A stretch of DNA of 64,000 nucleotides from Bryobacteraceae bacterium (GTDB lineage: Bacteria; Acidobacteriota; Terriglobia; Bryobacterales; Bryobacteraceae), in the NCBI GenBank assembly GCA_026002875.1, contig BPGE01000001.1, positions 1,178,001 through 1,242,000 on the forward strand. Reading direction: 5' to 3'. Under the pieces are notes generated by a model, which was not told where the DNA came from, did not search any database, and saw nothing but the letters and a program-made list of their open reading frames with translations. Shown piece after piece: positions 1 to 64,000 of the stretch; the stretch's first letter is position 1, and the number at the start of each line of letters is the position of its first letter. The translations under genes and the position numbers were made by a program.

Positions 1-216
1 GTTGATGTGATCGGCGATGAAAATGTTGCCCGAACCGTCGATGGCCAGCCCCAGCGGATAGTTCAACTGCGCTTCCGGCGCCTTGCCGCTGTCGCCGCCG
101 AAGCCGGCGGTTCCATTGCCCGCGGCATTCGTGATCGTGTAGGAGGGCGGCGCCTGGGCGGCTGCAGTCCAGGCTGTCCAGCAGATCAGCAGGAACAGAG
201 CGGGAATACGCATCAT
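1..216 (-). CDS. Secreted NHL-repeat protein, N-terminal part (cut by window edge)
   Basis: Only the first 72 codons are present; the gene runs off the left edge. The start is one of two adjacent ATGs at 211-216, with a GAGG-like ribosome site about 9 bases upstream. The N-terminus is a signal peptide (MRIPALFLLICW then AWTAAAQA), followed by YTITNAAGNGTAGFGG and a first NHL-type blade (YPLGLAIDGSGNIFIADH). Such proteins form extracytoplasmic beta-propellers and are abundant in Solibacter-like Acidobacteriota. The start lies 50 bp after the stop of the next NHL-repeat gene, so the two are probably co-transcribed. The substrate or partner is unknown. Confidence 0.8.
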   Translation of the reverse strand, partial: MMRIPALFLLICWTAWTAAAQAPPSYTITNAAGNGTAGFGGDSGKAPEAQLNYPLGLAIDGSGNIFIADHIN

Positions 217-266
217 CGTTTTCGTCCTCGCGGTTTGCGTCATCAGAGGCTGCATTCCGCCGTGAC

Positions 267-3011
267 TCACTGCGGCTGCCGCGGCTTGCGGCTCACCACC
301 GGGATGGTGAAGATGTTCGAGATCTGGAAGCTCTGCGCAATCCAGCCTTCCGTCTTCAGGTTCGTCGGCAGGTCGGGGTTCAGCTCAAGGTGCACTTCAT
401 AAACGCCCACTGCGCCCCGCTTCAGCCCTGCGAACAGCACGTTCGCCGTCCTGCCGCCAATGAGCGAAGAGACGAACTCCAGCGGATCGTTGATCTCCGG
501 TCCGTCGTACGGGCGGCCCGTCTTCATGGCCGCTTTCGCGGCCTCCGGTCCCACCAGACCCAGTCCGCTCGCCAGCACGACGATCGTTTCGCCCGGCTGC
601 GCGGGATTGTCCTCAGTGACCGGCGCCCCGGCCGTGTTGGCGCAGCACAGCTCGCTGTTCAGCGCCGTCATGATGACCTGGGCGTCGCTGTTCGCTTCGG
701 CTTTGATCGGAATTCCGTTCCCCGCGGGCCCTTCGATGCGCGCCCGCAGGCGGATGCGCTGGAACGGTCCGGCGGCGAACGCCTCCACCTCCGGATCGAA
801 CGCGTTGATCAGCGCGATCAGGTTGTCCCGGATCGTCGCCAGCGTGTCGGTGGCCTGCACCCGGTAGGTGTACTTGCGGTCGCGGATGTAGACAGTAGGC
901 GTGTCGCCGGGATTGGCGGCGCCGTCCACCGAGATCGTGCCCGTCGCCTGGCTCGAGAAGTGATAGGCGAGACCCGGCGCGGGCGAGGGCGAGTCCAGCG
1001 TGTAAACCGACGGGTTCTGCTCGATCAGCCGGACGGCCACTGCGCTGGAGACCGTGATTTCTCCGTTGTTGCGCTTCACGCGCAGCACGCCGCTGCCGCT
1101 GTTCGAGCCTGCCACTTCCACGGGGATCTGCGCAATCACGCGCTCCGGCGAAACGGCCACGATGGGGCAGGGAAGCCCGTCGACGAAGAACTGCACGCCG
1201 CCCAGCTCGTAAGGCAGCGGCTTCGTCAGGTCGTCCACCTGCGCGGTCTGGTCCGCCAGGTTTTCACCCAGCACCGCCACCAGCGCGAACGGCGCCACCA
1301 GCGCGGGATCCTGGCCGCCCGTCAGCTTCGAGCCGCTCGTGGTCATCACAATCTTCGAGCCGTCCGGCGAAATCGACGTCTGCAGCGTCACCGAGTTGCC
1401 CGCCACGTCCGCCTCGCGGGCGATCAGGAGCAGCGCCTGGAACAGCTTGTTCGGCGCCGCCGTGACGTAAGGATCCTGCGCGTCGTTGATGATCTGAACG
1501 AACTTGTCGATGATCGTGTCGAAACTGTCGTCGACCGTCGTCGTGACCTTGTACTCGCGCGTGATGACATTGCCTTCGCTGTCCTTCACGTTCTCGTTGC
1601 CGATCTTGATTGTCAGCTCGACGTCCTTCTCCACCGTTCCGCTGAACACGATCGAGCCGCGCGCGAAGGTCGACGGACTTGGCGCGTTGCGCACCGCCGT
1701 CACCGGCAGGTTGAAGTCGCCGGGCGTGTAGACGAGCACGCGGCGGTTGTAGGTGTCCGACACGTACAGGTTCAGCCCGTCATAGGCCAGTGCCGTGGGT
1801 GTCTTGAACGAGTCGGTGGACGCGACGCGCCGCGGCTCGCCGGAGTCCGAGCTCTGGTTCAGCTCGAAATTCAGCTGGCCGAGCACGATGTCGGCGGGCG
1901 CTCCGTTGCGCGTGGGGATTTCGTTCCAGATGAGCACGCGGTCGTTGCCCGAGTCGGCGACGAACAGCCGCCGCCCGTCGCTCAGCACGGCGCGCGGCAT
2001 GTCCAGCGTGGCCGCGCATCGCGCCGGATACGTCGGCTTGCCGTCGTTGTCCACGCCGTTGGATTCGCACAGCAGCGTGTTGCTCGGCTTGCCGCCCGTC
2101 TTGAATTCCGGGAACGTGAAATCCGGCTGGCCCACCACGACGCTGGCAGGCTGGCCGTTGCTCGTGGGAATCGAATTCCAGATCAGCACCCGGCTCAGGC
2201 CCAGATCGGCCACGATCACCCGTCCCGCCCCCACCCAGACGGAGGAAGGCGCCAGCATCGAGTCGGCTTTCGAGATGTACTCGGGGAACCGGCGGAACTG
2301 CTGGTCCGTGGTGAAATTCGACTGGCCCAGCACCAGCCGTGCGGCCTGGCCGTTCTGCGTGATCTCGCCGAAGTAAAGAACGCGGTTGTTGCCCGTGTCC
2401 GCCACCCACAGGCCGTTGTTGTCGTCGAGGAAAACGCCGTTCGGCCCGCGCATTGCCGTCTCGCTCAGTCCCGGCGCCGACGACGTGAAGTCCTTCTGGC
2501 CGACGACGAAATCCGCCGGCTGCTGGTTCACCGTGGGCAGCGAACGCCAGATCAGCACGCGGTTGTTGTCCGTGTCCGCCACCGCCAGAACGCGTCCGTT
2601 GTAGGCGACGCCAAGAGGATTGCGCAGCGTGTTCTGCGCGGCGGGCCTGAGCTCGTTGGAAGTGAAGTCCGGCTGGCCCAGCACGACGTCAGCCTTGCCC
2701 ACGCAGGCAGGGCAGCGCGGATTGCTCAGCGGCAGCACGGCCTTGCGGTCCGGGATGAAGCTGCTGACGTTGCGGTAGATCAGCACGCGGTGATTCACCG
2801 GCGTGCCGCCGATGTTGTTGCCGTCGGCCACGATCAGCGTGTCGGCGGCGTAGGCCACTCCTGTGATCGATCCCAGCAGAACGTCGCTCGTGCCGGGGTA
2901 GGCATCGGTGAACGGGTTCTGCCCGATGACCAGCCGCGCGGCTTGAGAGCTGTAGAATTCCTGCGCCTGGCACACACCCGCAAGCGCAAAAAGGGCAAAG
3001 ATCCACTTCAT
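267..3011 (-). CDS. Secreted NHL-repeat beta-propeller protein with Solibacter-type C-terminal domain
   Basis: The protein is about 914 aa when started at ATG 3009-3011, giving a signal peptide MKWIFALFALAGVCQAQ. An in-frame TTG seven codons upstream is also possible and sits next to a GAAGG motif. Residues about 20-450 hold six NHL-like blades, each ending in a motif such as VADTDNNRVLIW, alternating with a VLGQxxFT element. The middle has two similar segments on how quantities vary (RDNLIALINAFD-type). The C-terminus (APFALVAVLGENLAD onward, then PGETIVVLASGLG and GVYEVHLEL) fits the TIGR03437 family seen mainly in Acidobacteriota. It is probably exported or surface exposed. The biochemical role is unknown. 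Confidence 0.85.
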   Translation of the reverse strand: MKWIFALFALAGVCQAQEFYSSQAARLVIGQNPFTDAYPGTSDVLLGSITGVAYAADTLIVADGNNIGGTPVNHRVLIYRNVSSFIPDRKAVLPLSNPRCPACVGKADVVLGQPDFTSNELRPAAQNTLRNPLGVAYNGRVLAVADTDNNRVLIWRSLPTVNQQPADFVVGQKDFTSSAPGLSETAMRGPNGVFLDDNNGLWVADTGNNRVLYFGEITQNGQAARLVLGQSNFTTDQQFRRFPEYISKADSMLAPSSVWVGAGRVIVADLGLSRVLIWNSIPTSNGQPASVVVGQPDFTFPEFKTGGKPSNTLLCESNGVDNDGKPTYPARCAATLDMPRAVLSDGRRLFVADSGNDRVLIWNEIPTRNGAPADIVLGQLNFELNQSSDSGEPRRVASTDSFKTPTALAYDGLNLYVSDTYNRRVLVYTPGDFNLPVTAVRNAPSPSTFARGSIVFSGTVEKDVELTIKIGNENVKDSEGNVITREYKVTTTVDDSFDTIIDKFVQIINDAQDPYVTAAPNKLFQALLLIAREADVAGNSVTLQTSISPDGSKIVMTTSGSKLTGGQDPALVAPFALVAVLGENLADQTAQVDDLTKPLPYELGGVQFFVDGLPCPIVAVSPERVIAQIPVEVAGSNSGSGVLRVKRNNGEITVSSAVAVRLIEQNPSVYTLDSPSPAPGLAYHFSSQATGTISVDGAANPGDTPTVYIRDRKYTYRVQATDTLATIRDNLIALINAFDPEVEAFAAGPFQRIRLRARIEGPAGNGIPIKAEANSDAQVIMTALNSELCCANTAGAPVTEDNPAQPGETIVVLASGLGLVGPEAAKAAMKTGRPYDGPEINDPLEFVSSLIGGRTANVLFAGLKRGAVGVYEVHLELNPDLPTNLKTEGWIAQSFQISNIFTIPVVSRKPRQPQ

Positions 3012-3114
3012 CGGGAGTTTCAAAGCGAGCAAACCTTCAGTATATCAGCGTGATGACGGCGGCCCGCCATGACAGGGTCTCGTGCGTAAGACGCGCCGGC
3101 GCGCCCCCTGCGTT

Positions 3115-4956
3115 TCACCAGATGTAGCGCGAGGCGATCCGGCGCCGCTCGTGGCTGTCGAGCACGTGCAGCACGCGGATCTTCCGCAGTTTCTCCGGAG
3201 AAAGCGCGCCCAGGGGAATGTAAAGGATCTGCCGTCCCAGCAGCCCTGCGATCTGCCGCATCCGGGCCCGCGGCGGCCTGGCCGCCACGTAAACGACATG
3301 CCGCTCCAGCGAGTAGTCGATCCCCGCCAGCAGCAGCCGTTCCGGCTTCGTCTCGGCCAGGTCGTAGTCCGGGTCGCTCCAGACGTCCGCCATCCGGCCA
3401 GGCGGCATGGCCATCAGGAACCCTCCATATTCGGCGCGCCCGATGCCCGGGCCCACCAGATTGTCGAACGGCGGCGTGGAATAGAACGCCATGTCGCTCT
3501 CGTTGGAGTGTTCGCCCAGCCATGTCGTCAGCCAGGAATACCGGTTTTCGCGGTCTTCATCGAAGATCACCACCACCGCTCCAGCCTCGCCCGTCAGCTT
3601 CTCGGTCTCGCGCACATAGATCCGCCCCTCGTGCCAGCGGCGGATCGTCTCGCGCACGTCGACGCCATCCAGCAGCGACGTCGAAAACGGCTCCACGCGC
3701 GAGCGCTCTTCGCCGAGCATGGTCACCGCCTTCTGCCGCAGGAAGCGTCCGTAGTCCTCGATCACGATGTCTTCCGGGGGATAGCTGCAGATGGCGTCTC
3801 CGCCGAGCTGCGCCGCCCACAGCTCCGGCGCGCGTCCCGGCCGCCGTTTCCACGCCCGCGGCGCCAGCCGCCGCTTTTCGCGCTCGTAGCGCTGCCGCAG
3901 CCGCAGCCGCCGCGTGTCGGGAAACACGTCTTCCGCGTTCAGCTGCAAGGCGTCGTCCTCTGCGCCGATCTGCTGATGGCTGTAGCTCGTCCCCAGCCGC
4001 CACAGCTCATAGGCGAAATTGTCATCGATCACGCCGCGCGCGGCGGCCACCAGATCGAAGAGCGACGGCGCCAGCAGGCCGCCCGCCCGCACAAGCCGGT
4101 TCAGGAAACGCGCGGTCTGGCGTCTCTGCCACGGCGCGAGCTCGCCGCCGTACACCGCGCGGTAATTCTCTTCGGCTTCATTCCACAGACCGTTCAGCCA
4201 CAGCCGCCGGTCCGGCATCCGCGCGGAATCCTCGGACTGGGATGATGCGCGCCACTCTTCGTAGCGTTCCTGCAGCCACGGGCAGTCCTCGGTAATGTCG
4301 CCCAGAGAAGAGGGCGCAACCGGAGCGCCGCGCAGGACCTGCCGGGGCGTTTCATCTTCGTCCGGCGGAAATTCCGCTCCGAGCAACGGCAGCATTTCCG
4401 CGAATGACGCCAGCCGCAACACAACCGCGGTGTCCGTCCCGCGGTCCAGCCGCGCCAGCCTTGCCGCCGCCTCCCATCCGCCTGATCCTTCCGGCGCGGG
4501 GGGCGGCGGCTGGCGCAGGTACAGTTCCGCGTAGCGCTCATAAGAGATCGATCCCAGCGCGGCGGAGTCCGGGTAAAGGTCGCGCCGCTGCGGCAGCGCC
4601 TTTGCCGCGGATCCGATCAGCGTCAGCTCCGCGCCCATCTCGAGCGCCGTGCGGCACGCCTCCGTCAGCGCGTCCCCGGGCTCGACAACGGCGTAGACGC
4701 CCGGTCTGTCCTCCTCGCCGGATTCTCCGCCGCCGGGCATGCTGCGGCTGAACAGCGCGCTGATTCGCGGCAGCTTCGACAGCGCCTCCAGCAGCGGCGC
4801 CCTGCCTTCCCGGGGCAGCTCCACCGCCACGCGCGCCGGCCGCAGGGCCAGAAGCCGCTGCCGCACGGCCGCCGCGAATTCGATCCGGCGCGGCGCTACG
4901 GGCAGGAACGTCCAGTTCCCGCGCCGCAGTCCCAGCCGCTCGAGATCAGAGAGCAT
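3115..4956 (-). CDS. Unrecognised 613-aa protein coupled to a MoxR-type ATPase
   Basis: I chose ATG 4954-4956 because the upstream part of the longer frame is only the shadow of the ATPase gene. The gene then overlaps the ATPase stop by 11 bases, which implies translational coupling. I cannot assign a family. The first 130 residues alternate strand and helix (RPARVAVELP, PGVYAVVEPGDAL, AELTLIGSA) and vaguely recall TraB/ChaN-like or DUF5682-type proteins found with MoxR ATPases. The middle is charged and helical (RRLRLRQRYEREKRR). The C-terminal 130 residues have strands such as AGAVVVIFDEDRENRY and HVVYVAARPP. There is no signal peptide or membrane segment, so it is likely cytoplasmic. It may be the effector or substrate adaptor of the ATPase. 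Confidence 0.6.
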   Translation of the reverse strand: MLSDLERLGLRRGNWTFLPVAPRRIEFAAAVRQRLLALRPARVAVELPREGRAPLLEALSKLPRISALFSRSMPGGGESGEEDRPGVYAVVEPGDALTEACRTALEMGAELTLIGSAAKALPQRRDLYPDSAALGSISYERYAELYLRQPPPPAPEGSGGWEAAARLARLDRGTDTAVVLRLASFAEMLPLLGAEFPPDEDETPRQVLRGAPVAPSSLGDITEDCPWLQERYEEWRASSQSEDSARMPDRRLWLNGLWNEAEENYRAVYGGELAPWQRRQTARFLNRLVRAGGLLAPSLFDLVAAARGVIDDNFAYELWRLGTSYSHQQIGAEDDALQLNAEDVFPDTRRLRLRQRYEREKRRLAPRAWKRRPGRAPELWAAQLGGDAICSYPPEDIVIEDYGRFLRQKAVTMLGEERSRVEPFSTSLLDGVDVRETIRRWHEGRIYVRETEKLTGEAGAVVVIFDEDRENRYSWLTTWLGEHSNESDMAFYSTPPFDNLVGPGIGRAEYGGFLMAMPPGRMADVWSDPDYDLAETKPERLLLAGIDYSLERHVVYVAARPPRARMRQIAGLLGRQILYIPLGALSPEKLRKIRVLHVLDSHERRRIASRYIW

Positions 4957-5764
4957 AGCGCACGGCTTCCTCGCCCAGCACCTGCCGGATCGCCTGCCGG
5001 ACGGCCCGCCCGATGTCCGGCGCCCGGTCCGCTTCCAGCAGCCGCATCGCATAACGGCCCACGTGGATGCCGTCGCGCACGGTGAACGGCTCGTCAGCCG
5101 CATGCGCGGACTGCAGGAACTCCGAAACCAGGGAGATCACTTCCTCTTCCGCCAGCGGGAGGTTTTGTCTGAGAATCGCTTTTTCCTCGAATTCGTCTGG
5201 AAAATCGATATGAATTTGCGGCTGCAGGCGGGAAAAAATATACTCGGGCAAATCGAATGTCGAAGCGTCCTCGTTCATCGTGCACACCAGCCGGAATTCC
5301 GGATGCGCCGGGATCTTGATCCCCGCCACCACGCTTTCCACATACCGCCGCGCGTCCAGCAGCGGCGCCAGGCTCGCCCAGCTCTTCTCGGGCATCCGGT
5401 TGGCTTCGTCGAGAATCGCCACTCCGCCCCGCAGCATGGCCGTCACCAGCGGCGAAGCGACATACTTCAGTGATCCGGGTCCCGCCACCACCGGCTGCAC
5501 GATCAGATCCTCGGGCCGCGTGTCCACCGTTCCCTGCATGATGTAGGCTTCCTTGCCCAGACGTTTCGCCGCCGCGTAGGCGAGCGTCGTCTTGCCCACG
5601 CCCGGCTTGCCCGTGATCCTCGGGTTCATCGGCAGGTCGTCCTCGCCCAGAACCATCCACGCCGCCAGCAGCTCGCGCAGCACCTCTTCCTGCCCGATCC
5701 ACTCCGCCGCGTATTCCACCGGATGGCTCAGATGGAGCCTGACGCCCTCGACTTCGACAACCAT
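4946..5764 (-). CDS. MoxR-family AAA+ ATPase
   Basis: The 272-aa protein has a Walker A motif GKPGVGKTT at residues 52-60, Walker B GGVAILDEAN at 113-122, sensor 1 CTMNED around 161-166 and an arginine-containing SRLQPQIHIDFP segment near 178. This is the MoxR/AAA_5 layout and length. MoxR ATPases act as chaperone-like remodelers, usually beside a von Willebrand (VWA) protein. None is visible here; the only partner is the unrecognised 613-aa protein downstream, whose start overlaps this stop. The substrate is unknown. Confidence 0.85.
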   Translation of the reverse strand: MVVEVEGVRLHLSHPVEYAAEWIGQEEVLRELLAAWMVLGEDDLPMNPRITGKPGVGKTTLAYAAAKRLGKEAYIMQGTVDTRPEDLIVQPVVAGPGSLKYVASPLVTAMLRGGVAILDEANRMPEKSWASLAPLLDARRYVESVVAGIKIPAHPEFRLVCTMNEDASTFDLPEYIFSRLQPQIHIDFPDEFEEKAILRQNLPLAEEEVISLVSEFLQSAHAADEPFTVRDGIHVGRYAMRLLEADRAPDIGRAVRQAIRQVLGEEAVRYAL

Positions 5765-5805
5765 GATTCCATTGTCTCCCGGAAATCGGCCAGCGGGATG
5801 AAGAT

Positions 5806-5841
5806 GCAGAAAGGGCGCCGGACGCGTGGCGCCCGGCGCCC
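5806..5841 (-). terminator. Terminator after the 350-aa secreted protein
   Basis: Perfect 9-bp arms GGGCGCCGG (5813-5821) and CCGGCGCCC (5833-5841) form a hairpin with an 11-base loop. On the minus strand it is followed by TTTCTGCATCTTC, a weak T-tract. It lies 20 bp after the stop at 5862 and before the AAA+ ATPase start at 5764, so it should separate the two transcription units. Confidence 0.6.
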
Positions 5842-5861
5842 GGAATCCGGCTGGAGAAACA

Positions 5862-6914
5862 CTATTTTTTCTGCATTTCCCGCAGCACTTTTTTCATTTC
5901 GTGCTCCACTTCCCTGAAACCGGCCGGGATGGCGAACCGGCCGGGATCGACCGCGGCGGTAGAAAAGTTCGACTTCTCCATCGTCGTCTCGATCAGCACG
6001 CTCTGCTGCGGCTTGGCGCTTTCGGCCTTCTTTGGGGGCGGAGGCGGTTCTTCCTGCTTCTTCCTCCTTCCAAACCCGCCCAGCCCGCCGATCCGGCCCA
6101 GCCTGCCCAGGGCCGCGCCGGCGGCGGATTCGGCAGCCGCTCCTCCGAGCTCCCCTCCGCTGGGCATCTCCACGTCGGGAAGATCCATGCCCGTTCCGCT
6201 CATGCGCATCACCTGCACCAGCGGCACGCCTTCCAGCTTCGCGGCTTCGCGCGCCATCCGCGCCATGCCTTCCGCCGTGCCCGCCTGCCCCATCGCGAGC
6301 TGCATGCTGCGCAACGCCTCCGGACCGAATCCCACCTTCTCGGCGAACGCCATGTAGAAGGCATTCACCTGCTCGTAGCCCGCCACCTGGGGAGTCCGCC
6401 ACTCGTCGGTATCGATGACCGTCGTGAATGTCTGGCCGGACTTCTGGTCCTTCAGATCCATCTCAAGGTGCAGCTTCATCAGACGGGCTGGCAAGCCCTG
6501 GATCTCCTTGCTCTCCTTGCCATCGGTGACGGTGAACCGCATGTCGGCAATCGCCTGCTGGTTTTTGTTGCCCATCTGCTGCGCCATCTTCTCGGCCATG
6601 GCGGCCACAGCCTTGCGGTACTCCTCGAAGCTGATCACCGAATACGTTTTCTTCTCCAGATCGATGTGGACCATCTGTTCCTTGCCCAGGTCGATGATGT
6701 CCACCTCGCGGTCTGTCACCGTGGCCATCCGGTTTTGCTGGAAATATTTCCTGCTGTAAATGGGCTCGCGGATGCTTCCGGCGCCGGGCACGAACCGCGT
6801 CATCTTCAGCAGCGCTCCTCCGGTCACCTGCGTCTTTTCCTGATAACTGAAATCGCCCATGGCGGCGCCGGGCAGCAGCGCCAGGGCCAACACAGCCGTC
6901 ATCTGAAGTTTCAT
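5862..6914 (-). CDS. Secreted protein of unknown function (DUF4412-like)
   Basis: Start ATG 6912-6914 is fixed by a strong ribosome site (GGAGGAGGAA) about 9 bases upstream and gives a signal peptide MKLQMTAVLALALLPGAAMG. The 350-aa mature protein has a conserved-looking N-terminal half (MTRFVPGAGS, YSRKYFQQNRM, VDIIDLGKEQMVHIDLEKKTYSVISFEEY) resembling DUF4412-type proteins, followed by a helical stretch, a Gly/Ala-rich linker and a proline/lysine-rich patch (EEPPPPPKK). The C-terminal tail is basic and helical. No catalytic motif is visible. It is probably periplasmic or extracellular. Confidence 0.6.
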   Translation of the reverse strand: MKLQMTAVLALALLPGAAMGDFSYQEKTQVTGGALLKMTRFVPGAGSIREPIYSRKYFQQNRMATVTDREVDIIDLGKEQMVHIDLEKKTYSVISFEEYRKAVAAMAEKMAQQMGNKNQQAIADMRFTVTDGKESKEIQGLPARLMKLHLEMDLKDQKSGQTFTTVIDTDEWRTPQVAGYEQVNAFYMAFAEKVGFGPEALRSMQLAMGQAGTAEGMARMAREAAKLEGVPLVQVMRMSGTGMDLPDVEMPSGGELGGAAAESAAGAALGRLGRIGGLGGFGRRKKQEEPPPPPKKAESAKPQQSVLIETTMEKSNFSTAAVDPGRFAIPAGFREVEHEMKKVLREMQKK

Positions 6915-7035
6915 CAAGGGGGCTTCCTCCTCCCCCAAAGGGTAACCGATTCTCCGCGGTTCGGTAAATGGTTTTCATACCGCCGCGGCGGCCGCACGCC
7001 GCTGCTATACAATAGGGCAGTCGGAGCCGCAATTT

Positions 7036-7479
7036 GTGAGCGAACTCGTCGTACGGCCATCCCGGCGCCAGGCTCATGCGCTGCTGGTGCTCTGCCTGAT
7101 TCCAATCGGCGCCCTGCTCCGCTACCTTTTCTTTGTCGAGCCAGACGCCTCGAAGGCCTGGCTGCTGGCCGGCCTGATTCCGTTCATCTTCCCGTTGCGC
7201 CTCTACTACCATTCGTGGACGACGCGTCTGGACATCAAGGACGGCGTCCTCCGCCTCCGGCAGGGCCTGATCAGCGAGGACGCCACATCCATCGCGCTGG
7301 AGCGCATCGAGAAGATCTCCGTGCACCGCACGATCTGGCAGCGGCTGTGGGGCATCGGCGATCTCGAAATCGAATCGGCCGCCGAGTCCGGCGCAGTGCG
7401 CCTCCATGCGGTCGACGACCCGCAGGCCGTGGCCGACCGCATCCTGGCGTCCTCCCGCCAGGCGAAAAAGGCTTCCTGA
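7036..7479 (+). CDS. Membrane-anchored PH-domain protein (bPH2/YdbS-like)
   Basis: GTG 7036 has a GGAG ribosome site about 9 bases upstream and a TACAAT -10-like hexamer at 7008-7013. The 147-aa protein has two hydrophobic segments (about 16-32 and 43-58), then a bacterial PH-type beta domain (TTRLDIKDGVLRLRQGLIS, IALERIEKISVHRTIWQRLW, GIGDLEIES). This is the usual bPH2 plan: two membrane helices and a cytoplasmic barrel. Its role in the cell is not established. The gene is divergent from the secreted protein at 6914. Confidence 0.75.
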   Translation: MSELVVRPSRRQAHALLVLCLIPIGALLRYLFFVEPDASKAWLLAGLIPFIFPLRLYYHSWTTRLDIKDGVLRLRQGLISEDATSIALERIEKISVHRTIWQRLWGIGDLEIESAAESGAVRLHAVDDPQAVADRILASSRQAKKAS

Positions 7480-7488
7480 ACCTGTGCC

Positions 7489-8241
7489 ATGCCTGAACCA
7501 CTGATGCTCGAAAACCGTGTTGCCGTTGTCACTGGCGCCTCGCGCGGCCTGGGGCGCGCGATGGCCGTGGCGCTCGCCGGAGCCGGCGCCCGCGTCGCCT
7601 GCGTCGGCCGCGACGTGGAAAAGCTCGATGAAACCGCCCGGCTCTGCGGCCCAGGCGCGTTCATCTTTCCCGCAGACGTCACGCAGGAAGACGACGTCGC
7701 CCGGCTGGCCGCTCATGTGGCCGAAAACATGGGCCCCGCGCACATCCTCATTAACAACGCGGGCGTCAATCTCCGCAAGCCGGTCACCGAGTTCACCCTC
7801 GACGAGTGGCGGTGGGTGATCGACTCGAACCTCACCAGCGCTTTCTTGTGCGCGCGCGCCTTCGTCCCGCAGATGATCCGGAACGGCTGGGGCCGCATCC
7901 TGAATCTGACGTCCATCATGAGCCATGTCTCCCTGCCGGGCCGCGCCGCCTACTCGTCTTCCAAGGCGGGCCTGCTCGGCCTGACCCGCGCTCTCGCGCT
8001 CGAGCTCGCTCCGCATCACATCACCGTCAACGGCATCAGCCCCGGGCCTTTCGCCACCGAGATGAACGCCTCGCTGATGAACGACCCGCAGGCCAACGCG
8101 GCGTTCCTCGCGCGCCTGCCCGTCGGCGAATGGGGCCGGCCCGAGGACATCGGCTCGCTGGCCGTGTATCTGTGTTCCGATCAGGCGCGCTTCATCACGG
8201 GCACGGACATCGTTATCGACGGAGGCTGGCTGGCCCAATGA
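7489..8241 (+). CDS. Short-chain dehydrogenase/reductase (FabG-like)
   Basis: The 250-aa protein is a classical SDR. It has the cofactor loop TGASRGLG at 15-22, NNAG at 89-92 and the catalytic Ser142, Tyr155 and Lys159 (YSSSK), with the C-terminal IVIDGGW typical of FabG and sugar/alcohol SDRs. It begins 9 bp after the PH-domain gene and is probably co-transcribed. The substrate cannot be read from the sequence; 3-oxoacyl-ACP reductase or a 2-deoxygluconate-type dehydrogenase are both possible. A second ATG at 7504 is an alternative start. Confidence 0.85.
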   Translation: MPEPLMLENRVAVVTGASRGLGRAMAVALAGAGARVACVGRDVEKLDETARLCGPGAFIFPADVTQEDDVARLAAHVAENMGPAHILINNAGVNLRKPVTEFTLDEWRWVIDSNLTSAFLCARAFVPQMIRNGWGRILNLTSIMSHVSLPGRAAYSSSKAGLLGLTRALALELAPHHITVNGISPGPFATEMNASLMNDPQANAAFLARLPVGEWGRPEDIGSLAVYLCSDQARFITGTDIVIDGGWLAQ

Positions 8242-8269
8242 GCCGCCGCCCCTGCCGCACCTTCCCGGT

Positions 8270-9766
8270 ATGACGCACGATTCGCAGGACACCCGTTTCT
8301 TCGGCCACCCCGCAGGCCTGTCCACGCTCTTCTTCACCGAGCTCTGGGAGCGGTTCGGCTACTATGGCATGCGCGCCATTCTGGTTCTGTTCATGACCGC
8401 CGCCGCCACGGCTGGCGGTCTCGGCCTCGATCCCTCGCGCGCCTACGCCATCTACGGCCTCTATACGGCCAGCGTTTACATGGCCAGCCTGCCCGGCGGC
8501 TGGATCGCAGACCGCATCCTCGGCCAGCAGCGCAGCGTGCTTTTCGGCGGGATGCTGATCGCCGCCGGCTATCTGACGCTGGCCGTGCCCTCCAATACGG
8601 CCTTCTTCCTCGGGCTTCTGATTGTCGTGCTGGGCACGGGGCTGCTGAAGCCGAACATCTCCACCATCGTCGGCCAGATCTATTCGCAGGGAGATCCCCG
8701 CCGCGACTCGGGCTTCTCGATTTTCTACATGGGCATCAACATCGGCGCGACCATTGCGCCGCTGGCCTGCGGCTGGGTGGGCGAGCGCATCAACTACCGC
8801 CTGGGCTTCGCTCTTGCAGGCCTGGGCATGGTGGTGGGCGTGCTGACATTCTGGCGCGGTCTCGGACGCCTCGGCGCCGCCGGGCTGCATCCGGTCGAGC
8901 CGCCCTCGCCGGAAATCGGACGCCAGTGGCGGCGCAGCTTCCGCAACGCCCTGCTCGGCTCCATCCTCTTCGGCGCCGCCCTGCTCCTGCTCCACCTCTC
9001 AGGCGCCATCACCATCAGCGTCCAGTTCCTCGTCAATTCGGCCGGACTCGTGCTGGCGCTCACAACGCTCGGCCTGTTCGCGTGGATGTTTTTCGGCGGC
9101 GGCTGGACGCCCGCCGAGCGGCGCCGGCTGGCTGTCATCGCGGTGCTGTTCTGCGGCTCTTCGCTCTTCTGGGCCGCGTTCGAGCAGGCCGGCTCGTCGC
9201 TCAACCTCTTCGCCAAGAACTACACGAACAACGTCCTGTTCGGCTTCGCATTTCCCGCCAGCTGGTATCAGTCTCTGAACGCCGCGTTCATCATCTGCTT
9301 CGCCGCCGTGTTCGCGTGGATCTGGATCCGGCTCGGCGGCCGCCAGCCCACCTCGGTGGCCAAGTTCGCCCTCGCCATGGTCTGCGCCGCGGGCGGTTTC
9401 CTGCTGATGATGGAGGCCAGCCGCCGCTCGGCGTCCGGCGTTCTGGTCAGCCCGCTGTGGCTGGTGGGCACGTATCTGCTCCACACGTTCGGCGAGCTGT
9501 TCCTGAGCCCCGTCGGTCTCAGCGCGATGACGCGGCTCGCGCCCGCACGCGTGGCGGGCCTGATGATGGGCGTGTGGTTTCTGTCGCTCTCCATGGGCAA
9601 CTACCTGGCCGGCAGGCTGGCTTCCTTCTACGGCCATCTGCCGCCTTTCGATCTGTTCCGCACGCTCGCGGTGATCACCCTGGGCGCGGCTCTCGTGCTC
9701 TTCCTGCTCGTGCGGCCCATCGCGCGGCTGGAGGCGGCGGACGGCGCGGCCCGCTCCGGATCGTAA
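8270..9766 (+). CDS. POT/PTR2-family proton-coupled peptide transporter
   Basis: The 498-aa protein has about 12-14 hydrophobic helices and the POT signature FFTELWERFGYYGMRAI at residues 21-37, including the ExxERFxYY proton/substrate motif. Later family motifs include GTGLLKPNISTIVGQIY and the helix with FGELFLSPVGLSA. It should import di- and tripeptides with protons across the inner membrane. It is on the same strand as, and one base from, xseB. Confidence 0.92.
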   Translation: MTHDSQDTRFFGHPAGLSTLFFTELWERFGYYGMRAILVLFMTAAATAGGLGLDPSRAYAIYGLYTASVYMASLPGGWIADRILGQQRSVLFGGMLIAAGYLTLAVPSNTAFFLGLLIVVLGTGLLKPNISTIVGQIYSQGDPRRDSGFSIFYMGINIGATIAPLACGWVGERINYRLGFALAGLGMVVGVLTFWRGLGRLGAAGLHPVEPPSPEIGRQWRRSFRNALLGSILFGAALLLLHLSGAITISVQFLVNSAGLVLALTTLGLFAWMFFGGGWTPAERRRLAVIAVLFCGSSLFWAAFEQAGSSLNLFAKNYTNNVLFGFAFPASWYQSLNAAFIICFAAVFAWIWIRLGGRQPTSVAKFALAMVCAAGGFLLMMEASRRSASGVLVSPLWLVGTYLLHTFGELFLSPVGLSAMTRLAPARVAGLMMGVWFLSLSMGNYLAGRLASFYGHLPPFDLFRTLAVITLGAALVLFLLVRPIARLEAADGAARSGS

Positions 9767-9767
9767 A

Positions 9768-10046
9768 ATGGAGCCAATGGCTGCTGAGCACGAGAAACAC
9801 AAGACGGGAGAAGACAAGGCGCGCGAGGTTCCTTTCGAGAAATCCCTCGCGGAACTTCAGCAGATCATCACCGAGCTCGAGCAGCCCGGCGTCCCGCTGG
9901 AGCGGGCCCTCGAGCTGTTCGAAAAGGGCGTCCAGCTCTCCGAAGCCTGCCGGCGGCAGCTGGTGGAGGCGGAGACGCGCATCGAGATGCTTCTGAAGCG
10001 CGGACAGAAGGTCATCCCGCAACCCTTCGGCCAGGAACAAAAATGA
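9768..10046 (+). CDS. xseB: Exodeoxyribonuclease VII small subunit
   Basis: The 92-aa protein matches XseB: FEKSLAELQQIITELEQ, then LERALELFEKGVQLSEACR, a short helical protein that binds XseA. It contributes to degradation of single-stranded DNA into acid-soluble oligonucleotides. xseA is not in the window. The stop overlaps the ispA start (ATGA, 10043-10046), the common xseB-ispA arrangement. A second Met four codons in (9777) is an alternative start. Confidence 0.93.
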   Translation: MEPMAAEHEKHKTGEDKAREVPFEKSLAELQQIITELEQPGVPLERALELFEKGVQLSEACRRQLVEAETRIEMLLKRGQKVIPQPFGQEQK

Positions 10047-10927
10047 CGTCTTCTGTTTTACCCCTCGCCGGATACCTGGCCGCGCAGGTCCAGCGCATCG
10101 ACGCCGCCCTGGATCGCCTGCTGCCTCCTGAATCCGAGCCTCCGGAAACCATCCACCGGGCGATGCGCTATTCGGTTTTCGCCGGCGGCAAGCGCATCCG
10201 CCCCATCCTCTGCATGGAGGCGGGGCGCGCCGTGGCCGGCAGGGACGTGGATGGAATCGAAGAGGTCGCCTGCTCCCTCGAGCTCATCCATACGTACTCG
10301 CTGATCCACGACGACCTGCCCGCCCTCGACAACGACGACCTGCGCCGCGGGCGGCCCACGTCCCACAAGGTGTTCGGCGAGGCGATGGCGATCCTCGCCG
10401 GCGACGCGCTGCTGACATACGCCTTCGAGGTGCTCGGCCGCGCCGCTTCCTCCCGTCTCGTCGTCGAGCTGGCCAGCGCCGCCGGCACCGTCGGCGGCAT
10501 GATCGCCGGGCAGGTGCACGACATCGAGGGAGAAAACCAGCCGCCCACGGCGGAGCTGCTCGAGCGCATCCACCGCGCCAAGACCGGCGCCCTGCTGCGT
10601 TGCTCCATCCGCCTCGGCGCCATGCACGCCGGCGCGCGTCCGGAACAGCTGGACGCGCTCTCCCGCTTCGGCGAACACATCGGCCTCGCATTCCAGATCG
10701 TCGACGACATCCTCGACGTCACGCAGACTTCCGAACAGCTTGGCAAGACCGCAGGCAAGGACGCCGCGCAGCACAAGATCACATTCCCGGCCGTCTACGG
10801 GCTGGAGGTCTCGCGCCGCATGGCCGCCGAACAGCGCGCCCTGGCGCATCAGGCTCTGGCGCCGTTCGGCGACGCCGGCCTGCGGCTCCGTCAGCTCGCC
10901 GACCTGATCGTCGACCGCTCCTCCTGA
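10043..10927 (+). CDS. ispA: Polyprenyl (farnesyl/geranylgeranyl) diphosphate synthase
   Basis: The 294-aa protein has the first aspartate-rich motif DDLPALDNDD at 90-99 and the second DDILD near 224, plus GGKRIRP, all trans-prenyltransferase hallmarks. It condenses IPP with allylic diphosphates to make C15-C20 isoprenoid precursors in the cytoplasm. It sits in the xseB-ispA-tlyA-nadK block; dxs, often found here, is missing. Confidence 0.92.
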   Translation: MTSSVLPLAGYLAAQVQRIDAALDRLLPPESEPPETIHRAMRYSVFAGGKRIRPILCMEAGRAVAGRDVDGIEEVACSLELIHTYSLIHDDLPALDNDDLRRGRPTSHKVFGEAMAILAGDALLTYAFEVLGRAASSRLVVELASAAGTVGGMIAGQVHDIEGENQPPTAELLERIHRAKTGALLRCSIRLGAMHAGARPEQLDALSRFGEHIGLAFQIVDDILDVTQTSEQLGKTAGKDAAQHKITFPAVYGLEVSRRMAAEQRALAHQALAPFGDAGLRLRQLADLIVDRSS

Positions 10928-10932
10928 TTCCC

Positions 10933-11685
10933 GTGCCCCGCCGCCGGATTGACCTTCTTCTCGTGGAACGATCCCTGGCGCCCTCGCGCGAGAAGGCCCG
11001 CGCCCTGCTTCTGGCTGGCGCGGTTCGCGTCGCGGGCCAGACGGTGGACAAGCCCGGCGCGCTGGTCGACGAAACCGCGCCCATCGAAGTCGCCGAACCC
11101 TTCCCCTGGGTCAGCCGCGGCGCGCTGAAGCTGATCGCCGCTCTCGACCACTGGCGGATCGATCCCGCCGGACGGGTCTGCCTCGACGTTGGCTGTTCCA
11201 CGGGCGGCTTTACCGAGGTTCTGCTGGCCCGCGGCGCGAAGCGCGTGCATGCCGTCGATGTCGGCAAAGGACAGCTCCACTACCGCCTGCGGTCGGATCC
11301 TCGGGTTGCGCTCCACGAAGGCGTCAACGCGCGGTTCCTCAGCCGCGATATCATCGGCGAAGACGTTGGATTCGCCGTCTGCGACGTGAGCTTCATCTCC
11401 GCTACACTTGTGCTGCCCCCGATCGCTTCCGTGCTCGCCCCGCCCCGCGAGTTTGTGGTTCTTGTCAAGCCGCAATTTGAAGCCGGCCGGGACCAGGTGG
11501 GCAAGGGCGGCATCGTCCGCGATCCGGCCGTGCATGCCGCCGCCGTCGGGCGGGTCCGCGGGGCTGCGGAGCAGCTCGGGTTCGTCACGGACGTCATCGA
11601 AAGCCCCGTCACCGGCGCCGAGGGCAACAAGGAGTTCCTGTTGTATGGATTCGATCCGCACGGTCGGCATCATCGCCAAGCCTGA
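10933..11685 (+). CDS. tlyA: TlyA-family rRNA 2'-O-methyltransferase
   Basis: GTG 10933 begins PRRRIDLLLVERSLAPSREKA, an S4 RNA-binding domain (about 1-60). It is followed by an FtsJ-like methyltransferase with the SAM loop LDVGCSTGGFTEVLL, DVSFIS and LVKPQFEAGRD. The longer upstream frame is the ispA shadow. TlyA enzymes methylate ribose of cytidines in 16S/23S rRNA and are often annotated as hemolysins. The 3' end overlaps nadK by 41 bases. Confidence 0.9.
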   Translation: MPRRRIDLLLVERSLAPSREKARALLLAGAVRVAGQTVDKPGALVDETAPIEVAEPFPWVSRGALKLIAALDHWRIDPAGRVCLDVGCSTGGFTEVLLARGAKRVHAVDVGKGQLHYRLRSDPRVALHEGVNARFLSRDIIGEDVGFAVCDVSFISATLVLPPIASVLAPPREFVVLVKPQFEAGRDQVGKGGIVRDPAVHAAAVGRVRGAAEQLGFVTDVIESPVTGAEGNKEFLLYGFDPHGRHHRQA

Positions 11686-12511
11686 CGTGCCTCATGCCGC
11701 CGGGCTGCTGGCTTCGCTGCTCGACTGGCTCGGGCAACAGGGAGTGGCCTGCCGCCTCGATCCCGTCGCCGCCGCCTATGTCGGCGGCAGCGTTGCGTCC
11801 GTGCCGCGGGAGGAAATCGCCGAAGGCTGCCAGCTCATCATCGTGCTGGGCGGCGATGGCACCCTGCTGGCAGCCGCGCGCGCCATCGCGGGGCGCGACA
11901 TCCCTCTGTTCGCCGTCAACCTCGGCGGATTGGGCTTTCTCACCACCATCTCCACCAGCGAGCTGTTCCCTGAACTCGAGCGCACGCTGCGCGGCGAGAG
12001 CCGCATCGCCCGCCGCCGCCTGCTGTCCTGCGAGGTCCAGCGCGGCGGCGCCATCGTGTCCCGCTACACCGCCCTCAACGACATGGTCGTCACCAAGGCG
12101 CACATCGCCCGCATGATCGACCTCGTGGCCTATGTCGACGCCCACCTCGTCTGCCGCTACAAAGCCGACGGCCTCATCGTCTCTACGCCCACCGGCTCCA
12201 CGGCGTATTCGCTGAGCGCCGGCGGGCCGATCATCTTTCCCAGCGTCGGCGCCTTCTGCATCACGCCGATCTGTCCGCACACGCTCACCAACCGTCCCGT
12301 CATCGTTCCGGATGCCAGCGTGATCCGCGTCGTCAATTCCGCCGCCGACAACGACGCCTACCTCACCATCGACGGGCAGGTCGGCGAACCTCTTCGTCGC
12401 GACGATTGCATCGTCTGCCGCGCGTCCCCGCACTCCCTCTCTCTCGTGCGGCCGCCGCGCATGCTCTTCTTTGACGTCCTGCGTCAAAAACTCAAATGGG
12501 GAGAAAGATAA
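11645..12511 (+). CDS. nadK: NAD kinase
   Basis: The start MDSIRTVGIIAKPD is the first one that keeps the N-terminal strand intact, giving 288 aa. The family motifs are IIVLGGDGTLL (GGDG loop), ALNDMVVTK, STPTGSTAYSLSAGGPI and the C-terminal LTIDGQ. It phosphorylates NAD to NADP in the cytoplasm. Its 5' end lies inside tlyA, and its 3' end overlaps an early start of the symporter gene, so the block is tightly coupled. Confidence 0.93.
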   Translation: MDSIRTVGIIAKPDVPHAAGLLASLLDWLGQQGVACRLDPVAAAYVGGSVASVPREEIAEGCQLIIVLGGDGTLLAAARAIAGRDIPLFAVNLGGLGFLTTISTSELFPELERTLRGESRIARRRLLSCEVQRGGAIVSRYTALNDMVVTKAHIARMIDLVAYVDAHLVCRYKADGLIVSTPTGSTAYSLSAGGPIIFPSVGAFCITPICPHTLTNRPVIVPDASVIRVVNSAADNDAYLTIDGQVGEPLRRDDCIVCRASPHSLSLVRPPRMLFFDVLRQKLKWGER

Positions 12512-13773
12512 GCGTGAAGAAAATCTCGCTCACTTCGTGGATCTTCATTGCCATGGCCGCCGGCATCGCCATCGGCCATTTCTTCCCCGAATTCGGCAAA
12601 GACACTGCGTTCCTGGGGACCATCTTCCTCAGGCTGATCAAGTCCATCATCGCCCCGTTGCTGTTCGCCACCCTCGTCGTCGGCATCGCCGGTTCGGGCA
12701 GCGCCAAAGCCATGGGCCGTATCGGGCTCAAGGCGCTGATCTACTTCAACGTGACCACCATCGGCGCACTCGCCCTGGCGCTGCTGTCGGTCAATTACTT
12801 CAAGCCCGGCGTCGGCGTGTCGCTCGAAGGCGCCGGCAAAGCGGAACTGCCCGAGGCCAAGGCGAGCCTCGTGGGCGTGCTGGTCAACGCCGTGCCCACC
12901 AGCGTCTTCGACGCCATGGCGCGCAACGAGGTTCTGCAGCTGGTCGTGTTCACCGTGCTGTTCGGCATGGCCTGCATCGCCATGGGCGAGCGCGCTGAAC
13001 CCGTGATCCGGTTCTGCCGCTCGCTGTCCGACGTCATGTTCGAATACACGCGCTACGTCATGTATCTCGCGCCCGTGGGCGTCGGCGCGGCCATCGCCAG
13101 CGTCGTCGGCGCCAAGGGCATCGGCGTGCTGCTCGGGCTCGGCAAACTGATCGGCGCCCTCTACATCGCGCTGCTCGGATACATCGTGCTCGTCATGGGG
13201 CCTGCTGCGCTGCTGTTCCGCATCCCAGTGCTCCGCTTCCTGCGCGCCGCCAAGGACCCCTACATCCTTGCCTTCTCCACCGCTTCCAGCGAAGCCGCCT
13301 TCCCCATGGCGATGCGCAACATGGAGCGGTTCGGCGTGCCGCGCCACATCGTCAGTTTCGTTCTGCCCACGGGCTACAGCTTCAATCTCGACGGAAGCAC
13401 GCTTTATCTTGCCATGGCTTCCGTCTTCGTCGCCCAGGCTGCCGGCGTCGAGATGAGCCTGACGCAGCAGCTGACGATGCTCGCTACCCTGATGCTGACG
13501 TCGAAAGGCGTGGCGGCGGTGCCCCGCGCCTCGCTCGTCATCCTTGCCGCAACGCTTTCGACCTTCAATCTTCCGCTGGAAGGCGTCGCGCTCATCCTCG
13601 GCGTGGACACCCTCATGGACATGGGCCGAACCTCCGTCAACCTGCTGGGCAACTGTCTCGCCACCGCCGCCGTCGCCCGCTGGGAGGGCTACGACCTCAT
13701 TCCTCAGGAAGAAAAGTCTTCGGAAGAGGCGGTTGTCGACGAATCGGCCGCCGCGCAGCCGCAGGAGCAGTAA
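12496..13773 (+). CDS. Dicarboxylate/amino acid:cation symporter (DAACS family)
   Basis: The 425-aa protein has about eight membrane helices and DAACS motifs: serine-rich hairpin AFSTASSEAAFPMAM, SFNLDGSTLYLA, and DTLMDMGRTSVNLLGNCLAT. These are the substrate and sodium/proton sites of GltP/DctA-type carriers. ATG 12496 overlaps nadK; GTG 12514, better spaced from the GGGGAG at 12498-12502, may be the real start. The substrate is probably glutamate, aspartate or a C4-dicarboxylate. Confidence 0.9.
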   Translation: MGRKISVKKISLTSWIFIAMAAGIAIGHFFPEFGKDTAFLGTIFLRLIKSIIAPLLFATLVVGIAGSGSAKAMGRIGLKALIYFNVTTIGALALALLSVNYFKPGVGVSLEGAGKAELPEAKASLVGVLVNAVPTSVFDAMARNEVLQLVVFTVLFGMACIAMGERAEPVIRFCRSLSDVMFEYTRYVMYLAPVGVGAAIASVVGAKGIGVLLGLGKLIGALYIALLGYIVLVMGPAALLFRIPVLRFLRAAKDPYILAFSTASSEAAFPMAMRNMERFGVPRHIVSFVLPTGYSFNLDGSTLYLAMASVFVAQAAGVEMSLTQQLTMLATLMLTSKGVAAVPRASLVILAATLSTFNLPLEGVALILGVDTLMDMGRTSVNLLGNCLATAAVARWEGYDLIPQEEKSSEEAVVDESAAAQPQEQ

Positions 13774-13779
13774 TCCGCC

Positions 13780-14541
13780 ATGATGCTTGGAGCCGTCACC
13801 TACAACGTCCTCAAAGACTGGGACCTCGAGACCGTCATTACAAAACTCGAACAGGCCGGTTTCGAGGCCGTCGAACTCCGCACGACGCACGCCCACGGCG
13901 TCGAGCCGTCTCTCTCGCTGCAGGAGCGCGCCCGCGTCCGTGCGCGGTTCGAGAAGTCCCGCGTCCGTCTGCTGAGTTACGGCTCGACCTGCGAGTACCA
14001 CAGCCCGGATGCAAACGTCCGGCGCAGGAACATCGAGGAGACGAAAATGTGGGTCGACCTGGCCCACGACACCGGCGCCTGGGGCGTGAAAGTGCGTCCC
14101 AACGCGCTTCCAAAAGACGTCCCGCCGCAGGTGACGGTCGGCCGGATCGCGGAAGCCCTGCGCGAGGCCGGCGACTATGCCGCCGGCCGCGGCGTCGAAA
14201 TCTGGCTCGAAGTTCATGGTTCCGGCACGTCCGCTCCGCCTGTGTGCGCCGACATCATGCGGGCCGCCAATCACAAGGCCGTCGGCCTGTGCTGGAACTC
14301 GAACCCAGGCGAGGTGCAGAACGGTTCCATCCGCGCCGCCTTCGATCTGCTGCGCCCCTGGATCCGCAACGTGCACATCAACGAACTGGCCGACGAGCGC
14401 TACCCCTGGCGCGAGCTGTTCACCCTGCTGCGCAAGTCCGGATATGAACGCTACACGCTGATGGAAGTGGCCGAGAGCCGCGAGCCGGAGCGCTTCTTGC
14501 GCTACTACCGCGCCCTGTGGAAGGAGCTGACACGCCCATGA
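13780..14541 (+). CDS. Sugar phosphate isomerase/epimerase-like TIM-barrel protein
   Basis: The 253-aa protein has an AP-endonuclease-2-type barrel: VIKLEQAGF-like FEAVELRTTHAHG, conserved WLEVHGSGT with a likely metal Glu/His, LCWNSNP, and NVHINELADERYPW. There is no signal peptide. Members are metal-dependent xylose isomerase-like enzymes, so the exact substrate cannot be assigned. The stop overlaps the next start (ATGA, 14538-14541). Confidence 0.75.
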   Translation: MMLGAVTYNVLKDWDLETVITKLEQAGFEAVELRTTHAHGVEPSLSLQERARVRARFEKSRVRLLSYGSTCEYHSPDANVRRRNIEETKMWVDLAHDTGAWGVKVRPNALPKDVPPQVTVGRIAEALREAGDYAAGRGVEIWLEVHGSGTSAPPVCADIMRAANHKAVGLCWNSNPGEVQNGSIRAAFDLLRPWIRNVHINELADERYPWRELFTLLRKSGYERYTLMEVAESREPERFLRYYRALWKELTRP

Positions 14542-16926
14542 TGCTCTCGCGCCGCCGCCTCCCCCTTCTCCTCCTCTGCTCTCTGCTTGCGGCTCAGCCG
14601 CCCTCGCCAGAGCAGCACTTCGGCCACCGCATGGGCGCGGACCGCACTGTACTCGACTGGGACAGGGTGGTCTCCTACTTCCGGCTGCTCGAGGAAAAAT
14701 CACCGCGCGTCAAATTTCTGGAATACGGCAAATCCACAGAAGGCCGTTCCATGATCGCGGCCGTGATTTCCGCTCCGGAAACCCTGCGGAACCTGGAAAG
14801 ATATCTGGACATCCAGCGCCGCCTCGCCGACCCCCGCGTCACGTCTCCGGACGAAGCCGCCCGCCTGGCCGGGGAAGGGAAGACCGTCGTTCTGATCACG
14901 TGCAGCGTCCACGCCACCGAGGTGGCGTCCACGCATACGGCCATCGAGCTGGCCCACCGCCTCGCCACGGCTCAGGATGCGCGCGCCCTGCGCGTGCTCG
15001 ACAACGTGATTCTCGTTCTCGCCCCTTCGATCAACCCCGATGGCCTCGACCTCGTGACCGCCTGGTATCGCCGCACCCTGGGCACCCCGTTCGAGGGCAC
15101 CAGTCCGCCCGAGCTCTATCAGAAATACATCGGCCATGACAATAACCGCGACTGGTATTTCTTCACCCAGGCGGAAAACCGGGCCGTCATCGAAAAATTG
15201 CATAATGTTTTCCGGCCGCAAATTGTCTATGACGTCCACCAGATGGGCATGTTCGGCGCCCGAATGTTCGTCCCGCCGTGGCTGGATCCGATAGAGCCCA
15301 ACATCGATCCCCTGATCGCCCAGCTCTGCAACATGGTGGGCATGAACATGGCCGCCGATCTGACGGCAGCCGGCCGCAAGGGCGTCGTCGTCAACGCCAT
15401 CTACGACTACTGGACCCCGGCTCGCCATTACCAGAGCTACCACGGCGGACTGCGCATCCTGAGCGAATCGGCCAGCGTCCGGATCGCCACCCCGGTGGAC
15501 ATCGATCCGGCCAAAATCGCCACTCAGGGCACCGGTTACTCGCCGCGAGAAAGCTCCTGGAATCACCTGGAACCGTGGCTCGGCGGCAGATGGACGCTGC
15601 GCGACATCGTGACGGATCAGCTCATCGCCATGGAGAGCCTTCTGGATACCGCCGCCGTGCGGCGCGAGATGTTCCTCCGGGCTTTTTATGACATCCAGCG
15701 CCGCGCCGCCACACGCACCTCTCCTTATGCGTTTGTGATCCCTGCCCAGCAGGCGGATCCCGGCGCAGCGCGGCGTCTGCTGGAGACGATGGACTTCGCC
15801 ATGGTTGAAGTGGAACGGGCTGGCGCTCCGTTCCGGGCCAACGGCAGGGAGTTCCCCGCCGGTTCGTACGTCATCCGGATGCAGCAGCCGTATTCCTCGT
15901 TCGCGAAGACTCTGCTCGAGCGGCAGCGTTACCCCGACCTGCGGCAGTACCCCCGGCGGACCTCCGAAACGGCCGTACGACGTCACCGCGCACACGCTTC
16001 CGCTTCTGTTAGGCGTGGAGGTGGAGACCGTCCAGGCAGCCTTCGAGGCGAAGCTCGAGCGCGTGCGCGAGTTCCGCTTCCCCGCGCGGGGGCTGGCCGC
16101 GTCCGACAGCGACTCCTGGCGCACGGTGACAGCCGCCTGGCGCGAGAACCGCCCCGTTTTCCGCCATGCACGAACCGGCGAATTCGCCATTGGCGCGGCG
16201 CCCTCCGGCGAGTTCCTTCCGCTGAAAGAGCCGCGGATCGCTCTCTACAAGCCGTTCGTGCCATCGATGGACGAAGGCTGGACCCGCTGGATTCTCGAGC
16301 ACTTCGGATGGCGCTACGTCTCGGCTCTGAACGCCGGCATCCGCGCCGGCCGCCTGCGCGAGCGCTTCGATGTGATCGTGTTCGCCGACATGGGCGCGGG
16401 CGTCATTGAAAACGGCCACGGGCGCAACTCGATGCCGGAGGAGTTCACCGGCGGCCTCGGGCCTGAGGGCGCGGCTGCTCTGAAGGAATTCCTCGCGGAA
16501 GGCGGCCGCATCCTGTTCTTCAACCGCTCTGGCGAATATGCCGTGCGCCAGCTCGGCCTGCCTGTGCGCAACGCCGTTGCGGGCGTTCCTCAACGGGACT
16601 TCTACTGCCCCGGCTCGCTGCTCAGAGTCCGCGTGGATGCGCCCTCGCCGCTCGCTCTCGGGCTGCCGCCCGAGTTTACGGTGTGGAACGAAACCAGCCC
16701 AGCGTGGGAAGCCGACAACGGCGCCGCCTCCGCCGTGCTGCGCTATCCCGCGCAGAACGTGCTCGCCTCCGGCTGGCTTCTGGGAGAACAGCATTTGGCC
16801 GGCAAGCCGGCTCTGCTCGACGTGCCGGCCGGCAAAGGCCGCGCCATCCTGTTTGGCTTCCGCCCGCAGTACCGCGGCCAGTCCTGGCTGACGCTCAAGC
16901 TGTTCTTCAACGCGCTGGCGATGTGA
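14538..16926 (+). CDS. Secreted M14-family zinc carboxypeptidase, frame broken at a C-run
   Basis: ATG 14538 overlaps the previous stop and starts a signal peptide (RRRLPLLLLCSLLAAQP). The peptidase part includes CSVHATEVAST (His and Glu zinc ligands), APSINPDGLDL, HDNNRDWYFFTQAENR and YDVHQMG (third ligand). Reading is continuous to codon 471 at 15953. It then needs to skip one C of the CCCCC run (15950-15954) to continue as GGPPKRPYDVTAHTLPLL, the expected M14 continuation, in the frame that runs to 16926. The restored protein would be about 794 aa, with a C-terminal domain of GATase-like strands (DVIVFADMGAG, GRILFFNRSG). Either a sequencing error or a real frameshift explains this. Confidence 0.8.
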
Positions 16927-16939
16927 TCTCCGGTCCGGA

Positions 16940-19900
16940 TCAGTCCAGCCGGATCTCGTTGGCCTGAAGCGTCGAGCCCAACGCCTGCTGCAGCTGCGCC
17001 ACGGCGCGGTTCAGCAGCAGCTCGGCCGCCACCACGCGCCGGCGCGAATCAAGAAGCTCGTTCTGCCGCGCCAGCACCAGGAAGTTCGTGCTCTCGCCGG
17101 TCTGGAAAAGCCGGATCTCGCTTTCGAGCTTTTCTCTCGCGGCGCGTTCGCTGGCCCGCGCTGCATCGATGCGCAGCCGGGCGGCCTCCAGATTCTGCAG
17201 CGCCGTCCGCACGCTGGCGGCGATGCCCTGTTCGATCTGCGTCTTCGTCAGCTTCAGCCGCCGTTCCTGGATCACCGCCTGGTCGAGCTGGCCCTGAGCG
17301 GCGCGGTTGCGGGGATTCCACTCGAACGAAATGCCCGCCGCCACGGTCTGGAACGTGCCGCTCGTCAGGTTGGAGAGCGTGTTTCCGTAGCCGCCGATCA
17401 GCGCTGCCGGAACGGCGCCGCCGGGCTGCACCGCGGGCAGCGGCGGCAGCCCGTTCAGGTCCGACAACCGGTTCACCCGTTCAAACAGCGGGCCGAAGAA
17501 GTTGCCGAACCCGCCTCCCGTATTCGGCGCCAGCACGCCCGCCAGACCGGTATTGAAATAGTTGGCGACGAGCATGACCTGCGGCTTCAGGGCGGAACTG
17601 GCCAGCTGGATCTGCGTGCGGTTCTGATCCACGCTCAGCTCCAGCGAACGAAGCTCCAGCCGCTGGCGGAAGGCCATGTCCAGCGCCTCTTCCACCGTGA
17701 TCGCAGGCGGCGGCAGCGCGCGCGCTTCCACGGGCAGCAGACGCTCGTTCCAGAGCGGGTCCGACGGGTTGGGCGTAAGAATCGCCTTCAGCTGGTTTTC
17801 CGCGGCTGCCAGCACGGTCAGCGTGTTCTGGAAAGAGTCGATCCTCCGCTGCAGCTCCGCTTCCGACGCGGCGCTCTCCACCTGCGCCAGCGTGCCCGCC
17901 TCGATGAAACGCAGATTGCGCTCGTGCTGCTCCCGCGCCAGCCGCACGCCGTCGGCCGCCACGGTCGCATCTTCGATCGCCGCTGCCAGATCCCAGTAGG
18001 CGGACTGCGTCCTCGTGACGACGTCGATGACCTTCAGCTCGAACGCGGCGCGCTGCTGATCGCGCTGCTTCAGACGGATGCGCAGCTGAGCCCGGTCCGG
18101 ATCGACGTCCCGGAACCGCAGCAGCGGCACCGTGAAGCCCGCGCCCAGCCGCGACGTCAGAAACGGCGTCAGCGCGGTAAACGGATTGTTGGTCGACTGC
18201 CGCTGGTTCTCGAAGTCGATATGCCACGAGAAGCCCGAGAACGGCGTCTTGCCGCGCACGTAGAAGTTGTGGTTCAGGTAGCGCTCGCTCAGCCGCCCCT
18301 CGGGCGCCGCCAGCGTGTTCGCCACCGGGATGTTGCGCGTATCGAACGACGGGTTGTACTGCACCAGCGGATCGAACGCTCCGCGGGCGCTCCTGATCAG
18401 CGCCGCCGCAGTGTCCAGATAGGTCCGTTCGACCTCGATTTCCAGATTGTTCTTCAGAGCCAGTTCCAGCGCCTGCTTCAGGGTCAGCTCGCGCAGAGTA
18501 TCGGACACGCCCACGCGCGGCGCGTGCAGCACCTGCTGGCGCGCGGAGCGCAGCGCTTCATCGGCAGGCATCGCTGCGGTCTGCGCTGAAAGAACCGAAG
18601 GCGCGAGCAGCATGGCCAGCGCCAGCAGCGCCGCCGTTGTCGGCGACGGTTTGGGAACGCGGGCGAACAGCCGCCGCCACAGCCGCGAGTGCGCGACGTC
18701 GTCGAACAGCGTGTACGCCACCGGCGTCACCAGCAGCGTCAGCAGCAGCGCCAGCGACTGTCCGCCGATGACGACGATGGCCACCGTGCGCCGCGTGCCC
18801 GAGCCTGCGCCCGTGCCCAGAGCCAGCGGGATCATGCCCGCCACCAGCGCCGCCGTTGTCATCAGAATCGGGCGCAGCCGGTCTTCGCAGCCCTGGATCA
18901 CCGCTTCGAACCGCGGCATCCCCTCCCGCCGCAGCGCCTTGATGTGGTCGATCTGCAGAATCGAGTTCTTTTTCACGATTCCGAACAGCACGAGAATGCC
19001 CAGCGACGTGTACACGATCGAGAAGTTCTCGCGCGCCAGAAACAGGCTCAGCAGCGCGAAGGGCGCCGAAAGCGGCAGCGACAGCAGAATCGTCACCGGG
19101 TCGATGAAGCTCTCGTAGTTGGAAGCCAGGATCATGTACATGAACACCACGGACAGCAGAAACGCAATCACGAAGTTCTGCACCGCGCGGCCCAGCTCCC
19201 GCGAGCGGCCCACGGCGCCGTACGTGTAGCCCGGGGGCAGATTCAGCGACTCCATGTGCTGGTTGGCGATGTTGAGCAGGTCGCCCAGAGCCAGGTTCTT
19301 CGACAGGTTGCCGACAATCATCACCCGCCGCTGGCGGTTGTACCGGTCGATCGAAGTCGGGCCCGTCCCCTGTTCGAGCGAGGCGACATTGGACAGGGCC
19401 ACATTGCCCAGCGACGCCGACGGCACGTAGAGCCGCTCCAGGGCGCGCGGTGAATTGCGGAACTCGCGCGAAACGCGCAGCATCACGTCGTAACGGTCTT
19501 CGCCCTCCTTGTAGGTGGTGGCCTGCTCGTCTCCGCCCACCAGCACGCGCATCGCGCTGGCGATCTGCGCCACGTTCACGTTGAGGTCGGCGGCTTTGTC
19601 GCGGTGGATCACCACGCGCACCTCGGGCTTGCCGCTCTCGTAAGTCAGGTCCATGTCGGCCATGCCCGGAACCTGCCGCAGCCGGTCCATCAGCGAATTG
19701 GCGTACTGCTCCAGGCGGTTCAGATCCGGGCCCTGGATCGAGAACATGAAGTCGCTGTTCGGGGCGCCCGCGATGAGGGACGGCAGTTGCACCGTCACGG
19801 AGAGATCCCGGTACTTGGCCAGTTTCTCGCGCGCCATGTCCATGAGCTGCCGCTGGGACAGTTTGCGCTCCTTCGGGTCCACGAGCTCGACAAGCACGGA

Positions 19901-21721
19901 CCCCCGGTCCACCTGGCGCTGGATGTCTGCGCCGATCGAGGTGAACAGGGCTCTCACGCCCGGCAACTGCCTAAGGTCCTCCTCGATCAGAGTCATTACC
20001 TGAGACGTGCCTTCCAGCGAACTGCCGACCGGCATCCGCACGTTCACCTCGAACTGCGACTGGTCGTCCGTCGGCAGGAAGTCTACGCCCATGGCCCGCA
20101 TCATCGGCACTGTCGACAACATCACCGCCAGCGCGCCCAGCGCCACGGCCCAGCGGTGGTTCAGCGACCACACCAGCATCTTCTTGTAAGGCGAGGCGAA
20201 GATCTTGTCGAAAAAGCCCGCTTTGGTCGACTGCTTGTGATCGCCCAGCTTCAGGAACCGGGAGCACAACATGGGCGTCAGCGTGAACGAAACCAGCAGC
20301 GACACGCCCACCGCGAAAGCCGCCGTGTAGCCGAACGACGACATGAAGCGGCCGACGATGCCCGGCATGATGGCGATGGGGATGAAGATGATGATCAGCG
20401 ACAGCGTCGTCGCCAGCACCGCCAGGCCGATCTCCTTCGTGCCGATCGCCGCCGCCTCCATCGCCGGCAGGCCTTTCTCCTCCATGTTGCGGAAAATGTT
20501 TTCCAGCACGACGATCGCGTCGTCGATCACGATGCCCACCATCAGCGTCAGCGCCAGCATCGTGATCTGGTTCAGGCTGAAGCCCATCCACTGCATCAGC
20601 GAGAACGTTGAAATGATCGAGGTCGGAATCGCGATGGCCGCGATCAGCGTCGACCGCCAGTTGCGGATGAACACCAGCACGATGATCGCCGCGAAGAATC
20701 CGCCCAGGATCAGATGTTCCAGCACGGCGTTGTAGGCCGCGCGGATGAAGCCGGACTGGTCTCTCGTGTAGGTGATGTCGAAGTCCGGAGGCAGCGACGG
20801 CCGCAGCTCGTCGATGCGCTGTTTGATCGCGGCGATGACGTCCAGCGAGTTCGTGCCCGCCTGCTTGCGCACGGCCAGCGCCACGGCCGGCCTCCCGTTC
20901 AGGCGCGCAATGGAGCGCGGCTCCTCGTATGCATCCTGCACTTCCCCGATGTCGGACACCCGCACCGGCGAGCCGTTGACCGTGCCCACGATGATCCGCG
21001 CGAAGTCCATCGGCTGCGAGACGCGGCCCAGCGTGCGCAGCGTCAGTTCGCGGTTCCCTTCGTCGATCCGGCCGCCGGGAATCTCGATGTTCTGCGCCGC
21101 CAGCGCCATCCGCACCTGCTCGATGTTCAGGTTGTAGGCGGCCAGCCTCTCCGGGTTCAGCAGCACCTGGATCTGCCGCTTCCTCTCGCCCACGAAACGA
21201 ACCTGCCCCACGCCGCTGATCGTCTCGATGTTCTTCTTGATCTGGTCGTCGACGATCTTGGTCACCTCGCGCAGATCGCGGTCCGCGCTGACGACCACGT
21301 TCAGAATCGGCGAAGCGTCGGTCGCGAGCTTCTCCACCACCGGCGTGCGCGCGTCGCGCGGCAGCTGGCCCAGCACGGTGCTGACCTTGTCGCGCACTTC
21401 CTGCGCCGCAATTTCAGGGTCTTTCTCGAGAACGAACCCGATCGTGATGATCGAAATGCCCTCGGCAGAGGTCGAGTTCAGCTCGTCGATGCCGGAGATC
21501 GTGTTGACGGCCTCTTCCAGCACCTTCGTGACCTGCGATTCCACTTCCTCCGGCGAAGCTCCCGGCAGCACCGTTGTGATCGAAACGTAGGGGAACTCGA
21601 CCTTCGGGAAGAAGTCGACGCCCAGCTTGCGGTAAGAATCCAGCCCGATCACCACCAGCGCCAGAATCAGCATGGTGGCGAACACGGGCCGGCGGATACA
21701 GATTTCTGCCAGTTTCTGCAT
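16940..21721 (-). CDS. RND efflux pump fused to a TolC-type outer-membrane factor
   Basis: A single 1593-codon frame. Residues about 1-1015 are a complete RND permease: first membrane helix RRPVFATMLILALVVIGLD, porter domains, TM4 GIVIDDAIVVLENI with the paired Asp of the proton relay, and a second helix bundle ending near RRLFARVPKP. A hydrophobic, signal-peptide-like segment follows (LLALAMLLAPSVLSAQ, about 1028-1045). Residues about 1060-1593 are an outer-membrane efflux protein with two repeats (LTLKQALELALKNNLEI and ITVEEALDMAFRQRLEL). RND and TolC proteins are normally separate. Signal peptidase could cleave at SAQ to release the outer-membrane part. It follows the adaptor gene by 27 bp. 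Confidence 0.9.
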   Translation of the reverse strand: MQKLAEICIRRPVFATMLILALVVIGLDSYRKLGVDFFPKVEFPYVSITTVLPGASPEEVESQVTKVLEEAVNTISGIDELNSTSAEGISIITIGFVLEKDPEIAAQEVRDKVSTVLGQLPRDARTPVVEKLATDASPILNVVVSADRDLREVTKIVDDQIKKNIETISGVGQVRFVGERKRQIQVLLNPERLAAYNLNIEQVRMALAAQNIEIPGGRIDEGNRELTLRTLGRVSQPMDFARIIVGTVNGSPVRVSDIGEVQDAYEEPRSIARLNGRPAVALAVRKQAGTNSLDVIAAIKQRIDELRPSLPPDFDITYTRDQSGFIRAAYNAVLEHLILGGFFAAIIVLVFIRNWRSTLIAAIAIPTSIISTFSLMQWMGFSLNQITMLALTLMVGIVIDDAIVVLENIFRNMEEKGLPAMEAAAIGTKEIGLAVLATTLSLIIIFIPIAIMPGIVGRFMSSFGYTAAFAVGVSLLVSFTLTPMLCSRFLKLGDHKQSTKAGFFDKIFASPYKKMLVWSLNHRWAVALGALAVMLSTVPMMRAMGVDFLPTDDQSQFEVNVRMPVGSSLEGTSQVMTLIEEDLRQLPGVRALFTSIGADIQRQVDRGSVLVELVDPKERKLSQRQLMDMAREKLAKYRDLSVTVQLPSLIAGAPNSDFMFSIQGPDLNRLEQYANSLMDRLRQVPGMADMDLTYESGKPEVRVVIHRDKAADLNVNVAQIASAMRVLVGGDEQATTYKEGEDRYDVMLRVSREFRNSPRALERLYVPSASLGNVALSNVASLEQGTGPTSIDRYNRQRRVMIVGNLSKNLALGDLLNIANQHMESLNLPPGYTYGAVGRSRELGRAVQNFVIAFLLSVVFMYMILASNYESFIDPVTILLSLPLSAPFALLSLFLARENFSIVYTSLGILVLFGIVKKNSILQIDHIKALRREGMPRFEAVIQGCEDRLRPILMTTAALVAGMIPLALGTGAGSGTRRTVAIVVIGGQSLALLLTLLVTPVAYTLFDDVAHSRLWRRLFARVPKPSPTTAALLALAMLLAPSVLSAQTAAMPADEALRSARQQVLHAPRVGVSDTLRELTLKQALELALKNNLEIEVERTYLDTAAALIRSARGAFDPLVQYNPSFDTRNIPVANTLAAPEGRLSERYLNHNFYVRGKTPFSGFSWHIDFENQRQSTNNPFTALTPFLTSRLGAGFTVPLLRFRDVDPDRAQLRIRLKQRDQQRAAFELKVIDVVTRTQSAYWDLAAAIEDATVAADGVRLAREQHERNLRFIEAGTLAQVESAASEAELQRRIDSFQNTLTVLAAAENQLKAILTPNPSDPLWNERLLPVEARALPPPAITVEEALDMAFRQRLELRSLELSVDQNRTQIQLASSALKPQVMLVANYFNTGLAGVLAPNTGGGFGNFFGPLFERVNRLSDLNGLPPLPAVQPGGAVPAALIGGYGNTLSNLTSGTFQTVAAGISFEWNPRNRAAQGQLDQAVIQERRLKLTKTQIEQGIAASVRTALQNLEAARLRIDAARASERAAREKLESEIRLFQTGESTNFLVLARQNELLDSRRRVVAAELLLNRAVAQLQQALGSTLQANEIRLD

Positions 21722-21748
21722 GAATCAGAACCTCGAGAGGAGACGCCT

Positions 21749-22957
21749 TTACTGCCGCACAGTCACCGCTGCGCCATCGCTCAGAAGCGGCACGCTCGAC
21801 ACCGCCACCACGGTCCCGGCTTCGATGATCCCGGGCGGAATCTCCACTTGCCCGTTGCTGCCCAGGATCTCCGGAATGCGGTGCTCCACTGCCTTGCCGT
21901 TCTGGATGCTGAAGAACTTGTTCAGCCCCGCCACCGTGTACACGGCGGCGCGGGGAATCGAAACCACGCGGAAAGCAGGATCAGTGACCAGCCGCACCTG
22001 CACGAACGAGCCCGGCTTCAGCCTTTCGTCGCGGGACTCGATGCGGGCTTCAGCCGTCAGCGTCCTTGCGCGCGGATCCAGCGACGGATTCAGCGTGCGG
22101 ATGGTGGCCCGGAAATCGGCGCCCGGCGCCGCGCTGGTTGTGAACACCAGCGTCGAACCGACCCGCGCCAGCCCGACCGCCGGCTCGGGAATCTCCACCC
22201 GCAGCCGCAGCGGCCACGGCTTCACCAGCGTGTAAATCGGCGCATTGTCCCGGACATACTGCCCCTCGGCCACATGCCTCGTCTGCACCACCCCGTCCAT
22301 CGGCGCGATCACGGTGGCGTCGCGCAACCGCTTCTCGGCCAGCGCGACCTCCGCCCTCAGCGACCGGATCAGCGCCAGCTGCGTCCGCAGATCATCCAGC
22401 GTCGCTTCGTACGCGGCTTTGCGGGCCAGATACGCTTTTTCGATTTCGTTGAAGCGCTCCTGCGCGATGTCGCCCGTCTTCACGAGCTTTTTCGCGTTCT
22501 CGTACTTCGAAAGGGCGTCCTCCATCTGCGCTCTCGCCTGGCGGATCATCGGCGTGGATTCGGGCTCCTTCATGGTTTCCCGATCCATGCCCACCCGCGC
22601 CATCGCCTGCTCCAGCGCAGCCCGCGCGCGCTCCAGCTGCAGAGTCAGCTCCTGCCTGTCCAGCTCCGCCATCACCTGCCCCTTGCGCACCGCCTGGCCG
22701 AAGTCGAAGTGCAGCTTCGCTACCCGGCCCGGCACTTCGCAGGAAACCGTCGTCGAATCGTCCGGCAGCAGCGAACCCGTCACCATGATCGCCCGTTCGA
22801 CTGTCCTTTCCTGCGCAACGGCCGTCCGCACGGCCACCGGCGCCGCCGGCCGCGAGGCTGCGTTCGCCGTTGTTTCTTTGTGCCCGCCGCATCCGCCGAG
22901 AGCCAACGCGGCGGCCGTCAGACCGGAAACCATCCAGAACATCCGATAACTATTCAT
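21749..22957 (-). CDS. RND efflux periplasmic adaptor (membrane fusion) lipoprotein
   Basis: ATG 22957 gives a 402-aa protein with a lipobox (ALALGGC), so it is probably lipid-anchored in the inner membrane. It has the MFP order: half-lipoyl VPGRVAKLHFDFGQAVRKGQ, a long alpha-hairpin (about 95-175), the second half-lipoyl VIAPMDGVVQTRHVAEGQYV, then a beta-barrel. It links the RND pump to the TolC-type channel. Its start overlaps the tetR stop by 8 bases. Confidence 0.92.
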   Translation of the reverse strand: MNSYRMFWMVSGLTAAALALGGCGGHKETTANAASRPAAPVAVRTAVAQERTVERAIMVTGSLLPDDSTTVSCEVPGRVAKLHFDFGQAVRKGQVMAELDRQELTLQLERARAALEQAMARVGMDRETMKEPESTPMIRQARAQMEDALSKYENAKKLVKTGDIAQERFNEIEKAYLARKAAYEATLDDLRTQLALIRSLRAEVALAEKRLRDATVIAPMDGVVQTRHVAEGQYVRDNAPIYTLVKPWPLRLRVEIPEPAVGLARVGSTLVFTTSAAPGADFRATIRTLNPSLDPRARTLTAEARIESRDERLKPGSFVQVRLVTDPAFRVVSIPRAAVYTVAGLNKFFSIQNGKAVEHRIPEILGSNGQVEIPPGIIEAGTVVAVSSVPLLSDGAAVTVRQ

Positions 22958-23573
22958 GGCGCTTTTCTTCCGAGTTCCTGTTTGTTGCGATCCCGTTGAG
23001 AAAAATGTCCACCAGTTTTGCCACCGTCGTTGCATCCGGGGGCGGCGAGCACCGGCGGGGAAAAAGAAGTTGCATGAATCCGAAATGGCTCACCATAAAG
23101 ATGAACGCCCGCGCCAGAAGCTCCGGCGATTCCGGCAGGATCGCTCCCGCTGCGATTCGCTTTTCAAGATGCTTTTCCACCCAGCGGATGAAATCGAGCG
23201 TGGCCTTCTCGAACCACAGGTCTGCCAGCTCGTGCCCCTCCAGTGCGCTGAACACCAGCAGCCGCACCCGGTCCGGGTCTTCCGCGTGGTACGCCAGAAT
23301 GCTCTCGCCCAGCCACTGCAGAAATTCGCGGTCGGTCGCCTCCGGCTCCAGCTGCTTCGCCCTCTGGTCAAACCGCCGGTGCGCCTGTTCGATCAGCTGA
23401 TCGACGATCGCCGTGTACAGATCCCGCTTCGTGGCGAAGTGCTGATACAGCACCGGCTCGCTCACCCCCGCCGCCGCCGCCAGCTCCCGCGTGGTCGTGC
23501 CCCGGAAGCCATGCATCGCGAAACGCCGGATCGCCGCCTGGACGATGGCGGCGCGCCGCTCGCTTCCGCTCAT
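22950..23573 (-). CDS. TetR/AcrR-family repressor of the efflux operon
   Basis: Starts at TTG 23633, ATG 23627 and ATG 23573 are in frame. I favour 23573 (MSGSERRAAIVQAAI), which has a GGGAAGG site upstream and leaves the repeated operator candidates outside the gene. The helix-turn-helix is TTTRELAAAAGVSEPVLYQHF, followed by a variable ligand-binding helical domain with the pattern LLVFSALEGHELADLWF. It precedes and overlaps the adaptor gene, so it likely represses its own operon and is induced by a pump substrate. Confidence 0.88.
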   Translation of the reverse strand: MSGSERRAAIVQAAIRRFAMHGFRGTTTRELAAAAGVSEPVLYQHFATKRDLYTAIVDQLIEQAHRRFDQRAKQLEPEATDREFLQWLGESILAYHAEDPDRVRLLVFSALEGHELADLWFEKATLDFIRWVEKHLEKRIAAGAILPESPELLARAFIFMVSHFGFMQLLFPRRCSPPPDATTVAKLVDIFLNGIATNRNSEEKRHE

Positions 23574-23609
23574 GCGGGCTTTCGCCTTCCCGCTGTTGGC
23601 TGCTCCTTG

Positions 23610-23656
23610 GCTAGCGTCCGCTAACATAATCAAACACTAAGATAGCAGACACTAGC
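23610..23656 (-). promoter_or_regulatory. Repeated palindromic operator candidates upstream of tetR
   Basis: Two 16-mers, GCTAGCGTCCGCTAAC (23610-23625, plus) and GCTAGTGTCTGCTATC (23641-23656, minus), match at 13 of 16 positions and share a TAG-N-G-TC-N-GCTA core that is nearly palindromic. Between them a third, weaker copy (TAGTGTTTGATTA, minus, ending at 23639) completes three repeats spaced 15-16 bp. They lie just upstream of the chosen tetR start, in an AT-richer stretch, as expected for TetR autoregulation. Confidence 0.6.
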
Positions 23657-23696
23657 TTCTGGATGTATTAATTCTGCGTGTAAAATTTCTCCCCGG

Positions 23697-24125
23697 TCAG
23701 TCCCGCACGACTGCCTTCAAACCGCCCAGCCCCTTGGCGCGCCGAAGATCATCCACGTTTTCAATGAGTTCGATCAGTTCCTCGAACACCGACTCGTCGT
23801 TCTCCCGCAGCGAGTCCGGCTCGCGGAACAGCACCAGGCATCCCGCCTTCGAGCGCGGCGCGAGATCCAGAAGCGCCGCGCGCAGGGAAGGGAGGCTGTG
23901 GTCGTAGCAGGTGCTCTCCGGAAACAGACGTCCAAAAGCCGCCAGCAGTGAAGAAAGATCGAAGATGGGGCCCGCTTCCCCCAGATCCAGCACATGGTAG
24001 CCCTCGGCGGCAGCCGCGGCGGGCAGTTCCTCCCACAACTGCTCCGGCAGCGCCGGATCGAGCCAGATCACGGGCGTGGAAGGCTCCTGCAGTCTCAGCA
24101 TCAGCTGTTCGAGTGATAAGCTCAT
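23697..24125 (-). CDS. Barstar-family protein
   Basis: ATG 24123-24125 starts a 142-aa protein; the upstream continuation of the frame is the shadow of the gene on the other strand. The C-terminal 100 residues show the barstar pattern: strand YHVLDL, helix LSSLLAAFGRLFP, then LPSLRAALLDLA, strand CLVLFREPDSL, and helix ESVFEELIELIENVDDLRRAKG. Barstars inhibit barnase-type ribonucleases. I see no barnase or other toxin next to it, so it may be an orphan immunity protein or have another role. Confidence 0.65.
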   Translation of the reverse strand: MSLSLEQLMLRLQEPSTPVIWLDPALPEQLWEELPAAAAAEGYHVLDLGEAGPIFDLSSLLAAFGRLFPESTCYDHSLPSLRAALLDLAPRSKAGCLVLFREPDSLRENDESVFEELIELIENVDDLRRAKGLGGLKAVVRD

Positions 24126-24167
24126 GGGGAAGCCGTGCGCGCCCGCGCGGGGTTTGAAAGGAATTGT

Positions 24168-25076
24168 ATGACGAGACGGAGTCTTTTGGCTAGCGGGACG
24201 CTGGTTCTGGCTCGCGCCCGCGCCACCCGGATGAAGATTCAGCTCGACTGCGGCTCGATCGGCGTCAAAGCCTCCCTGCCCGAAGCCGTCGAGTATGCTG
24301 CGCGGTTCGGGTTCGAGGCCGTCACTGCGGATTCCGCGTGGCTGTCCTCCGCCGATGCTTCCTCGCGCGCCCGGCTCCTGGACCGGATGAAACAGGCGGG
24401 CCTCGTCTGGGGGCAGGCCGGCCTGCCGGTCGAGTTCCGCCGCGGTGAAGAAGAGTTTCAGCAGGGACTCCGCGGCCTGCCCGAGCGCGCCCGGGCGCTT
24501 CAGCAGGCGGGCGCCAGCCGTGTCACGACATGGATCTCCCCCGCAAGCGAGGAACTGACCTACATCGAGAACTTCCGCCTCCACGTCCGCCGCCTGCGCG
24601 CCGTGGCCGGTGTTCTGGAGGATCACGGCTGCCGCTTCGGACTGGAGTATGTGGGCCCGAAGACCTCCTGGTCTGCCCGGCGCTTCCCGTTCATCCACAC
24701 GATGCGCGAGGCGCGCGAGCTGATCGCCGAAATCGGCCGCCCGAATGTCGGCCTCGTGCTCGACAGCTGGCACTGGTACACCGCCGGCGAAACCGTGGAC
24801 GACCTCCGGTCGCTCGCCGCCGCCGACATCATCTCCATCGATCTGAACGACGCGCCCGCGGGCCGCTCGCGCGATGAACAGAAAGATCTGGAACGCGAAC
24901 TGCCCCTCGCCACCGGCGTCATTCCCCTGGCGGATTTTCTGAAAACCCTCAACGAACTCGGCTGCGATGCCCCTGCGCGTTGCGAGCCCTTCAACGCCGC
25001 CCTGCGGGCCATGCCCCCGGAGCAGGCCCTCGCCGCCACCGCCGCAGCCATGAAAAAGGCCTTCGCCCTGATCTGA
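24168..25076 (+). CDS. TAT-type sugar phosphate isomerase/epimerase-like protein
   Basis: ATG 24168 has a strong AAGGA site 7 bases upstream and an N-terminus MTRRSLLASGTLVLARA resembling a TAT leader. The barrel includes AARFGFEAVTADS, GLEYVGPKTSW (metal Glu), NVGLVLDSWHWYTAG and IDLNDAPAG, the AP-endonuclease-2/xylose-isomerase-like pattern. The 302-aa enzyme probably acts on a sugar or inositol derivative. It is divergent from the barstar gene (42 bp between starts), so both promoters must lie in that gap. Confidence 0.75.
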   Translation: MTRRSLLASGTLVLARARATRMKIQLDCGSIGVKASLPEAVEYAARFGFEAVTADSAWLSSADASSRARLLDRMKQAGLVWGQAGLPVEFRRGEEEFQQGLRGLPERARALQQAGASRVTTWISPASEELTYIENFRLHVRRLRAVAGVLEDHGCRFGLEYVGPKTSWSARRFPFIHTMREARELIAEIGRPNVGLVLDSWHWYTAGETVDDLRSLAAADIISIDLNDAPAGRSRDEQKDLERELPLATGVIPLADFLKTLNELGCDAPARCEPFNAALRAMPPEQALAATAAAMKKAFALI

Positions 25077-25122
25077 CAACGCAAGCGCGATCCCTGGCCG
25101 GCCCGGCAGACACCGTTCCCGG

Positions 25123-27042
25123 TCACCGCTGGCTCGGCTGCACAGGCCATACCTGGATCGGCCCCGGGCTTGCGCTCTCGAACGGTCCAGGCGTAGGCTT
25201 CGCTCCGCGCCGTCTGCCGAAATAGTCGCGATCGAGCCGGAACGGTTTGCCGTCTACATCGGCGAATTGCGCCGCTGAAACTCTGGCCCTCCCCAGCAGC
25301 CCGCTGTTCACCAGCGCTGTCTCCGCACGCGCCAGTACGGCTGCATCCGCTCCGCCGAGCGTGAGCAGCACCCGCGCTCCATCTTCCTTCAACGCAGCAC
25401 CCAGCTCTGCCCCCGCTGCGGCGCTGCCTTTCTCCTGCGCCATCGGGCGCGCGCCGCGGAAATACACATTGCCTCCGGCGAAACTGGGCTGCTCCAGCCG
25501 GTCGTACATCCACAGCCCGAAGCCCGTCACCCGGTCTGGCCTCGGTTTGAACTCTTCCTCTCTGCCGCCGAACAGATTGTTGAAGAACCGGTTGTCCCCG
25601 CCCCGGGTTTCCACCACGCCCGCCACCTTTGTCGAGTGCGGCGGATGAAAGGGCGTCTGTCTCGCCGGCTCCGGACGGCTCTCGATCGCTCCCGCGAATA
25701 CGTTGTGCACGTAAGCGCCCCCCTCGCTCCAGTCCCGCAGGCTCAGCGGCGAAAGCATCAGGTTGTTTTCCACGAGAAAAGGCCCGTGATTGACCTCCAC
25801 GAACAGATCGTCGGACGTGTTGTCGTACAGCAGATTCCGGCTCACCCGCGTCCCCTGCGCCATCCAGTCCAGCCAGAGGCCCCGGCCGGCATTGTGGATC
25901 CGGTTGGCCTCGATCAGGACATCGATCGCCCCGTGCAGCTTGATCCCCGCCATTTCCGCGCCTCGGAACAGCCTCCGTTCCCAGACGGAGTGAATATGAT
26001 TGCCGTAAATACGGCTGTGAATCGCCCCCAGAGAGCCGGCAATTCCCGCCTGTTCGCAACGGAAAATGACATTATTCCGGACGATATGCGAGCCGATTGT
26101 CTCTCTGCTCCAGCCCGCTTTCAGGGCCCTTTCGATCACCTCGTTGTAGTGGATGGCCCCGTCTTTGGAAGGATCGTTCGTCCACACGTTGTGCCCCGTC
26201 GCCCGGTCCTTGCCCAGCGTGATGCAGGAGCAGCGGGAGTCGCTGATCACGTTGTCCTCGATGATCCACCCCTTGCTCCAGTGAGTCCCGATCAGTCCGA
26301 TCTGCTCCGCCGTGGGCGCCGCCCACTGCGTGGCCGCGTGCATCATGCGGAATCCCCGCACCGTAATGAAGTTCCTGCCCGGTTCCGACGGATAAAAGCA
26401 GCTCTCCCGGACGTTGATTTCCACAGTCTCCTCGTTCGGATTCCTGCCGCCGAAATTCGCCCGGATCGTGGTCTCTGTTTCGCTCGCCTCGGCATGCCAG
26501 GAGCGCAGCGCCCCCTCCGGGCGCCTCGCCTCCGCGAAAGGCTTCGGATTCCGCACATCCTCCAGAGACGCCGCCTCCCACAGCGGCTCGCCGTTCAGGT
26601 AGACCTCGCCCGTATGATGCTTCCGTCCCCGGTCTTCGAACCAGTCGCCCACGATCACGTCGCGGTACGGGTTGTAGGAGCCGAAAAACGTCTCGGCAAG
26701 CGTGATCTTCCACACGTTCCCGCCGTCATGCACCCACCCCTTCACCACTTCCGAGCCACGGATCTCCACGCGCTCCCCGGGCGCTGCCCGGTACGTGATG
26801 CGTTTCTTCTCTGAAGTCCCGCCTCGCGGCGGATTCACCCGCTCGCGGTACACGCCTTCGTGCACGGTGATCGTGTCGCCCGGTTGCGCGCGCCGCGCCG
26901 CTTCCGAAATCGTGCGCAGCGGCTTTGTCCGGGAGCCCGGGTTGCGGTCGTCGCCCCGCGGTGAAACGTGGTACTCGGCGCCGGCTGCCGCCGCGGCGCA
27001 GATAGACGCCAGCAGAACAAGTTGAATCATGCCATGCAGCAT
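25123..27042 (-). CDS. Secreted right-handed beta-helix protein (polysaccharide lyase/hydrolase-like)
   Basis: ATG 27042 (or 27030) gives a signal peptide (MIQLVLLASICAAAAAGA). The protein starts with the DUF1565/pectate lyase-type motif YHVSPRGDDRNPGSRTKPL, then TISEAARRAQPGDTITVHEGVY. A run of beta-helix coils follows (IIEDNVISDSRCS, IVRNNVIFRCEQAGI, VLIEANRIHNAGRGLW, VSRNLLYDNTSDD). The C-terminus has LTLGGADAAVLARAETALV. The 639-aa protein is likely extracellular and acts on a glycan, but I cannot see a definite catalytic site. It ends 46 bp from the convergent isomerase. Confidence 0.8.
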   Translation of the reverse strand: MLHGMIQLVLLASICAAAAAGAEYHVSPRGDDRNPGSRTKPLRTISEAARRAQPGDTITVHEGVYRERVNPPRGGTSEKKRITYRAAPGERVEIRGSEVVKGWVHDGGNVWKITLAETFFGSYNPYRDVIVGDWFEDRGRKHHTGEVYLNGEPLWEAASLEDVRNPKPFAEARRPEGALRSWHAEASETETTIRANFGGRNPNEETVEINVRESCFYPSEPGRNFITVRGFRMMHAATQWAAPTAEQIGLIGTHWSKGWIIEDNVISDSRCSCITLGKDRATGHNVWTNDPSKDGAIHYNEVIERALKAGWSRETIGSHIVRNNVIFRCEQAGIAGSLGAIHSRIYGNHIHSVWERRLFRGAEMAGIKLHGAIDVLIEANRIHNAGRGLWLDWMAQGTRVSRNLLYDNTSDDLFVEVNHGPFLVENNLMLSPLSLRDWSEGGAYVHNVFAGAIESRPEPARQTPFHPPHSTKVAGVVETRGGDNRFFNNLFGGREEEFKPRPDRVTGFGLWMYDRLEQPSFAGGNVYFRGARPMAQEKGSAAAGAELGAALKEDGARVLLTLGGADAAVLARAETALVNSGLLGRARVSAAQFADVDGKPFRLDRDYFGRRRGAKPTPGPFESASPGPIQVWPVQPSQR

Positions 27043-27071
27043 GGCCCCATCATAGTGCGCCCGGCATCCGG

Positions 27072-30301
<3,230 letters not shown>

Positions 30302-30323
30302 GCCGCGCGCCTGAAGGAACAAC

Positions 30324-31331
30324 GTGGCCTCTTACTCCAGCATCCTGATCCGGGCCGCCAACTGGGTCGGCGATGCGGTGCTCAGCCTGCCCGCGGTGCA
30401 GGCCGTGAAAGAACGCTTCCCCCGCGCCCGCATCGCCATCCTCGCCCGGCCCTGGGTGGCGGACATCTACCGGTTCGGGGATTTCGCCGACGAAATCATT
30501 CTCTACCGGAAATGTTCCGGATGGGAGGCCGTCCGCGAGCGGCTCCGCGTCGCCGCGGAGCTCCGCCGCCGCCGCTTCGAGTGCGCCCTGCTTCTGCAGA
30601 ACGCCTTCGACGCCGCCCTCGTCACGGCTCTCGCCCGCATTCCGGTCCGCATCGGATACGCGCGCGACGGCCGCCGCTGGCTTCTCACGCATCCGGTCGA
30701 AACGCCCCGCCCCGGCCAGATCCCGCGCCACGAAAGCTTCTACTATCTCGAACTGCTCCGCCGCGCCGGCTGGCTCGACTCTCTCCCCGCCCGCCCGGAG
30801 CCCCGGCTCAGCGGCGTGATCCGCCAGCCGGAACCGGTCATCGGCGTCAGCCCCGGCGCCGCTTTCGGCTCGGCCAAACGCTGGCTGCCGGAGCGGTTCG
30901 CCGCCGCCGCTGCCGCTCTTGCGCGCCGCCACGGCGCTTCTGTCGCCGTCTTCGGCTCGTCCTCCGAGCGGGACCTCTGCGAAACAGTCGCGTCGGAGAT
31001 CCGCGCCTCCGGCGTCGAGGCGCGCAACCTCGCCGGTTCGACCACGCTCGACGAATTCATCCGCGCCGCCGCGCGGTGCATGCTGTTCCTGACCAACGAC
31101 TCCGGGGCCATGCACATCGCCGCCGCCCTTGGCGTCCCCACGGTTGCCGTCTTCGGTTCCACCGATCCCGAGGCCACCTCCCCTCTGGGGCCCCGCGTAC
31201 GCCTGGTCCGGGAACCTGTCGAGTGCAGCCCGTGCCTGCTCCGCGAGTGCCCCATCGATCACCGCTGCATGACGCGCGTCAGTCCGGAGCGCGTGGTCGA
31301 GGAAGCGCTCGCCCTGCTCTCGGCTTCATAA
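30324..31331 (+). CDS. waaF: LPS heptosyltransferase II-like (GT9)
   Basis: GTG 30324 begins ILIRAANWVGDAVLSLPAVQ, the GT9 N-terminus of ADP-heptose:LPS heptosyltransferases. The C-terminal half has GVSPGAAFGSAKRWLPERFAA, LAGSTTLDEFIRAAA, FLTNDSGAMHIAAALGVPTVAVFGSTDP. It adds heptose to the lipid A core at the inner membrane. It is 22 bp after thiC and precedes a second GT9 enzyme, with a small degenerate gene between them. Confidence 0.88.
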   Translation: MASYSSILIRAANWVGDAVLSLPAVQAVKERFPRARIAILARPWVADIYRFGDFADEIILYRKCSGWEAVRERLRVAAELRRRRFECALLLQNAFDAALVTALARIPVRIGYARDGRRWLLTHPVETPRPGQIPRHESFYYLELLRRAGWLDSLPARPEPRLSGVIRQPEPVIGVSPGAAFGSAKRWLPERFAAAAAALARRHGASVAVFGSSSERDLCETVASEIRASGVEARNLAGSTTLDEFIRAAARCMLFLTNDSGAMHIAAALGVPTVAVFGSTDPEATSPLGPRVRLVREPVECSPCLLRECPIDHRCMTRVSPERVVEEALALLSAS

Positions 31332-31363
31332 GCCGCTGCGCCCCGGATGCTACAACGATAGAG

Positions 31364-31708
31364 ATGGACACGCGCCGCAAGATCGTCCGCGACGCCTCCG
31401 CCTGGCAGGCGCCAGCCGGCGCCGTCCTTGCAGCCGGCCCCTTCGATCCGCTTCTGTCCTGGCACGCGGCGCAGCTGGAACGACTCAAACAGGACGCCCC
31501 GGCGCTTGTCGTCTTCATCACGGAGCCGCCCGATCCTCTCCTGCCCGCGCAGGCGCGCGCCGAGCTCGTCGCTGCGCTGCGCTGCGTGGACGCGGTTCTG
31601 TTCGCCCAGGCGCCCCCGCCGGGCGCCATCGATCTCACGGCGGATCACCTCGAATGGCGCGGCCGGCTCATCAACCGCATCGCCGCGTCCGCCGGCACGG
31701 AATCCTAG
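31364..31708 (+). CDS. Degenerate cytidylyltransferase-like protein (HldE/RfaE2 remnant)
   Basis: ATG 31364 gives a 114-aa protein. Residues about 20-75 follow the nucleotidyltransferase plan of RfaE2/HldE-C: VLAAGPFDPLLSWHAAQLERL, LVVFITEP, PAQARAELVAALRCVDAVLF. The catalytic HxGH motif is not kept: the first His is Leu and the Gly is Trp, so adenylyl transfer is unlikely. It is flanked by the two heptosyltransferases, the pathway for which RfaE2 would make ADP-heptose. It may be a decayed enzyme or a non-catalytic accessory. Confidence 0.65.
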   Translation: MDTRRKIVRDASAWQAPAGAVLAAGPFDPLLSWHAAQLERLKQDAPALVVFITEPPDPLLPAQARAELVAALRCVDAVLFAQAPPPGAIDLTADHLEWRGRLINRIAASAGTES

Positions 31709-31712
31709 CCTC

Positions 31713-32651
31713 ATGAAGCAGGTTCTCGTCATCCGCCTCGGCGCCATGGGCGACATCCTGCATGTTCTGCCCGCCGTCGCCTCCCTTCGCGCCTCCTCGG
31801 ATGTCCGCATCGCCTGGATCGTCAAGCCCCAGTTCCGGGAGCTGCTCGACGGCAGCGGTATCGCAGACGAGATTCTCGAATTCCGCCGCAGCGGCGTCCG
31901 GCCGCTTCTCGCCACGTTGCGCAATCTGCGCCTGCGCCGCTTTGATTGCGCCGTGGATTTTCAGGGCCTGATCCAGTCCGCTCTCGTCGCGCGCCTGTCC
32001 CGCGCCCGCCGCGTCATCGGCTTCCACCGTTTCCTGTTGCGCGAGCCTTTCGCCGCGCTGTTTTATCATGATCGGGTGCAGTCTGCTGCCGCCCATGTCG
32101 TCGACAGGTATTTCGACCTCGCCGCCGCAGCAGGCGCTGCCCAGAGGCTCGTCCAGTTTCCGCTCCCGCCGGGCCGCGAGGAAGGACGCCTGCCGCAGGA
32201 CCGTTTTCTCCTTGCCTCGCCGTTTGCAGGCTGGGGATCCAAGCAATGGCCGCTGGAGCACTGGCTCGCCCTCGCGGAGCTCATCCATGCTGAACTGCAG
32301 CTTCCTCTGGTGTTCAATGTCAGCCCTGCCCAGGCGGCAGCGTTCGGGACGCACAAGGACATCCATCTCCACGTCTCCTCCATTTCAGGCCTGATCCACG
32401 CCACCCGCCGCGCCGCCGCCGTCATCGGCGTCGACAGCGGTCCCATGCACCTGGCCGCTGCGCTGGACCGCCCCGGCGTCGCCATTTATGGGCCGACGGA
32501 CCCGCAGCGCAACGGTCCGTATTCACGCCGCATCCGCGTCCTCCGCGACCCTGCCGCCCGCACAAGCTACGCGCGGTCTGCGGAGCCCGATCCGTCCATG
32601 CGCGCCATCTCTCCCCGTCAGGTCCTGGATGCGTTGCGGGAGGTGCTCTGA
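31713..32651 (+). CDS. waaC: LPS heptosyltransferase I-like (GT9)
   Basis: The 312-aa protein begins KQVLVIRLGAMGDILHVLPAVAS, a GT9 start, and has VGDFQGLIQS-like VDFQGLIQSALVARLSRA, LLASPFAGWGSKQWPLE, and VIGVDSGPMHLAAALDRPGVAIYGPTDPQ. The last segment is the donor-binding GT9 signature. It transfers the first heptose to Kdo2-lipid A. It starts 4 bp after the degenerate gene and overlaps the next gene by 1 base. Confidence 0.88.
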   Translation: MKQVLVIRLGAMGDILHVLPAVASLRASSDVRIAWIVKPQFRELLDGSGIADEILEFRRSGVRPLLATLRNLRLRRFDCAVDFQGLIQSALVARLSRARRVIGFHRFLLREPFAALFYHDRVQSAAAHVVDRYFDLAAAAGAAQRLVQFPLPPGREEGRLPQDRFLLASPFAGWGSKQWPLEHWLALAELIHAELQLPLVFNVSPAQAAAFGTHKDIHLHVSSISGLIHATRRAAAVIGVDSGPMHLAAALDRPGVAIYGPTDPQRNGPYSRRIRVLRDPAARTSYARSAEPDPSMRAISPRQVLDALREVL

Positions 32652-33205
32652 TGGCGCTCTTCCCCAAGCGCTTCGCCGACGCCGTCCAGAAATGGCGCGT
32701 CCCGAGCGGCATCGCCCTGGCCGTGCTGTTCGCCCTTCTCGCCGATCCCGTTCTGCCCACGCTGCTGCTGGGGCTGCCCTTCTGCCTCCTCGGTCTCGCC
32801 ATCCGCGCCTGGGCAGCCGGACACCTGCGCAAAAACGAAACTCTGACGGTCAGCGGTCCGTATGCCTTCGTGCGCAATCCGCTTTACATCGGCTCGCTCC
32901 TCGTGGCTCTTGGCTGCGTGATCGCCGCCGCCCGCGCGGAACTCGCCCTTCTTGCCGGTCTCTATTTCCTCGTCGTCTATCTGCCCGTCGTCGAGCTGGA
33001 AGAACAACATCTGGCTGAATTGTTTCCGGCGTTCCGCGAGTACTCCGCCCGCGTCCGCGCCTTCCTGCCGACTCTTCCCGAGCGCCTTCCGCCAGAATCC
33101 TTCTCGTTCGAGCTCTACCGCCGCAACCGCGAGCAGCGCGCTCTCTACGGCTTCGCCGCCGTCTATGCCTTCCTGATCCTCAAGTCTCTGTGGCGCTCGA
33201 TGTGA
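32651..33205 (+). CDS. Isoprenylcysteine methyltransferase-like membrane protein
   Basis: The 184-aa protein has four or so hydrophobic segments and the ICMT/PEMT motif SGPYAFVRNPLYIGSLL near residues 72-88, followed by LEEQHLAELFPAFREYSARV (the Glu-Glu and Pro-containing C-terminal motif). Bacterial members methylate small substrates in the membrane; the substrate here is unknown. Start and stop of neighbours overlap by one base (TGATG). Confidence 0.8.
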   Translation: MALFPKRFADAVQKWRVPSGIALAVLFALLADPVLPTLLLGLPFCLLGLAIRAWAAGHLRKNETLTVSGPYAFVRNPLYIGSLLVALGCVIAAARAELALLAGLYFLVVYLPVVELEEQHLAELFPAFREYSARVRAFLPTLPERLPPESFSFELYRRNREQRALYGFAAVYAFLILKSLWRSM

Positions 33206-33218
33206 GATTCTGGCCTTG

Positions 33219-34634
33219 ATGAAACTCACGTTCTACGGCGCCACGCAGACGGTCACTGGCTCCATGCACGAGCTCGCCGCAGGAGGTCAGCGCATCCTCC
33301 TCGATTGCGGCCTGTACCAGGGACGGCGCAAGGAAGCGCGGGAGCGGAACGCGAACTTCCCCTTCGCCGCCTCGCGCATCCATTCGGTTCTGTTGTCCCA
33401 CGCCCACATCGACCATTCGGGCAACATCCCGACTCTCGTCAAGAGCGGCTTCGAGGGGCCGGTTTACGCCACTCCTGCCACGGTCGACCTCTGCCACTCG
33501 ATGCTGCCCGATTCGGCCCATCTGCAGGAGAAGGACGCCCTCTTCCTCGCCAAGCGCAAGCACCGCCGGAAGCTCCTCGGCATGGAAGACGAGCTGGAGA
33601 TCGTCGAGCCTCTCTACTCTCAGGCGGACGCCGAGCGCGCGCTGAAACATTTCCGCTCCGCTTTGGACGGCGATCCCGCCGAGATCGCGCCGGGCGTGGC
33701 GTTCCAGTTCATCGAGGCCGGCCATATCCTCGGCTCGGCATGGATCCTCATTGAAGTCCGAGACAACGGCCGCCGCACGCGCATTGCTTTCTCCGGCGAC
33801 ATCGGCCGTCCCAACCTGCCCATCATCCGCGATCCCGAGCCTCTGCGCGAAGTCGACTTCCTGATTCTCGAATCCACCTACGGCGACCGTCTCCACAAGG
33901 ATCTCGAAGCCGTCAAAGAGAAGCTCGCCGAGGCCGTGCGCCGCGCCGCCGCCCGCGGCGGCAAGATCATCGCGCCCGCCTTTGCTGTCGGCCGCACCCA
34001 GCAGCTCGTCCTGCTTCTGCATCAGCTCATCGAGGAAAAACAGATCCCCTCCATCCCGGTTTTTGTCGACAGCCCGCTTGCCGTCGACGTCACAGAGGTC
34101 TTCCGTCGCCACGTCTACCTCTTCGACGACGAGACCGCGCATTTTCTCCGCAATGGCGAAGACCCCTTCGGCTTCCGCATGCTCCGTTACGTCCGCGAGG
34201 CCAGCGAGTCCAAGGCTCTGAACGATCTCAGAGGCCCCGCCCTCATCATCTCCGCCGCCGGCATGTGCGAAGCCGGCCGCATCCTCCATCACCTCCGCAA
34301 CAACATCGAAGACCCCCGCAACATGGTTCTCGTCACCGGCTTCATGGCCGAGCACACCCTGGGCCGCAAGATCGTCGAAAAGTGGCCCGAAGTGCCCATC
34401 TTCGGCGAGCCCGTCCGCCTGCGCGCCGAGGTCGTCAAGATCAACGAGCTGTCCGGCCACGCCGACCAGCACGAGCTCCTCAACTGGATGAAGCCCGCCG
34501 CCCGCGCGCTGAGAGGCGTCTTCCTCGTCCACGGCGAGCCGGCCCAGGCCGCGTCACTCAAACAGGCCATCCACGAGCGTTACGGCATCGAGGCCGTCAT
34601 CCCCTCGCGCGGCGATTCATTCGACCTGAACTGA
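33219..34634 (+). CDS. Beta-CASP metallo-beta-lactamase RNase/exonuclease
   Basis: ATG 33219 (a TTG immediately precedes it) gives 471 aa. It has the MBL motif HAHIDHSG (33401-33424), GHILGSAWILIE, SGDIGRP, ESTYGDR and the beta-CASP part IIAPAFAVGRTQQLVLLL, MLISAAGMCEAGRI-type IISAAGMCEAGRI and LSGHADQHELL. It is an MBL-fold RNA-processing nuclease of the Cft2/YSH1-like group. It ends 9 bases before the convergent pyrD. Confidence 0.9.
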   Translation: MKLTFYGATQTVTGSMHELAAGGQRILLDCGLYQGRRKEARERNANFPFAASRIHSVLLSHAHIDHSGNIPTLVKSGFEGPVYATPATVDLCHSMLPDSAHLQEKDALFLAKRKHRRKLLGMEDELEIVEPLYSQADAERALKHFRSALDGDPAEIAPGVAFQFIEAGHILGSAWILIEVRDNGRRTRIAFSGDIGRPNLPIIRDPEPLREVDFLILESTYGDRLHKDLEAVKEKLAEAVRRAAARGGKIIAPAFAVGRTQQLVLLLHQLIEEKQIPSIPVFVDSPLAVDVTEVFRRHVYLFDDETAHFLRNGEDPFGFRMLRYVREASESKALNDLRGPALIISAAGMCEAGRILHHLRNNIEDPRNMVLVTGFMAEHTLGRKIVEKWPEVPIFGEPVRLRAEVVKINELSGHADQHELLNWMKPAARALRGVFLVHGEPAQAASLKQAIHERYGIEAVIPSRGDSFDLN

Positions 34635-34643
34635 ACCGTCCCT

Positions 34644-35579
34644 CTACGACGGCCATTCGAGCGTCCCCACGAGCGACGACGCGCGTTCTACGCCCTCTTC
34701 GCTCAGAAACTCGTCCAGCTCCGCCGCGATCCGCACGGGCGCTGTCGGGTCCGCCATCGTCGCCGTGCCCACCTCGACCGCGCTCGCTCCCGCGATCAGA
34801 AACTCCGCGGCGTCCTCGCCGGTCAGGATCCCGCCCAGCCCGATCACCGGGATTTTCACCGCCCGCGCCGCCTCGCGCACCAGCCGCAGCGCCAGCGGCT
34901 TGATCGCCGGTCCGGAAACTCCGCCGTAGCCCGCGCCCAGCCTCGGACGCCTCGTCCGCGCATCAATGGCGAGTCCCAGAAACGTGTTCACCAGCGAGAC
35001 CGCCGCCGCCCCGCTCTCTTCCGCCGCGCGCGCCATTTCGTCGATCCGCGCCACGTTCGGCGACAGCTTCACGATCACCGGCCGGCGCGCCGCCTGCGCC
35101 GCCGCACCCGCCACTTCGGCCAGCAGCCGCGGATCGGAGGAAAAAAACATTCCTCCGTGTTTTGTATTCGGGCAGGAGACGTTCAGCTCGTAGGCGTCCA
35201 CCCCTTCCGCGTCCTCCAGCACACGGATGACTTCGCAGTAGTCCTCCACCTCGTAGCCGAACACGTTGGCGATCACCCGCGTGCCGCATCCCCGCAGCAG
35301 CGGAAGCTTGTCCCGGACGAACGCCCGTACGCCCACGTTCTGCAGCCCCACCGAGTTGATCATCCCGCCCTGCGTCTCCCACAGCCGCGGCGGCGGGTTG
35401 CCGCGGATCGGCTCGCGCGACAGCCCCTTCACCACGAATCCGCCCAGCTTGCGCAGCGGTACGATTGGCGCCATCTCCACGCCATAGCCGAACGTTCCCG
35501 ACGCGGCGATCACAGGGTTCGAGAATTCCAGCCCGAACAGCGTCGTGCGCAATCTCGGCGACAGCGGATCTCCGGCCAT
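34644..35579 (-). CDS. pyrD: Dihydroorotate dehydrogenase, class 1B catalytic subunit
   Basis: ATG 35579 gives 311 aa; the longer frame is a shadow. It has NPVIAASGTFGYG, NSVGLQN, ELNVSCPNTKHGG with the class 1 catalytic Cys, VIVKLSPNV, GYGGVSGPAIKPLALRLV, and IGLGGILTGEDAAEFLIAGA. Class 1B enzymes need an electron-transfer partner PyrK, not seen in this window. It oxidises dihydroorotate to orotate in pyrimidine synthesis. It is 29 bp from the exonuclease at the end of the his operon. Confidence 0.92.
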   Translation of the reverse strand: MAGDPLSPRLRTTLFGLEFSNPVIAASGTFGYGVEMAPIVPLRKLGGFVVKGLSREPIRGNPPPRLWETQGGMINSVGLQNVGVRAFVRDKLPLLRGCGTRVIANVFGYEVEDYCEVIRVLEDAEGVDAYELNVSCPNTKHGGMFFSSDPRLLAEVAGAAAQAARRPVIVKLSPNVARIDEMARAAEESGAAAVSLVNTFLGLAIDARTRRPRLGAGYGGVSGPAIKPLALRLVREAARAVKIPVIGLGGILTGEDAAEFLIAGASAVEVGTATMADPTAPVRIAAELDEFLSEEGVERASSLVGTLEWPS

Positions 35580-35608
35580 CGCCACCAGTGTAACCGCCCT
35601 CCCAGCCC

Positions 35609-36157
35609 CTACTTCTTGAGTTTCGGCAGCAGCTCCTGCAGATAGGTCCCGCCGCCAGCCTTCTCGGTGGCGAGCAGCCGCATCGTCGCCCGCGCGTCGT
35701 CCAGCGCGCGGTGCGCGCTGCCCGGCGCGATCTTGTGCGCCGCCAGCAGCGATTGCAGCCCTTTCGAGAGAAATCCCTTCCGCCTCCACGCGATGCCGTC
35801 CATCGAGCACAGCCACGTCATCCGCTTTGTCTCCGGGAACAGGCGCTCCACAAAACCCCTGTCGAACGCCGCATTGTGCGCGATCAGATAGTGCGCTTTT
35901 CCGAGAATCGCCCGGATGCGCTCCTCGTCCAGCTTCTGCCCGCGCACGTCCTCGTCGCGGATGCCGTGCTTCGCCGTCGCGTCCGGAGGAATCGGACGGC
36001 CGGGGTCGCGGAATCCGCAGTAGGCGTCCAGTTCCTCAAGCACCTTTCCGCTTGCAGGATCGAACGAGAACAGCACGATGGCCAGCTCCACGACGGCTTC
36101 CGTCGCCGGGCTCAGCCCCGTCGTCTCGACGTCGATCACCGCCGCGCGCAGAATCAT
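35609..36157 (-). CDS. DnaQ-like 3'-5' exonuclease
   Basis: ATG 36157 overlaps the hisA stop (ATGA, 36154-36157) and gives 182 aa. The DEDDh motifs are visible: VIDVETTGLSP (Exo I), HNAAFDRGF (Exo II) and HRALDDARATMRLL (Exo III, His-x4-Asp). Such domains edit DNA or degrade RNA. It is translationally coupled to hisA and is the last gene of the operon, an unusual neighbour for histidine synthesis. Confidence 0.85.
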   Translation of the reverse strand: MILRAAVIDVETTGLSPATEAVVELAIVLFSFDPASGKVLEELDAYCGFRDPGRPIPPDATAKHGIRDEDVRGQKLDEERIRAILGKAHYLIAHNAAFDRGFVERLFPETKRMTWLCSMDGIAWRRKGFLSKGLQSLLAAHKIAPGSAHRALDDARATMRLLATEKAGGGTYLQELLPKLKK

Positions 36158-36840
36158 GCTTCGTTCATCCTCGCCAGCTCGTCCAGGTCCAGGCGCCCGG
36201 TGTAGATCGCCATCCCCAGAGCGCAGTCGATCCCCATCGCCGTCAGCGCCCGGATCTCCTCCATCGTCGTGATCCCGCCCGCCGCCGTGATCGGCAGCGA
36301 GGTCGCCCGCCGCAGCCGCGCGAACCACTCCAGATCCGTGCCCTGCATCATGCCCTCCTTGTCGACATACGTCGCAAGGAAGCCGGAACAATACGGTTGC
36401 AGATCGTTTAAAACATCCTCGGCCGATTTGTCGAGCTGCTCCGTCCACCCCTTCACCGTGATCCTGCCGCCCTTGGAGTCGATCGCCGCCATCACCCGCT
36501 CCCGTCCCGCCGCCTGCGAGATCGCCTCGAGCGTCGGCAGATGAAACGCGGCCGTGCCGACGATCACCTTCGCCGCGCCCGCCTCCACCAGCCGGCGCGC
36601 CCGCTCCGGCGTCCGCACGCCCCCTCCCGCCCGGATCCGCGCCCGCGACGCCAGCATTTCCACAATCTCCGTGTTGTCGCCACGCCCCATGGCCGCGTCC
36701 AGATCGATCACCTGAATCTCCGGGAACCGCCGGAACCGTTCCAGCATCTCCAGCGGCGGCGCGCCCTCCAGCGCCTTCTCGCGCCCCTGCACGAGCTGCA
36801 CCACCTTGCCGTCCATCAGATCAATGCACGGAATGATCAT
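36154..36840 (-). CDS. hisA: ProFAR isomerase (HisA)
   Basis: ATG 36840 begins [19 protein letters not shown], with [40 protein letters not shown] and the two catalytic Asp positions (CIDL, and AIYTGRLDL at the end). The 228-aa barrel isomerises ProFAR to PRFAR. Its start overlaps the hisF stop by 4 bases (36837-36840). Confidence 0.95.
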
Positions 36841-37601
36841 CCGAGCACCCTCACGGGAATCCCGGCGCGCCTCAGCTCTTCCTTGAGCTGTCCGACCGTA
36901 TACGTCCCGTAGTGGAAGATCGACGCCGCCAGCGCGGCGTCCGCTTCGCCTTCCGTCAAAACCTCGATGAAATGTTCCGGCCTGCCTCCGCCGCCGGAAG
37001 CGATCACCGGAATCCGCGTCGCCCGGCTCACGGCGCGCGTCAGCTCGCAGTCGAAGCCCTGCTGCACGCCATCCGCGTCCATCGATGTCAGCAGGATCTC
37101 GCCCGCCCCCAGCTCCTCGCCGCGGGCCGCCCACTCCACTGCGTCGATCCCCTCGTCCACGCGCCCCCCGCGCGTGTACACGTTCCAGCCGCCGCGCCCG
37201 TTGCGCCGCGCGTCGATCGCCAGCACGCATGCCTGCGAGCCGAATTCGCGGCTGATCTCCGTGATCAGCTCCGGCCGCCGCACCGCCGCCGTGTTCACGC
37301 TCACCTTGTCCGCGCCGCTGTGCAGGATGCGCCGCGCGTCTTCGACGCTCCGGATGCCTCCTCCCACCGTGAGCGGAATGAACACCTCGCGCGCGGTGCG
37401 CGCCACCACGCCGGCCATGATCTCGCGCTCGTCGCTCGAGGCCGTGATGTCCAGAAACACCAGCTCGTCGGCGCCCTGCTCGTTGTAGCGCGCCGCCAGC
37501 TCCACAGGATCGCCGGCATCGCGAAGCCCCACGAAGTTCACGCCCTTCACCACGCGTCCGCCCGTCACGTCCAGGCAGGGAATGATGCGTCTTGCCAGCA
37601 T
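36837..37601 (-). CDS. hisF: Imidazole glycerol phosphate synthase, cyclase subunit
   Basis: The 254-aa barrel begins [23 protein letters not shown] (catalytic Asp in CLDV) and has [53 protein letters not shown] and [10 protein letters not shown]. With HisH it makes IGP and AICAR from PRFAR and ammonia. It is 3 bases downstream of hisH. Confidence 0.97.
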
Positions 37602-37604
37602 GCT

Positions 37605-38213
37605 CTACTCTCCCGCGCCCGCCAGGCTCAGAAAGTTCTTCATCACGCGCAGCCCCGCCGGACCGGACTTCTCGGGATGAAACTGCACGCCGAACACGTT
37701 GCCGCTCTCCAGCAGCGCGCAGAACTCCACCGCATACTCGCACAGCGCTGCCGCGTGCGCGCCCGCGGGGCAGTAATAGCTGTTGGCGAAGTAGAAATAC
37801 GGCGCCTCGCCCAGCCCTTCCAGCAGACGGGAAGCCCCGACCGCCCTGACCGTGTTCCAGCCCATGTGCGGGCAGCGCACCCCGGCGGGAAAACGCTTCA
37901 CTGCGCCCGGAAACAATCCCAGCCCTTTCTGTTCCGGAGCTTCTTCGCTTGCCTCGAACATCGCCTGCAGGCCCAGGCAGATGCCCAGCAGCGGCGCGCC
38001 TGAGCGCGCCTTTGCAGTCAGAGCTTCCCTCAGGCGCAGCCGGTCCAGCGCCTCCATCATCTGCCCGAAATGCCCCACGCCCGGCAGGATCACCGCCCGC
38101 GCTGCTTCCACAGCCGCGGCGTCCTGCGTCACCTCGTACTGCGCCCCCAGCGCCTCCAGCGTGTTGGTCACCGAGCGCAGATTCCCCGCGCCGTAATTGA
38201 CGACGGTGATCAT
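37605..38213 (-). CDS. hisH: Imidazole glycerol phosphate synthase, glutaminase subunit
   Basis: ATG 38213 gives 202 aa with [25 protein letters not shown], the nucleophile loop [21 protein letters not shown] and the catalytic His/Glu in [11 protein letters not shown]. It supplies ammonia from glutamine to HisF. It overlaps hisB by 4 bases. Confidence 0.96.
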
Positions 38214-38797
38214 AGCAGCCCCTTCGTGCTCGGCAGCTGATCCTTCAGCCGTGCGTCCTTCGAGCACGCATACCGCATGGCGCGCGCAAAACACTTGAAC
38301 ACGGCTTCCACCTTGTGATGGTTCGAGCGCCCGTACAGCACCTTCGCATGCAGGTTCGCCCCGGCGTGCACCGTGAAGCCGTGGAAGAAGTCCTCGAGCA
38401 GCTCCGCCTGCAGATCGCCCACCAGCCGCGTCCGCACCTTGTCCTCGTACACGAGATACGGCCGCCCGCCCAGATCCACCGCCACCACGGCCAGCGTCTC
38501 GTCCATCGGCAGCACAAAGTAGCCCGCGCGGTTGATGCCCTTGCGGTCGCCCAGCGCCTTGCCGAACAGTTGTCCGAGCACGATGCCCGCGTCTTCCACC
38601 GTGTGATGCTGATCGACGTCCAGATCCCCCTCAGCATGAAGCGTGAGGTCGAACCCGCCGTGCTTGGCGAACAGCTCCAGCATGTGGTCCAGAAACCGCA
38701 CGCCCGTGCGCACGTCGTAACGCCCGCGCCCCTCGATCTTCAGCGAGCCGCGGATCTGCGTCTCGCGCGTGATCCGCTCGATCGATGCCGTTCTCAC
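38210..38797 (-). CDS. hisB: Imidazoleglycerol-phosphate dehydratase
   Basis: The 195-aa protein is a monofunctional His[47 protein letters not shown] and the second metal motif SGGRPYL-like [10 protein letters not shown] with NNHHKVE-type [11 protein letters not shown]. There is no N-terminal phosphatase domain, so histidinol-phosphate hydrolysis needs another enzyme, probably the HAD gene next door. It overlaps that gene by 4 bases. Confidence 0.96.
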
Positions 38798-39474
38798 CGC
38801 GGAAGCACTCCTTCCAGTTCATTGACGTTTTCGATCACCGCCGCCGCGCCCGCTCCGCGCAGCGCTTCCACCAGCCGCTCCCGCATCGGCGCGCCCGCGG
38901 CAGCGACGCCGATAAACGGCACCCCCGCGGCGCGGGCGCTGCCCGCATCGTCGACGGTGTCGCCCAGAAACGCGGCGATTTCCGCGCCCGTGCGCCGCGC
39001 GATTTCGTACAGCCCGTCCGGCGCCGGCTTGCCGTTGTCGATGTCGTCCGTCGTGATGGTCACCTCGAACAGCGGTCCGCGCACAAAACGGTTCAGCGTC
39101 GCCTCCAGCTCCCGCCGGTTGCGCCCGGTGAAAATCGCCAGCCGGTAGCGCGCGGCCAGCCTCTCCAGCAGCCCGTCCTGCGGAACCCACCACTCGCGCG
39201 CGATCAGTCCGTCGTTGTTCCGGCCGAAGAAAATCTCGTTGAAGTAATCGACCACCGTTTCGTACTTCAGATCCACGCCCAGCTCGCGGCAGTAGTGATG
39301 GCACAGCACCCAGTCATTGTTGTACCCGCCGCGGTTCTTCCACTCCTGCACGGACTCCGCCGTCACCGTCACGCCCGTGAAGTGGCGGATCGTCTCGATG
39401 ATCGCCGCCCGGTAGCTGGCCGTCACGTCCACCAGCACCCCGTCCATGTCGAACACGATCACCGGCCGGCTCAT
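38794..39474 (-). CDS. HAD hydrolase in his operon, likely histidinol phosphatase
   Basis: ATG 39474 (GTG 39480 also possible) overlaps the hisC stop (39471-39474). The 226-aa protein has HAD motif [10 protein letters not shown], motif [11 protein letters not shown], motif [11 protein letters not shown] and motif [11 protein letters not shown], with a four-helix-type cap that contains NRGGYNNDW. It resembles the IA hydrolases (TIGR01548-like) found in his clusters. None of the classical histidinol phosphatases (HisN or the HisB N-terminal domain) is visible, so dephosphorylation of histidinol phosphate is the obvious role. This is inference from position. Confidence 0.8.
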
Positions 39475-40520
39475 CGCCACACCTCGTCCAGCGCCGCGAA
39501 GAACCGCTCTGCCTGCTGCGGCGTTCCGGCGGTGACTCGCACCGTGCCCGCCAGCTCGTACGAGCGGTCGCGCACCAGCACGCCGCGCGCCCGCAGCGCA
39601 TCGCGGATCTCGATCGAACGCGGTCCCGCCTCGAACAGCACGAAATTCCCCTGCGAGCGCCAGTAGCGGATGCCGCGCCGCTCGAACCCCTGGTACAGCA
39701 ACTCTCTCGCCTCCAGTGCCTGCTTCACATAGTTCGCCAGATACTCGCGGTCCTCCACCGCCGCCCGCACCGCGATGGCCGCCACTGCGTTCACCGAATA
39801 CGGCGACTGCGACTTCCGCAGATACGCCACGTTCTCCGCCCGCGAAAACAGCACGCCCGCGCGCAGCGCCGCCAGTCCGTGCGCTTTGGAAAACGTCCGG
39901 CTGACGAACAGGTTTGCATATTGCCCGATCAGCCCCAGCGCCGTCACCCCGTAGAAATCGTAATACGCTTCATCGATCAGCACGGCAGCGCCGGGCGCTG
40001 CTTCCAGAATCCGCACAACCTCGCCGACGCCGATGGCAGTGCCCGTCGGATTGTTCGGGTTCGAAATCAGCACCGCGCGCGTCGCCGGCGTGACCGCATC
40101 GATCAGCTCCTCCACGGGAAACGCCAGATCGCCCGCGCGGTAAGGAATCTCCCGCACGCGCGCCCCCGCCACTTCCGCATAGAAACGGTACATCGCGTAG
40201 GACGGGTGCAGCACCAGCACCTCGTCGCCTTCGCCCACGTAAGTATGCACCAGCACCTGGATCGCTTCATCGGTGCCGTTCGTGAAAGCGAACTGCGTTT
40301 CCGGCACCTGGAAGAACTCGCTCAGCGCGCGCCGCGTGGCTTCATACTCCGGATAGATCGAAAGCTGCTCCTGGCTGAGCTTCTCAATCAGCGCCGCAAG
40401 CACGCGCGGCGAGCAACCCAGCGTGTTTTCGTTGAAGTCCAGCCGCAGCTTGCCCTCGCGCCCCGAACTCGGCGGCGAGTAAGGCGCCATGTCGAGAATC
40501 GCTTTGCGCGGCGTCAGCAT
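39471..40520 (-). CDS. hisC: Histidinol-phosphate aminotransferase
   Basis: ATG 40520 gives 349 aa. It has LRLDFNENTLGCSP, TNGTDEAIQVL, ISNPNNPTGTA, AVLIDEAYYDF and the cofactor lysine in SRTFSKAHGLA, then the C-terminal RSQGNFVLFEAG. It transaminates imidazole acetol phosphate to histidinol phosphate. Its start lies 7 bases inside the hisD end. Confidence 0.96.
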   Translation of the reverse strand: MLTPRKAILDMAPYSPPSSGREGKLRLDFNENTLGCSPRVLAALIEKLSQEQLSIYPEYEATRRALSEFFQVPETQFAFTNGTDEAIQVLVHTYVGEGDEVLVLHPSYAMYRFYAEVAGARVREIPYRAGDLAFPVEELIDAVTPATRAVLISNPNNPTGTAIGVGEVVRILEAAPGAAVLIDEAYYDFYGVTALGLIGQYANLFVSRTFSKAHGLAALRAGVLFSRAENVAYLRKSQSPYSVNAVAAIAVRAAVEDREYLANYVKQALEARELLYQGFERRGIRYWRSQGNFVLFEAGPRSIEIRDALRARGVLVRDRSYELAGTVRVTAGTPQQAERFFAALDEVWR

Positions 40521-41776
40521 TGCCTGCCGCCTTTCTTCTCGAACCGCACCTCCACGCTCCGCGCGTGCGCCTCCAGCCCTTCGGCGCGCGCAAGCGCCGT
40601 GATGGACGGCGCCAGCCGGCGCAGCGCCTGCCCGCTCAGCTCCTGCACCGAAATCACCTTCACGAAATCCGCCGCCGACAGCCCGCCGCGCAGCCGCGCC
40701 GCGCCGGACGTCGGCAGCACGTGGTTCGGTCCCGAAGCATAGTCGCCCGCCGCCTCGGGGCTCCACGGACCCACAAACACGCTGCCCGCGTGCCGCACCT
40801 TCTTCAGCAGCGAAGCATCGGGAATCGACAGATGCTCGGGCGCGAAACGGTTCGACAGTTCGACTGCTTCCTCGAGGCTCGACACCACGAGAATCGCCGA
40901 GTTGCGCTTCAGCGCCGTCCGCGCCGTGGCCGCCGTGGGCAGCGTCTCCAGCTGCGATGCCACCTCCTTCGCCACGGCTTCGGCCAGCCGGCGCGACGGC
41001 GTCAGGAGAATCGCGGACGCGTCATCGTCGTGCTCCGCCTGCGCCAGCATGTCGGCCGCGATGGCGCGCGGATCGCCGTCCTCGGCGATCAGCAGGATCT
41101 CGCTCGGCCCGGCAACAAAATCGATGCCGACTTCTCCGGCCAGCAGCTTCTTGGCTGCGGCCACATAGATGTTGCCGGGTCCCACGATGCGGTCCGCGCG
41201 CGGCACGGTTTTCGTCCCGTACGCGAATGCCGCAATCGCGTGCGCTCCGCCCATCTGGAATACGTGCGTCGCCCCCAGCAGATGGGCCGCGCCCAGAATC
41301 TCCGGCGCCGGCTTCGGCGTGCACACGAGAATCGTCTCGACGCCCGCCACCCTCGCCGGAACCACGGTCATCACCACCGTTGACGGCAGCGGATAGCGGC
41401 CCGAAGGAATGTAGGCCGCCGCAGCATCCAGCGGCCGCACAATCTGGCTCAGCTTCAGTCCCGGCGCCGGCGCGATCCTGCGCGGCTGCGGCAACTGCAT
41501 GCGCGCGAACGCGGCCACGTTCTTTTCGCTGACGCGCAGCGCCTGCCGGAATTCACGCGCAAGCCCGCGGGCAGCGGCCTCCAGCTCGCGCCCGGACACC
41601 CGCACGGAGCGGCCGTCGAATCCGTCGAACCGCTTTGCGTATTCGAGCACCGCCGGGTCGCCGCGCCGCTGCACGTCTTCGAGAATCGGCTTCACCACCG
41701 CTTCGGCTTCATCGAGCCGCGCTGCGCGGCGCTTCAGCAGCCGCCCGGCTTCTCTGGATGTCAGTATGCGCACCAT
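40514..41776 (-). CDS. hisD: Histidinol dehydrogenase
   Basis: The 420-aa protein shows the HisD pattern: AVLEYAKRFDGFD, AAAYIPSGRYPLPSTVVM, GATHVFQMGGAHAIAAFAYG, IVGPGNIYVAAAKKLL, VGIDFVAGPSEILLIAEDG, LAQAEHDDDA and NHVLPTSGAARLRGGLS with the zinc and active-site His residues. It carries out the last two steps to histidine. It begins 2 bases after hisG stops. Confidence 0.96.
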   Translation of the reverse strand: MVRILTSREAGRLLKRRAARLDEAEAVVKPILEDVQRRGDPAVLEYAKRFDGFDGRSVRVSGRELEAAARGLAREFRQALRVSEKNVAAFARMQLPQPRRIAPAPGLKLSQIVRPLDAAAAYIPSGRYPLPSTVVMTVVPARVAGVETILVCTPKPAPEILGAAHLLGATHVFQMGGAHAIAAFAYGTKTVPRADRIVGPGNIYVAAAKKLLAGEVGIDFVAGPSEILLIAEDGDPRAIAADMLAQAEHDDDASAILLTPSRRLAEAVAKEVASQLETLPTAATARTALKRNSAILVVSSLEEAVELSNRFAPEHLSIPDASLLKKVRHAGSVFVGPWSPEAAGDYASGPNHVLPTSGAARLRGGLSAADFVKVISVQELSGQALRRLAPSITALARAEGLEAHARSVEVRFEKKGGRQC

Positions 41777-41778
41777 GG

Positions 41779-42648
41779 CTACATCACGATCTTGTTCAGC
41801 GGATACTCGACAATGCCCTGCGCGCCCGCTTCCTTCAGCCGCGGGATGATCGTGCGCACGGTGGATTCATCGAGAATCGTGTTCACCGCCAGCCACTCGC
41901 CGTCGCTCAGCGGGCTCACCGTCGGGTTCTTCAGCGCCGGCAGCACCGACAGCACCTGCTGCAGATTGTCGCGGTGCACGTTCAGCATCAGCCCCACCTT
42001 GCCCAGGGCGCTGATGGCGCCTTCCAGCAGCAGCCGGATGTCTTCCAGCTTGCGCCGCTTCCAGGGATCTTCCCACGCCTGCCGGTTGGCCACCAGCTGC
42101 GTGTTCGACTCCATGATCACTTCCACAATCCGCAGCTTGTTGGCCCGCAGCGAAGAGCCTGTCTCGGTCACCTCGACGATCGCATCGGCCAGGTAGGGCG
42201 GCTTGACTTCCGTTGCGCCCCACGAGAACTCGACCTTCGCCTTCACTCCGTGCTGCGCCAGATAGCGCTTCGTCGCGCCCACCAGCTCCGTGGCGATGAT
42301 TTTCCCTTCGAGATCCTTCACGCTCTGCACCGGCGACGACTCCGGCACCGCCAGCACCCAGCGCACCTTCCCGAAGCTTTGCTTGGCGTAGATGAGGTCC
42401 GCCACCGTCACCACATCGGCCTCGTTCTCCAGCACCCAGTCGCGGCCCGTCAGTCCCGCGTCCAGCACGCCGTCCTCGACATACCGCGCCATCTCCTGCG
42501 CGCGGATCATCATGCACTCGATCTCCGGATCGTCGATCGCCGGGAAATACGACCGCGACGACGTCGTGATCTGGAAGCCCGCCCGGCGGAACAGGTCGAT
42601 CGTCGCGTTTTCCAGAGAGCCCTTCGGAATGCCCAGTTTCAGCTTCAT
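41779..42648 (-). CDS. hisG: ATP phosphoribosyltransferase, long form
   Basis: The 289-aa protein starts [24 protein letters not shown], has [28 protein letters not shown] and the C-terminal regulatory domain ([27 protein letters not shown]) of the long, HisZ-independent form. It commits PRPP and ATP to histidine and is normally feedback inhibited by histidine through that domain. Its ATG is one base after the hisI stop codon region. Confidence 0.96.
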
Positions 42649-42649
42649 C

Positions 42650-43018
42650 TCAGTACACCTTTCCAGGGTCGTACGTCTGCGGCTCGGTCACGCGCCAGCC
42701 GCCGTTGTCCCAAGTGCGGTAAAAGCACGACCGGTAGCCGTTGTGGCAGACCCCCGGTCCCAGCGCCTCCACTTGCAGCAGGACGGCGTCCTGGTCGCAA
42801 TCGGTCTGCATGGCTTTCACCACCAGCCGGTGCCCGCTCGTCTCGCCCTTCATCCACAGCTTGTTGCGCGAGCGGCTGAAGAACGTCACGAACCCGGTCT
42901 CCACCGTCTTCTCGAACGCCTCGCGGTTCATGAAGCCCACCATCAGCACGCGCCCGTCGCGCCAGTCCTGTACGATGGCGGGCACCAGCCCGCCAGACTT
43001 GTCAAAGTCCAGTTCCAT
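42650..43018 (-). CDS. hisI: Phosphoribosyl-AMP cyclohydrolase (HisI only)
   Basis: The 122-aa protein has [37 protein letters not shown] and the zinc motif [19 protein letters not shown] with NGYRSCF. It lacks a HisE (pyrophosphohydrolase) domain, and no hisE is in the window. It is the first structural gene of the operon. Its ribosome site (GGGAG, about 10 bases upstream) lies just past the attenuator hairpin. Confidence 0.95.
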
Positions 43019-43041
43019 GAGTCGAATGCTCCCGAGAAACG

Positions 43042-43068
43042 AAAAGCCCGCCGGTTTGCCGGCGGGCG
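43042..43068 (-). terminator. Attenuator terminator upstream of hisI
   Basis: Perfect 9-bp arms GCCCGCCGG and CCGGCGGGC (43046-43054 and 43059-43067) enclose a CAAA loop. On the minus strand the hairpin is followed by TTTTCGTTT. It ends about 25 bp before the hisI ATG, between leader peptide and first structural gene. Confidence 0.8.
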
Positions 43069-43137
43069 TTGCAAACTTGTTCCTGCACGCGGCTCAGAAC
43101 AGGCTCCGCCCGCCCATCCCGTGATGATGATGGCGGA
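43042..43137 (-). promoter_or_regulatory. His-operon transcription attenuator
   Basis: Minus-strand leader RNA has four pairable segments. Region 1 (43132-43137, TCCGCC) can pair with region 2 (43105-43110). Region 2 (43107-43114, GGCGGGCG) pairs perfectly with region 3 (43061-43068, CGCCCGCC) as an antiterminator. Region 3 is also the 5' arm of the terminator hairpin with region 4 (43046-43054), followed by TTTTCGTTT. Region 1 lies directly before the His codons, so ribosome stalling there would free region 2. This is the classical layout of amino-acid operon attenuators. Confidence 0.75.
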
Positions 43138-43168
43138 CGCTGAAGAAGCGGTTCCGAACCTGCGTCAT
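43094..43168 (-). CDS. hisL: His-operon leader peptide (24 codons, four tandem His)
   Basis: ATG 43166-43168 opens a 24-codon frame (MTQVRNRFFSVR then four His, then GMGGRSLF) with TGA at 43094-43096. The His codons CAT CAT CAT CAC are at 43121-43132. The overlap of these codons with the pairable leader RNA fits a translation sensor for charged His-tRNA. No strong Shine-Dalgarno is visible: the 5' leader from the predicted start site is only a few bases, so translation may be leaderless. Confidence 0.75.
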   Translation of the reverse strand: MTQVRNRFFSVRHHHHGMGGRSLF

Positions 43169-43178
43169 GGAAACTTCG

Positions 43179-43208
43179 ACTATACCACGCTTGAACCGCG
43201 TTCTTCAA
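43179..43208 (-). promoter_or_regulatory. Predicted sigma-70-type promoter of the his operon
   Basis: On the minus strand, TTGAAG (43203-43208, 4 of 6 to the -35 consensus) and TATAGT (43179-43184, 5 of 6 to the -10 consensus) are 18 bp apart. Transcription would begin near 43172-43176, just before the leader ATG. The elements lie at the 3' end of cobA; the -10 overlaps the cobA stop. Confidence 0.65.
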
Positions 43209-43989
43209 ACTGCGGCGCTGGCCAGCCAGCCCGCGCCGCAGCGAGCTCCGCCGCCTGCGCCACTGCAAGCGCGAGCCGCTCCCGCAGCCGCACGACCTCG
43301 CCCACCACCATCACGGCCGGGTTCTCCACCTGCACGCGCTCCTGAGCCACCGCGCCCAGGTCCGTGACAATCACCCGCTCGCTCGCCAGCGTGGCGTTCT
43401 CTACAAATCCCACGGGCTCGCATGGCCTCCGCCCCGCCGAAATCAGCGCCCGCGCAATCTGTGCCCGCCGCGCCACGCCCATCAGGATGATCAGCGTGTC
43501 CACGGCTGCCAGTGCTTTCCAGTCCGGTTCCTGCTCGCCGCAGGCATGGCCCGTCACCACGGCAAAACTCCGCGCCACGCCGCGGAACGTCGGCGGAATG
43601 CCGGCCAGCGCCGGTGCCGCCAGCGCCGAAGTCACGCCTGGCACCAGCTCCACCTCCCAGCCGCGCCCGCGCAGCCACTGCCACTCTTCTGCGCCCCGCC
43701 CGAACACGCACGGGTCCCCGCCTTTCAGCCGCACCACGTGCCTGTAGCGTCTTGCGTAGAAATCAAGCTGCTCCAGAATCCTCTGCTGCGTCTCCTCCTG
43801 CCGCCCGTGCTCTTTGCCTGCGTCCACCAGCAGCGCCCCGGGCCGCGCCATCGCCAGCACCTCGGCCGAAACCAGCCGGTCGTACAGCACCACATCCGCC
43901 ACTGCCAGCACCTGCGCCGCGCGCAGCGTCAGCAGATCCGCCCGCCCCGGTCCTGCGCCCACCAGATACACTGTCGAGCCCTGCTTCAT
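43180..43989 (-). CDS. cobA: Uroporphyrinogen-III C-methyltransferase (SUMT)
   Basis: ATG 43989 begins MKQGSTVYLVGAGPGRADLLT, the SUMT start, with VVLYDRLVSAEVL, HGRQEETQQ, VVRLKGGDPCVFGRGAEE, ELVPGVTSA and AVVTGHA. The 269-aa enzyme methylates uroporphyrinogen III to precorrin-2 using SAM, the first step to siroheme. With the separate precorrin-2 dehydrogenase upstream it makes the siroheme needed by the sulfite reductase in the same operon. It overlaps tauE by 4 bases. Confidence 0.94.
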   Translation of the reverse strand: MKQGSTVYLVGAGPGRADLLTLRAAQVLAVADVVLYDRLVSAEVLAMARPGALLVDAGKEHGRQEETQQRILEQLDFYARRYRHVVRLKGGDPCVFGRGAEEWQWLRGRGWEVELVPGVTSALAAPALAGIPPTFRGVARSFAVVTGHACGEQEPDWKALAAVDTLIILMGVARRAQIARALISAGRRPCEPVGFVENATLASERVIVTDLGAVAQERVQVENPAVMVVGEVVRLRERLALAVAQAAELAAARAGWPAPQFEERGSSVV

Positions 43990-44744
43990 CGCGCCAGACT
44001 CCTCACGCCTTCCCACAGCAGCCGCGATCCCAGCCCGAGCATCAGCAGCGTCAGCGCCGCGCGGAACGGCCGCGCCGGCAGGAACGTCGCCATCCAGGCT
44101 CCCGCGAGCGCCCCGGGAATTCCGCCCAGCCACAACTGCCGCAGCGCCTCGCCATCCACATGACCCGCGCTGAAATGCAGCGATCCCGCCGCCGCCGCCA
44201 GCGCCAGCCCGAACAGCAGGTCCGTCCCCACGACCACCGCCGGCGCCGACCGCGTGCAGTTCATCAGCGCCAGATTGCCCAGCGCGCCTGCGCCCGCCGA
44301 CGAGAAGCCCACCTCCACCCCGATCGCCAGCCCGATCCACCCCAGCCAGCTGCGCCGTCCGCTACTCTCCGTCACGCTGCGGCCGCGCACCCACCGGCAC
44401 ATCTGAATCAGCGCCAGAGCCACGATCGTCAGTCCCACCAGCGCCAGCACCGCGCTGCGCAGATTGGCGTGCGCGAACCATCGATGCACGGCCACGCCGG
44501 CTGCCGCTCCCGGCAATCCTCCCAGCATCAACAATCCAGCCGCACCGTAATCCACCTGACGCCGCAGCACGTACACCGGCGCCGCCAGCAGCTTCACCAC
44601 CGTCACGAAAAGCAGCGCCGTGCCCACTGCCGCCGCCGGGTTCATGCCAAAGCCGAGAATCAGGACCGGCGTCATCAGCACGCCGCCGCCGACGCCCGTC
44701 AGACCCACCGCCAGCGCCACCAGGAATCCCGCCAGCGCCATCAT
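43986..44744 (-). CDS. TauE/SafE-family sulfite exporter-like membrane protein
   Basis: ATG 44744 overlaps the cysH stop (TGATGATG arrangement) and gives 252 aa with about eight hydrophobic helices. The family features are LTGVGGGVLMTPVLIL and AVGTALLFVTVVK with a second half GFSSAGAGALGNLALM, TDLLFG. Such proteins move anions such as sulfite, sulfonates or thiosulfate. In this operon a sulfur-anion role is likely. Confidence 0.85.
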   Translation of the reverse strand: MMALAGFLVALAVGLTGVGGGVLMTPVLILGFGMNPAAAVGTALLFVTVVKLLAAPVYVLRRQVDYGAAGLLMLGGLPGAAAGVAVHRWFAHANLRSAVLALVGLTIVALALIQMCRWVRGRSVTESSGRRSWLGWIGLAIGVEVGFSSAGAGALGNLALMNCTRSAPAVVVGTDLLFGLALAAAAGSLHFSAGHVDGEALRQLWLGGIPGALAGAWMATFLPARPFRAALTLLMLGLGSRLLWEGVRSLAR

Positions 44745-45415
44745 GACCCGCCCTCCCGGTCGAACGTGTGGATGCCGCACTCGAGCTTCACGCCGCCCCA
44801 CCGCCCTGACCGCGGATTCGACGGATCCGCGGGCTTCGCCGTGCACGGCGCGCACCCGATGCTTGTGTAGCCCTGCCCATACAGCGGCAGCAGCGGAATC
44901 TCGTTGGCCGCGCAGTAGGCCATCACGTCCCGCCACGTCCACGCCGCCAGCGGATTCAGCTTCACGATCTCCCGGCCCGACGGCAGCGTGTGCTTCTCCT
45001 CCATCTGCAAATGCCGCCGCGTGGGAGATTGCTCGCGCCGCAGCCCGGTGATCCACAGATCGTAAGGCTCCAGCCCCGCGAGCAGCGGCTCCACCTTGCG
45101 CAGCCGGCAGCACTCCGAGGGATTCGTTTTGTGCAGAATTCCGAAGTGCGCCTCGTGCTCTTCCCTGGAAAGGCGCGCCTCGAGATTCACCAGCCGCAGG
45201 CCCCAACGCTCCGCCATTTCGTCCCGGTAAGCCAGTGTTTCCGGGAAGTGATAGCCCGTTTCCAGAAAAAGCACGGGCAAATCCGGCGCAAATTCCCGCG
45301 CCATGTGCAGCACCGCCATGTCTTCGGCCTGGAAGCTGCACGTCAGGCACGCCGCGCCTCCATGCCGCTCCAGAGCGGAAGACAGAACCGATCTCGCCTC
45401 GTCCAGCACGTTCAT
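44741..45415 (-). CDS. cysH: Assimilatory APS reductase (CysH family, Fe-S type)
   Basis: The 224-aa protein has PP-loop segments (FQAEDMAVLHM, LETGYHFPET), then the cluster cysteines Cys102-Cys103 (ECCRLRK) and Cys188-x2-Cys191 (GCAPC), and the redox Cys213 (ECGIH). The paired cysteines are diagnostic of 4Fe-4S APS reductases, as opposed to PAPS-specific CysH, which lack them. It reduces adenylylsulfate to sulfite. This agrees with an APS-kinase remnant on CysN. It overlaps the neighbouring genes by 4 bases on each side. Confidence 0.92.
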   Translation of the reverse strand: MNVLDEARSVLSSALERHGGAACLTCSFQAEDMAVLHMAREFAPDLPVLFLETGYHFPETLAYRDEMAERWGLRLVNLEARLSREEHEAHFGILHKTNPSECCRLRKVEPLLAGLEPYDLWITGLRREQSPTRRHLQMEEKHTLPSGREIVKLNPLAAWTWRDVMAYCAANEIPLLPLYGQGYTSIGCAPCTAKPADPSNPRSGRWGGVKLECGIHTFDREGGS

Positions 45416-46065
45416 GCGGCCTCCTCCTCAGTGGCTCCTGCCAGCAGCGCATCCATGACGGCGCGCGCTTCCTCCTTCCGGCCCTCGCGCAGCAGACTCA
45501 GCGCAGGCGAGTCCGCCAGCCGGTACCACAGCCGCCGCCGCGCCCCGAAATCACGGATCGCGGCTGGGATTTTTTCCCGGAAATGGCCGCACAGCTCCAG
45601 AAATTCCGCATAATGCGGCCCGAATTCCCGCTCGAATTTCTCCCGCAGCCGCACCGCCAGAGCCGGGCACCGGCCGCTCGTGGAAACGGCGATCATCAGG
45701 TCTCCCTGCCGGTGCACCGACGGCAGCAGGAACCGGCAGTGCGCCGGATCGTCGGCGGCGTTGAACAGAATCCGCAGCCGCTCTGCCTCCTGCGCAAAGG
45801 CCGCGTTCGCCTCGCCATCCCCCAGCGCGCTGATCGCCAGCCGGAACCCGGCCAGATCCTCGAGCCGCGGCGCCTGCGCGCGCCACTCGATCCTGCCCAG
45901 CGCCGCCAGCTCCTCGAGCGGAGCAACCAGGTTCTCCGCGATCACCGTCACCCGCGCGCCCGACGCCAGCAGGCAGCGGACCTTCTCCTCCGCCATCGGG
46001 CCGCCGCCCAGCACGGCGCACGGCCAGCCGCTCAGGTCCAGCACGACAGGAAACAGCGCGCTCAT
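45412..46065 (-). CDS. Precorrin-2 dehydrogenase (siroheme synthase N-terminal type)
   Basis: ATG 46065 gives 217 aa of the CysG/Met8 N-terminal type: FPVVLDLSGWPCAVLGGGPMAEEK (NAD loop), ARVTVIAENL, LRILFNAADDPAHCRFLLPS, and IAVSTSGRCPALA. It oxidises precorrin-2 to sirohydrochlorin and may insert iron as Met8 does. The methyltransferase half is separate (cobA). It overlaps the sir stop by 4 bases. Confidence 0.9.
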   Translation of the reverse strand: MSALFPVVLDLSGWPCAVLGGGPMAEEKVRCLLASGARVTVIAENLVAPLEELAALGRIEWRAQAPRLEDLAGFRLAISALGDGEANAAFAQEAERLRILFNAADDPAHCRFLLPSVHRQGDLMIAVSTSGRCPALAVRLREKFEREFGPHYAEFLELCGHFREKIPAAIRDFGARRRLWYRLADSPALSLLREGRKEEARAVMDALLAGATEEEAA

Positions 46066-47732
46066 CGTCCCGCCTCCAGAAACCGTTCCCGCAGCGCGTC
46101 CATCCCGATGCGGCGGCAGTAATCGCCGAACGCCTCGCCTCCGGTCCGCTCCGCCGCCCACGCCGCCAGCAGCGGCCGCAGCGTCTCGCCGATCTTTTCC
46201 AGAGGCACGTTGTGCGAGTACAGTTCCGCCAGCCGCGTCGCCAGCGGCGAGCCGCCCAGATAAATGCTGTAGAGCCTCGGGCTCTGCCCCACAATCCCGA
46301 TCTCCGCCGTGTAGGGCCGCGCGCAACCGTTCGGGCAGCCCGTCATCCGCAGATGGATCCTCTCTTCGCCCACGCCCGCCGCTGCCGCCTCCTGCTGCAC
46401 CGCCGCCGCCACGTCCGGCAGCACGCGCTCGCTGTCGGTCAGCGCCAGCCCGCAGGTCGGCAGCGCCGGGCACGCCATCGAGTGGCGCAGCACCGGCGGC
46501 ATCTCATGCGGCAACCGGATGCCGTACCGCCGCAGGATCTCCTCCAGCACGGGCCGCGCCTCCTCCCTGAGCCCCGTGAACAGCAGGTTCTGCTGCGGCG
46601 TGATCCGCAGCTGCGGCCGCAGCGTCTCCACCGCTTCCGTCACCCCGTCGAGAATCGCTCCCGCCAGCCGCCCGCTCACGACGCGCAGCCCGAAAAACCA
46701 CCGCCTCTCGTCCTGCCTGTGCCAGCCCAGCCAGTCTTCATGCCGCTGCCAGACAAGCGGCCGCGGCGCGTCGAACCGGAAGCCCAGCCGCTTGGCCAGT
46801 TCTTCGCGGAACCACTCCACGCCACGCTCCGCCAGCACATATTTCAGCCGCGCATGCCGCCGGTTTGTCCGGTCGCCGAAGTCGCGATGAATCGTCACCA
46901 CCGCCCGCGCCACGTCCACGCACCGCTCGGCGCGGACGAATCCGATCGATTCGGCCGCCCGCGGATACGTGTTGCGGTCGCCATTGGTCTGCCCCATTCC
47001 GCCGCCGGCCAGAAATGTGAAGCCCGCTACCTCGCCGCCCTCGAAGTGCGCCACGAAACCCAGGTCTTCCGAGTAAATGTCCACCGTGTTGTCGCCCTCG
47101 CGCGTGAAGGCGATCTTGAATTTCCGCGGCAGATACGTCTCGCCGTACAGCGGTTCGCTCTCCTCCTCGACCAGAGACGCCGCGCGCTCCCCGTCCAGCC
47201 AGATTTCGGCATACGCGCGTGTCTTCGGTTTCAGCGAACGGTCTGTCAGCCGCACCCAGTGATCCAGGCTCCGCGCTTCCGGCGAATCGAACGGCGCCGG
47301 CGTGCACACCACATTGCGCACCACGTCGCCGCACGCCGCCAGCGTGCTCAGATCAGCCCCGCGGATCGCCCGGATCAGGTCGCGCAGGTCGCGCTTGCCC
47401 ACGTAGTGATACTGAACTCCGCCGCGCGACGTCAGCCGCAGCGTGCCGTCGCCTGCGGTGCGCGCCAGCCGCCGCAGCGCCAGAAACTGCTCCGCCTCCA
47501 TCCTGCCCCCCGGCACGCTCACCCGCACCATGCACGAATGGACTTTCTTCGCCTCCGCCTTCCGCACGTCGCGGTCGTGCTGTTGGTAGATGCCGTGAAA
47601 CTTCAGCACCAGCACGGATTCTCTGCTGAACTGATCCGTGTCCGCAGCCAGCTCTTCCGCCACCGTTCCGCGCAGATGGCGGCTCGCAGCTTTCACTTTT
47701 TCCGCTCCCGACAGCGGCTTCGTCTCCTGCAT
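46062..47732 (-). CDS. sir: Ferredoxin-type sulfite/nitrite reductase hemoprotein
   Basis: The 556-aa protein has two homologous halves with the substrate arginine segments (LRLTSRGGVQYH, LRITPQQNLLFTGL) and the cluster cysteines ACPALPTCGLAL and GCPNGCARPY that bind 4Fe-4S and siroheme. The context of APS reductase and siroheme genes favours sulfite over nitrite reduction. It is downstream of cysN with a 2-base gap. Confidence 0.92.
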   Translation of the reverse strand: MQETKPLSGAEKVKAASRHLRGTVAEELAADTDQFSRESVLVLKFHGIYQQHDRDVRKAEAKKVHSCMVRVSVPGGRMEAEQFLALRRLARTAGDGTLRLTSRGGVQYHYVGKRDLRDLIRAIRGADLSTLAACGDVVRNVVCTPAPFDSPEARSLDHWVRLTDRSLKPKTRAYAEIWLDGERAASLVEEESEPLYGETYLPRKFKIAFTREGDNTVDIYSEDLGFVAHFEGGEVAGFTFLAGGGMGQTNGDRNTYPRAAESIGFVRAERCVDVARAVVTIHRDFGDRTNRRHARLKYVLAERGVEWFREELAKRLGFRFDAPRPLVWQRHEDWLGWHRQDERRWFFGLRVVSGRLAGAILDGVTEAVETLRPQLRITPQQNLLFTGLREEARPVLEEILRRYGIRLPHEMPPVLRHSMACPALPTCGLALTDSERVLPDVAAAVQQEAAAAGVGEERIHLRMTGCPNGCARPYTAEIGIVGQSPRLYSIYLGGSPLATRLAELYSHNVPLEKIGETLRPLLAAWAAERTGGEAFGDYCRRIGMDALRERFLEAGR

Positions 47733-47734
47733 CG

Positions 47735-49435
47735 TCAGATACCCTCCCCGGAGTGGAATTGATCGCGGTCGGCCAGGACGCCCTTCTGCTGAAGCTCGCG
47801 CAGCATGGCCTCCACGGCGGCTTCAGCCTCGCCTGCCTGCTCCTGCGGAGGCAGTGCGAACACCGGAAACCCGTGGCAGACGCTTTCCCGCGGCGCAATG
47901 AGCAGCAGCCCGCAGCGCAGCAACGGCTCCAGCGGCGCCACCGGCGCATCCAGCAGCACGGCATCAGCGCCGTGCTCGAAGAGCTTCCGCTCCAGCGCCT
48001 GCGCCGCCGCCGAGTGCACATCGGCCAGAATCAGCGCCCCCGTGTGACCGCTGCGCGCCGCCCGCTCCGCCGGCGTCAGCCGCGCGGCGCGGAACGGCTG
48101 CGGCGCCGCCCGCCGCGCCGCATACGGGTCTTCGGCCGCCGACTCGATCATGCCTGCGGCGATCGTGCGGTTCGTGTGCGGGTCGATCACGATAAATCCG
48201 CCGTTCCCGCGAACCTCGCTGTAAAGATCAAACGCCAGCGGCCGCGCCGTCTCCCACAGCACCAGGCCGATTTCGCTCCAGCCCAGCGCCGCCGCCGGCC
48301 GCGCATCCAGCGTCGTGATGTCCACCGCGTGCAGCACCTGCAGGGGCCGCGCCTGCACCTCGTGCGGCCCGTGCCGCAGCAGATACGTCCTGCCCGGATC
48401 CAGCAGCTCCGTGCTCATCCACACCGTGTGCGCTTCCATGCGGCGGCTGAAATGCGGCGGCGCAGCGGCCGCCGCCAGCATCGAGCCCCGCGAAACGTCG
48501 ATCTCGTCCTCCAGCACCACCGTCACCGACATCGGCGCCACCGCCTCCTCCAGATCCCCGTCGAACGTCACGATCCGCGCCACCCTTGTCCGCCTCCCTG
48601 AAGGCAGCTCCATCACCGCATCGCCCGGGCGCACGCGGCCCGACACGATCCGCCCCGCAAAACCCCGGAAACCATCGTGCGGACGCACGACATACTGGAC
48701 CGGAAACCGGAACGGCCCCGCCGCAGCCTCCGCCTCCGGCTCGAGGCTCTCCAGCAGCTCGAGCAGCGCCGGCCCGTCGTACCATGGCATCCGCGCCGAC
48801 CGCTCCACCACGTTGTCCCCCTCCAGCGCGCTCACCGGAATGAACCGCATCCGCGCCCCCCGCATCCGCGGCTCCAGCGCCCGGAAGTCCGCGGCGATTC
48901 CCTCGAACACCTCCCGGCTGTAGCCGACGAGATCCATCTTGTTCACCGCCACCACCAGATCGCGCACGCCCAGCAGCGCCGCGATGAACGCATGCCGCCG
49001 CGACTGCGCCAGCAGCCCCTTGCGCGCGTCCACCAGAATTACGGCAACGTCCGCCGTCGAAGCGCCCGTGGCCATGTTCGGCGTGTACTGTTCGTGACCT
49101 GGCGTGTCGGCGAGAATAAACGTGCGCCGCGGCGTCGAAAAATACCGGTACGCCACGTCGATCGTGATCCCCTGCTCGCGCTCCGCCCGCAGCCCGTCGG
49201 TCAGCAGCGACAGATCGATCGCGCCCCCGGCGCGGTTCACCGGGCTCTTGCGCACCGCCTCCAGCTGGTCCTCGTAGACGCTCCTCGTATCGTGCAGCAG
49301 CCGCCCGATCAGCGTCGACTTGCCGTCGTCCACGCTGCCCGCCGTCGAGACGCGCAGCAGCGAGCGCTCCCCGGGCTTCTTCAGAAATTGCGTCAGTGGA
49401 ACCGGACGCGAGCTGACATCGGCTGTGGCGGCCAT
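47735..49435 (-). CDS. cysN: Sulfate adenylyltransferase large subunit with degenerate APS-kinase tail
   Basis: The 566-aa protein is a CysN GTPase: G1 GSVDDGKST at 33-41, DTPGHEQY at 108-115 and NKMDLV at 163-168, then EF-Tu-like barrels (VSGRVRPGDAVMELP). About 120 extra residues follow CysN's normal end. They resemble the N-terminal half of APS kinase (ALERKLFEHGADAVLLDA), but where the kinase P-loop TGLSGSGKST should be there is LADVHSAAAQ (470-479). The kinase function therefore appears lost. The GTPase drives ATP sulfurylase with CysD. It overlaps cysD by one base. Confidence 0.92.
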   Translation of the reverse strand: MAATADVSSRPVPLTQFLKKPGERSLLRVSTAGSVDDGKSTLIGRLLHDTRSVYEDQLEAVRKSPVNRAGGAIDLSLLTDGLRAEREQGITIDVAYRYFSTPRRTFILADTPGHEQYTPNMATGASTADVAVILVDARKGLLAQSRRHAFIAALLGVRDLVVAVNKMDLVGYSREVFEGIAADFRALEPRMRGARMRFIPVSALEGDNVVERSARMPWYDGPALLELLESLEPEAEAAAGPFRFPVQYVVRPHDGFRGFAGRIVSGRVRPGDAVMELPSGRRTRVARIVTFDGDLEEAVAPMSVTVVLEDEIDVSRGSMLAAAAAPPHFSRRMEAHTVWMSTELLDPGRTYLLRHGPHEVQARPLQVLHAVDITTLDARPAAALGWSEIGLVLWETARPLAFDLYSEVRGNGGFIVIDPHTNRTIAAGMIESAAEDPYAARRAAPQPFRAARLTPAERAARSGHTGALILADVHSAAAQALERKLFEHGADAVLLDAPVAPLEPLLRCGLLLIAPRESVCHGFPVFALPPQEQAGEAEAAVEAMLRELQQKGVLADRDQFHSGEGI

Positions 49436-50349
49436 CAGAAATACCCCTCCCGTTTTTTCAATTCCATCGAGCCGTCCTGATCGTGATCAATCACCCGGTT
49501 TTCCCTCTCCGAGCGGCGGAATTCCCGCAATTCCGCGATGATTTTTCCCACCGTGTCCGCCTCGGACCGGATTGCCCCGCTGCACGGCGTGCAGCCCAGC
49601 GTCCGCAGCCGGCACATCACCCGCTCCGTTTTCTCTCCCGGCAGCAGTTTCACCCCGGATTCCACCAGAATCAGCGTCCCGTTCCGGATCACCACTTCGC
49701 GCGGTTTGGCGAAATATAGCGGCACCACGGGGATATTTTCCAGCTCGATATAGCGCCAGACGTCGTTTTCCGTCCAGTTCGACAGCGGAAAAATCCGCAT
49801 GCTTTCGCCCGGATCCACCCGCCCGTTGTAGATCGACCACAGCTCCGGGCGCTGCGTCTTCGGATCCCAGTGCCCGTTCCGGTCCCGGAACGAAAACACC
49901 CGCTCCTTGGCGCGCGAACGCTCCTCGTCCCGCCGCGCCCCGCCGAACGCCGCGTCGTAGCCCCCCTCTTTGAGCGCCTGCACCAGCGCCTGCGTCCGCA
50001 GCAGTTGGCAGCACCGCGCCGTGCCCAGATCGTAGGGGTTCGCCCCCTGCCTCACCGCCTCCCCGTTCGAATACACCACCAGCCGCGCCCCGATCTGCTT
50101 CACGAACCAGTCCCGGAACTCCAGAATCTCCGGATACTCGTACGTCGTATCGATGTGCAGCAGCGGGAACGGAATCGGGGCGGGGAAGAACGCCTTCCGC
50201 GCCAGGTGCAGCAGCACCGACGAGTCCTTCCCGATCGAGTACAGCAGCACCGGGCGCGCAAACTGCGCCGCCCCTTCCCGCAGAATGTGAATCGCTTCCG
50301 CCTCCAGCCAACGCAGATGGCTCAGCGAACTGCCGCCGGAAAGATCCAT
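49435..50349 (-). CDS. cysD: Sulfate adenylyltransferase small subunit
   Basis: The 304-aa protein has the PP-loop [23 protein letters not shown] split here by segments, [45 protein letters not shown] and the C-terminal [15 protein letters not shown] with cysteine pairs. It adenylates sulfate to APS. It is the first gene of the sulfate operon; its ATG is about 30 bases from the predicted transcription start. Confidence 0.95.
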
Positions 50350-50371
50350 GGGTTCAGCGTAAACTAACTAC

Positions 50372-50392
50372 ATAATCCCTAGCAAGATTATA
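50372..50392 (-). promoter_or_regulatory. Promoter -10 and inverted-repeat operator candidate of the cys operon
   Basis: A perfect TATAAT -10 lies at 50387-50392 (minus), about 38 bp before cysD; no good -35 is seen. An inverted repeat ATAATC (50372-50377) and GATTAT (50386-50391), separated by 8 bases, overlaps it. This could be an operator, for instance for an Rrf2-type or other sulfur regulator, but no regulator gene is in the operon. Confidence 0.5.
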
Positions 50393-50461
50393 CAGATTGG
50401 TTCAGGAGCAAACCCCACCCTCCGTGAGTGTCGCCTGGACTGCCTCCCGCCCTCCCCCAGC

Positions 50462-51613
50462 CTACAGCGCGGCCTGCAGAATCTCGCCCAGTTCCACTCG
50501 CGTCAACTGAACGGGATTGCCCTTCATGCTGCTGGCGCGCTGCGCCTTCTCGCAGAGTCCGGGGATGTCCGCCTCCCGGATGCCATACGCCGACAGCCGG
50601 GGAATTCCCAGATCGCCCCGGATCTGTTCGAGCCACCGGACCAGATCCTCGCCCCCGCCGGCCTGCGGATCCAGCAGCCGCGCGGCTTCGTCGTATTTCG
50701 CCAGAGCAGGATGATCCGGCTCGCGCTCGCGCAGGGCGCGCAGATTCGCGCGGGTCACCGGCGCCAGCAGCGCGGCGCACACCGCTCCGTGCGGGGCAGG
50801 GAAGGCTCCGCCGATCGGCGCCGCGAACCCGTGCACCGCGCCCAGCCCCGCGTTGGCCAGAGCCATGCCGCTCAGCAGGCTGGCGAAGCACATCTCCGCC
50901 CGCGCTTCCGGATCATTGCCGTTCTGACACGCCCGCCGCAGCGCGCGCCCGGCGCGCCGCAGCCCTTCACGGCACAGCATGTCCGTCATTGCATTGGCGC
51001 GTGCGCTGACGAACGGCTCGAGCAGTTGCGAAAGCGCGTCGAGCCCCGTCGCCGCCGTGACATCCGGCGGCACGCTCAGGGTCAGCTCCGGATCGATCAC
51101 CGCCAGCCGCGGCAGCATCAGCGGACTCCGCAGGCTCGCCTTCACCCCATGCTCGGGCGACTGCAGCACGGCATTCCGCGTCGCCTCGCTGCCCGCGCCC
51201 GCCGTCGTGGGCACGGCGATGAACGGCACGGGCGGCGCCTGCAGCGGCTGCCCCCGGCCGATCACCTCCAGATAATCGAGCACGTCGCCCGGGTTGGCGA
51301 GCATCGCCGCGATGGCTTTTCCCGCGTCGATCGCGCTGCCCCCGCCGCAGGCGATCACCAGGTCGCAGCCTTCGCGCCGCGCCGTCTCCACCCCCGCGCG
51401 CACCGTGTCCAGCGTGGGCTCGCCCTCAGTGGCGAACGGCGTGCACCCGACGCCCGCTCCGTGCAGATCGGCGACGATCCGCGCCGCCTGCCGCGGCTTG
51501 CGGCCCGTCACGAGCAGCGCCCGCTTGCCCATCGCGCGCGCCGCCGCCGCGATCTGGCTCGCCGTGCCCGCGCCGAAGACGATGCGCCCGGCGGTCGAAA
51601 ATTCCCACGTCAT
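50462..51613 (-). CDS. Iron-containing (group III) alcohol dehydrogenase
   Basis: The 383-aa protein has GGGSAIDAGKAIAA, VPTTAGAGSEATRNAV, TGLDALSQLLEPF (metal Asp/His) and the metal-His region LGAVHGFAAPIGGAFPAPHGAV. These are group III Fe-ADH features. The substrate is unknown; maleylacetate-type or short alcohol oxidation are options. It lies 4 bp after the ABM gene and is probably co-transcribed with it. Confidence 0.85.
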   Translation of the reverse strand: MTWEFSTAGRIVFGAGTASQIAAAARAMGKRALLVTGRKPRQAARIVADLHGAGVGCTPFATEGEPTLDTVRAGVETARREGCDLVIACGGGSAIDAGKAIAAMLANPGDVLDYLEVIGRGQPLQAPPVPFIAVPTTAGAGSEATRNAVLQSPEHGVKASLRSPLMLPRLAVIDPELTLSVPPDVTAATGLDALSQLLEPFVSARANAMTDMLCREGLRRAGRALRRACQNGNDPEARAEMCFASLLSGMALANAGLGAVHGFAAPIGGAFPAPHGAVCAALLAPVTRANLRALREREPDHPALAKYDEAARLLDPQAGGGEDLVRWLEQIRGDLGIPRLSAYGIREADIPGLCEKAQRASSMKGNPVQLTRVELGEILQAAL

Positions 51614-51617
51614 CGGC

Positions 51618-51923
51618 TCACCAGCCTTCGTCGGCGGGAAACACGTTCGAAAACTTCACGCTCGCCCGCGGCTGCGCCATCATCTCCGCCACCGTGTCCC
51701 GCCACTTCGCGTAGTGCGCCGTCTCCTTGTGCGCCGCCGCCGCCTCGGGCGACCGGTACACTTCCACCAGAATGAACTTCGTCGGGTCGTCCATCTGCTG
51801 GATCACGTCGAACCGCGCGATGCCCGGCTCCTCGACGCTCGCCCGCGCGTTCTCCACCGTGGCTTCCCTGAACGCCTCGACGCACTCCGGCTTCACCGAA
51901 ACATGCACGTGAACAATCAGCAT
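51618..51923 (-). CDS. ABM-domain (antibiotic biosynthesis monooxygenase-like) protein
   Basis: ATG 51923 with a GGGGAGG ribosome site gives 101 aa. The ABM pattern is clear: [64 protein letters not shown]. Members include quinol monooxygenases and autoinducer-2 processing (LsrG) proteins. It precedes the Fe-ADH. Confidence 0.85.
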
Positions 51924-51999
51924 GGCATCCTCCCCGCGCCCCCGGCGCGGCTCTGTGCCCATGATAGGCAATTCGCCGTACCGGTGCGGCGCAAACCGC

Positions 52000-53739
52000 T
52001 CAGATCGACTCCAGCTCCTCTTCCAGCAGCTGCTTCTGGTACAGATCGGCGTAATAGCCGTCGAGCGCCAGCAGCTCCTCGTGGCTGCCCTGCTCGACAA
52101 CGCGCCCCTCATCGAGCACGTAAATGCAGTTCGCCTCCCGCACCGTCGACACGCGGTGCGAGATCAGGATCGTCGTCCGCCCGCGCATGAACTGCCGCAG
52201 GCTCGCCAGAATCCGGTCCTCCGTCAGCGTGTCCACCGCCGACAGCGCGTCGTCGAGGATCAGAATCTGCGGATCCCGCAGCAGCGCCCGCGCAATCGCC
52301 ACCCTCTGCTTCTGCCCGCCCGAAAGCGTCAGCCCCCGCTCGCCCACTTCCGTATCAAGCCCCTGCGGGAACGACTCAAGATCCTGCTCCAGCCCTGCCA
52401 TGTGCGCCGCTCGCAGAATCGCCTCGCGCGAAGCCTCCGGTGCGCCCAGGGCGATGTTATCCGCCAGCGTGGCGCTGAACAGGAACGTCTCCTGCGGCAC
52501 AAACGCGATGCGCCGCCGCAGCTCGCAGGGGTCGTATTCGCGCAGATCAGAGCCGCCCAGCTTCACCGCCCCCGCGCTCGGATCGATCAGCCGCGGAATC
52601 AGGTGCACCAGCATGCTCTTGCCGCTGCCCGTCCGTCCGACAATCGCAACGGTCGCTCCCGCCGGAATGCTCAGGGAAACATCATCCAGCACCGTCCGCC
52701 CGTCGAACTCGACCGACACGTTTTCAAATTCGAGCGGCGCCGCACCCTCCGGCAGCGTCCTTGGCGCGGGCGGCGCGGCAATGCGCGGCTGCTCGGCCAG
52801 CATTTCCCGGATCCGTCCCAGCGAAGCCCTGCCGCGCTGCACCAGGTTCACCACCCACCCGAAAGCGATCATCGGCCACACGAGCATCCCCATGTAAGTG
52901 TTGAACATCACGAAGCTGCCCAGCGTGATCCGCCCCTCCAGCAGCCTCAGTCCGCCCACCCACAGCACCAGCAGAAACGTCAGCCCGATGAAGAAATGCA
53001 GCAGCGGAAGGAACAGCCCCGACAGCCGCGCCAGCCGCAGGTTTTCGCCGATGAAGCTCCGGTTCAGCTCCTGGAACCGCTGCATCTCCGCCTCTTCCTG
53101 CACGTAGGCGCGCACCACGCGGATGCCCGCCAGCGACTCCTGCACGCGGCTGCTGATGTCGGAATACAGCTTCTGGATCGCCTCGAACCGGTCGTGAATC
53201 CTCCGGCCGAAAAACACCACCGCCAGGCTCACCAGCGGCGCCGGCGCCAGCGCCCACAGTGTCAGCCGCCAGTCCACCGCCAGCATCACGCCCAGCGCCA
53301 GCACCAGCGTCAGCGACGTCTCGGCCAGGTACATCACCGCGGGACCCAGCATCATCCGCACCGCGTTCAGATCGTTCGTCGCCCGCGCCATCACGTCGCC
53401 CGTCCGGTAGCGCGAGAAAAACCCCGAGTCCAGCTTCACCAGATGCGCGAACAGATCGTTGCGCAGGTCGTATTCCACGTCGCGGCTGACGCCTACCAGG
53501 ATGACGCGCATCCAGTACATGAATACGCCCTTCGTCAGCGACAGCCCCACCACCGCCGCCGCCAGCCACGCCACGCGGCTCAGCGCCGCCCCGGCTGTCA
53601 GCGAGTCGATCGCCCACTTGATCAGCAGCGGCACGCCCGCCCCGGCCAGATCCTTGGCCACCAGCGCGGCCACGCCCGCGGCGATCTTGCCGCGGTAGCG
53701 CGCCAGATACGGCCGGCAGAACAGAAACGCCTCTTTCAT
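52000..53739 (-). CDS. MsbA-like ABC exporter (fused permease and ATPase)
   Basis: The 579-aa half-transporter has about six membrane helices (1-310), then an ATPase: Walker [11 protein letters not shown]-loop, signature [19 protein letters not shown], Walker [13 protein letters not shown] and H-loop ISHRVST. Such homodimers export lipids or drugs. The nearby lpxC and pgsA fit an envelope-lipid role, but this is context only. It starts 1 base after ydcF stops. Confidence 0.92.
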
Positions 53740-53740
53740 C

Positions 53741-54358
53741 TCAGCGGTCCACCAGGAGAGAAATCACCTTCACCCACTCCATCACCACCGCCTTCCACCC
53801 CTCGCGGTGACGGTACCATTCTTCCAGCCTGAACCACGGTGAATCGGCGCCCGTGTAATAAATCCGCATCTCCGCCGGACGCTGCTTTTCGAAAATCCAC
53901 CGCGCCCGCCGCAGATGCGTCCGCACGCTCACAACCAGCAGCGTCCTCACCCCGCGCAGCCGCAGCTCCGGGATCAGCATCGTTGCCTCGTCCCGGGTCG
54001 ACAGAGAGCTGTTCGGCAGGCACTCGAACCACGACGACGGGTATCCATGCTCCACTGCAAACGGAATCGCCAGCTCGCACTCGTGCCGGCCGTAGATGAC
54101 TTTCGGCCCGCTGACATAAACCTTCGGAGCGAACCCCGCCCGCACCAGCTCTCCCGCCTTCAGAATCCGCTCCCCCGTCCAGCCGCCCGCCAGCACCAGA
54201 ATCGCGTCCGCCCGTTGCGGCGGCGTCCCGGCGTCCAGAAACAGCCCCGCCTGCCGCAACGCCGGCTCCCACAGCAGCCACGCCAGCACCACCGCCAGCA
54301 CCGCGCACGCCAGAGGCAGCAGCAGCGCGCCTCTCCGCGCGTGGGTCGTGGAAGCCAT
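53741..54358 (-). CDS. YdcF/SanA-family (DUF218) membrane-anchored protein
   Basis: The 205-aa protein has one N-terminal membrane helix (LLLPLACAVLAVVLAWLLW) and a DUF218 domain: ADAILVLAGGWTGERILKAGEL, KVYVSGP, SSLSTRDEATMLIPEL, LLVVSVRTHLRRARWIFEK. Members are envelope proteins of unknown activity; SanA is involved in vancomycin tolerance in Escherichia coli. Confidence 0.85.
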   Translation of the reverse strand: MASTTHARRGALLLPLACAVLAVVLAWLLWEPALRQAGLFLDAGTPPQRADAILVLAGGWTGERILKAGELVRAGFAPKVYVSGPKVIYGRHECELAIPFAVEHGYPSSWFECLPNSSLSTRDEATMLIPELRLRGVRTLLVVSVRTHLRRARWIFEKQRPAEMRIYYTGADSPWFRLEEWYRHREGWKAVVMEWVKVISLLVDR

Positions 54359-54371
54359 CGGGTGGAAAGAA

Positions 54372-54926
54372 CTACTTCTCCGGATCCAGCCGCCCCGCCG
54401 TCCGCAGCTTGTGATACAGCCGCTCCACTTCCGCCTCGTCCTCCTCGCGCAGCAGCCTCGGCCGCTGCGCCGCCGGCTGCACCGCCGGAGAGCCGGACGT
54501 TTCGCCGAAAATCTGACGGTGCGGAACCCCGTTGATCAGCGCCTGCGTCGACTGCTGCTGAATCAGCCGCAGCAGCCGGTTCGAGTGCACCGTCTCGCCC
54601 GGATAGATCAGCCGGATCCGCTTCTTCCCCGCAACGGTGAGATAGGCCACCAGCGGCGCGATCCATCCCGTCTGGTCCACTCGCCGGATCTCGTGCCAGC
54701 GGATGAACTCATTTCCGATCCGCAGCCCTTCCTCGCTCACTTCGATCACCGGGCGCGTCGCCAGCCACAGCGCCAGCCCCGCCGTGGCCACGAACAGCAC
54801 CGCCGGAATCAGCGCGGGCAGCCACGCCCTCGCCCACCACCCGGAAAAAGCCCCCAGCCCAAGGGCCACCGCGGCCAGCGTCAGATACGTGCGCGCGGGA
54901 TGAAACCGTATCGCTCCAGGCGTCAC
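54372..54926 (-). CDS. Membrane protein with PH-like domain, hypothetical
   Basis: GTG 54926 gives 184 aa with two hydrophobic helices (about 12-31 and 35-54), then a small beta domain (VIEVSEEGLRIGNEFIRWHEIRRVDQTGW, YLTVAGKKRIRLIYPGE) resembling a bacterial PH domain and a charged helical C-terminus (REEDEAEVERLYHKLR). Unknown function. It sits between pgsA and ydcF on the same strand. Confidence 0.6.
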   Translation of the reverse strand: MTPGAIRFHPARTYLTLAAVALGLGAFSGWWARAWLPALIPAVLFVATAGLALWLATRPVIEVSEEGLRIGNEFIRWHEIRRVDQTGWIAPLVAYLTVAGKKRIRLIYPGETVHSNRLLRLIQQQSTQALINGVPHRQIFGETSGSPAVQPAAQRPRLLREEDEAEVERLYHKLRTAGRLDPEK

Positions 54927-54957
54927 ACTTCAAGCCTACCCGCATGCCGCCCAGGAA

Positions 54958-55506
54958 TCAATCCGCCTCTCGCCGCAGCCGGCGGATTGCCAGCCGGCCG
55001 TAATGGAACCCGCTCCACACCGTCCCCGCCGCCGTCAGCGGAATCAGCACCTCCACCGCGCGGCGGCTCCATCCCGACGGCGCAGCCGCGTCCAGCAGGC
55101 ACGCCAGCCCCAGCGAAAATTGCAGAACCGTGCTCAGCTTGCCCCACGCCGAGGGCGGGAATTTCCGGATTCGCGTCCTTCCCAGCGCCCACGCCGCAAA
55201 CCCCAGAATCAGCGCGTCGCGACCCAGCACCAGCCCCGCCAGCCACCACGGCAGCCGCCCCGCCGCCGCCAGGCCGATGTACACCGTCGCCGCCAGCAGC
55301 TTGTCCGCGATCGGATCCAGATACGCGCCCAACGGGGAAGCCGCGTTCCACCGCCGCGCCAGAAAACCGTCCGCCGCGTCCGTCGCCGCCGCCACAGCCA
55401 GCAGCGGCAGCGCCGCAGCCAGATCGTCCGCCGCCAGAAAAAAACCCACCGCCGGCGTCAGCACGATGCGCACCAGCGTCAGTGCGTTCGGGAGATGGCG
55501 CTTCAT
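54958..55506 (-). CDS. pgsA: CDP-alcohol phosphatidyltransferase (PgsA-like)
   Basis: The 182-aa membrane protein has the CDP-alcohol signature DAADGFLARRWNAASPLGAYLDPIAD (conserved Asp and Gly residues) and about five helices. It starts MKRHLPNALTLVRIVLTP, as in PgsA, which makes phosphatidylglycerol phosphate. The start overlaps the lpxC stop by 4 bases. Confidence 0.9.
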   Translation of the reverse strand: MKRHLPNALTLVRIVLTPAVGFFLAADDLAAALPLLAVAAATDAADGFLARRWNAASPLGAYLDPIADKLLAATVYIGLAAAGRLPWWLAGLVLGRDALILGFAAWALGRTRIRKFPPSAWGKLSTVLQFSLGLACLLDAAAPSGWSRRAVEVLIPLTAAGTVWSGFHYGRLAIRRLRREAD

Positions 55507-56405
55507 CGCGCCGGAGCCGCCGCAGCCCGCTCCGCCAGCTCCGCCGCGGTCACCACTTCATACAGCGACGCATCCGACATGATCCGCGCCACCAGCGCCA
55601 CATGCATTGCATGCCCCGCCCGCTCCGCCACCACTTCTCCCAACAGCGGGCGCCCGATCAGCGCCAGATCCCCGATCAGATCCAGCGCCTTGTGCCGGCA
55701 CGGCTCGTCGGCGAACCGCAGCCCGCCTTCATTCAGCACGCCGTTCGCGCCGAAACACACGGCGCTGTCCAGCGTCGCCCCGCGGATCAGCCCCATGTTC
55801 CGCATCGCGTCCAGCTCCTGCTCGAAGCCGAACGTCCGCGCCGGCGCAATCTCTTCCGCATAGCTCTCCGGCGTCACTTCCATGTCCAGCCGCTGATGCC
55901 CCACCAGCGGATGCGGAAAATACACCCGGCACGACAGCCGGAACCCGTCCGCCGGGCGGATCTCGATCCGCTTGCCCGGCGCTTCATGGCTCGCCGGCTT
56001 CACGATCCGCAGATACCGCCTCCGCCGCCGCGTCGCCCGCATCCCCGCCTCCCGCAGCATCTCCACAAAAGGCTGCCCGCTGCCGTCGAGAATCGGCACC
56101 TCCAGGTTGTCGATCTCGACATACGCGTTGTCCAGCCCCATGCTGTAGAACGTGCTCAGCAGGTGCTCCGTCGTCGAAATCAGCACGCCCTGCCGCATCA
56201 GCGACGTCGCGTAGCTCACCCGCTGCACGTAACGCCAGCTCGCCGGCACTTCGAACCCGTTCAGATCCGTCCGCCGGAACACGATCCCCGTCGCCGCCGG
56301 CGCCGGCAGAATCCGCATCCGCACCGGCGCGCCGCTATGCAGCCCCACCCCGCTGCACTCCACCGCCCGGATCGTCGTCGTCTCGTATTCGGGTAAATGC
56401 ACCAT
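55503..56405 (-). CDS. lpxC: UDP-3-O-acyl-N-acetylglucosamine deacetylase
   Basis: ATG 56405 with a GGAG site gives 300 aa. Motifs are SGVGLHSGAPV, the zinc ligands in ISTTEHLLS and HKALDLIGDL, and the LDNAYVEIDNLEVPILDGSG segment. It performs the committed deacetylation of lipid A synthesis. It is the first gene of the lpxC-pgsA run and is divergent from nfo. Confidence 0.95.
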   Translation of the reverse strand: MVHLPEYETTTIRAVECSGVGLHSGAPVRMRILPAPAATGIVFRRTDLNGFEVPASWRYVQRVSYATSLMRQGVLISTTEHLLSTFYSMGLDNAYVEIDNLEVPILDGSGQPFVEMLREAGMRATRRRRRYLRIVKPASHEAPGKRIEIRPADGFRLSCRVYFPHPLVGHQRLDMEVTPESYAEEIAPARTFGFEQELDAMRNMGLIRGATLDSAVCFGANGVLNEGGLRFADEPCRHKALDLIGDLALIGRPLLGEVVAERAGHAMHVALVARIMSDASLYEVVTAAELAERAAAAPAR

Positions 56406-56586
56406 GGGGGCGGCTCCAGCGACCATGCTAGCAAAAGTCCACGGAAATAGTAAGTCCTTTGCCAGGAATTGTTTGCGCTTCCCATGGTGTGTCTTTCAGG
56501 CCACAGTTGGACGCCTTTCCGTTTCCTCCCGGCCACGCCCGCCCCCGCTGCCCGCCGCACGCCCCCCGCGCTACACTCGCAGAAAG

Positions 56587-57468
56587 ATGCGCATCGGCCT
56601 CCACTGCTCCACCTCCGGCGCCCTCGTCAACGCCGCCCGCCGCGCCCTCGAGGTCGGAGCCAACTGCTTCCAGATCTTCTCCTCCAGCCCCCGCATGTGG
56701 CGCGCCTCCATGCCGCCGCCGGAGCAGACCGCTGAACTCCGCCGCTTCCGCGCCGACCACGATCTCGCCCCGCTCGTCATCCACGACAGCTACCTCATCA
56801 ACCTCGCCGCCCCGAACGACGAAATCCGCGCCAAAAGCATCCACGCCATGCGCGGCGAACTCGAGCGCGCCTTCGCCATCGGCGCAGAATACCTCGTCAT
56901 CCACCCCGGCAGCGCCCGCCACGACCCCGTCGAAGCAGGCATCCAGCGCATCGTCGCCTCCCTCGCCGAAGCCTCCCGCGGACTCCGCCCGCCCGATGGC
57001 TTCATGCTCCTGCTCGAAAACACCGCCGGCGCAGGCGCCACCATCGGGCGCACCCTCGAAGAACTCCGCGAACTCCGCACGCGCCTCGCCCCCGTTCTGC
57101 CGTTCCCCGTCGGCTACTGCCTCGACACCTGCCACCTGTTCGTCTCCGGCTACAACGTCGCCACGCCCGATGGCCTCGAAGACACCGTCCGCCAGGCGCG
57201 CCAGATCCTCGGGCTCGACCACGTCCCCGTCATTCACACCAACGACAGCCTCGGCGCCTTCGGCTCCCGCCTCGACCGTCATGCGAACATAGGAGAAGGG
57301 CAGATCGGTCTGGACGGTTTCCGCCGGATCCTCAACCACCCCGAGCTGCGCCGCAAAGCCTTCGTGCTGGAGACGCCCGTCGATCAGCCGGGCGACGATC
57401 AGCGCAACGTCGAACAACTGAAAGCCCTATGCCGGAAATCCCGTACCGTCACGAAGAAATCGAGCTGA
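56587..57468 (+). CDS. nfo: Endonuclease IV (AP endonuclease)
   Basis: ATG 56587 begins [19 protein letters not shown] and the metal ligands are spread through [64 protein letters not shown]. It cleaves DNA at abasic sites. The 3' end overlaps leuS by 40 bases. A TACACT -10-like element lies shortly upstream in the 181-bp gap to the divergent lpxC; nothing else is seen in that gap. Confidence 0.93.
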
Positions 57469-59861
57469 AATGGTGCGAGCGCTGGAACGCCGACCCCGAT
57501 CTCTACAGGGCCGCTGACGACGGCTCCAGGCCCCGCTATTACGTCCTCGAGATGTTCCCCTACCCGAGCGGACGCCTCCACATGGGCCACGTGCGCAACT
57601 ACTCCATCGGCGACACGCTCGCCCGCTACCAGTGGATGCGCGGCTACGACGTCATGCACCCCATCGGCTGGGACGCCTTCGGCCTGCCCGCCGAGAACGC
57701 CGCCATCAAGCATGGCCGCCACCCCGCCGACTGGACCCACTCCAACGTCTCTTACATGAAAAAGCAGCTCCAGCGGCTCGGCTTCGCCTACGACTGGAGC
57801 CGCGAGGTCAACACCTGCCTGCCCGAATACTACCGCTGGAACCAGTGGATGTTCCTCCGCATGTTCGAGCGCGGCCTCGCCTACCGCAAGAGCTCCCTCG
57901 TCAACTGGTGCCCCGAGTGCCAGACCGTGCTCGCCAACGAACAGGTCGTCGACGGCTGCTGCTGGCGCCACGAGACCACGAAAGTCGAAATGCGCGAGCT
58001 CGACCAATGGTTCTTGCGCATCACCGCTTACGCCGATCAGTTGCTGGAAGACATGAAGCAGATCGAGGCCGGCTGGCCGCCCCAGGTGCTCACCATGCAG
58101 CGCAACTGGATCGGTCGCAGCGAAGGCGCGGAGATTGATTTCCGCCTCAAAGGCTCCGGGCAGCCCATCCGCATCTTCACCACCCGCCTCGACACCATCT
58201 ACGGCGCAACCTGCGTCATCCTCTCCCCCGAGCACCCTCTCGCCAAAGAGCTCTGCACCGGCGAACTCGCCGCCCGCCGCAAGGAAATGATCGACGAGCA
58301 GGCCCGCAAATCGCCCGAGGACCTCGAAAAGGAAGGCTTTTTTACCGGCCATTTTGCCGTCAATCCTTACAGCGGCGCTGAAATCCCCGTCTGGGTCGGG
58401 AACTTCGTCCTCTGGGGCTATGGCACCGGCGCCATCATGGCTGTGCCCGCCCACGACGAGCGCGACTTCGAGTTCTGCCGCAAGTACGGCATCCCCATCG
58501 TGCCCGTCATCCGTCCCGTCGATGGCGTTCTCGACACGGATCCGCAGCAGGCGTTTACCGGCGACGGCATCATGGAAAACTCCGGCGAGTGGTCCGGTCT
58601 TTCGAGCGCCGAAGGCCGCCGCCGCATGGCGGAAAAGGCCGAAAAAGAAGGCTTTGGCTGCCCCGCCATCACCTATCGCCTGAAGGACTGGGGCATCTCG
58701 CGCCAGCGCTATTGGGGCACCCCCATCCCAATTATTCACTGCAAAGCCTGCGGCGCCGTCCCCGTCCCCGACGATCAGCTCCCCGTCGTGCTGCCGGAGA
58801 ACGTCGAGTTCACCGGCCGCGGCCGCTCTCCACTCGCGCAGCTGAAGAGCTTCCTCGAAACCACCTGTCCCAAATGCGGCGGTCCCGCCGAGCGCGAGAC
58901 CGACACGATGGACACCTTCGTCGACTCCTCGTGGTACTTCTTCCGCTACATCGATCCCCGCAACGACCGCATGCCCTTCGATCCGCACAAGGTCAAGCCG
59001 TGGTTCCCGGTCGACCAGTACATCGGCGGCGTCACCCACGCCATCCTTCATCTGCTGTATTCACGTTTCTGGTGCAAAGTGTTGCGCGATATCGGACTTG
59101 TCGAGATCGACGAGCCGTTCCGCAACCTCTTCACCCAGGGCATGGTGCAGCTGCACGGGCAGACGATGTCGAAGTCCAAAGGCAACATCGTCGATCCCGA
59201 CGACATGGTTGCCAAGTACGGCGCCGACACCTGCCGCCTCTTCACCCTCTTCGCCGCCCCGCCCGAAAAAAACATGGACTGGAACGAGTCCGGCGTCGAA
59301 GGGCAGTACCGCTTCCTCAGCCGCCTGTTCCGTTGGGTCACCCGCAACGCCGACGCCACGGGCGGCGCGGGTGAAACCGATGCTCGTGCGCTGCGCAAGC
59401 TCCATCAGACCATCCGCAAGATTACGCAGGACTTCGACAATCGCTGGCACTTCAATACATCGATCGCAGCGCTCATGGAGCTGATGAACGAGCTGCACGT
59501 CTGCGAGCCCGGCATGTCCGCGGCCGTCCTGCGCGAGTGCGCCGAAAAAGTCACTCTGATGCTCGCGCCCTTCGCGCCCTTCGCCGCCCAGGAGCTGTGG
59601 CAGATCCTCGGCCATGACGGACCCGTCTTCCGCCACCCCTGGCCTGCCTTCGATGAAAACCTCGCCCGCGAAGAAGAACTCGAGATCCCGGTTCAGGTCA
59701 ACGGCAAGCTCCGCACCCGCATCACCGTCCCACACGGCACCCCGCAGGAAGAGCAGCAGCGGCTCGCCCTCGCCGACGAGCGTGTCCGCGCCCACACCGA
59801 TGGCAAGACGATCGTCAAGGTCATCCATACCGGCAGGCTGATCAACATCGTCGTCAAGTGA
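57429..59861 (+). CDS. leuS: Leucyl-tRNA synthetase
   Basis: The 810-aa protein begins [18 protein letters not shown], and has the HIGH motif [14 protein letters not shown], the editing domain ([10 protein letters not shown]), zinc-type CPECQTVL and CPKCGGP, and TMSKSKGN. It charges leucine and carries the usual CP1 editing domain. It starts inside nfo. Confidence 0.97.
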
Positions 59862-60340
59862 CCGCCACTGCGCGGTCCCTGCCGTCCCCGGCACGGTTCC
59901 CCCTCGGCCTTACCTCCGGGTTTCCCCTCGGCCTTGGCCTTCAGATTTCCCCTCGGCCTTGGCCTTCAGATTTCCCCTCGGCCTTGGCCGAGGGCTGCAT
60001 CCCACCCGTGCCGCCCGCGGCCCTCCCCAGCGGGTTTCCCATCGCCCTTGGGCGGCGGCTGCATCCCACCCTTGCCGCCCGCCGCCCTCCCTGCCGGGTT
60101 TCCCCTCGGCCTTGGCCGAGGGCTGCATCCCAACCGTGTTTCCCTCGCCCTCCCCAGCGGGTTTCCCGCCGCCCTTGGGCGGCGGCTGCATCCCACCCTT
60201 GCCGCCCGCCGCCCTCCCTGCCGGGTTTCCCCTCGGCCTTGGCCGAGGGCTGCATCCCAACCGTGTTTCCCTCGCCCTCCCCAGCGGGTTTCCCATCGCG
60301 CTTGCGCGATGGCTGCATCCCAACTGTGCCCCCGTCCCCG
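59862..60340. repeat. Non-coding tandem hairpin repeat array
   Basis: After leuS there are about eight units. Five complete or near-complete ones begin with GGGTTTCCC at 60032, 60096, 60159, 60223 and 60286, of 63 or 64 bp; earlier copies (59895-60031) are shorter or degenerate. Each carries a hairpin with a TT loop, then GGCTGCATCCCA. Stem arms differ but stay paired: CCCTCGGCC/GGCCGAGGG, CCGCCGCCC/GGGCGGCGG, CCATCGCGC/GCGCGATGG. Types alternate, giving a two-unit period of 127 bp. The unit lengths are not multiples of 3 together, so it is not coding. No gene is seen in the rest of this stretch. Confidence 0.75.
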
Positions 60341-60345
60341 GAATG

Positions 60346-60381
60346 AAAAAAACGGCCCGCCGCAACGCGGCAGGCCGTTTT
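60346..60381. terminator. Bidirectional terminator
   Basis: A hairpin with outer 9-bp arms AAAACGGCC/GGCCGTTTT (60349-60357, 60373-60381) and inner 5-bp arms GCCGC/GCGGC (60359-60363, 60367-60371). The A7 run before it and the T4 after it give T-tracts on both strands. It ends the leuS side and the small gene transcribed toward it. Confidence 0.8.
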
Positions 60382-60429
60382 CCGCTCAGGTGATTCGCTT
60401 CGAGGTCGATTTCCGCCGCGCGCCGCCTC

Positions 60430-60618
60430 CTACTCGCGGCGCTTTCTCCGAAGGACCAGGGCCGGTTCGGGTTCCAGCTGCTTCTCGAGCTCGGCCAGTT
60501 CACGTTCGATGATCGCCTTCTCGATGTCCTCCGACACTTCCGTTTCCTCGAGTGAACGGATCCTGTCCAGCCGCTCGAGGATTTCCATTTCCAGTTGCAG
60601 CCGTTCGTTGAGGCTCAT
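60430..60618 (-). CDS. Small coiled-coil protein, hypothetical
   Basis: ATG 60618 with a perfect GGGAGG site gives 62 aa, almost entirely helical and charged (LNERLQLEMEILERLDRIRSL then EELAELEKQLEPEP). No known family. Its end is 49 bp from the bidirectional terminator. The strong ribosome site suggests it is expressed. Confidence 0.7.
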   Translation of the reverse strand: MSLNERLQLEMEILERLDRIRSLEETEVSEDIEKAIIERELAELEKQLEPEPALVLRRKRRE

Positions 60619-60736
60619 CGTTTCCTCCCGGCCTTGCGGCCCTCCACTCATTCAGACGCCATCCGGCGCTGATCGTTCCACAAAAAGTAACGGATTTTTC
60701 CCGCCCGATTTCACGCCGCCCGCGGAACGGCCAGGC

Positions 60737-61660
60737 TCAGATCTGATAGTCCAGCGCTTCCGCCGCCTTGGGCGCAGGCTCCGGCGCCGGCAGCGGCCGC
60801 AGGATCGGATCCAGCTCCGCCGCCGCGCCCCACGCCGCAAACCGCAGCCCGATCCGCACAAGCACATACGCCTGTTGCACCAGGACGAGCATCACGAACA
60901 GCGCCACCCCGCCCCTCTCCAGCCGCACGGCCAGCTCCACATACACCCACGCCGCTGCCGCTCCCGCCGCGGCGAAGCACGCCCACAGCCACAACATGAC
61001 GCCCGGATTCCGCCAAGCGAGCCGCAGCGAGCCGAAGCACGCCCGCAGGCTCTGCCGCGAGCCCGACAGCGCCAGCCGCACCTTCGCGAAATCCATCGCC
61101 GTCGAGATCAACCCGGCCAGCACGAGCATCAATGCCAGCCGCGCATAGCCCGCCCACACGAGCGGCCGCGCTTCCAGCCCCTCGCCCCACACCGCCTCCG
61201 CCCCGCGCCGCACCAGCCCTCCCAGAACATAAGCCGCCGCATACGGAATCAACGAATACAGCGCCAGCCGCAGAAAAGGCCAGAAATTCCGTCCCGCGCC
61301 CCGCCAGAATTCTTCCGGCGAATACGCAACATCCTCCCGCGCCAGCATCGGCACCGCACCCCCTGCAAGGAACACGCCGCCCAGCAGCAGAATCACGCCC
61401 GCCACCGCTGCCGCAAGCAGCACCGCCGGCGCAGCCGTCTCGCCTGCTGTCGCAGAGATCTCCGCCAGCCACGCCAGATCGAACTGCCGCATCAGTTCAT
61501 CGCCCAGCCGCGACCGCCCAAGCTGCGGCGCCGCCACCGCCATCAGCGGCAGCGCCGCCCCCAGCGCGCACAGCGTGTGGAACACCCAGTACAGCGCCAG
61601 CATCCTCTTCCGCGCCCACGCCCGCCCCAGTCCGCTCCAGAATCCGATCAGCGGCAGCAT
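60737..61660 (-). CDS. Polytopic membrane protein, hypothetical
   Basis: The 307-aa protein has about six hydrophobic segments (for example VLLAAAVAGVILLLGGVFLA, LALYSLIPYAAAYVLGG) and a long loop with REDVAYSPEEFWRGAGRNFW. No recognised domain. It starts 9 bp after the aminopeptidase stop and is probably in the same operon. Confidence 0.65.
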   Translation of the reverse strand: MLPLIGFWSGLGRAWARKRMLALYWVFHTLCALGAALPLMAVAAPQLGRSRLGDELMRQFDLAWLAEISATAGETAAPAVLLAAAVAGVILLLGGVFLAGGAVPMLAREDVAYSPEEFWRGAGRNFWPFLRLALYSLIPYAAAYVLGGLVRRGAEAVWGEGLEARPLVWAGYARLALMLVLAGLISTAMDFAKVRLALSGSRQSLRACFGSLRLAWRNPGVMLWLWACFAAAGAAAAWVYVELAVRLERGGVALFVMLVLVQQAYVLVRIGLRFAAWGAAAELDPILRPLPAPEPAPKAAEALDYQI

Positions 61661-61669
61661 CTGTTGTCC

Positions 61670-63748
61670 TCACACGAGCGCCGTCAGCCACAGCATCGCG
61701 TTCTGCGCCCAGAACAGCACCCGCAAGGTCCACTGCGTGCTCAACGCCGTGTTGAAATCCGCCTTGCGGCTGTTGTTCGCCCAATTGACGTCCAGCAGAT
61801 ACCGCCGCCCCGGATCAATCGTGGCGCTTTCGATCTCCGCCGCCCGCGTGAAGGTGAACTTCGCCCACCGCCCCGCGCCGTCCCACGTGCGCCGCTCGAC
61901 GTGCCCGTCGCGGAAGCGGATCTCGATCTCCTGCGGCGCCACGCCGTCGCCCAGCCGCTCCACTTTCACCCACGATTCATGCTGCGCCTTCTCCCCGCGC
62001 TTCTCCCTCTCCCTGTCCCGCTTGCGCGCGTCCTCCGCCGTGACCGTCTCCTTCTTCCCTTGCTTCTCGAACACCCCCACCGGCTCGCCCAGCTCGCGGC
62101 TGCCGATCCCGGAAACCGCATAATCCAGCCGCCGCGCGCCGAACACGAACTGCTCGAAGAACCAGTCCATGTTCCGCCCCGACACTTCATTCACCGTCTG
62201 CTGGAAATCCCTCGAGTGCGGGTGCCGGAAGCGCCACCGCTGATGATAGGCGCGCATCACGCGCGCCATCGTCTCTTCGCCCAGCAGCGCCTCCAGCGTC
62301 CTCAGCGCCACCGCGGTGCGCGAGTACGAACTCACCGAGTAGCTCGACCCGTCGTAAAACTCCCACGCCCGCGTCGCCAGCGGATCGCGCACCGGATAAC
62401 CCGCGTGCGCCGCCCGGTCCATCGACGCCTGCGTCAGCTTCGGCAGCCGAAGCCACGACCAGAGGTTGCGCCCGAACACCATCAGCGGCAGCGCCGTTCC
62501 CCCGTACACCTTGTCCACGATCTTGCCCGTCGAATACGTGTTGAACCCCTCGTCGAGCCACGACTCCTCGAACTCGTTGCTCGCCACCAGCTGCATCCAG
62601 AACTGATGCCCGAACTCGTGCACCGTCACGATCTCCAGCATCAGCACGTCCGCCGGCGCCCTGTACGACGTTCCCGCCGTGATGAACGTCGGATACTCCA
62701 TCCCGCCTGCGCCGCCCGCCCCGTGCGGCGGATCCACCACCGTGATCGTACGGTACGGATACCGCCCGTACCACAGCCCGAAATACTTGAGCGCCGCCGC
62801 CAGCGCGTGAAAATGGCGCTCCGTCTGCTCGGCATGCTCCGGCTGGATCAGCGCGATCATCTTCACGTCCGACAGCCGGACATCGTCGATGCGCAGCCCG
62901 TGCAGCTTCGCCGCCGCGGCCAGCTCCTCCTGCGTCGTCTGCTTCGCCGCCTCGAACATCCGCTCGAACCGCAGAAACCCCGGCTGCGCCGTCCATGCAA
63001 AGTCGGTCACCGAAGGCTGGACGAACACATAGGTGGATGTGCCGCGCTTCGCGTCATCCGTCTTCCGCACCAGCTCCCCCGTCGCCCCCACCACGAACCG
63101 CGACGGCACGGTCAGCTCCGCGCGGTAATCTCCGAAATTCGCGTAAAACTCGGAATTCGCGTGAAACTGATGGCAATTCCAGCCGCTTTTTTCCGCATAC
63201 CGGAAGCCCCTGGTTTCCCAGACCCCGATTTTCGGAAACCACTGGCCTGCCAGATGGAAATCGCCACGGTAGCCCGTCCGCGCGAACACCCTGGGCAGCT
63301 GCGTCGTGAATTTCATCCGCACCCGCAGCGCCGCTCCCGGCTGCACCGGCGCGGGCAGCGGAACTTCGATCACCGTGCAGTCGTCCCGGTTGCCGTCGTC
63401 CGGCGAAATGCATTGGATGCGCGGCGTCAGATCGGTCCCGTCCTCCAGCTTCATCGAATGGATCTCGATCCAGCCCCAGCCGTCCTCCGCCGCCCGGTCG
63501 CCGCGCAACTGCCCGCCCGACTCGCGGAAAAACGTCGAGCGCGAATTCCGGAACGCGTTCATGTAGAGATGGAACTGCAGCGTCGGAACCGTGTCGGGCG
63601 AATCATTCACCCAGTCGAGCGTCTGTTCGCCCGCGATGACATGCTTGTCCGCGTCGAGCGTCGCACGGATGTCGTAGCTCGCGATCGGCCGCGCCAGCTG
63701 CGCGCACAGGGGCAGGGAAGCGGCAATCAGGATCAGCCAGTGTCGCAT
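61670..63748 (-). CDS. M1-family metallo-aminopeptidase (secreted)
   Basis: The 692-aa protein has a short signal peptide (WLILIASLPLCAQ-like) and the gluzincin motif HEFGHQFWM near residue 374 with the third zinc ligand in EESWLDEGF about 18 residues on. The exopeptidase motif reads GGMEYPTF, a variant of GxMEN. The N-terminal 230 residues are the beta-rich M1 domain. The C-terminal 150 residues include a lysine/arginine-rich helix (DARKRDREREKRGEKA) and a beta module. It is likely periplasmic or extracellular. Confidence 0.88.
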   Translation of the reverse strand: MRHWLILIAASLPLCAQLARPIASYDIRATLDADKHVIAGEQTLDWVNDSPDTVPTLQFHLYMNAFRNSRSTFFRESGGQLRGDRAAEDGWGWIEIHSMKLEDGTDLTPRIQCISPDDGNRDDCTVIEVPLPAPVQPGAALRVRMKFTTQLPRVFARTGYRGDFHLAGQWFPKIGVWETRGFRYAEKSGWNCHQFHANSEFYANFGDYRAELTVPSRFVVGATGELVRKTDDAKRGTSTYVFVQPSVTDFAWTAQPGFLRFERMFEAAKQTTQEELAAAAKLHGLRIDDVRLSDVKMIALIQPEHAEQTERHFHALAAALKYFGLWYGRYPYRTITVVDPPHGAGGAGGMEYPTFITAGTSYRAPADVLMLEIVTVHEFGHQFWMQLVASNEFEESWLDEGFNTYSTGKIVDKVYGGTALPLMVFGRNLWSWLRLPKLTQASMDRAAHAGYPVRDPLATRAWEFYDGSSYSVSSYSRTAVALRTLEALLGEETMARVMRAYHQRWRFRHPHSRDFQQTVNEVSGRNMDWFFEQFVFGARRLDYAVSGIGSRELGEPVGVFEKQGKKETVTAEDARKRDREREKRGEKAQHESWVKVERLGDGVAPQEIEIRFRDGHVERRTWDGAGRWAKFTFTRAAEIESATIDPGRRYLLDVNWANNSRKADFNTALSTQWTLRVLFWAQNAMLWLTALV

Positions 63749-63784
63749 GCAGGGAACTGGCCGCCCAGCATACCGCAGCGCGCG

Positions 63785-64000
63785 CTATTTTTCCACCGGC
63801 AGGCCGCGCTCCACCCAGTCGCGCCAGCCCCCGGCCAGAGAAAGGCAGTTCGTGTAGCCCATCTTCTGCAGGTTGTCCGCCGCCAGCGCGCTGCGGTAGC
63901 CGCCGCCGCAGTAAAGAACCAGGGTGGCCGAGGGATCCGGAACCAGCCGCTCGATGTCGCGCTCGATGACTCCCTTGCTCAGATGGATCGCGCCCGGAAT
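63785..64000 (-). CDS. Rhodanese-domain protein, C-terminal part (cut by window edge)
   Basis: The last 71 codons are present: IPGAIHLSKGVIERDIERL, the active-site loop LYCGGGYRSALAADN with the catalytic Cys, and LAGGWRDWVERGLPVEK. Rhodaneses transfer sulfane sulfur or bind oxyanions. The start is beyond the right edge. Confidence 0.88.
   Translation of the reverse strand: MPGAIHLSKGVIERDIERLVPDPSATLVLYCGGGYRSALAADNLQKMGYTNCLSLAGGWRDWVERGLPVEK

Follow-up and report, generated by a model that had tools for sequence, protein, structure and literature searches.

A tandem hairpin array downstream of leuS in a Bryobacteraceae genome is a likely REP-like mobile element with a candidate class-3-type transposase

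The systems closest to the repeats described here are the short palindromic elements associated with TnpA_Y1 (HUH) transposases. The class 3 enzymes are characterized by the motifs HVH, W[TA], and YV[VI][AENY]EQ, and their genes lie among several atypical hairpins whose foot is CnGA; Solibacter usitatus has three such genes and about 600 hairpin copies (PMC6006769). For the E. coli REP enzyme, the residues in contact with the GTAG foot and with the hairpin have been described (PMC6006769). The GTAG REPs and their RAYT enzymes have short hairpins with 6-9-bp stems, many TY loops and alternative complementary stem residues by sub-family, large clusters of tandem units that include flanking DNA, and a transposase gene flanked by copies, whereas the REPIN arrays of P. 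fluorescens SBW25 are regular tandem REP arrays with compensatory hairpin changes in which the proposed replicative unit is a symmetrical REP doublet (PMC3733652, PMC3116915).

The DNA analyzed here, referred to as the window, is a stretch of 64,000 nucleotides (1178001-1242000) of a Bryobacteraceae genome, the source genome, which is a single contig of 4,863,736 bases. A preliminary description of the window had reported tandem hairpin repeats after leuS with units of 63/64 bp and a 127-bp higher-order repeat, and both periods were recovered by Tandem Repeats Finder and a repeat search. The unit, hereafter the A element, is 34 bp long and consists of TTTCCC, a 7-bp arm, a TT loop, a second 7-bp arm and the 12-mer GGCTGCATCCCA, giving a stem of 9 bp when the adjoining CC/GG is counted. 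Six are present in the window between 59971 and 60322, in the following arrangement.

57429-59861, + strand: leuS (leucyl-tRNA synthetase), upstream of the array; an 810-aa ORF with a coding-model score of 238, its name taken from the preliminary description
59897-59970, + strand: three left half-units (TTCCC/TTTCCC-CTCGGCC-TT...) at 24-25-bp spacing (Tandem Repeats Finder and repeat search)
59971-60004, + strand: element 1, CTCGGCC-TT-GGCCGAG, 7/7 paired (repeat search and sequence reading)
60035-60068, + strand: element 2, a hybrid, ATCGCCC-TT-GGGCGGC, with 5/7 Watson-Crick pairs (sequence reading)
60099-60132, + strand: element 3, stem CTCGGCC-TT-GGCCGAG (sequence reading)
60162-60195, + strand: element 4, stem GCCGCCC-TT-GGGCGGC (sequence reading)
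60226-60259, + strand: element 5, stem CTCGGCC-TT-GGCCGAG (sequence reading)
60289-60322, + strand: element 6, stem ATCGCGC-TT-GCGCGAT (sequence reading)
60020-60273, + strand: 127-bp higher-order repeat in two copies, 60020-60146 and 60147-60273 (Tandem Repeats Finder and repeat search)
60349-60381, strand unassigned: separate hairpin 3' of the array, AAAACGGCCCGCCGC / GCGGCAGGCCGTTTT (inverted-repeat search)

The left half-units correspond to a 25-bp-period array found by Tandem Repeats Finder at 59900-59989, and the bases preceding unit 1 are AGA, not GGG. The array is beyond chance: none of 100 shuffles of the window reached six 12-mer matches with one mismatch allowed (the largest number was five), and the mean count of the two-part element pattern in shuffles was 0.00. 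Overlapping ORFs cross the array on both strands, yet the coding model calls none inside it, and a coding role was rejected. The separate hairpin at 60349-60381 is a putative terminator, although the consensus terminator scan did not report it; visual inspection showed a comparable hairpin in congener G003, whose spacer has no array.

In the whole 4.86-Mb genome there are 442 exact copies of GGCTGCATCCCA (197 + 245) and none of the reversed pattern, so that the search proposed in the preliminary description, whose reading was to be given up if no further copies existed and the array proved to be an assembly artefact, found copies in abundance. From the loci fetched, which represent selected regions and not the whole genome, 442 loose matches (a number that coincides by chance with that of the exact 12-mers) were narrowed to 429 with no more than two flank mismatches and then to the 424 of these with at least 5/7 pairs, and these 424 A elements lie in 56 clusters. 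Perfect stems were present in 380/442 loose matches and in 379/424 filtered elements, all in four types (CTCGCGC, 249; CTCGGCC, 90; GCCGCCC, 24; ATCGCGC, 16), with two or more perfect types mixed in 26 of the 44 clusters that have at least three elements. The loop is AA instead of TT in two of the 424, a form that looks like an inverted tip. Spacing among the loose matches is chiefly 61-64 bp, with 39-40, 50, 87, 101, 147 bp and other values also occurring. Members of a cluster nearly always share one orientation (52/56 clusters of loose matches; 58/58 when filtered elements are grouped per locus), while the clusters themselves, some 56, are dispersed in both orientations. As many as 382 of the 424 elements are outside called coding segments, and 41 of the remaining 42 are in weak calls within arrays (scores 22.7-34.1) that we take to be spurious, the last overlapping a strong call (L058).

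The preliminary description had offered a structured RNA as an alternative to a mobile element, and these data bear on whether the array is an RNA or 3'-end element (3'-end protection, termination, or RNase sites) whose pairing is kept by selection at the RNA level. The covarying stem described below would suit such a role, as would the observations that, of the 54 clusters for which an upstream gene was called, 35 have it codirectional and that convergent pairs outnumber divergent ones (16 vs. 6, hand tally). This orientation bias is weak, though, and is also expected from the purging of promoter insertions. A scan for terminators and promoters at the window array identified neither a terminator-like tail nor a promoter, an Rfam scan of the window at the gathering score gave no matches, and no A element was seen after leuS in the four congeners (G001-G004), in which leuS DNA is 82-85% identical over the ~860 bp compared. 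We found no support for the RNA alternative and consider it very unlikely as the origin of the array; an RNA role could, nevertheless, be a later use of the repeats.

It had also been claimed that at least three stem types occur in the window with both arms changed together. CTCGGCC, GCCGCCC, and ATCGCGC are indeed each present there as perfectly paired stems. As to the second part of the claim, covariation is real across the family, where, in 50 rows chosen out of the 279 distinct 48-mers among the 424 elements, two-sided changes were found at 4/9 stem pairs and the two-sided cells over the 12 pairs tested numbered 63, compared to 23.5 (sd 3.2) when shuffled and 0-2 with the pairing slid. Neither the number of pairs with two-sided change (4) nor that of further pair types (7) exceeded the shuffles, as expected from there being few stem types common to many copies. 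Further paired stems occur in congener G004, whose 15 matches to the frame include 13 that pair at 7/7 positions, some of them with stems outside the four types of the source genome (e.g., ATCGCCC/GGGCGAT and CCCGGCT/AGCCGGG). One case of a switched stem is that of units 2608251 and 2608314, which are 63 bp apart and have different paired stems with no differences in 88 flank bases; there are 25 pairs of this kind at no more than 8% flank difference, from five cluster combinations, 20 of them in one cluster. As a strict rule, the joint change of both arms fails. In unit 2 of the window array the arms do not pair fully, and the only differences between the two 127-bp copies are at two bases (60041-60042), both in the left arm that distinguishes element 2 from element 4, so that the change between them was one-armed. 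Similarly, among 524 pairs with near-identical flanks, one-armed differences were more numerous than two-armed ones (117 vs. 60). In such pairs the loop changed at 0.168 per site, the flanks at 0.042, and the stem, counting one-armed differences, at ~0.016. From these rates and counts it follows that stems change less than flanks and often, though not always, in pairs.

A more speculative reading of the stems, which we regard as unlikely, is that of a hairpin system with a constant frame and a variable tip, in which the outer frame stays fixed and the inner paired tip is swapped as a small cassette. Inverted tips occur, with TT/AA loops in A elements and TGT/ACA loops in the G004 copies of a second repeat family, the B repeats (G004:C57:7196-7303), and in the B repeats, as in the A elements, tips vary yet stay paired inside their own frame. 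In such an exchange, a class-3-type HUH enzyme or hairpin-templated repair could cut at the tip and re-close the hairpin with another one. If this were true, the arrays would be sets of interchangeable hairpins.

A search of the source genome with the PF01797 profile identified two Y1 transposase-type genes above the cut-off, and using the smaller of these, gene A (G000:C1:2167718-2168164), as the query identified two further homologues, gene B (2182253) and gene C (800893). Gene A scores 28.1 bits against Pfam Y1_Tnp (cut-off 23), and its matches to NCBIfam models are below cut-off (REP_Tyr_transpos, 19 bits vs. 80). It has the HVH motif and YVVEKQ, one residue off the published class-3 Y motif, and in our protein alignment (disregarding rows L073 and L075, which are in the wrong frame or strand) it has PT at column 152, where B has WT and C has WK, its WA being at another conserved W. 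Gene B has all of the class-3 motifs (HVH, WT, YVIEEQ), and gene C has HAH, WK, and YVADRQ. The identity between genes A and B is 32% (47/149). The larger PF01797 match, a RAYT-like gene at 3427295 (339-aa frame), was rejected as a partner: its 5-kb locus holds no A element, the single match to the 12-mer there having two mismatches and lacking the hairpin frame.

Gene A is flanked on both sides by A elements, including a 67-bp direct repeat at 98.5%. Genes B and C are likewise flanked on both sides, each by its own, different repeat family. In the gene B region (L131 1311-2290) the repeat is AACGGAGCCGCGCGGGAG..tip..CGACCAAGCGGTT, and in the gene C region (L132 1080-2430, reverse strand) it is AGAGCCGCGAACGAAGG..GAGAGTGAGCGGTCCC; of five exact copies of the C pattern in the source genome, four are around gene C. 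The frame beside both is CnGAGCCGC...GCGGT, whereas the A frame is TTTCCC...GGCTGCATCCCA. From 24 genomes, 30 loci of gene A homologues were fetched, and a repeat common to both sides was found at 17 of the 23 tested (seven incomplete loci were left out), compared to 0/60 random window positions and 4/40 positions in relatives' loci that had not been chosen for Y1 genes. All four positive relative controls are in L108, the G003 locus matching the post-array region, which holds some repeat of its own. The CnGAGCCGC motif was present on at least one side at 16 of the 23 loci and on both sides at 12, but as at least one side was also positive at 20/60 control positions, we set the motif aside as too weak a test of class 3 by itself.

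We think it reasonably likely that the array after leuS arose by local amplification of a REP-like hairpin, a non-autonomous mobile DNA dispersed through the genome and tied to a class-3-related TnpA_Y1 (HUH) enzyme. The main alternative is an ordinary minisatellite in which a GC-rich palindromic unit is multiplied by slippage or recombination and spread by ectopic conversion between loci, with no dedicated transposase and with gene A as a passenger; against it stands the recurrent pairing, at B, C, and the homologue loci, of a Y1 gene with a repeat family. Among 36 positions drawn at random from the array loci of the source genome, 27 had repeats on either side, and the flanking of gene A could thus stem simply from its lying inside an array. 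Mobile genes may insert into neutral arrays, an example being the IS1182-family element at the gene A locus, and the departures of gene A from the class-3 motifs also agree with a passenger. These imperfect motifs, the 32% identity to B, and a frame unlike those of the B and C repeats all count against gene A as the mobilizer.

The A element is distributed narrowly. Among 60 relatives, G004 had six exact 12-mers and the others 0-4, close to the counts of the control pattern (0-3), and the frame with any stem was present 364 times in the source genome, 15 times in G004, and 0-5 times in each of the other 99 genomes. Matches to the covariance model, which numbered at least 157 and at least 46 in two counts of the source genome, were found in four alone of 150 family genomes (the source genome, G003, G004, and, with one copy, G033), with 15 in G004, two in G003, and none in G001 or G002. 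Tandem repeats are difficult to assemble and most of the relatives are drafts, which raises the possibility that an assembly artefact multiplied the repeat units; we regard this as extremely unlikely, as the source genome is in one contig and its units differ, as judged by the number of distinct 48-mers. The converse explanation, that counts in relatives are low only because drafts collapsed, was rejected for congener G002, whose genome is a single contig and lacks any copy of the 12-mer, a result that argues against the artefact too.

The copies in G004 (a draft, 98% complete) call for some caution. Three of its 13 paired copies are in an array on contig 28 and a fourth is elsewhere on that contig, which is 98.8% identical to the source genome over 997 bp (L064 1339-2335 vs. 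L061 1-997), in comparison to about 85% for leuS. The contig may, from its sequence, represent MAG contamination or a recent transfer, and given this excess identity we set the four-unit array of G004 aside as independent evidence. The pattern GGGTTTCCC-N16-GGCTGCATCCCA was found in a named genome collection (from which the source genome was possibly excluded) in a sole stretch on CAKZUE010000028.1 of an uncultured Bryobacteraceae MAG, whose length and match positions equal those of G004 contig 28. The strict B pattern has 58 copies in the source genome, ten in G004, and none in G001-G003. Within this set of five genomes, homologues of gene A were found in the source genome and G004 only, and the G004 homologue is of the B type (73% identical to gene B, 128/175). 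No gene A-type homologue was found in the G004 draft despite its A-like hairpins, a further point that would suit a minisatellite.

Comparison to G004 also indicates how the arrays grew. At one orthologous site (L065/L152), where the flanks are 92 and 81% identical, a single element in G004 corresponds to 24 in the source genome, spaced at 40-43 bp with one gap of 60; at a second (L145/L126) the numbers are one and ten. These single-copy sites are from a draft assembly in which tandem arrays can collapse. L152 (G000:C1:3586800-3588300) has its ~1-kb array of 24 between two coding segments, on the same strand by eye. The best spacer match was within the element's own cluster for 298.2 of 408 elements (tie-weighted), compared to 10.9 expected, and since spacers are most alike within their own array, the arrays must have expanded locally, spacers included, presumably by slippage or unequal recombination. 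The same likeness of spacers within arrays is to be expected of a minisatellite, as are the half-units and the variety of periods (25, 40, 43, 63, 87, 101, 127, and 147 bp), which suit slippage. The ~56 dispersed clusters, in both orientations and with one constant frame, nevertheless require some means of dispersal, and taking both sides together we judge the minisatellite to be a serious but rather improbable alternative.

Returning to the REP-like element, the reading of the preliminary description that has gained support, its hundreds of copies, their mostly extragenic position, the lineage-specific expansion, and the Y1 (HUH) transposase-type gene between copies can be combined in a tentative scheme. 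The mobilizer, by its anatomy, would be the small HUH/Y1 transposase akin to TnpA_Y1 class 3 that gene A encodes, and we infer from the flanking elements that this enzyme mobilizes the A element. It would recognize the constant frame and a paired stem on single-stranded DNA and tolerate many paired stem sequences. If a foot and a shape are what is recognized, the stem sequence is free provided that it is paired, as would suit an unvarying frame in which one paired stem can replace another. The element would be dispersed by the enzyme and then multiplied locally by slippage or unequal recombination, with stems altered by short-tract conversion between copies and by selection for pairing. In the genomes compared, excision or insertion events were not observed, and at empty sites the spacers are unconserved and gave no resolution of insertion boundaries.

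How closely does this arrangement resemble the known systems? As in class 3, the gene is a small one of the HUH/Y1 type whose product has HVH and a Y....Q-type motif, several high-copy hairpins lie on its flanks, the host belongs to the Acidobacteria, and the source genome has three such genes, as does Solibacter (PMC6006769). The A frame, TTTCCC...GGCTGCATCCCA, is not the CnGAGCCGC...GCGGT frame found beside genes B and C, and the foot, the tetranucleotide before the TTTCCC position, is mostly CGGG (276/424), the CnGA-type CGGA accounting for 107/424. Furthermore, A elements form long head-to-tail arrays, and gene A is without the W of the WT/WK column and has the slightly divergent Y motif. 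The GTAG REPs share with the A elements their short hairpins, loops, sub-family stems, tandem clusters with flanking DNA, and flanked transposase gene, but neither GTAG nor GTGG is among the 15 commonest tetranucleotides listed for the feet of the 424 elements, gene A falls below the REP_Tyr_transpos cut-off, and the RAYT-like gene of the source genome has no A element nearby. The SBW25 REPINs are alike in array regularity and compensatory changes and differ in that their doublets are symmetrical, whereas here single hairpins lie in the same orientation. We found no published description of the A element in the open-licence PMC literature. Very small mobile DNAs that rely on a single-strand transposase are a known kind, of which the A element probably forms a new branch.

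The A element offers a candidate partner repeat for a sparsely studied class-3-type HUH transposase. Hundreds of copies in the source genome, almost none in congeners, and an orthologous site with one copy vs. 24 make REP-like spread, multiplication, and stem pairing testable within one genus. The arrays also caution against taking every set of tandem hairpins with covarying arms for an RNA gene.

Some minor observations concern other mobile sequences in these genomes. The leuS 3' region of G004 (L103) and L034 contain copies of a GGGGACAGGAACACAATTCCCC-type sequence that fits GGGGWSAS, a motif of the inverted repeats reported next to certain tyrosine transposase genes (PMC3733652). The IS1182-family element at the gene A locus (NCBIfam, 370.9 bits; L071 325-2048, G000:C1:2165824-2167547) interrupts an A hairpin at its loop and is bordered by GCTT at either end. 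REPs have reportedly been treated in one paper as IS targets. The terminal motif of the IS1182-family element, GGGTCTGTGAAAAAA, has 12 occurrences with one mismatch allowed, and three pairs of these span 156-157 bp and look like miniature derivatives; TIR pairs are also present in L044 and L041.
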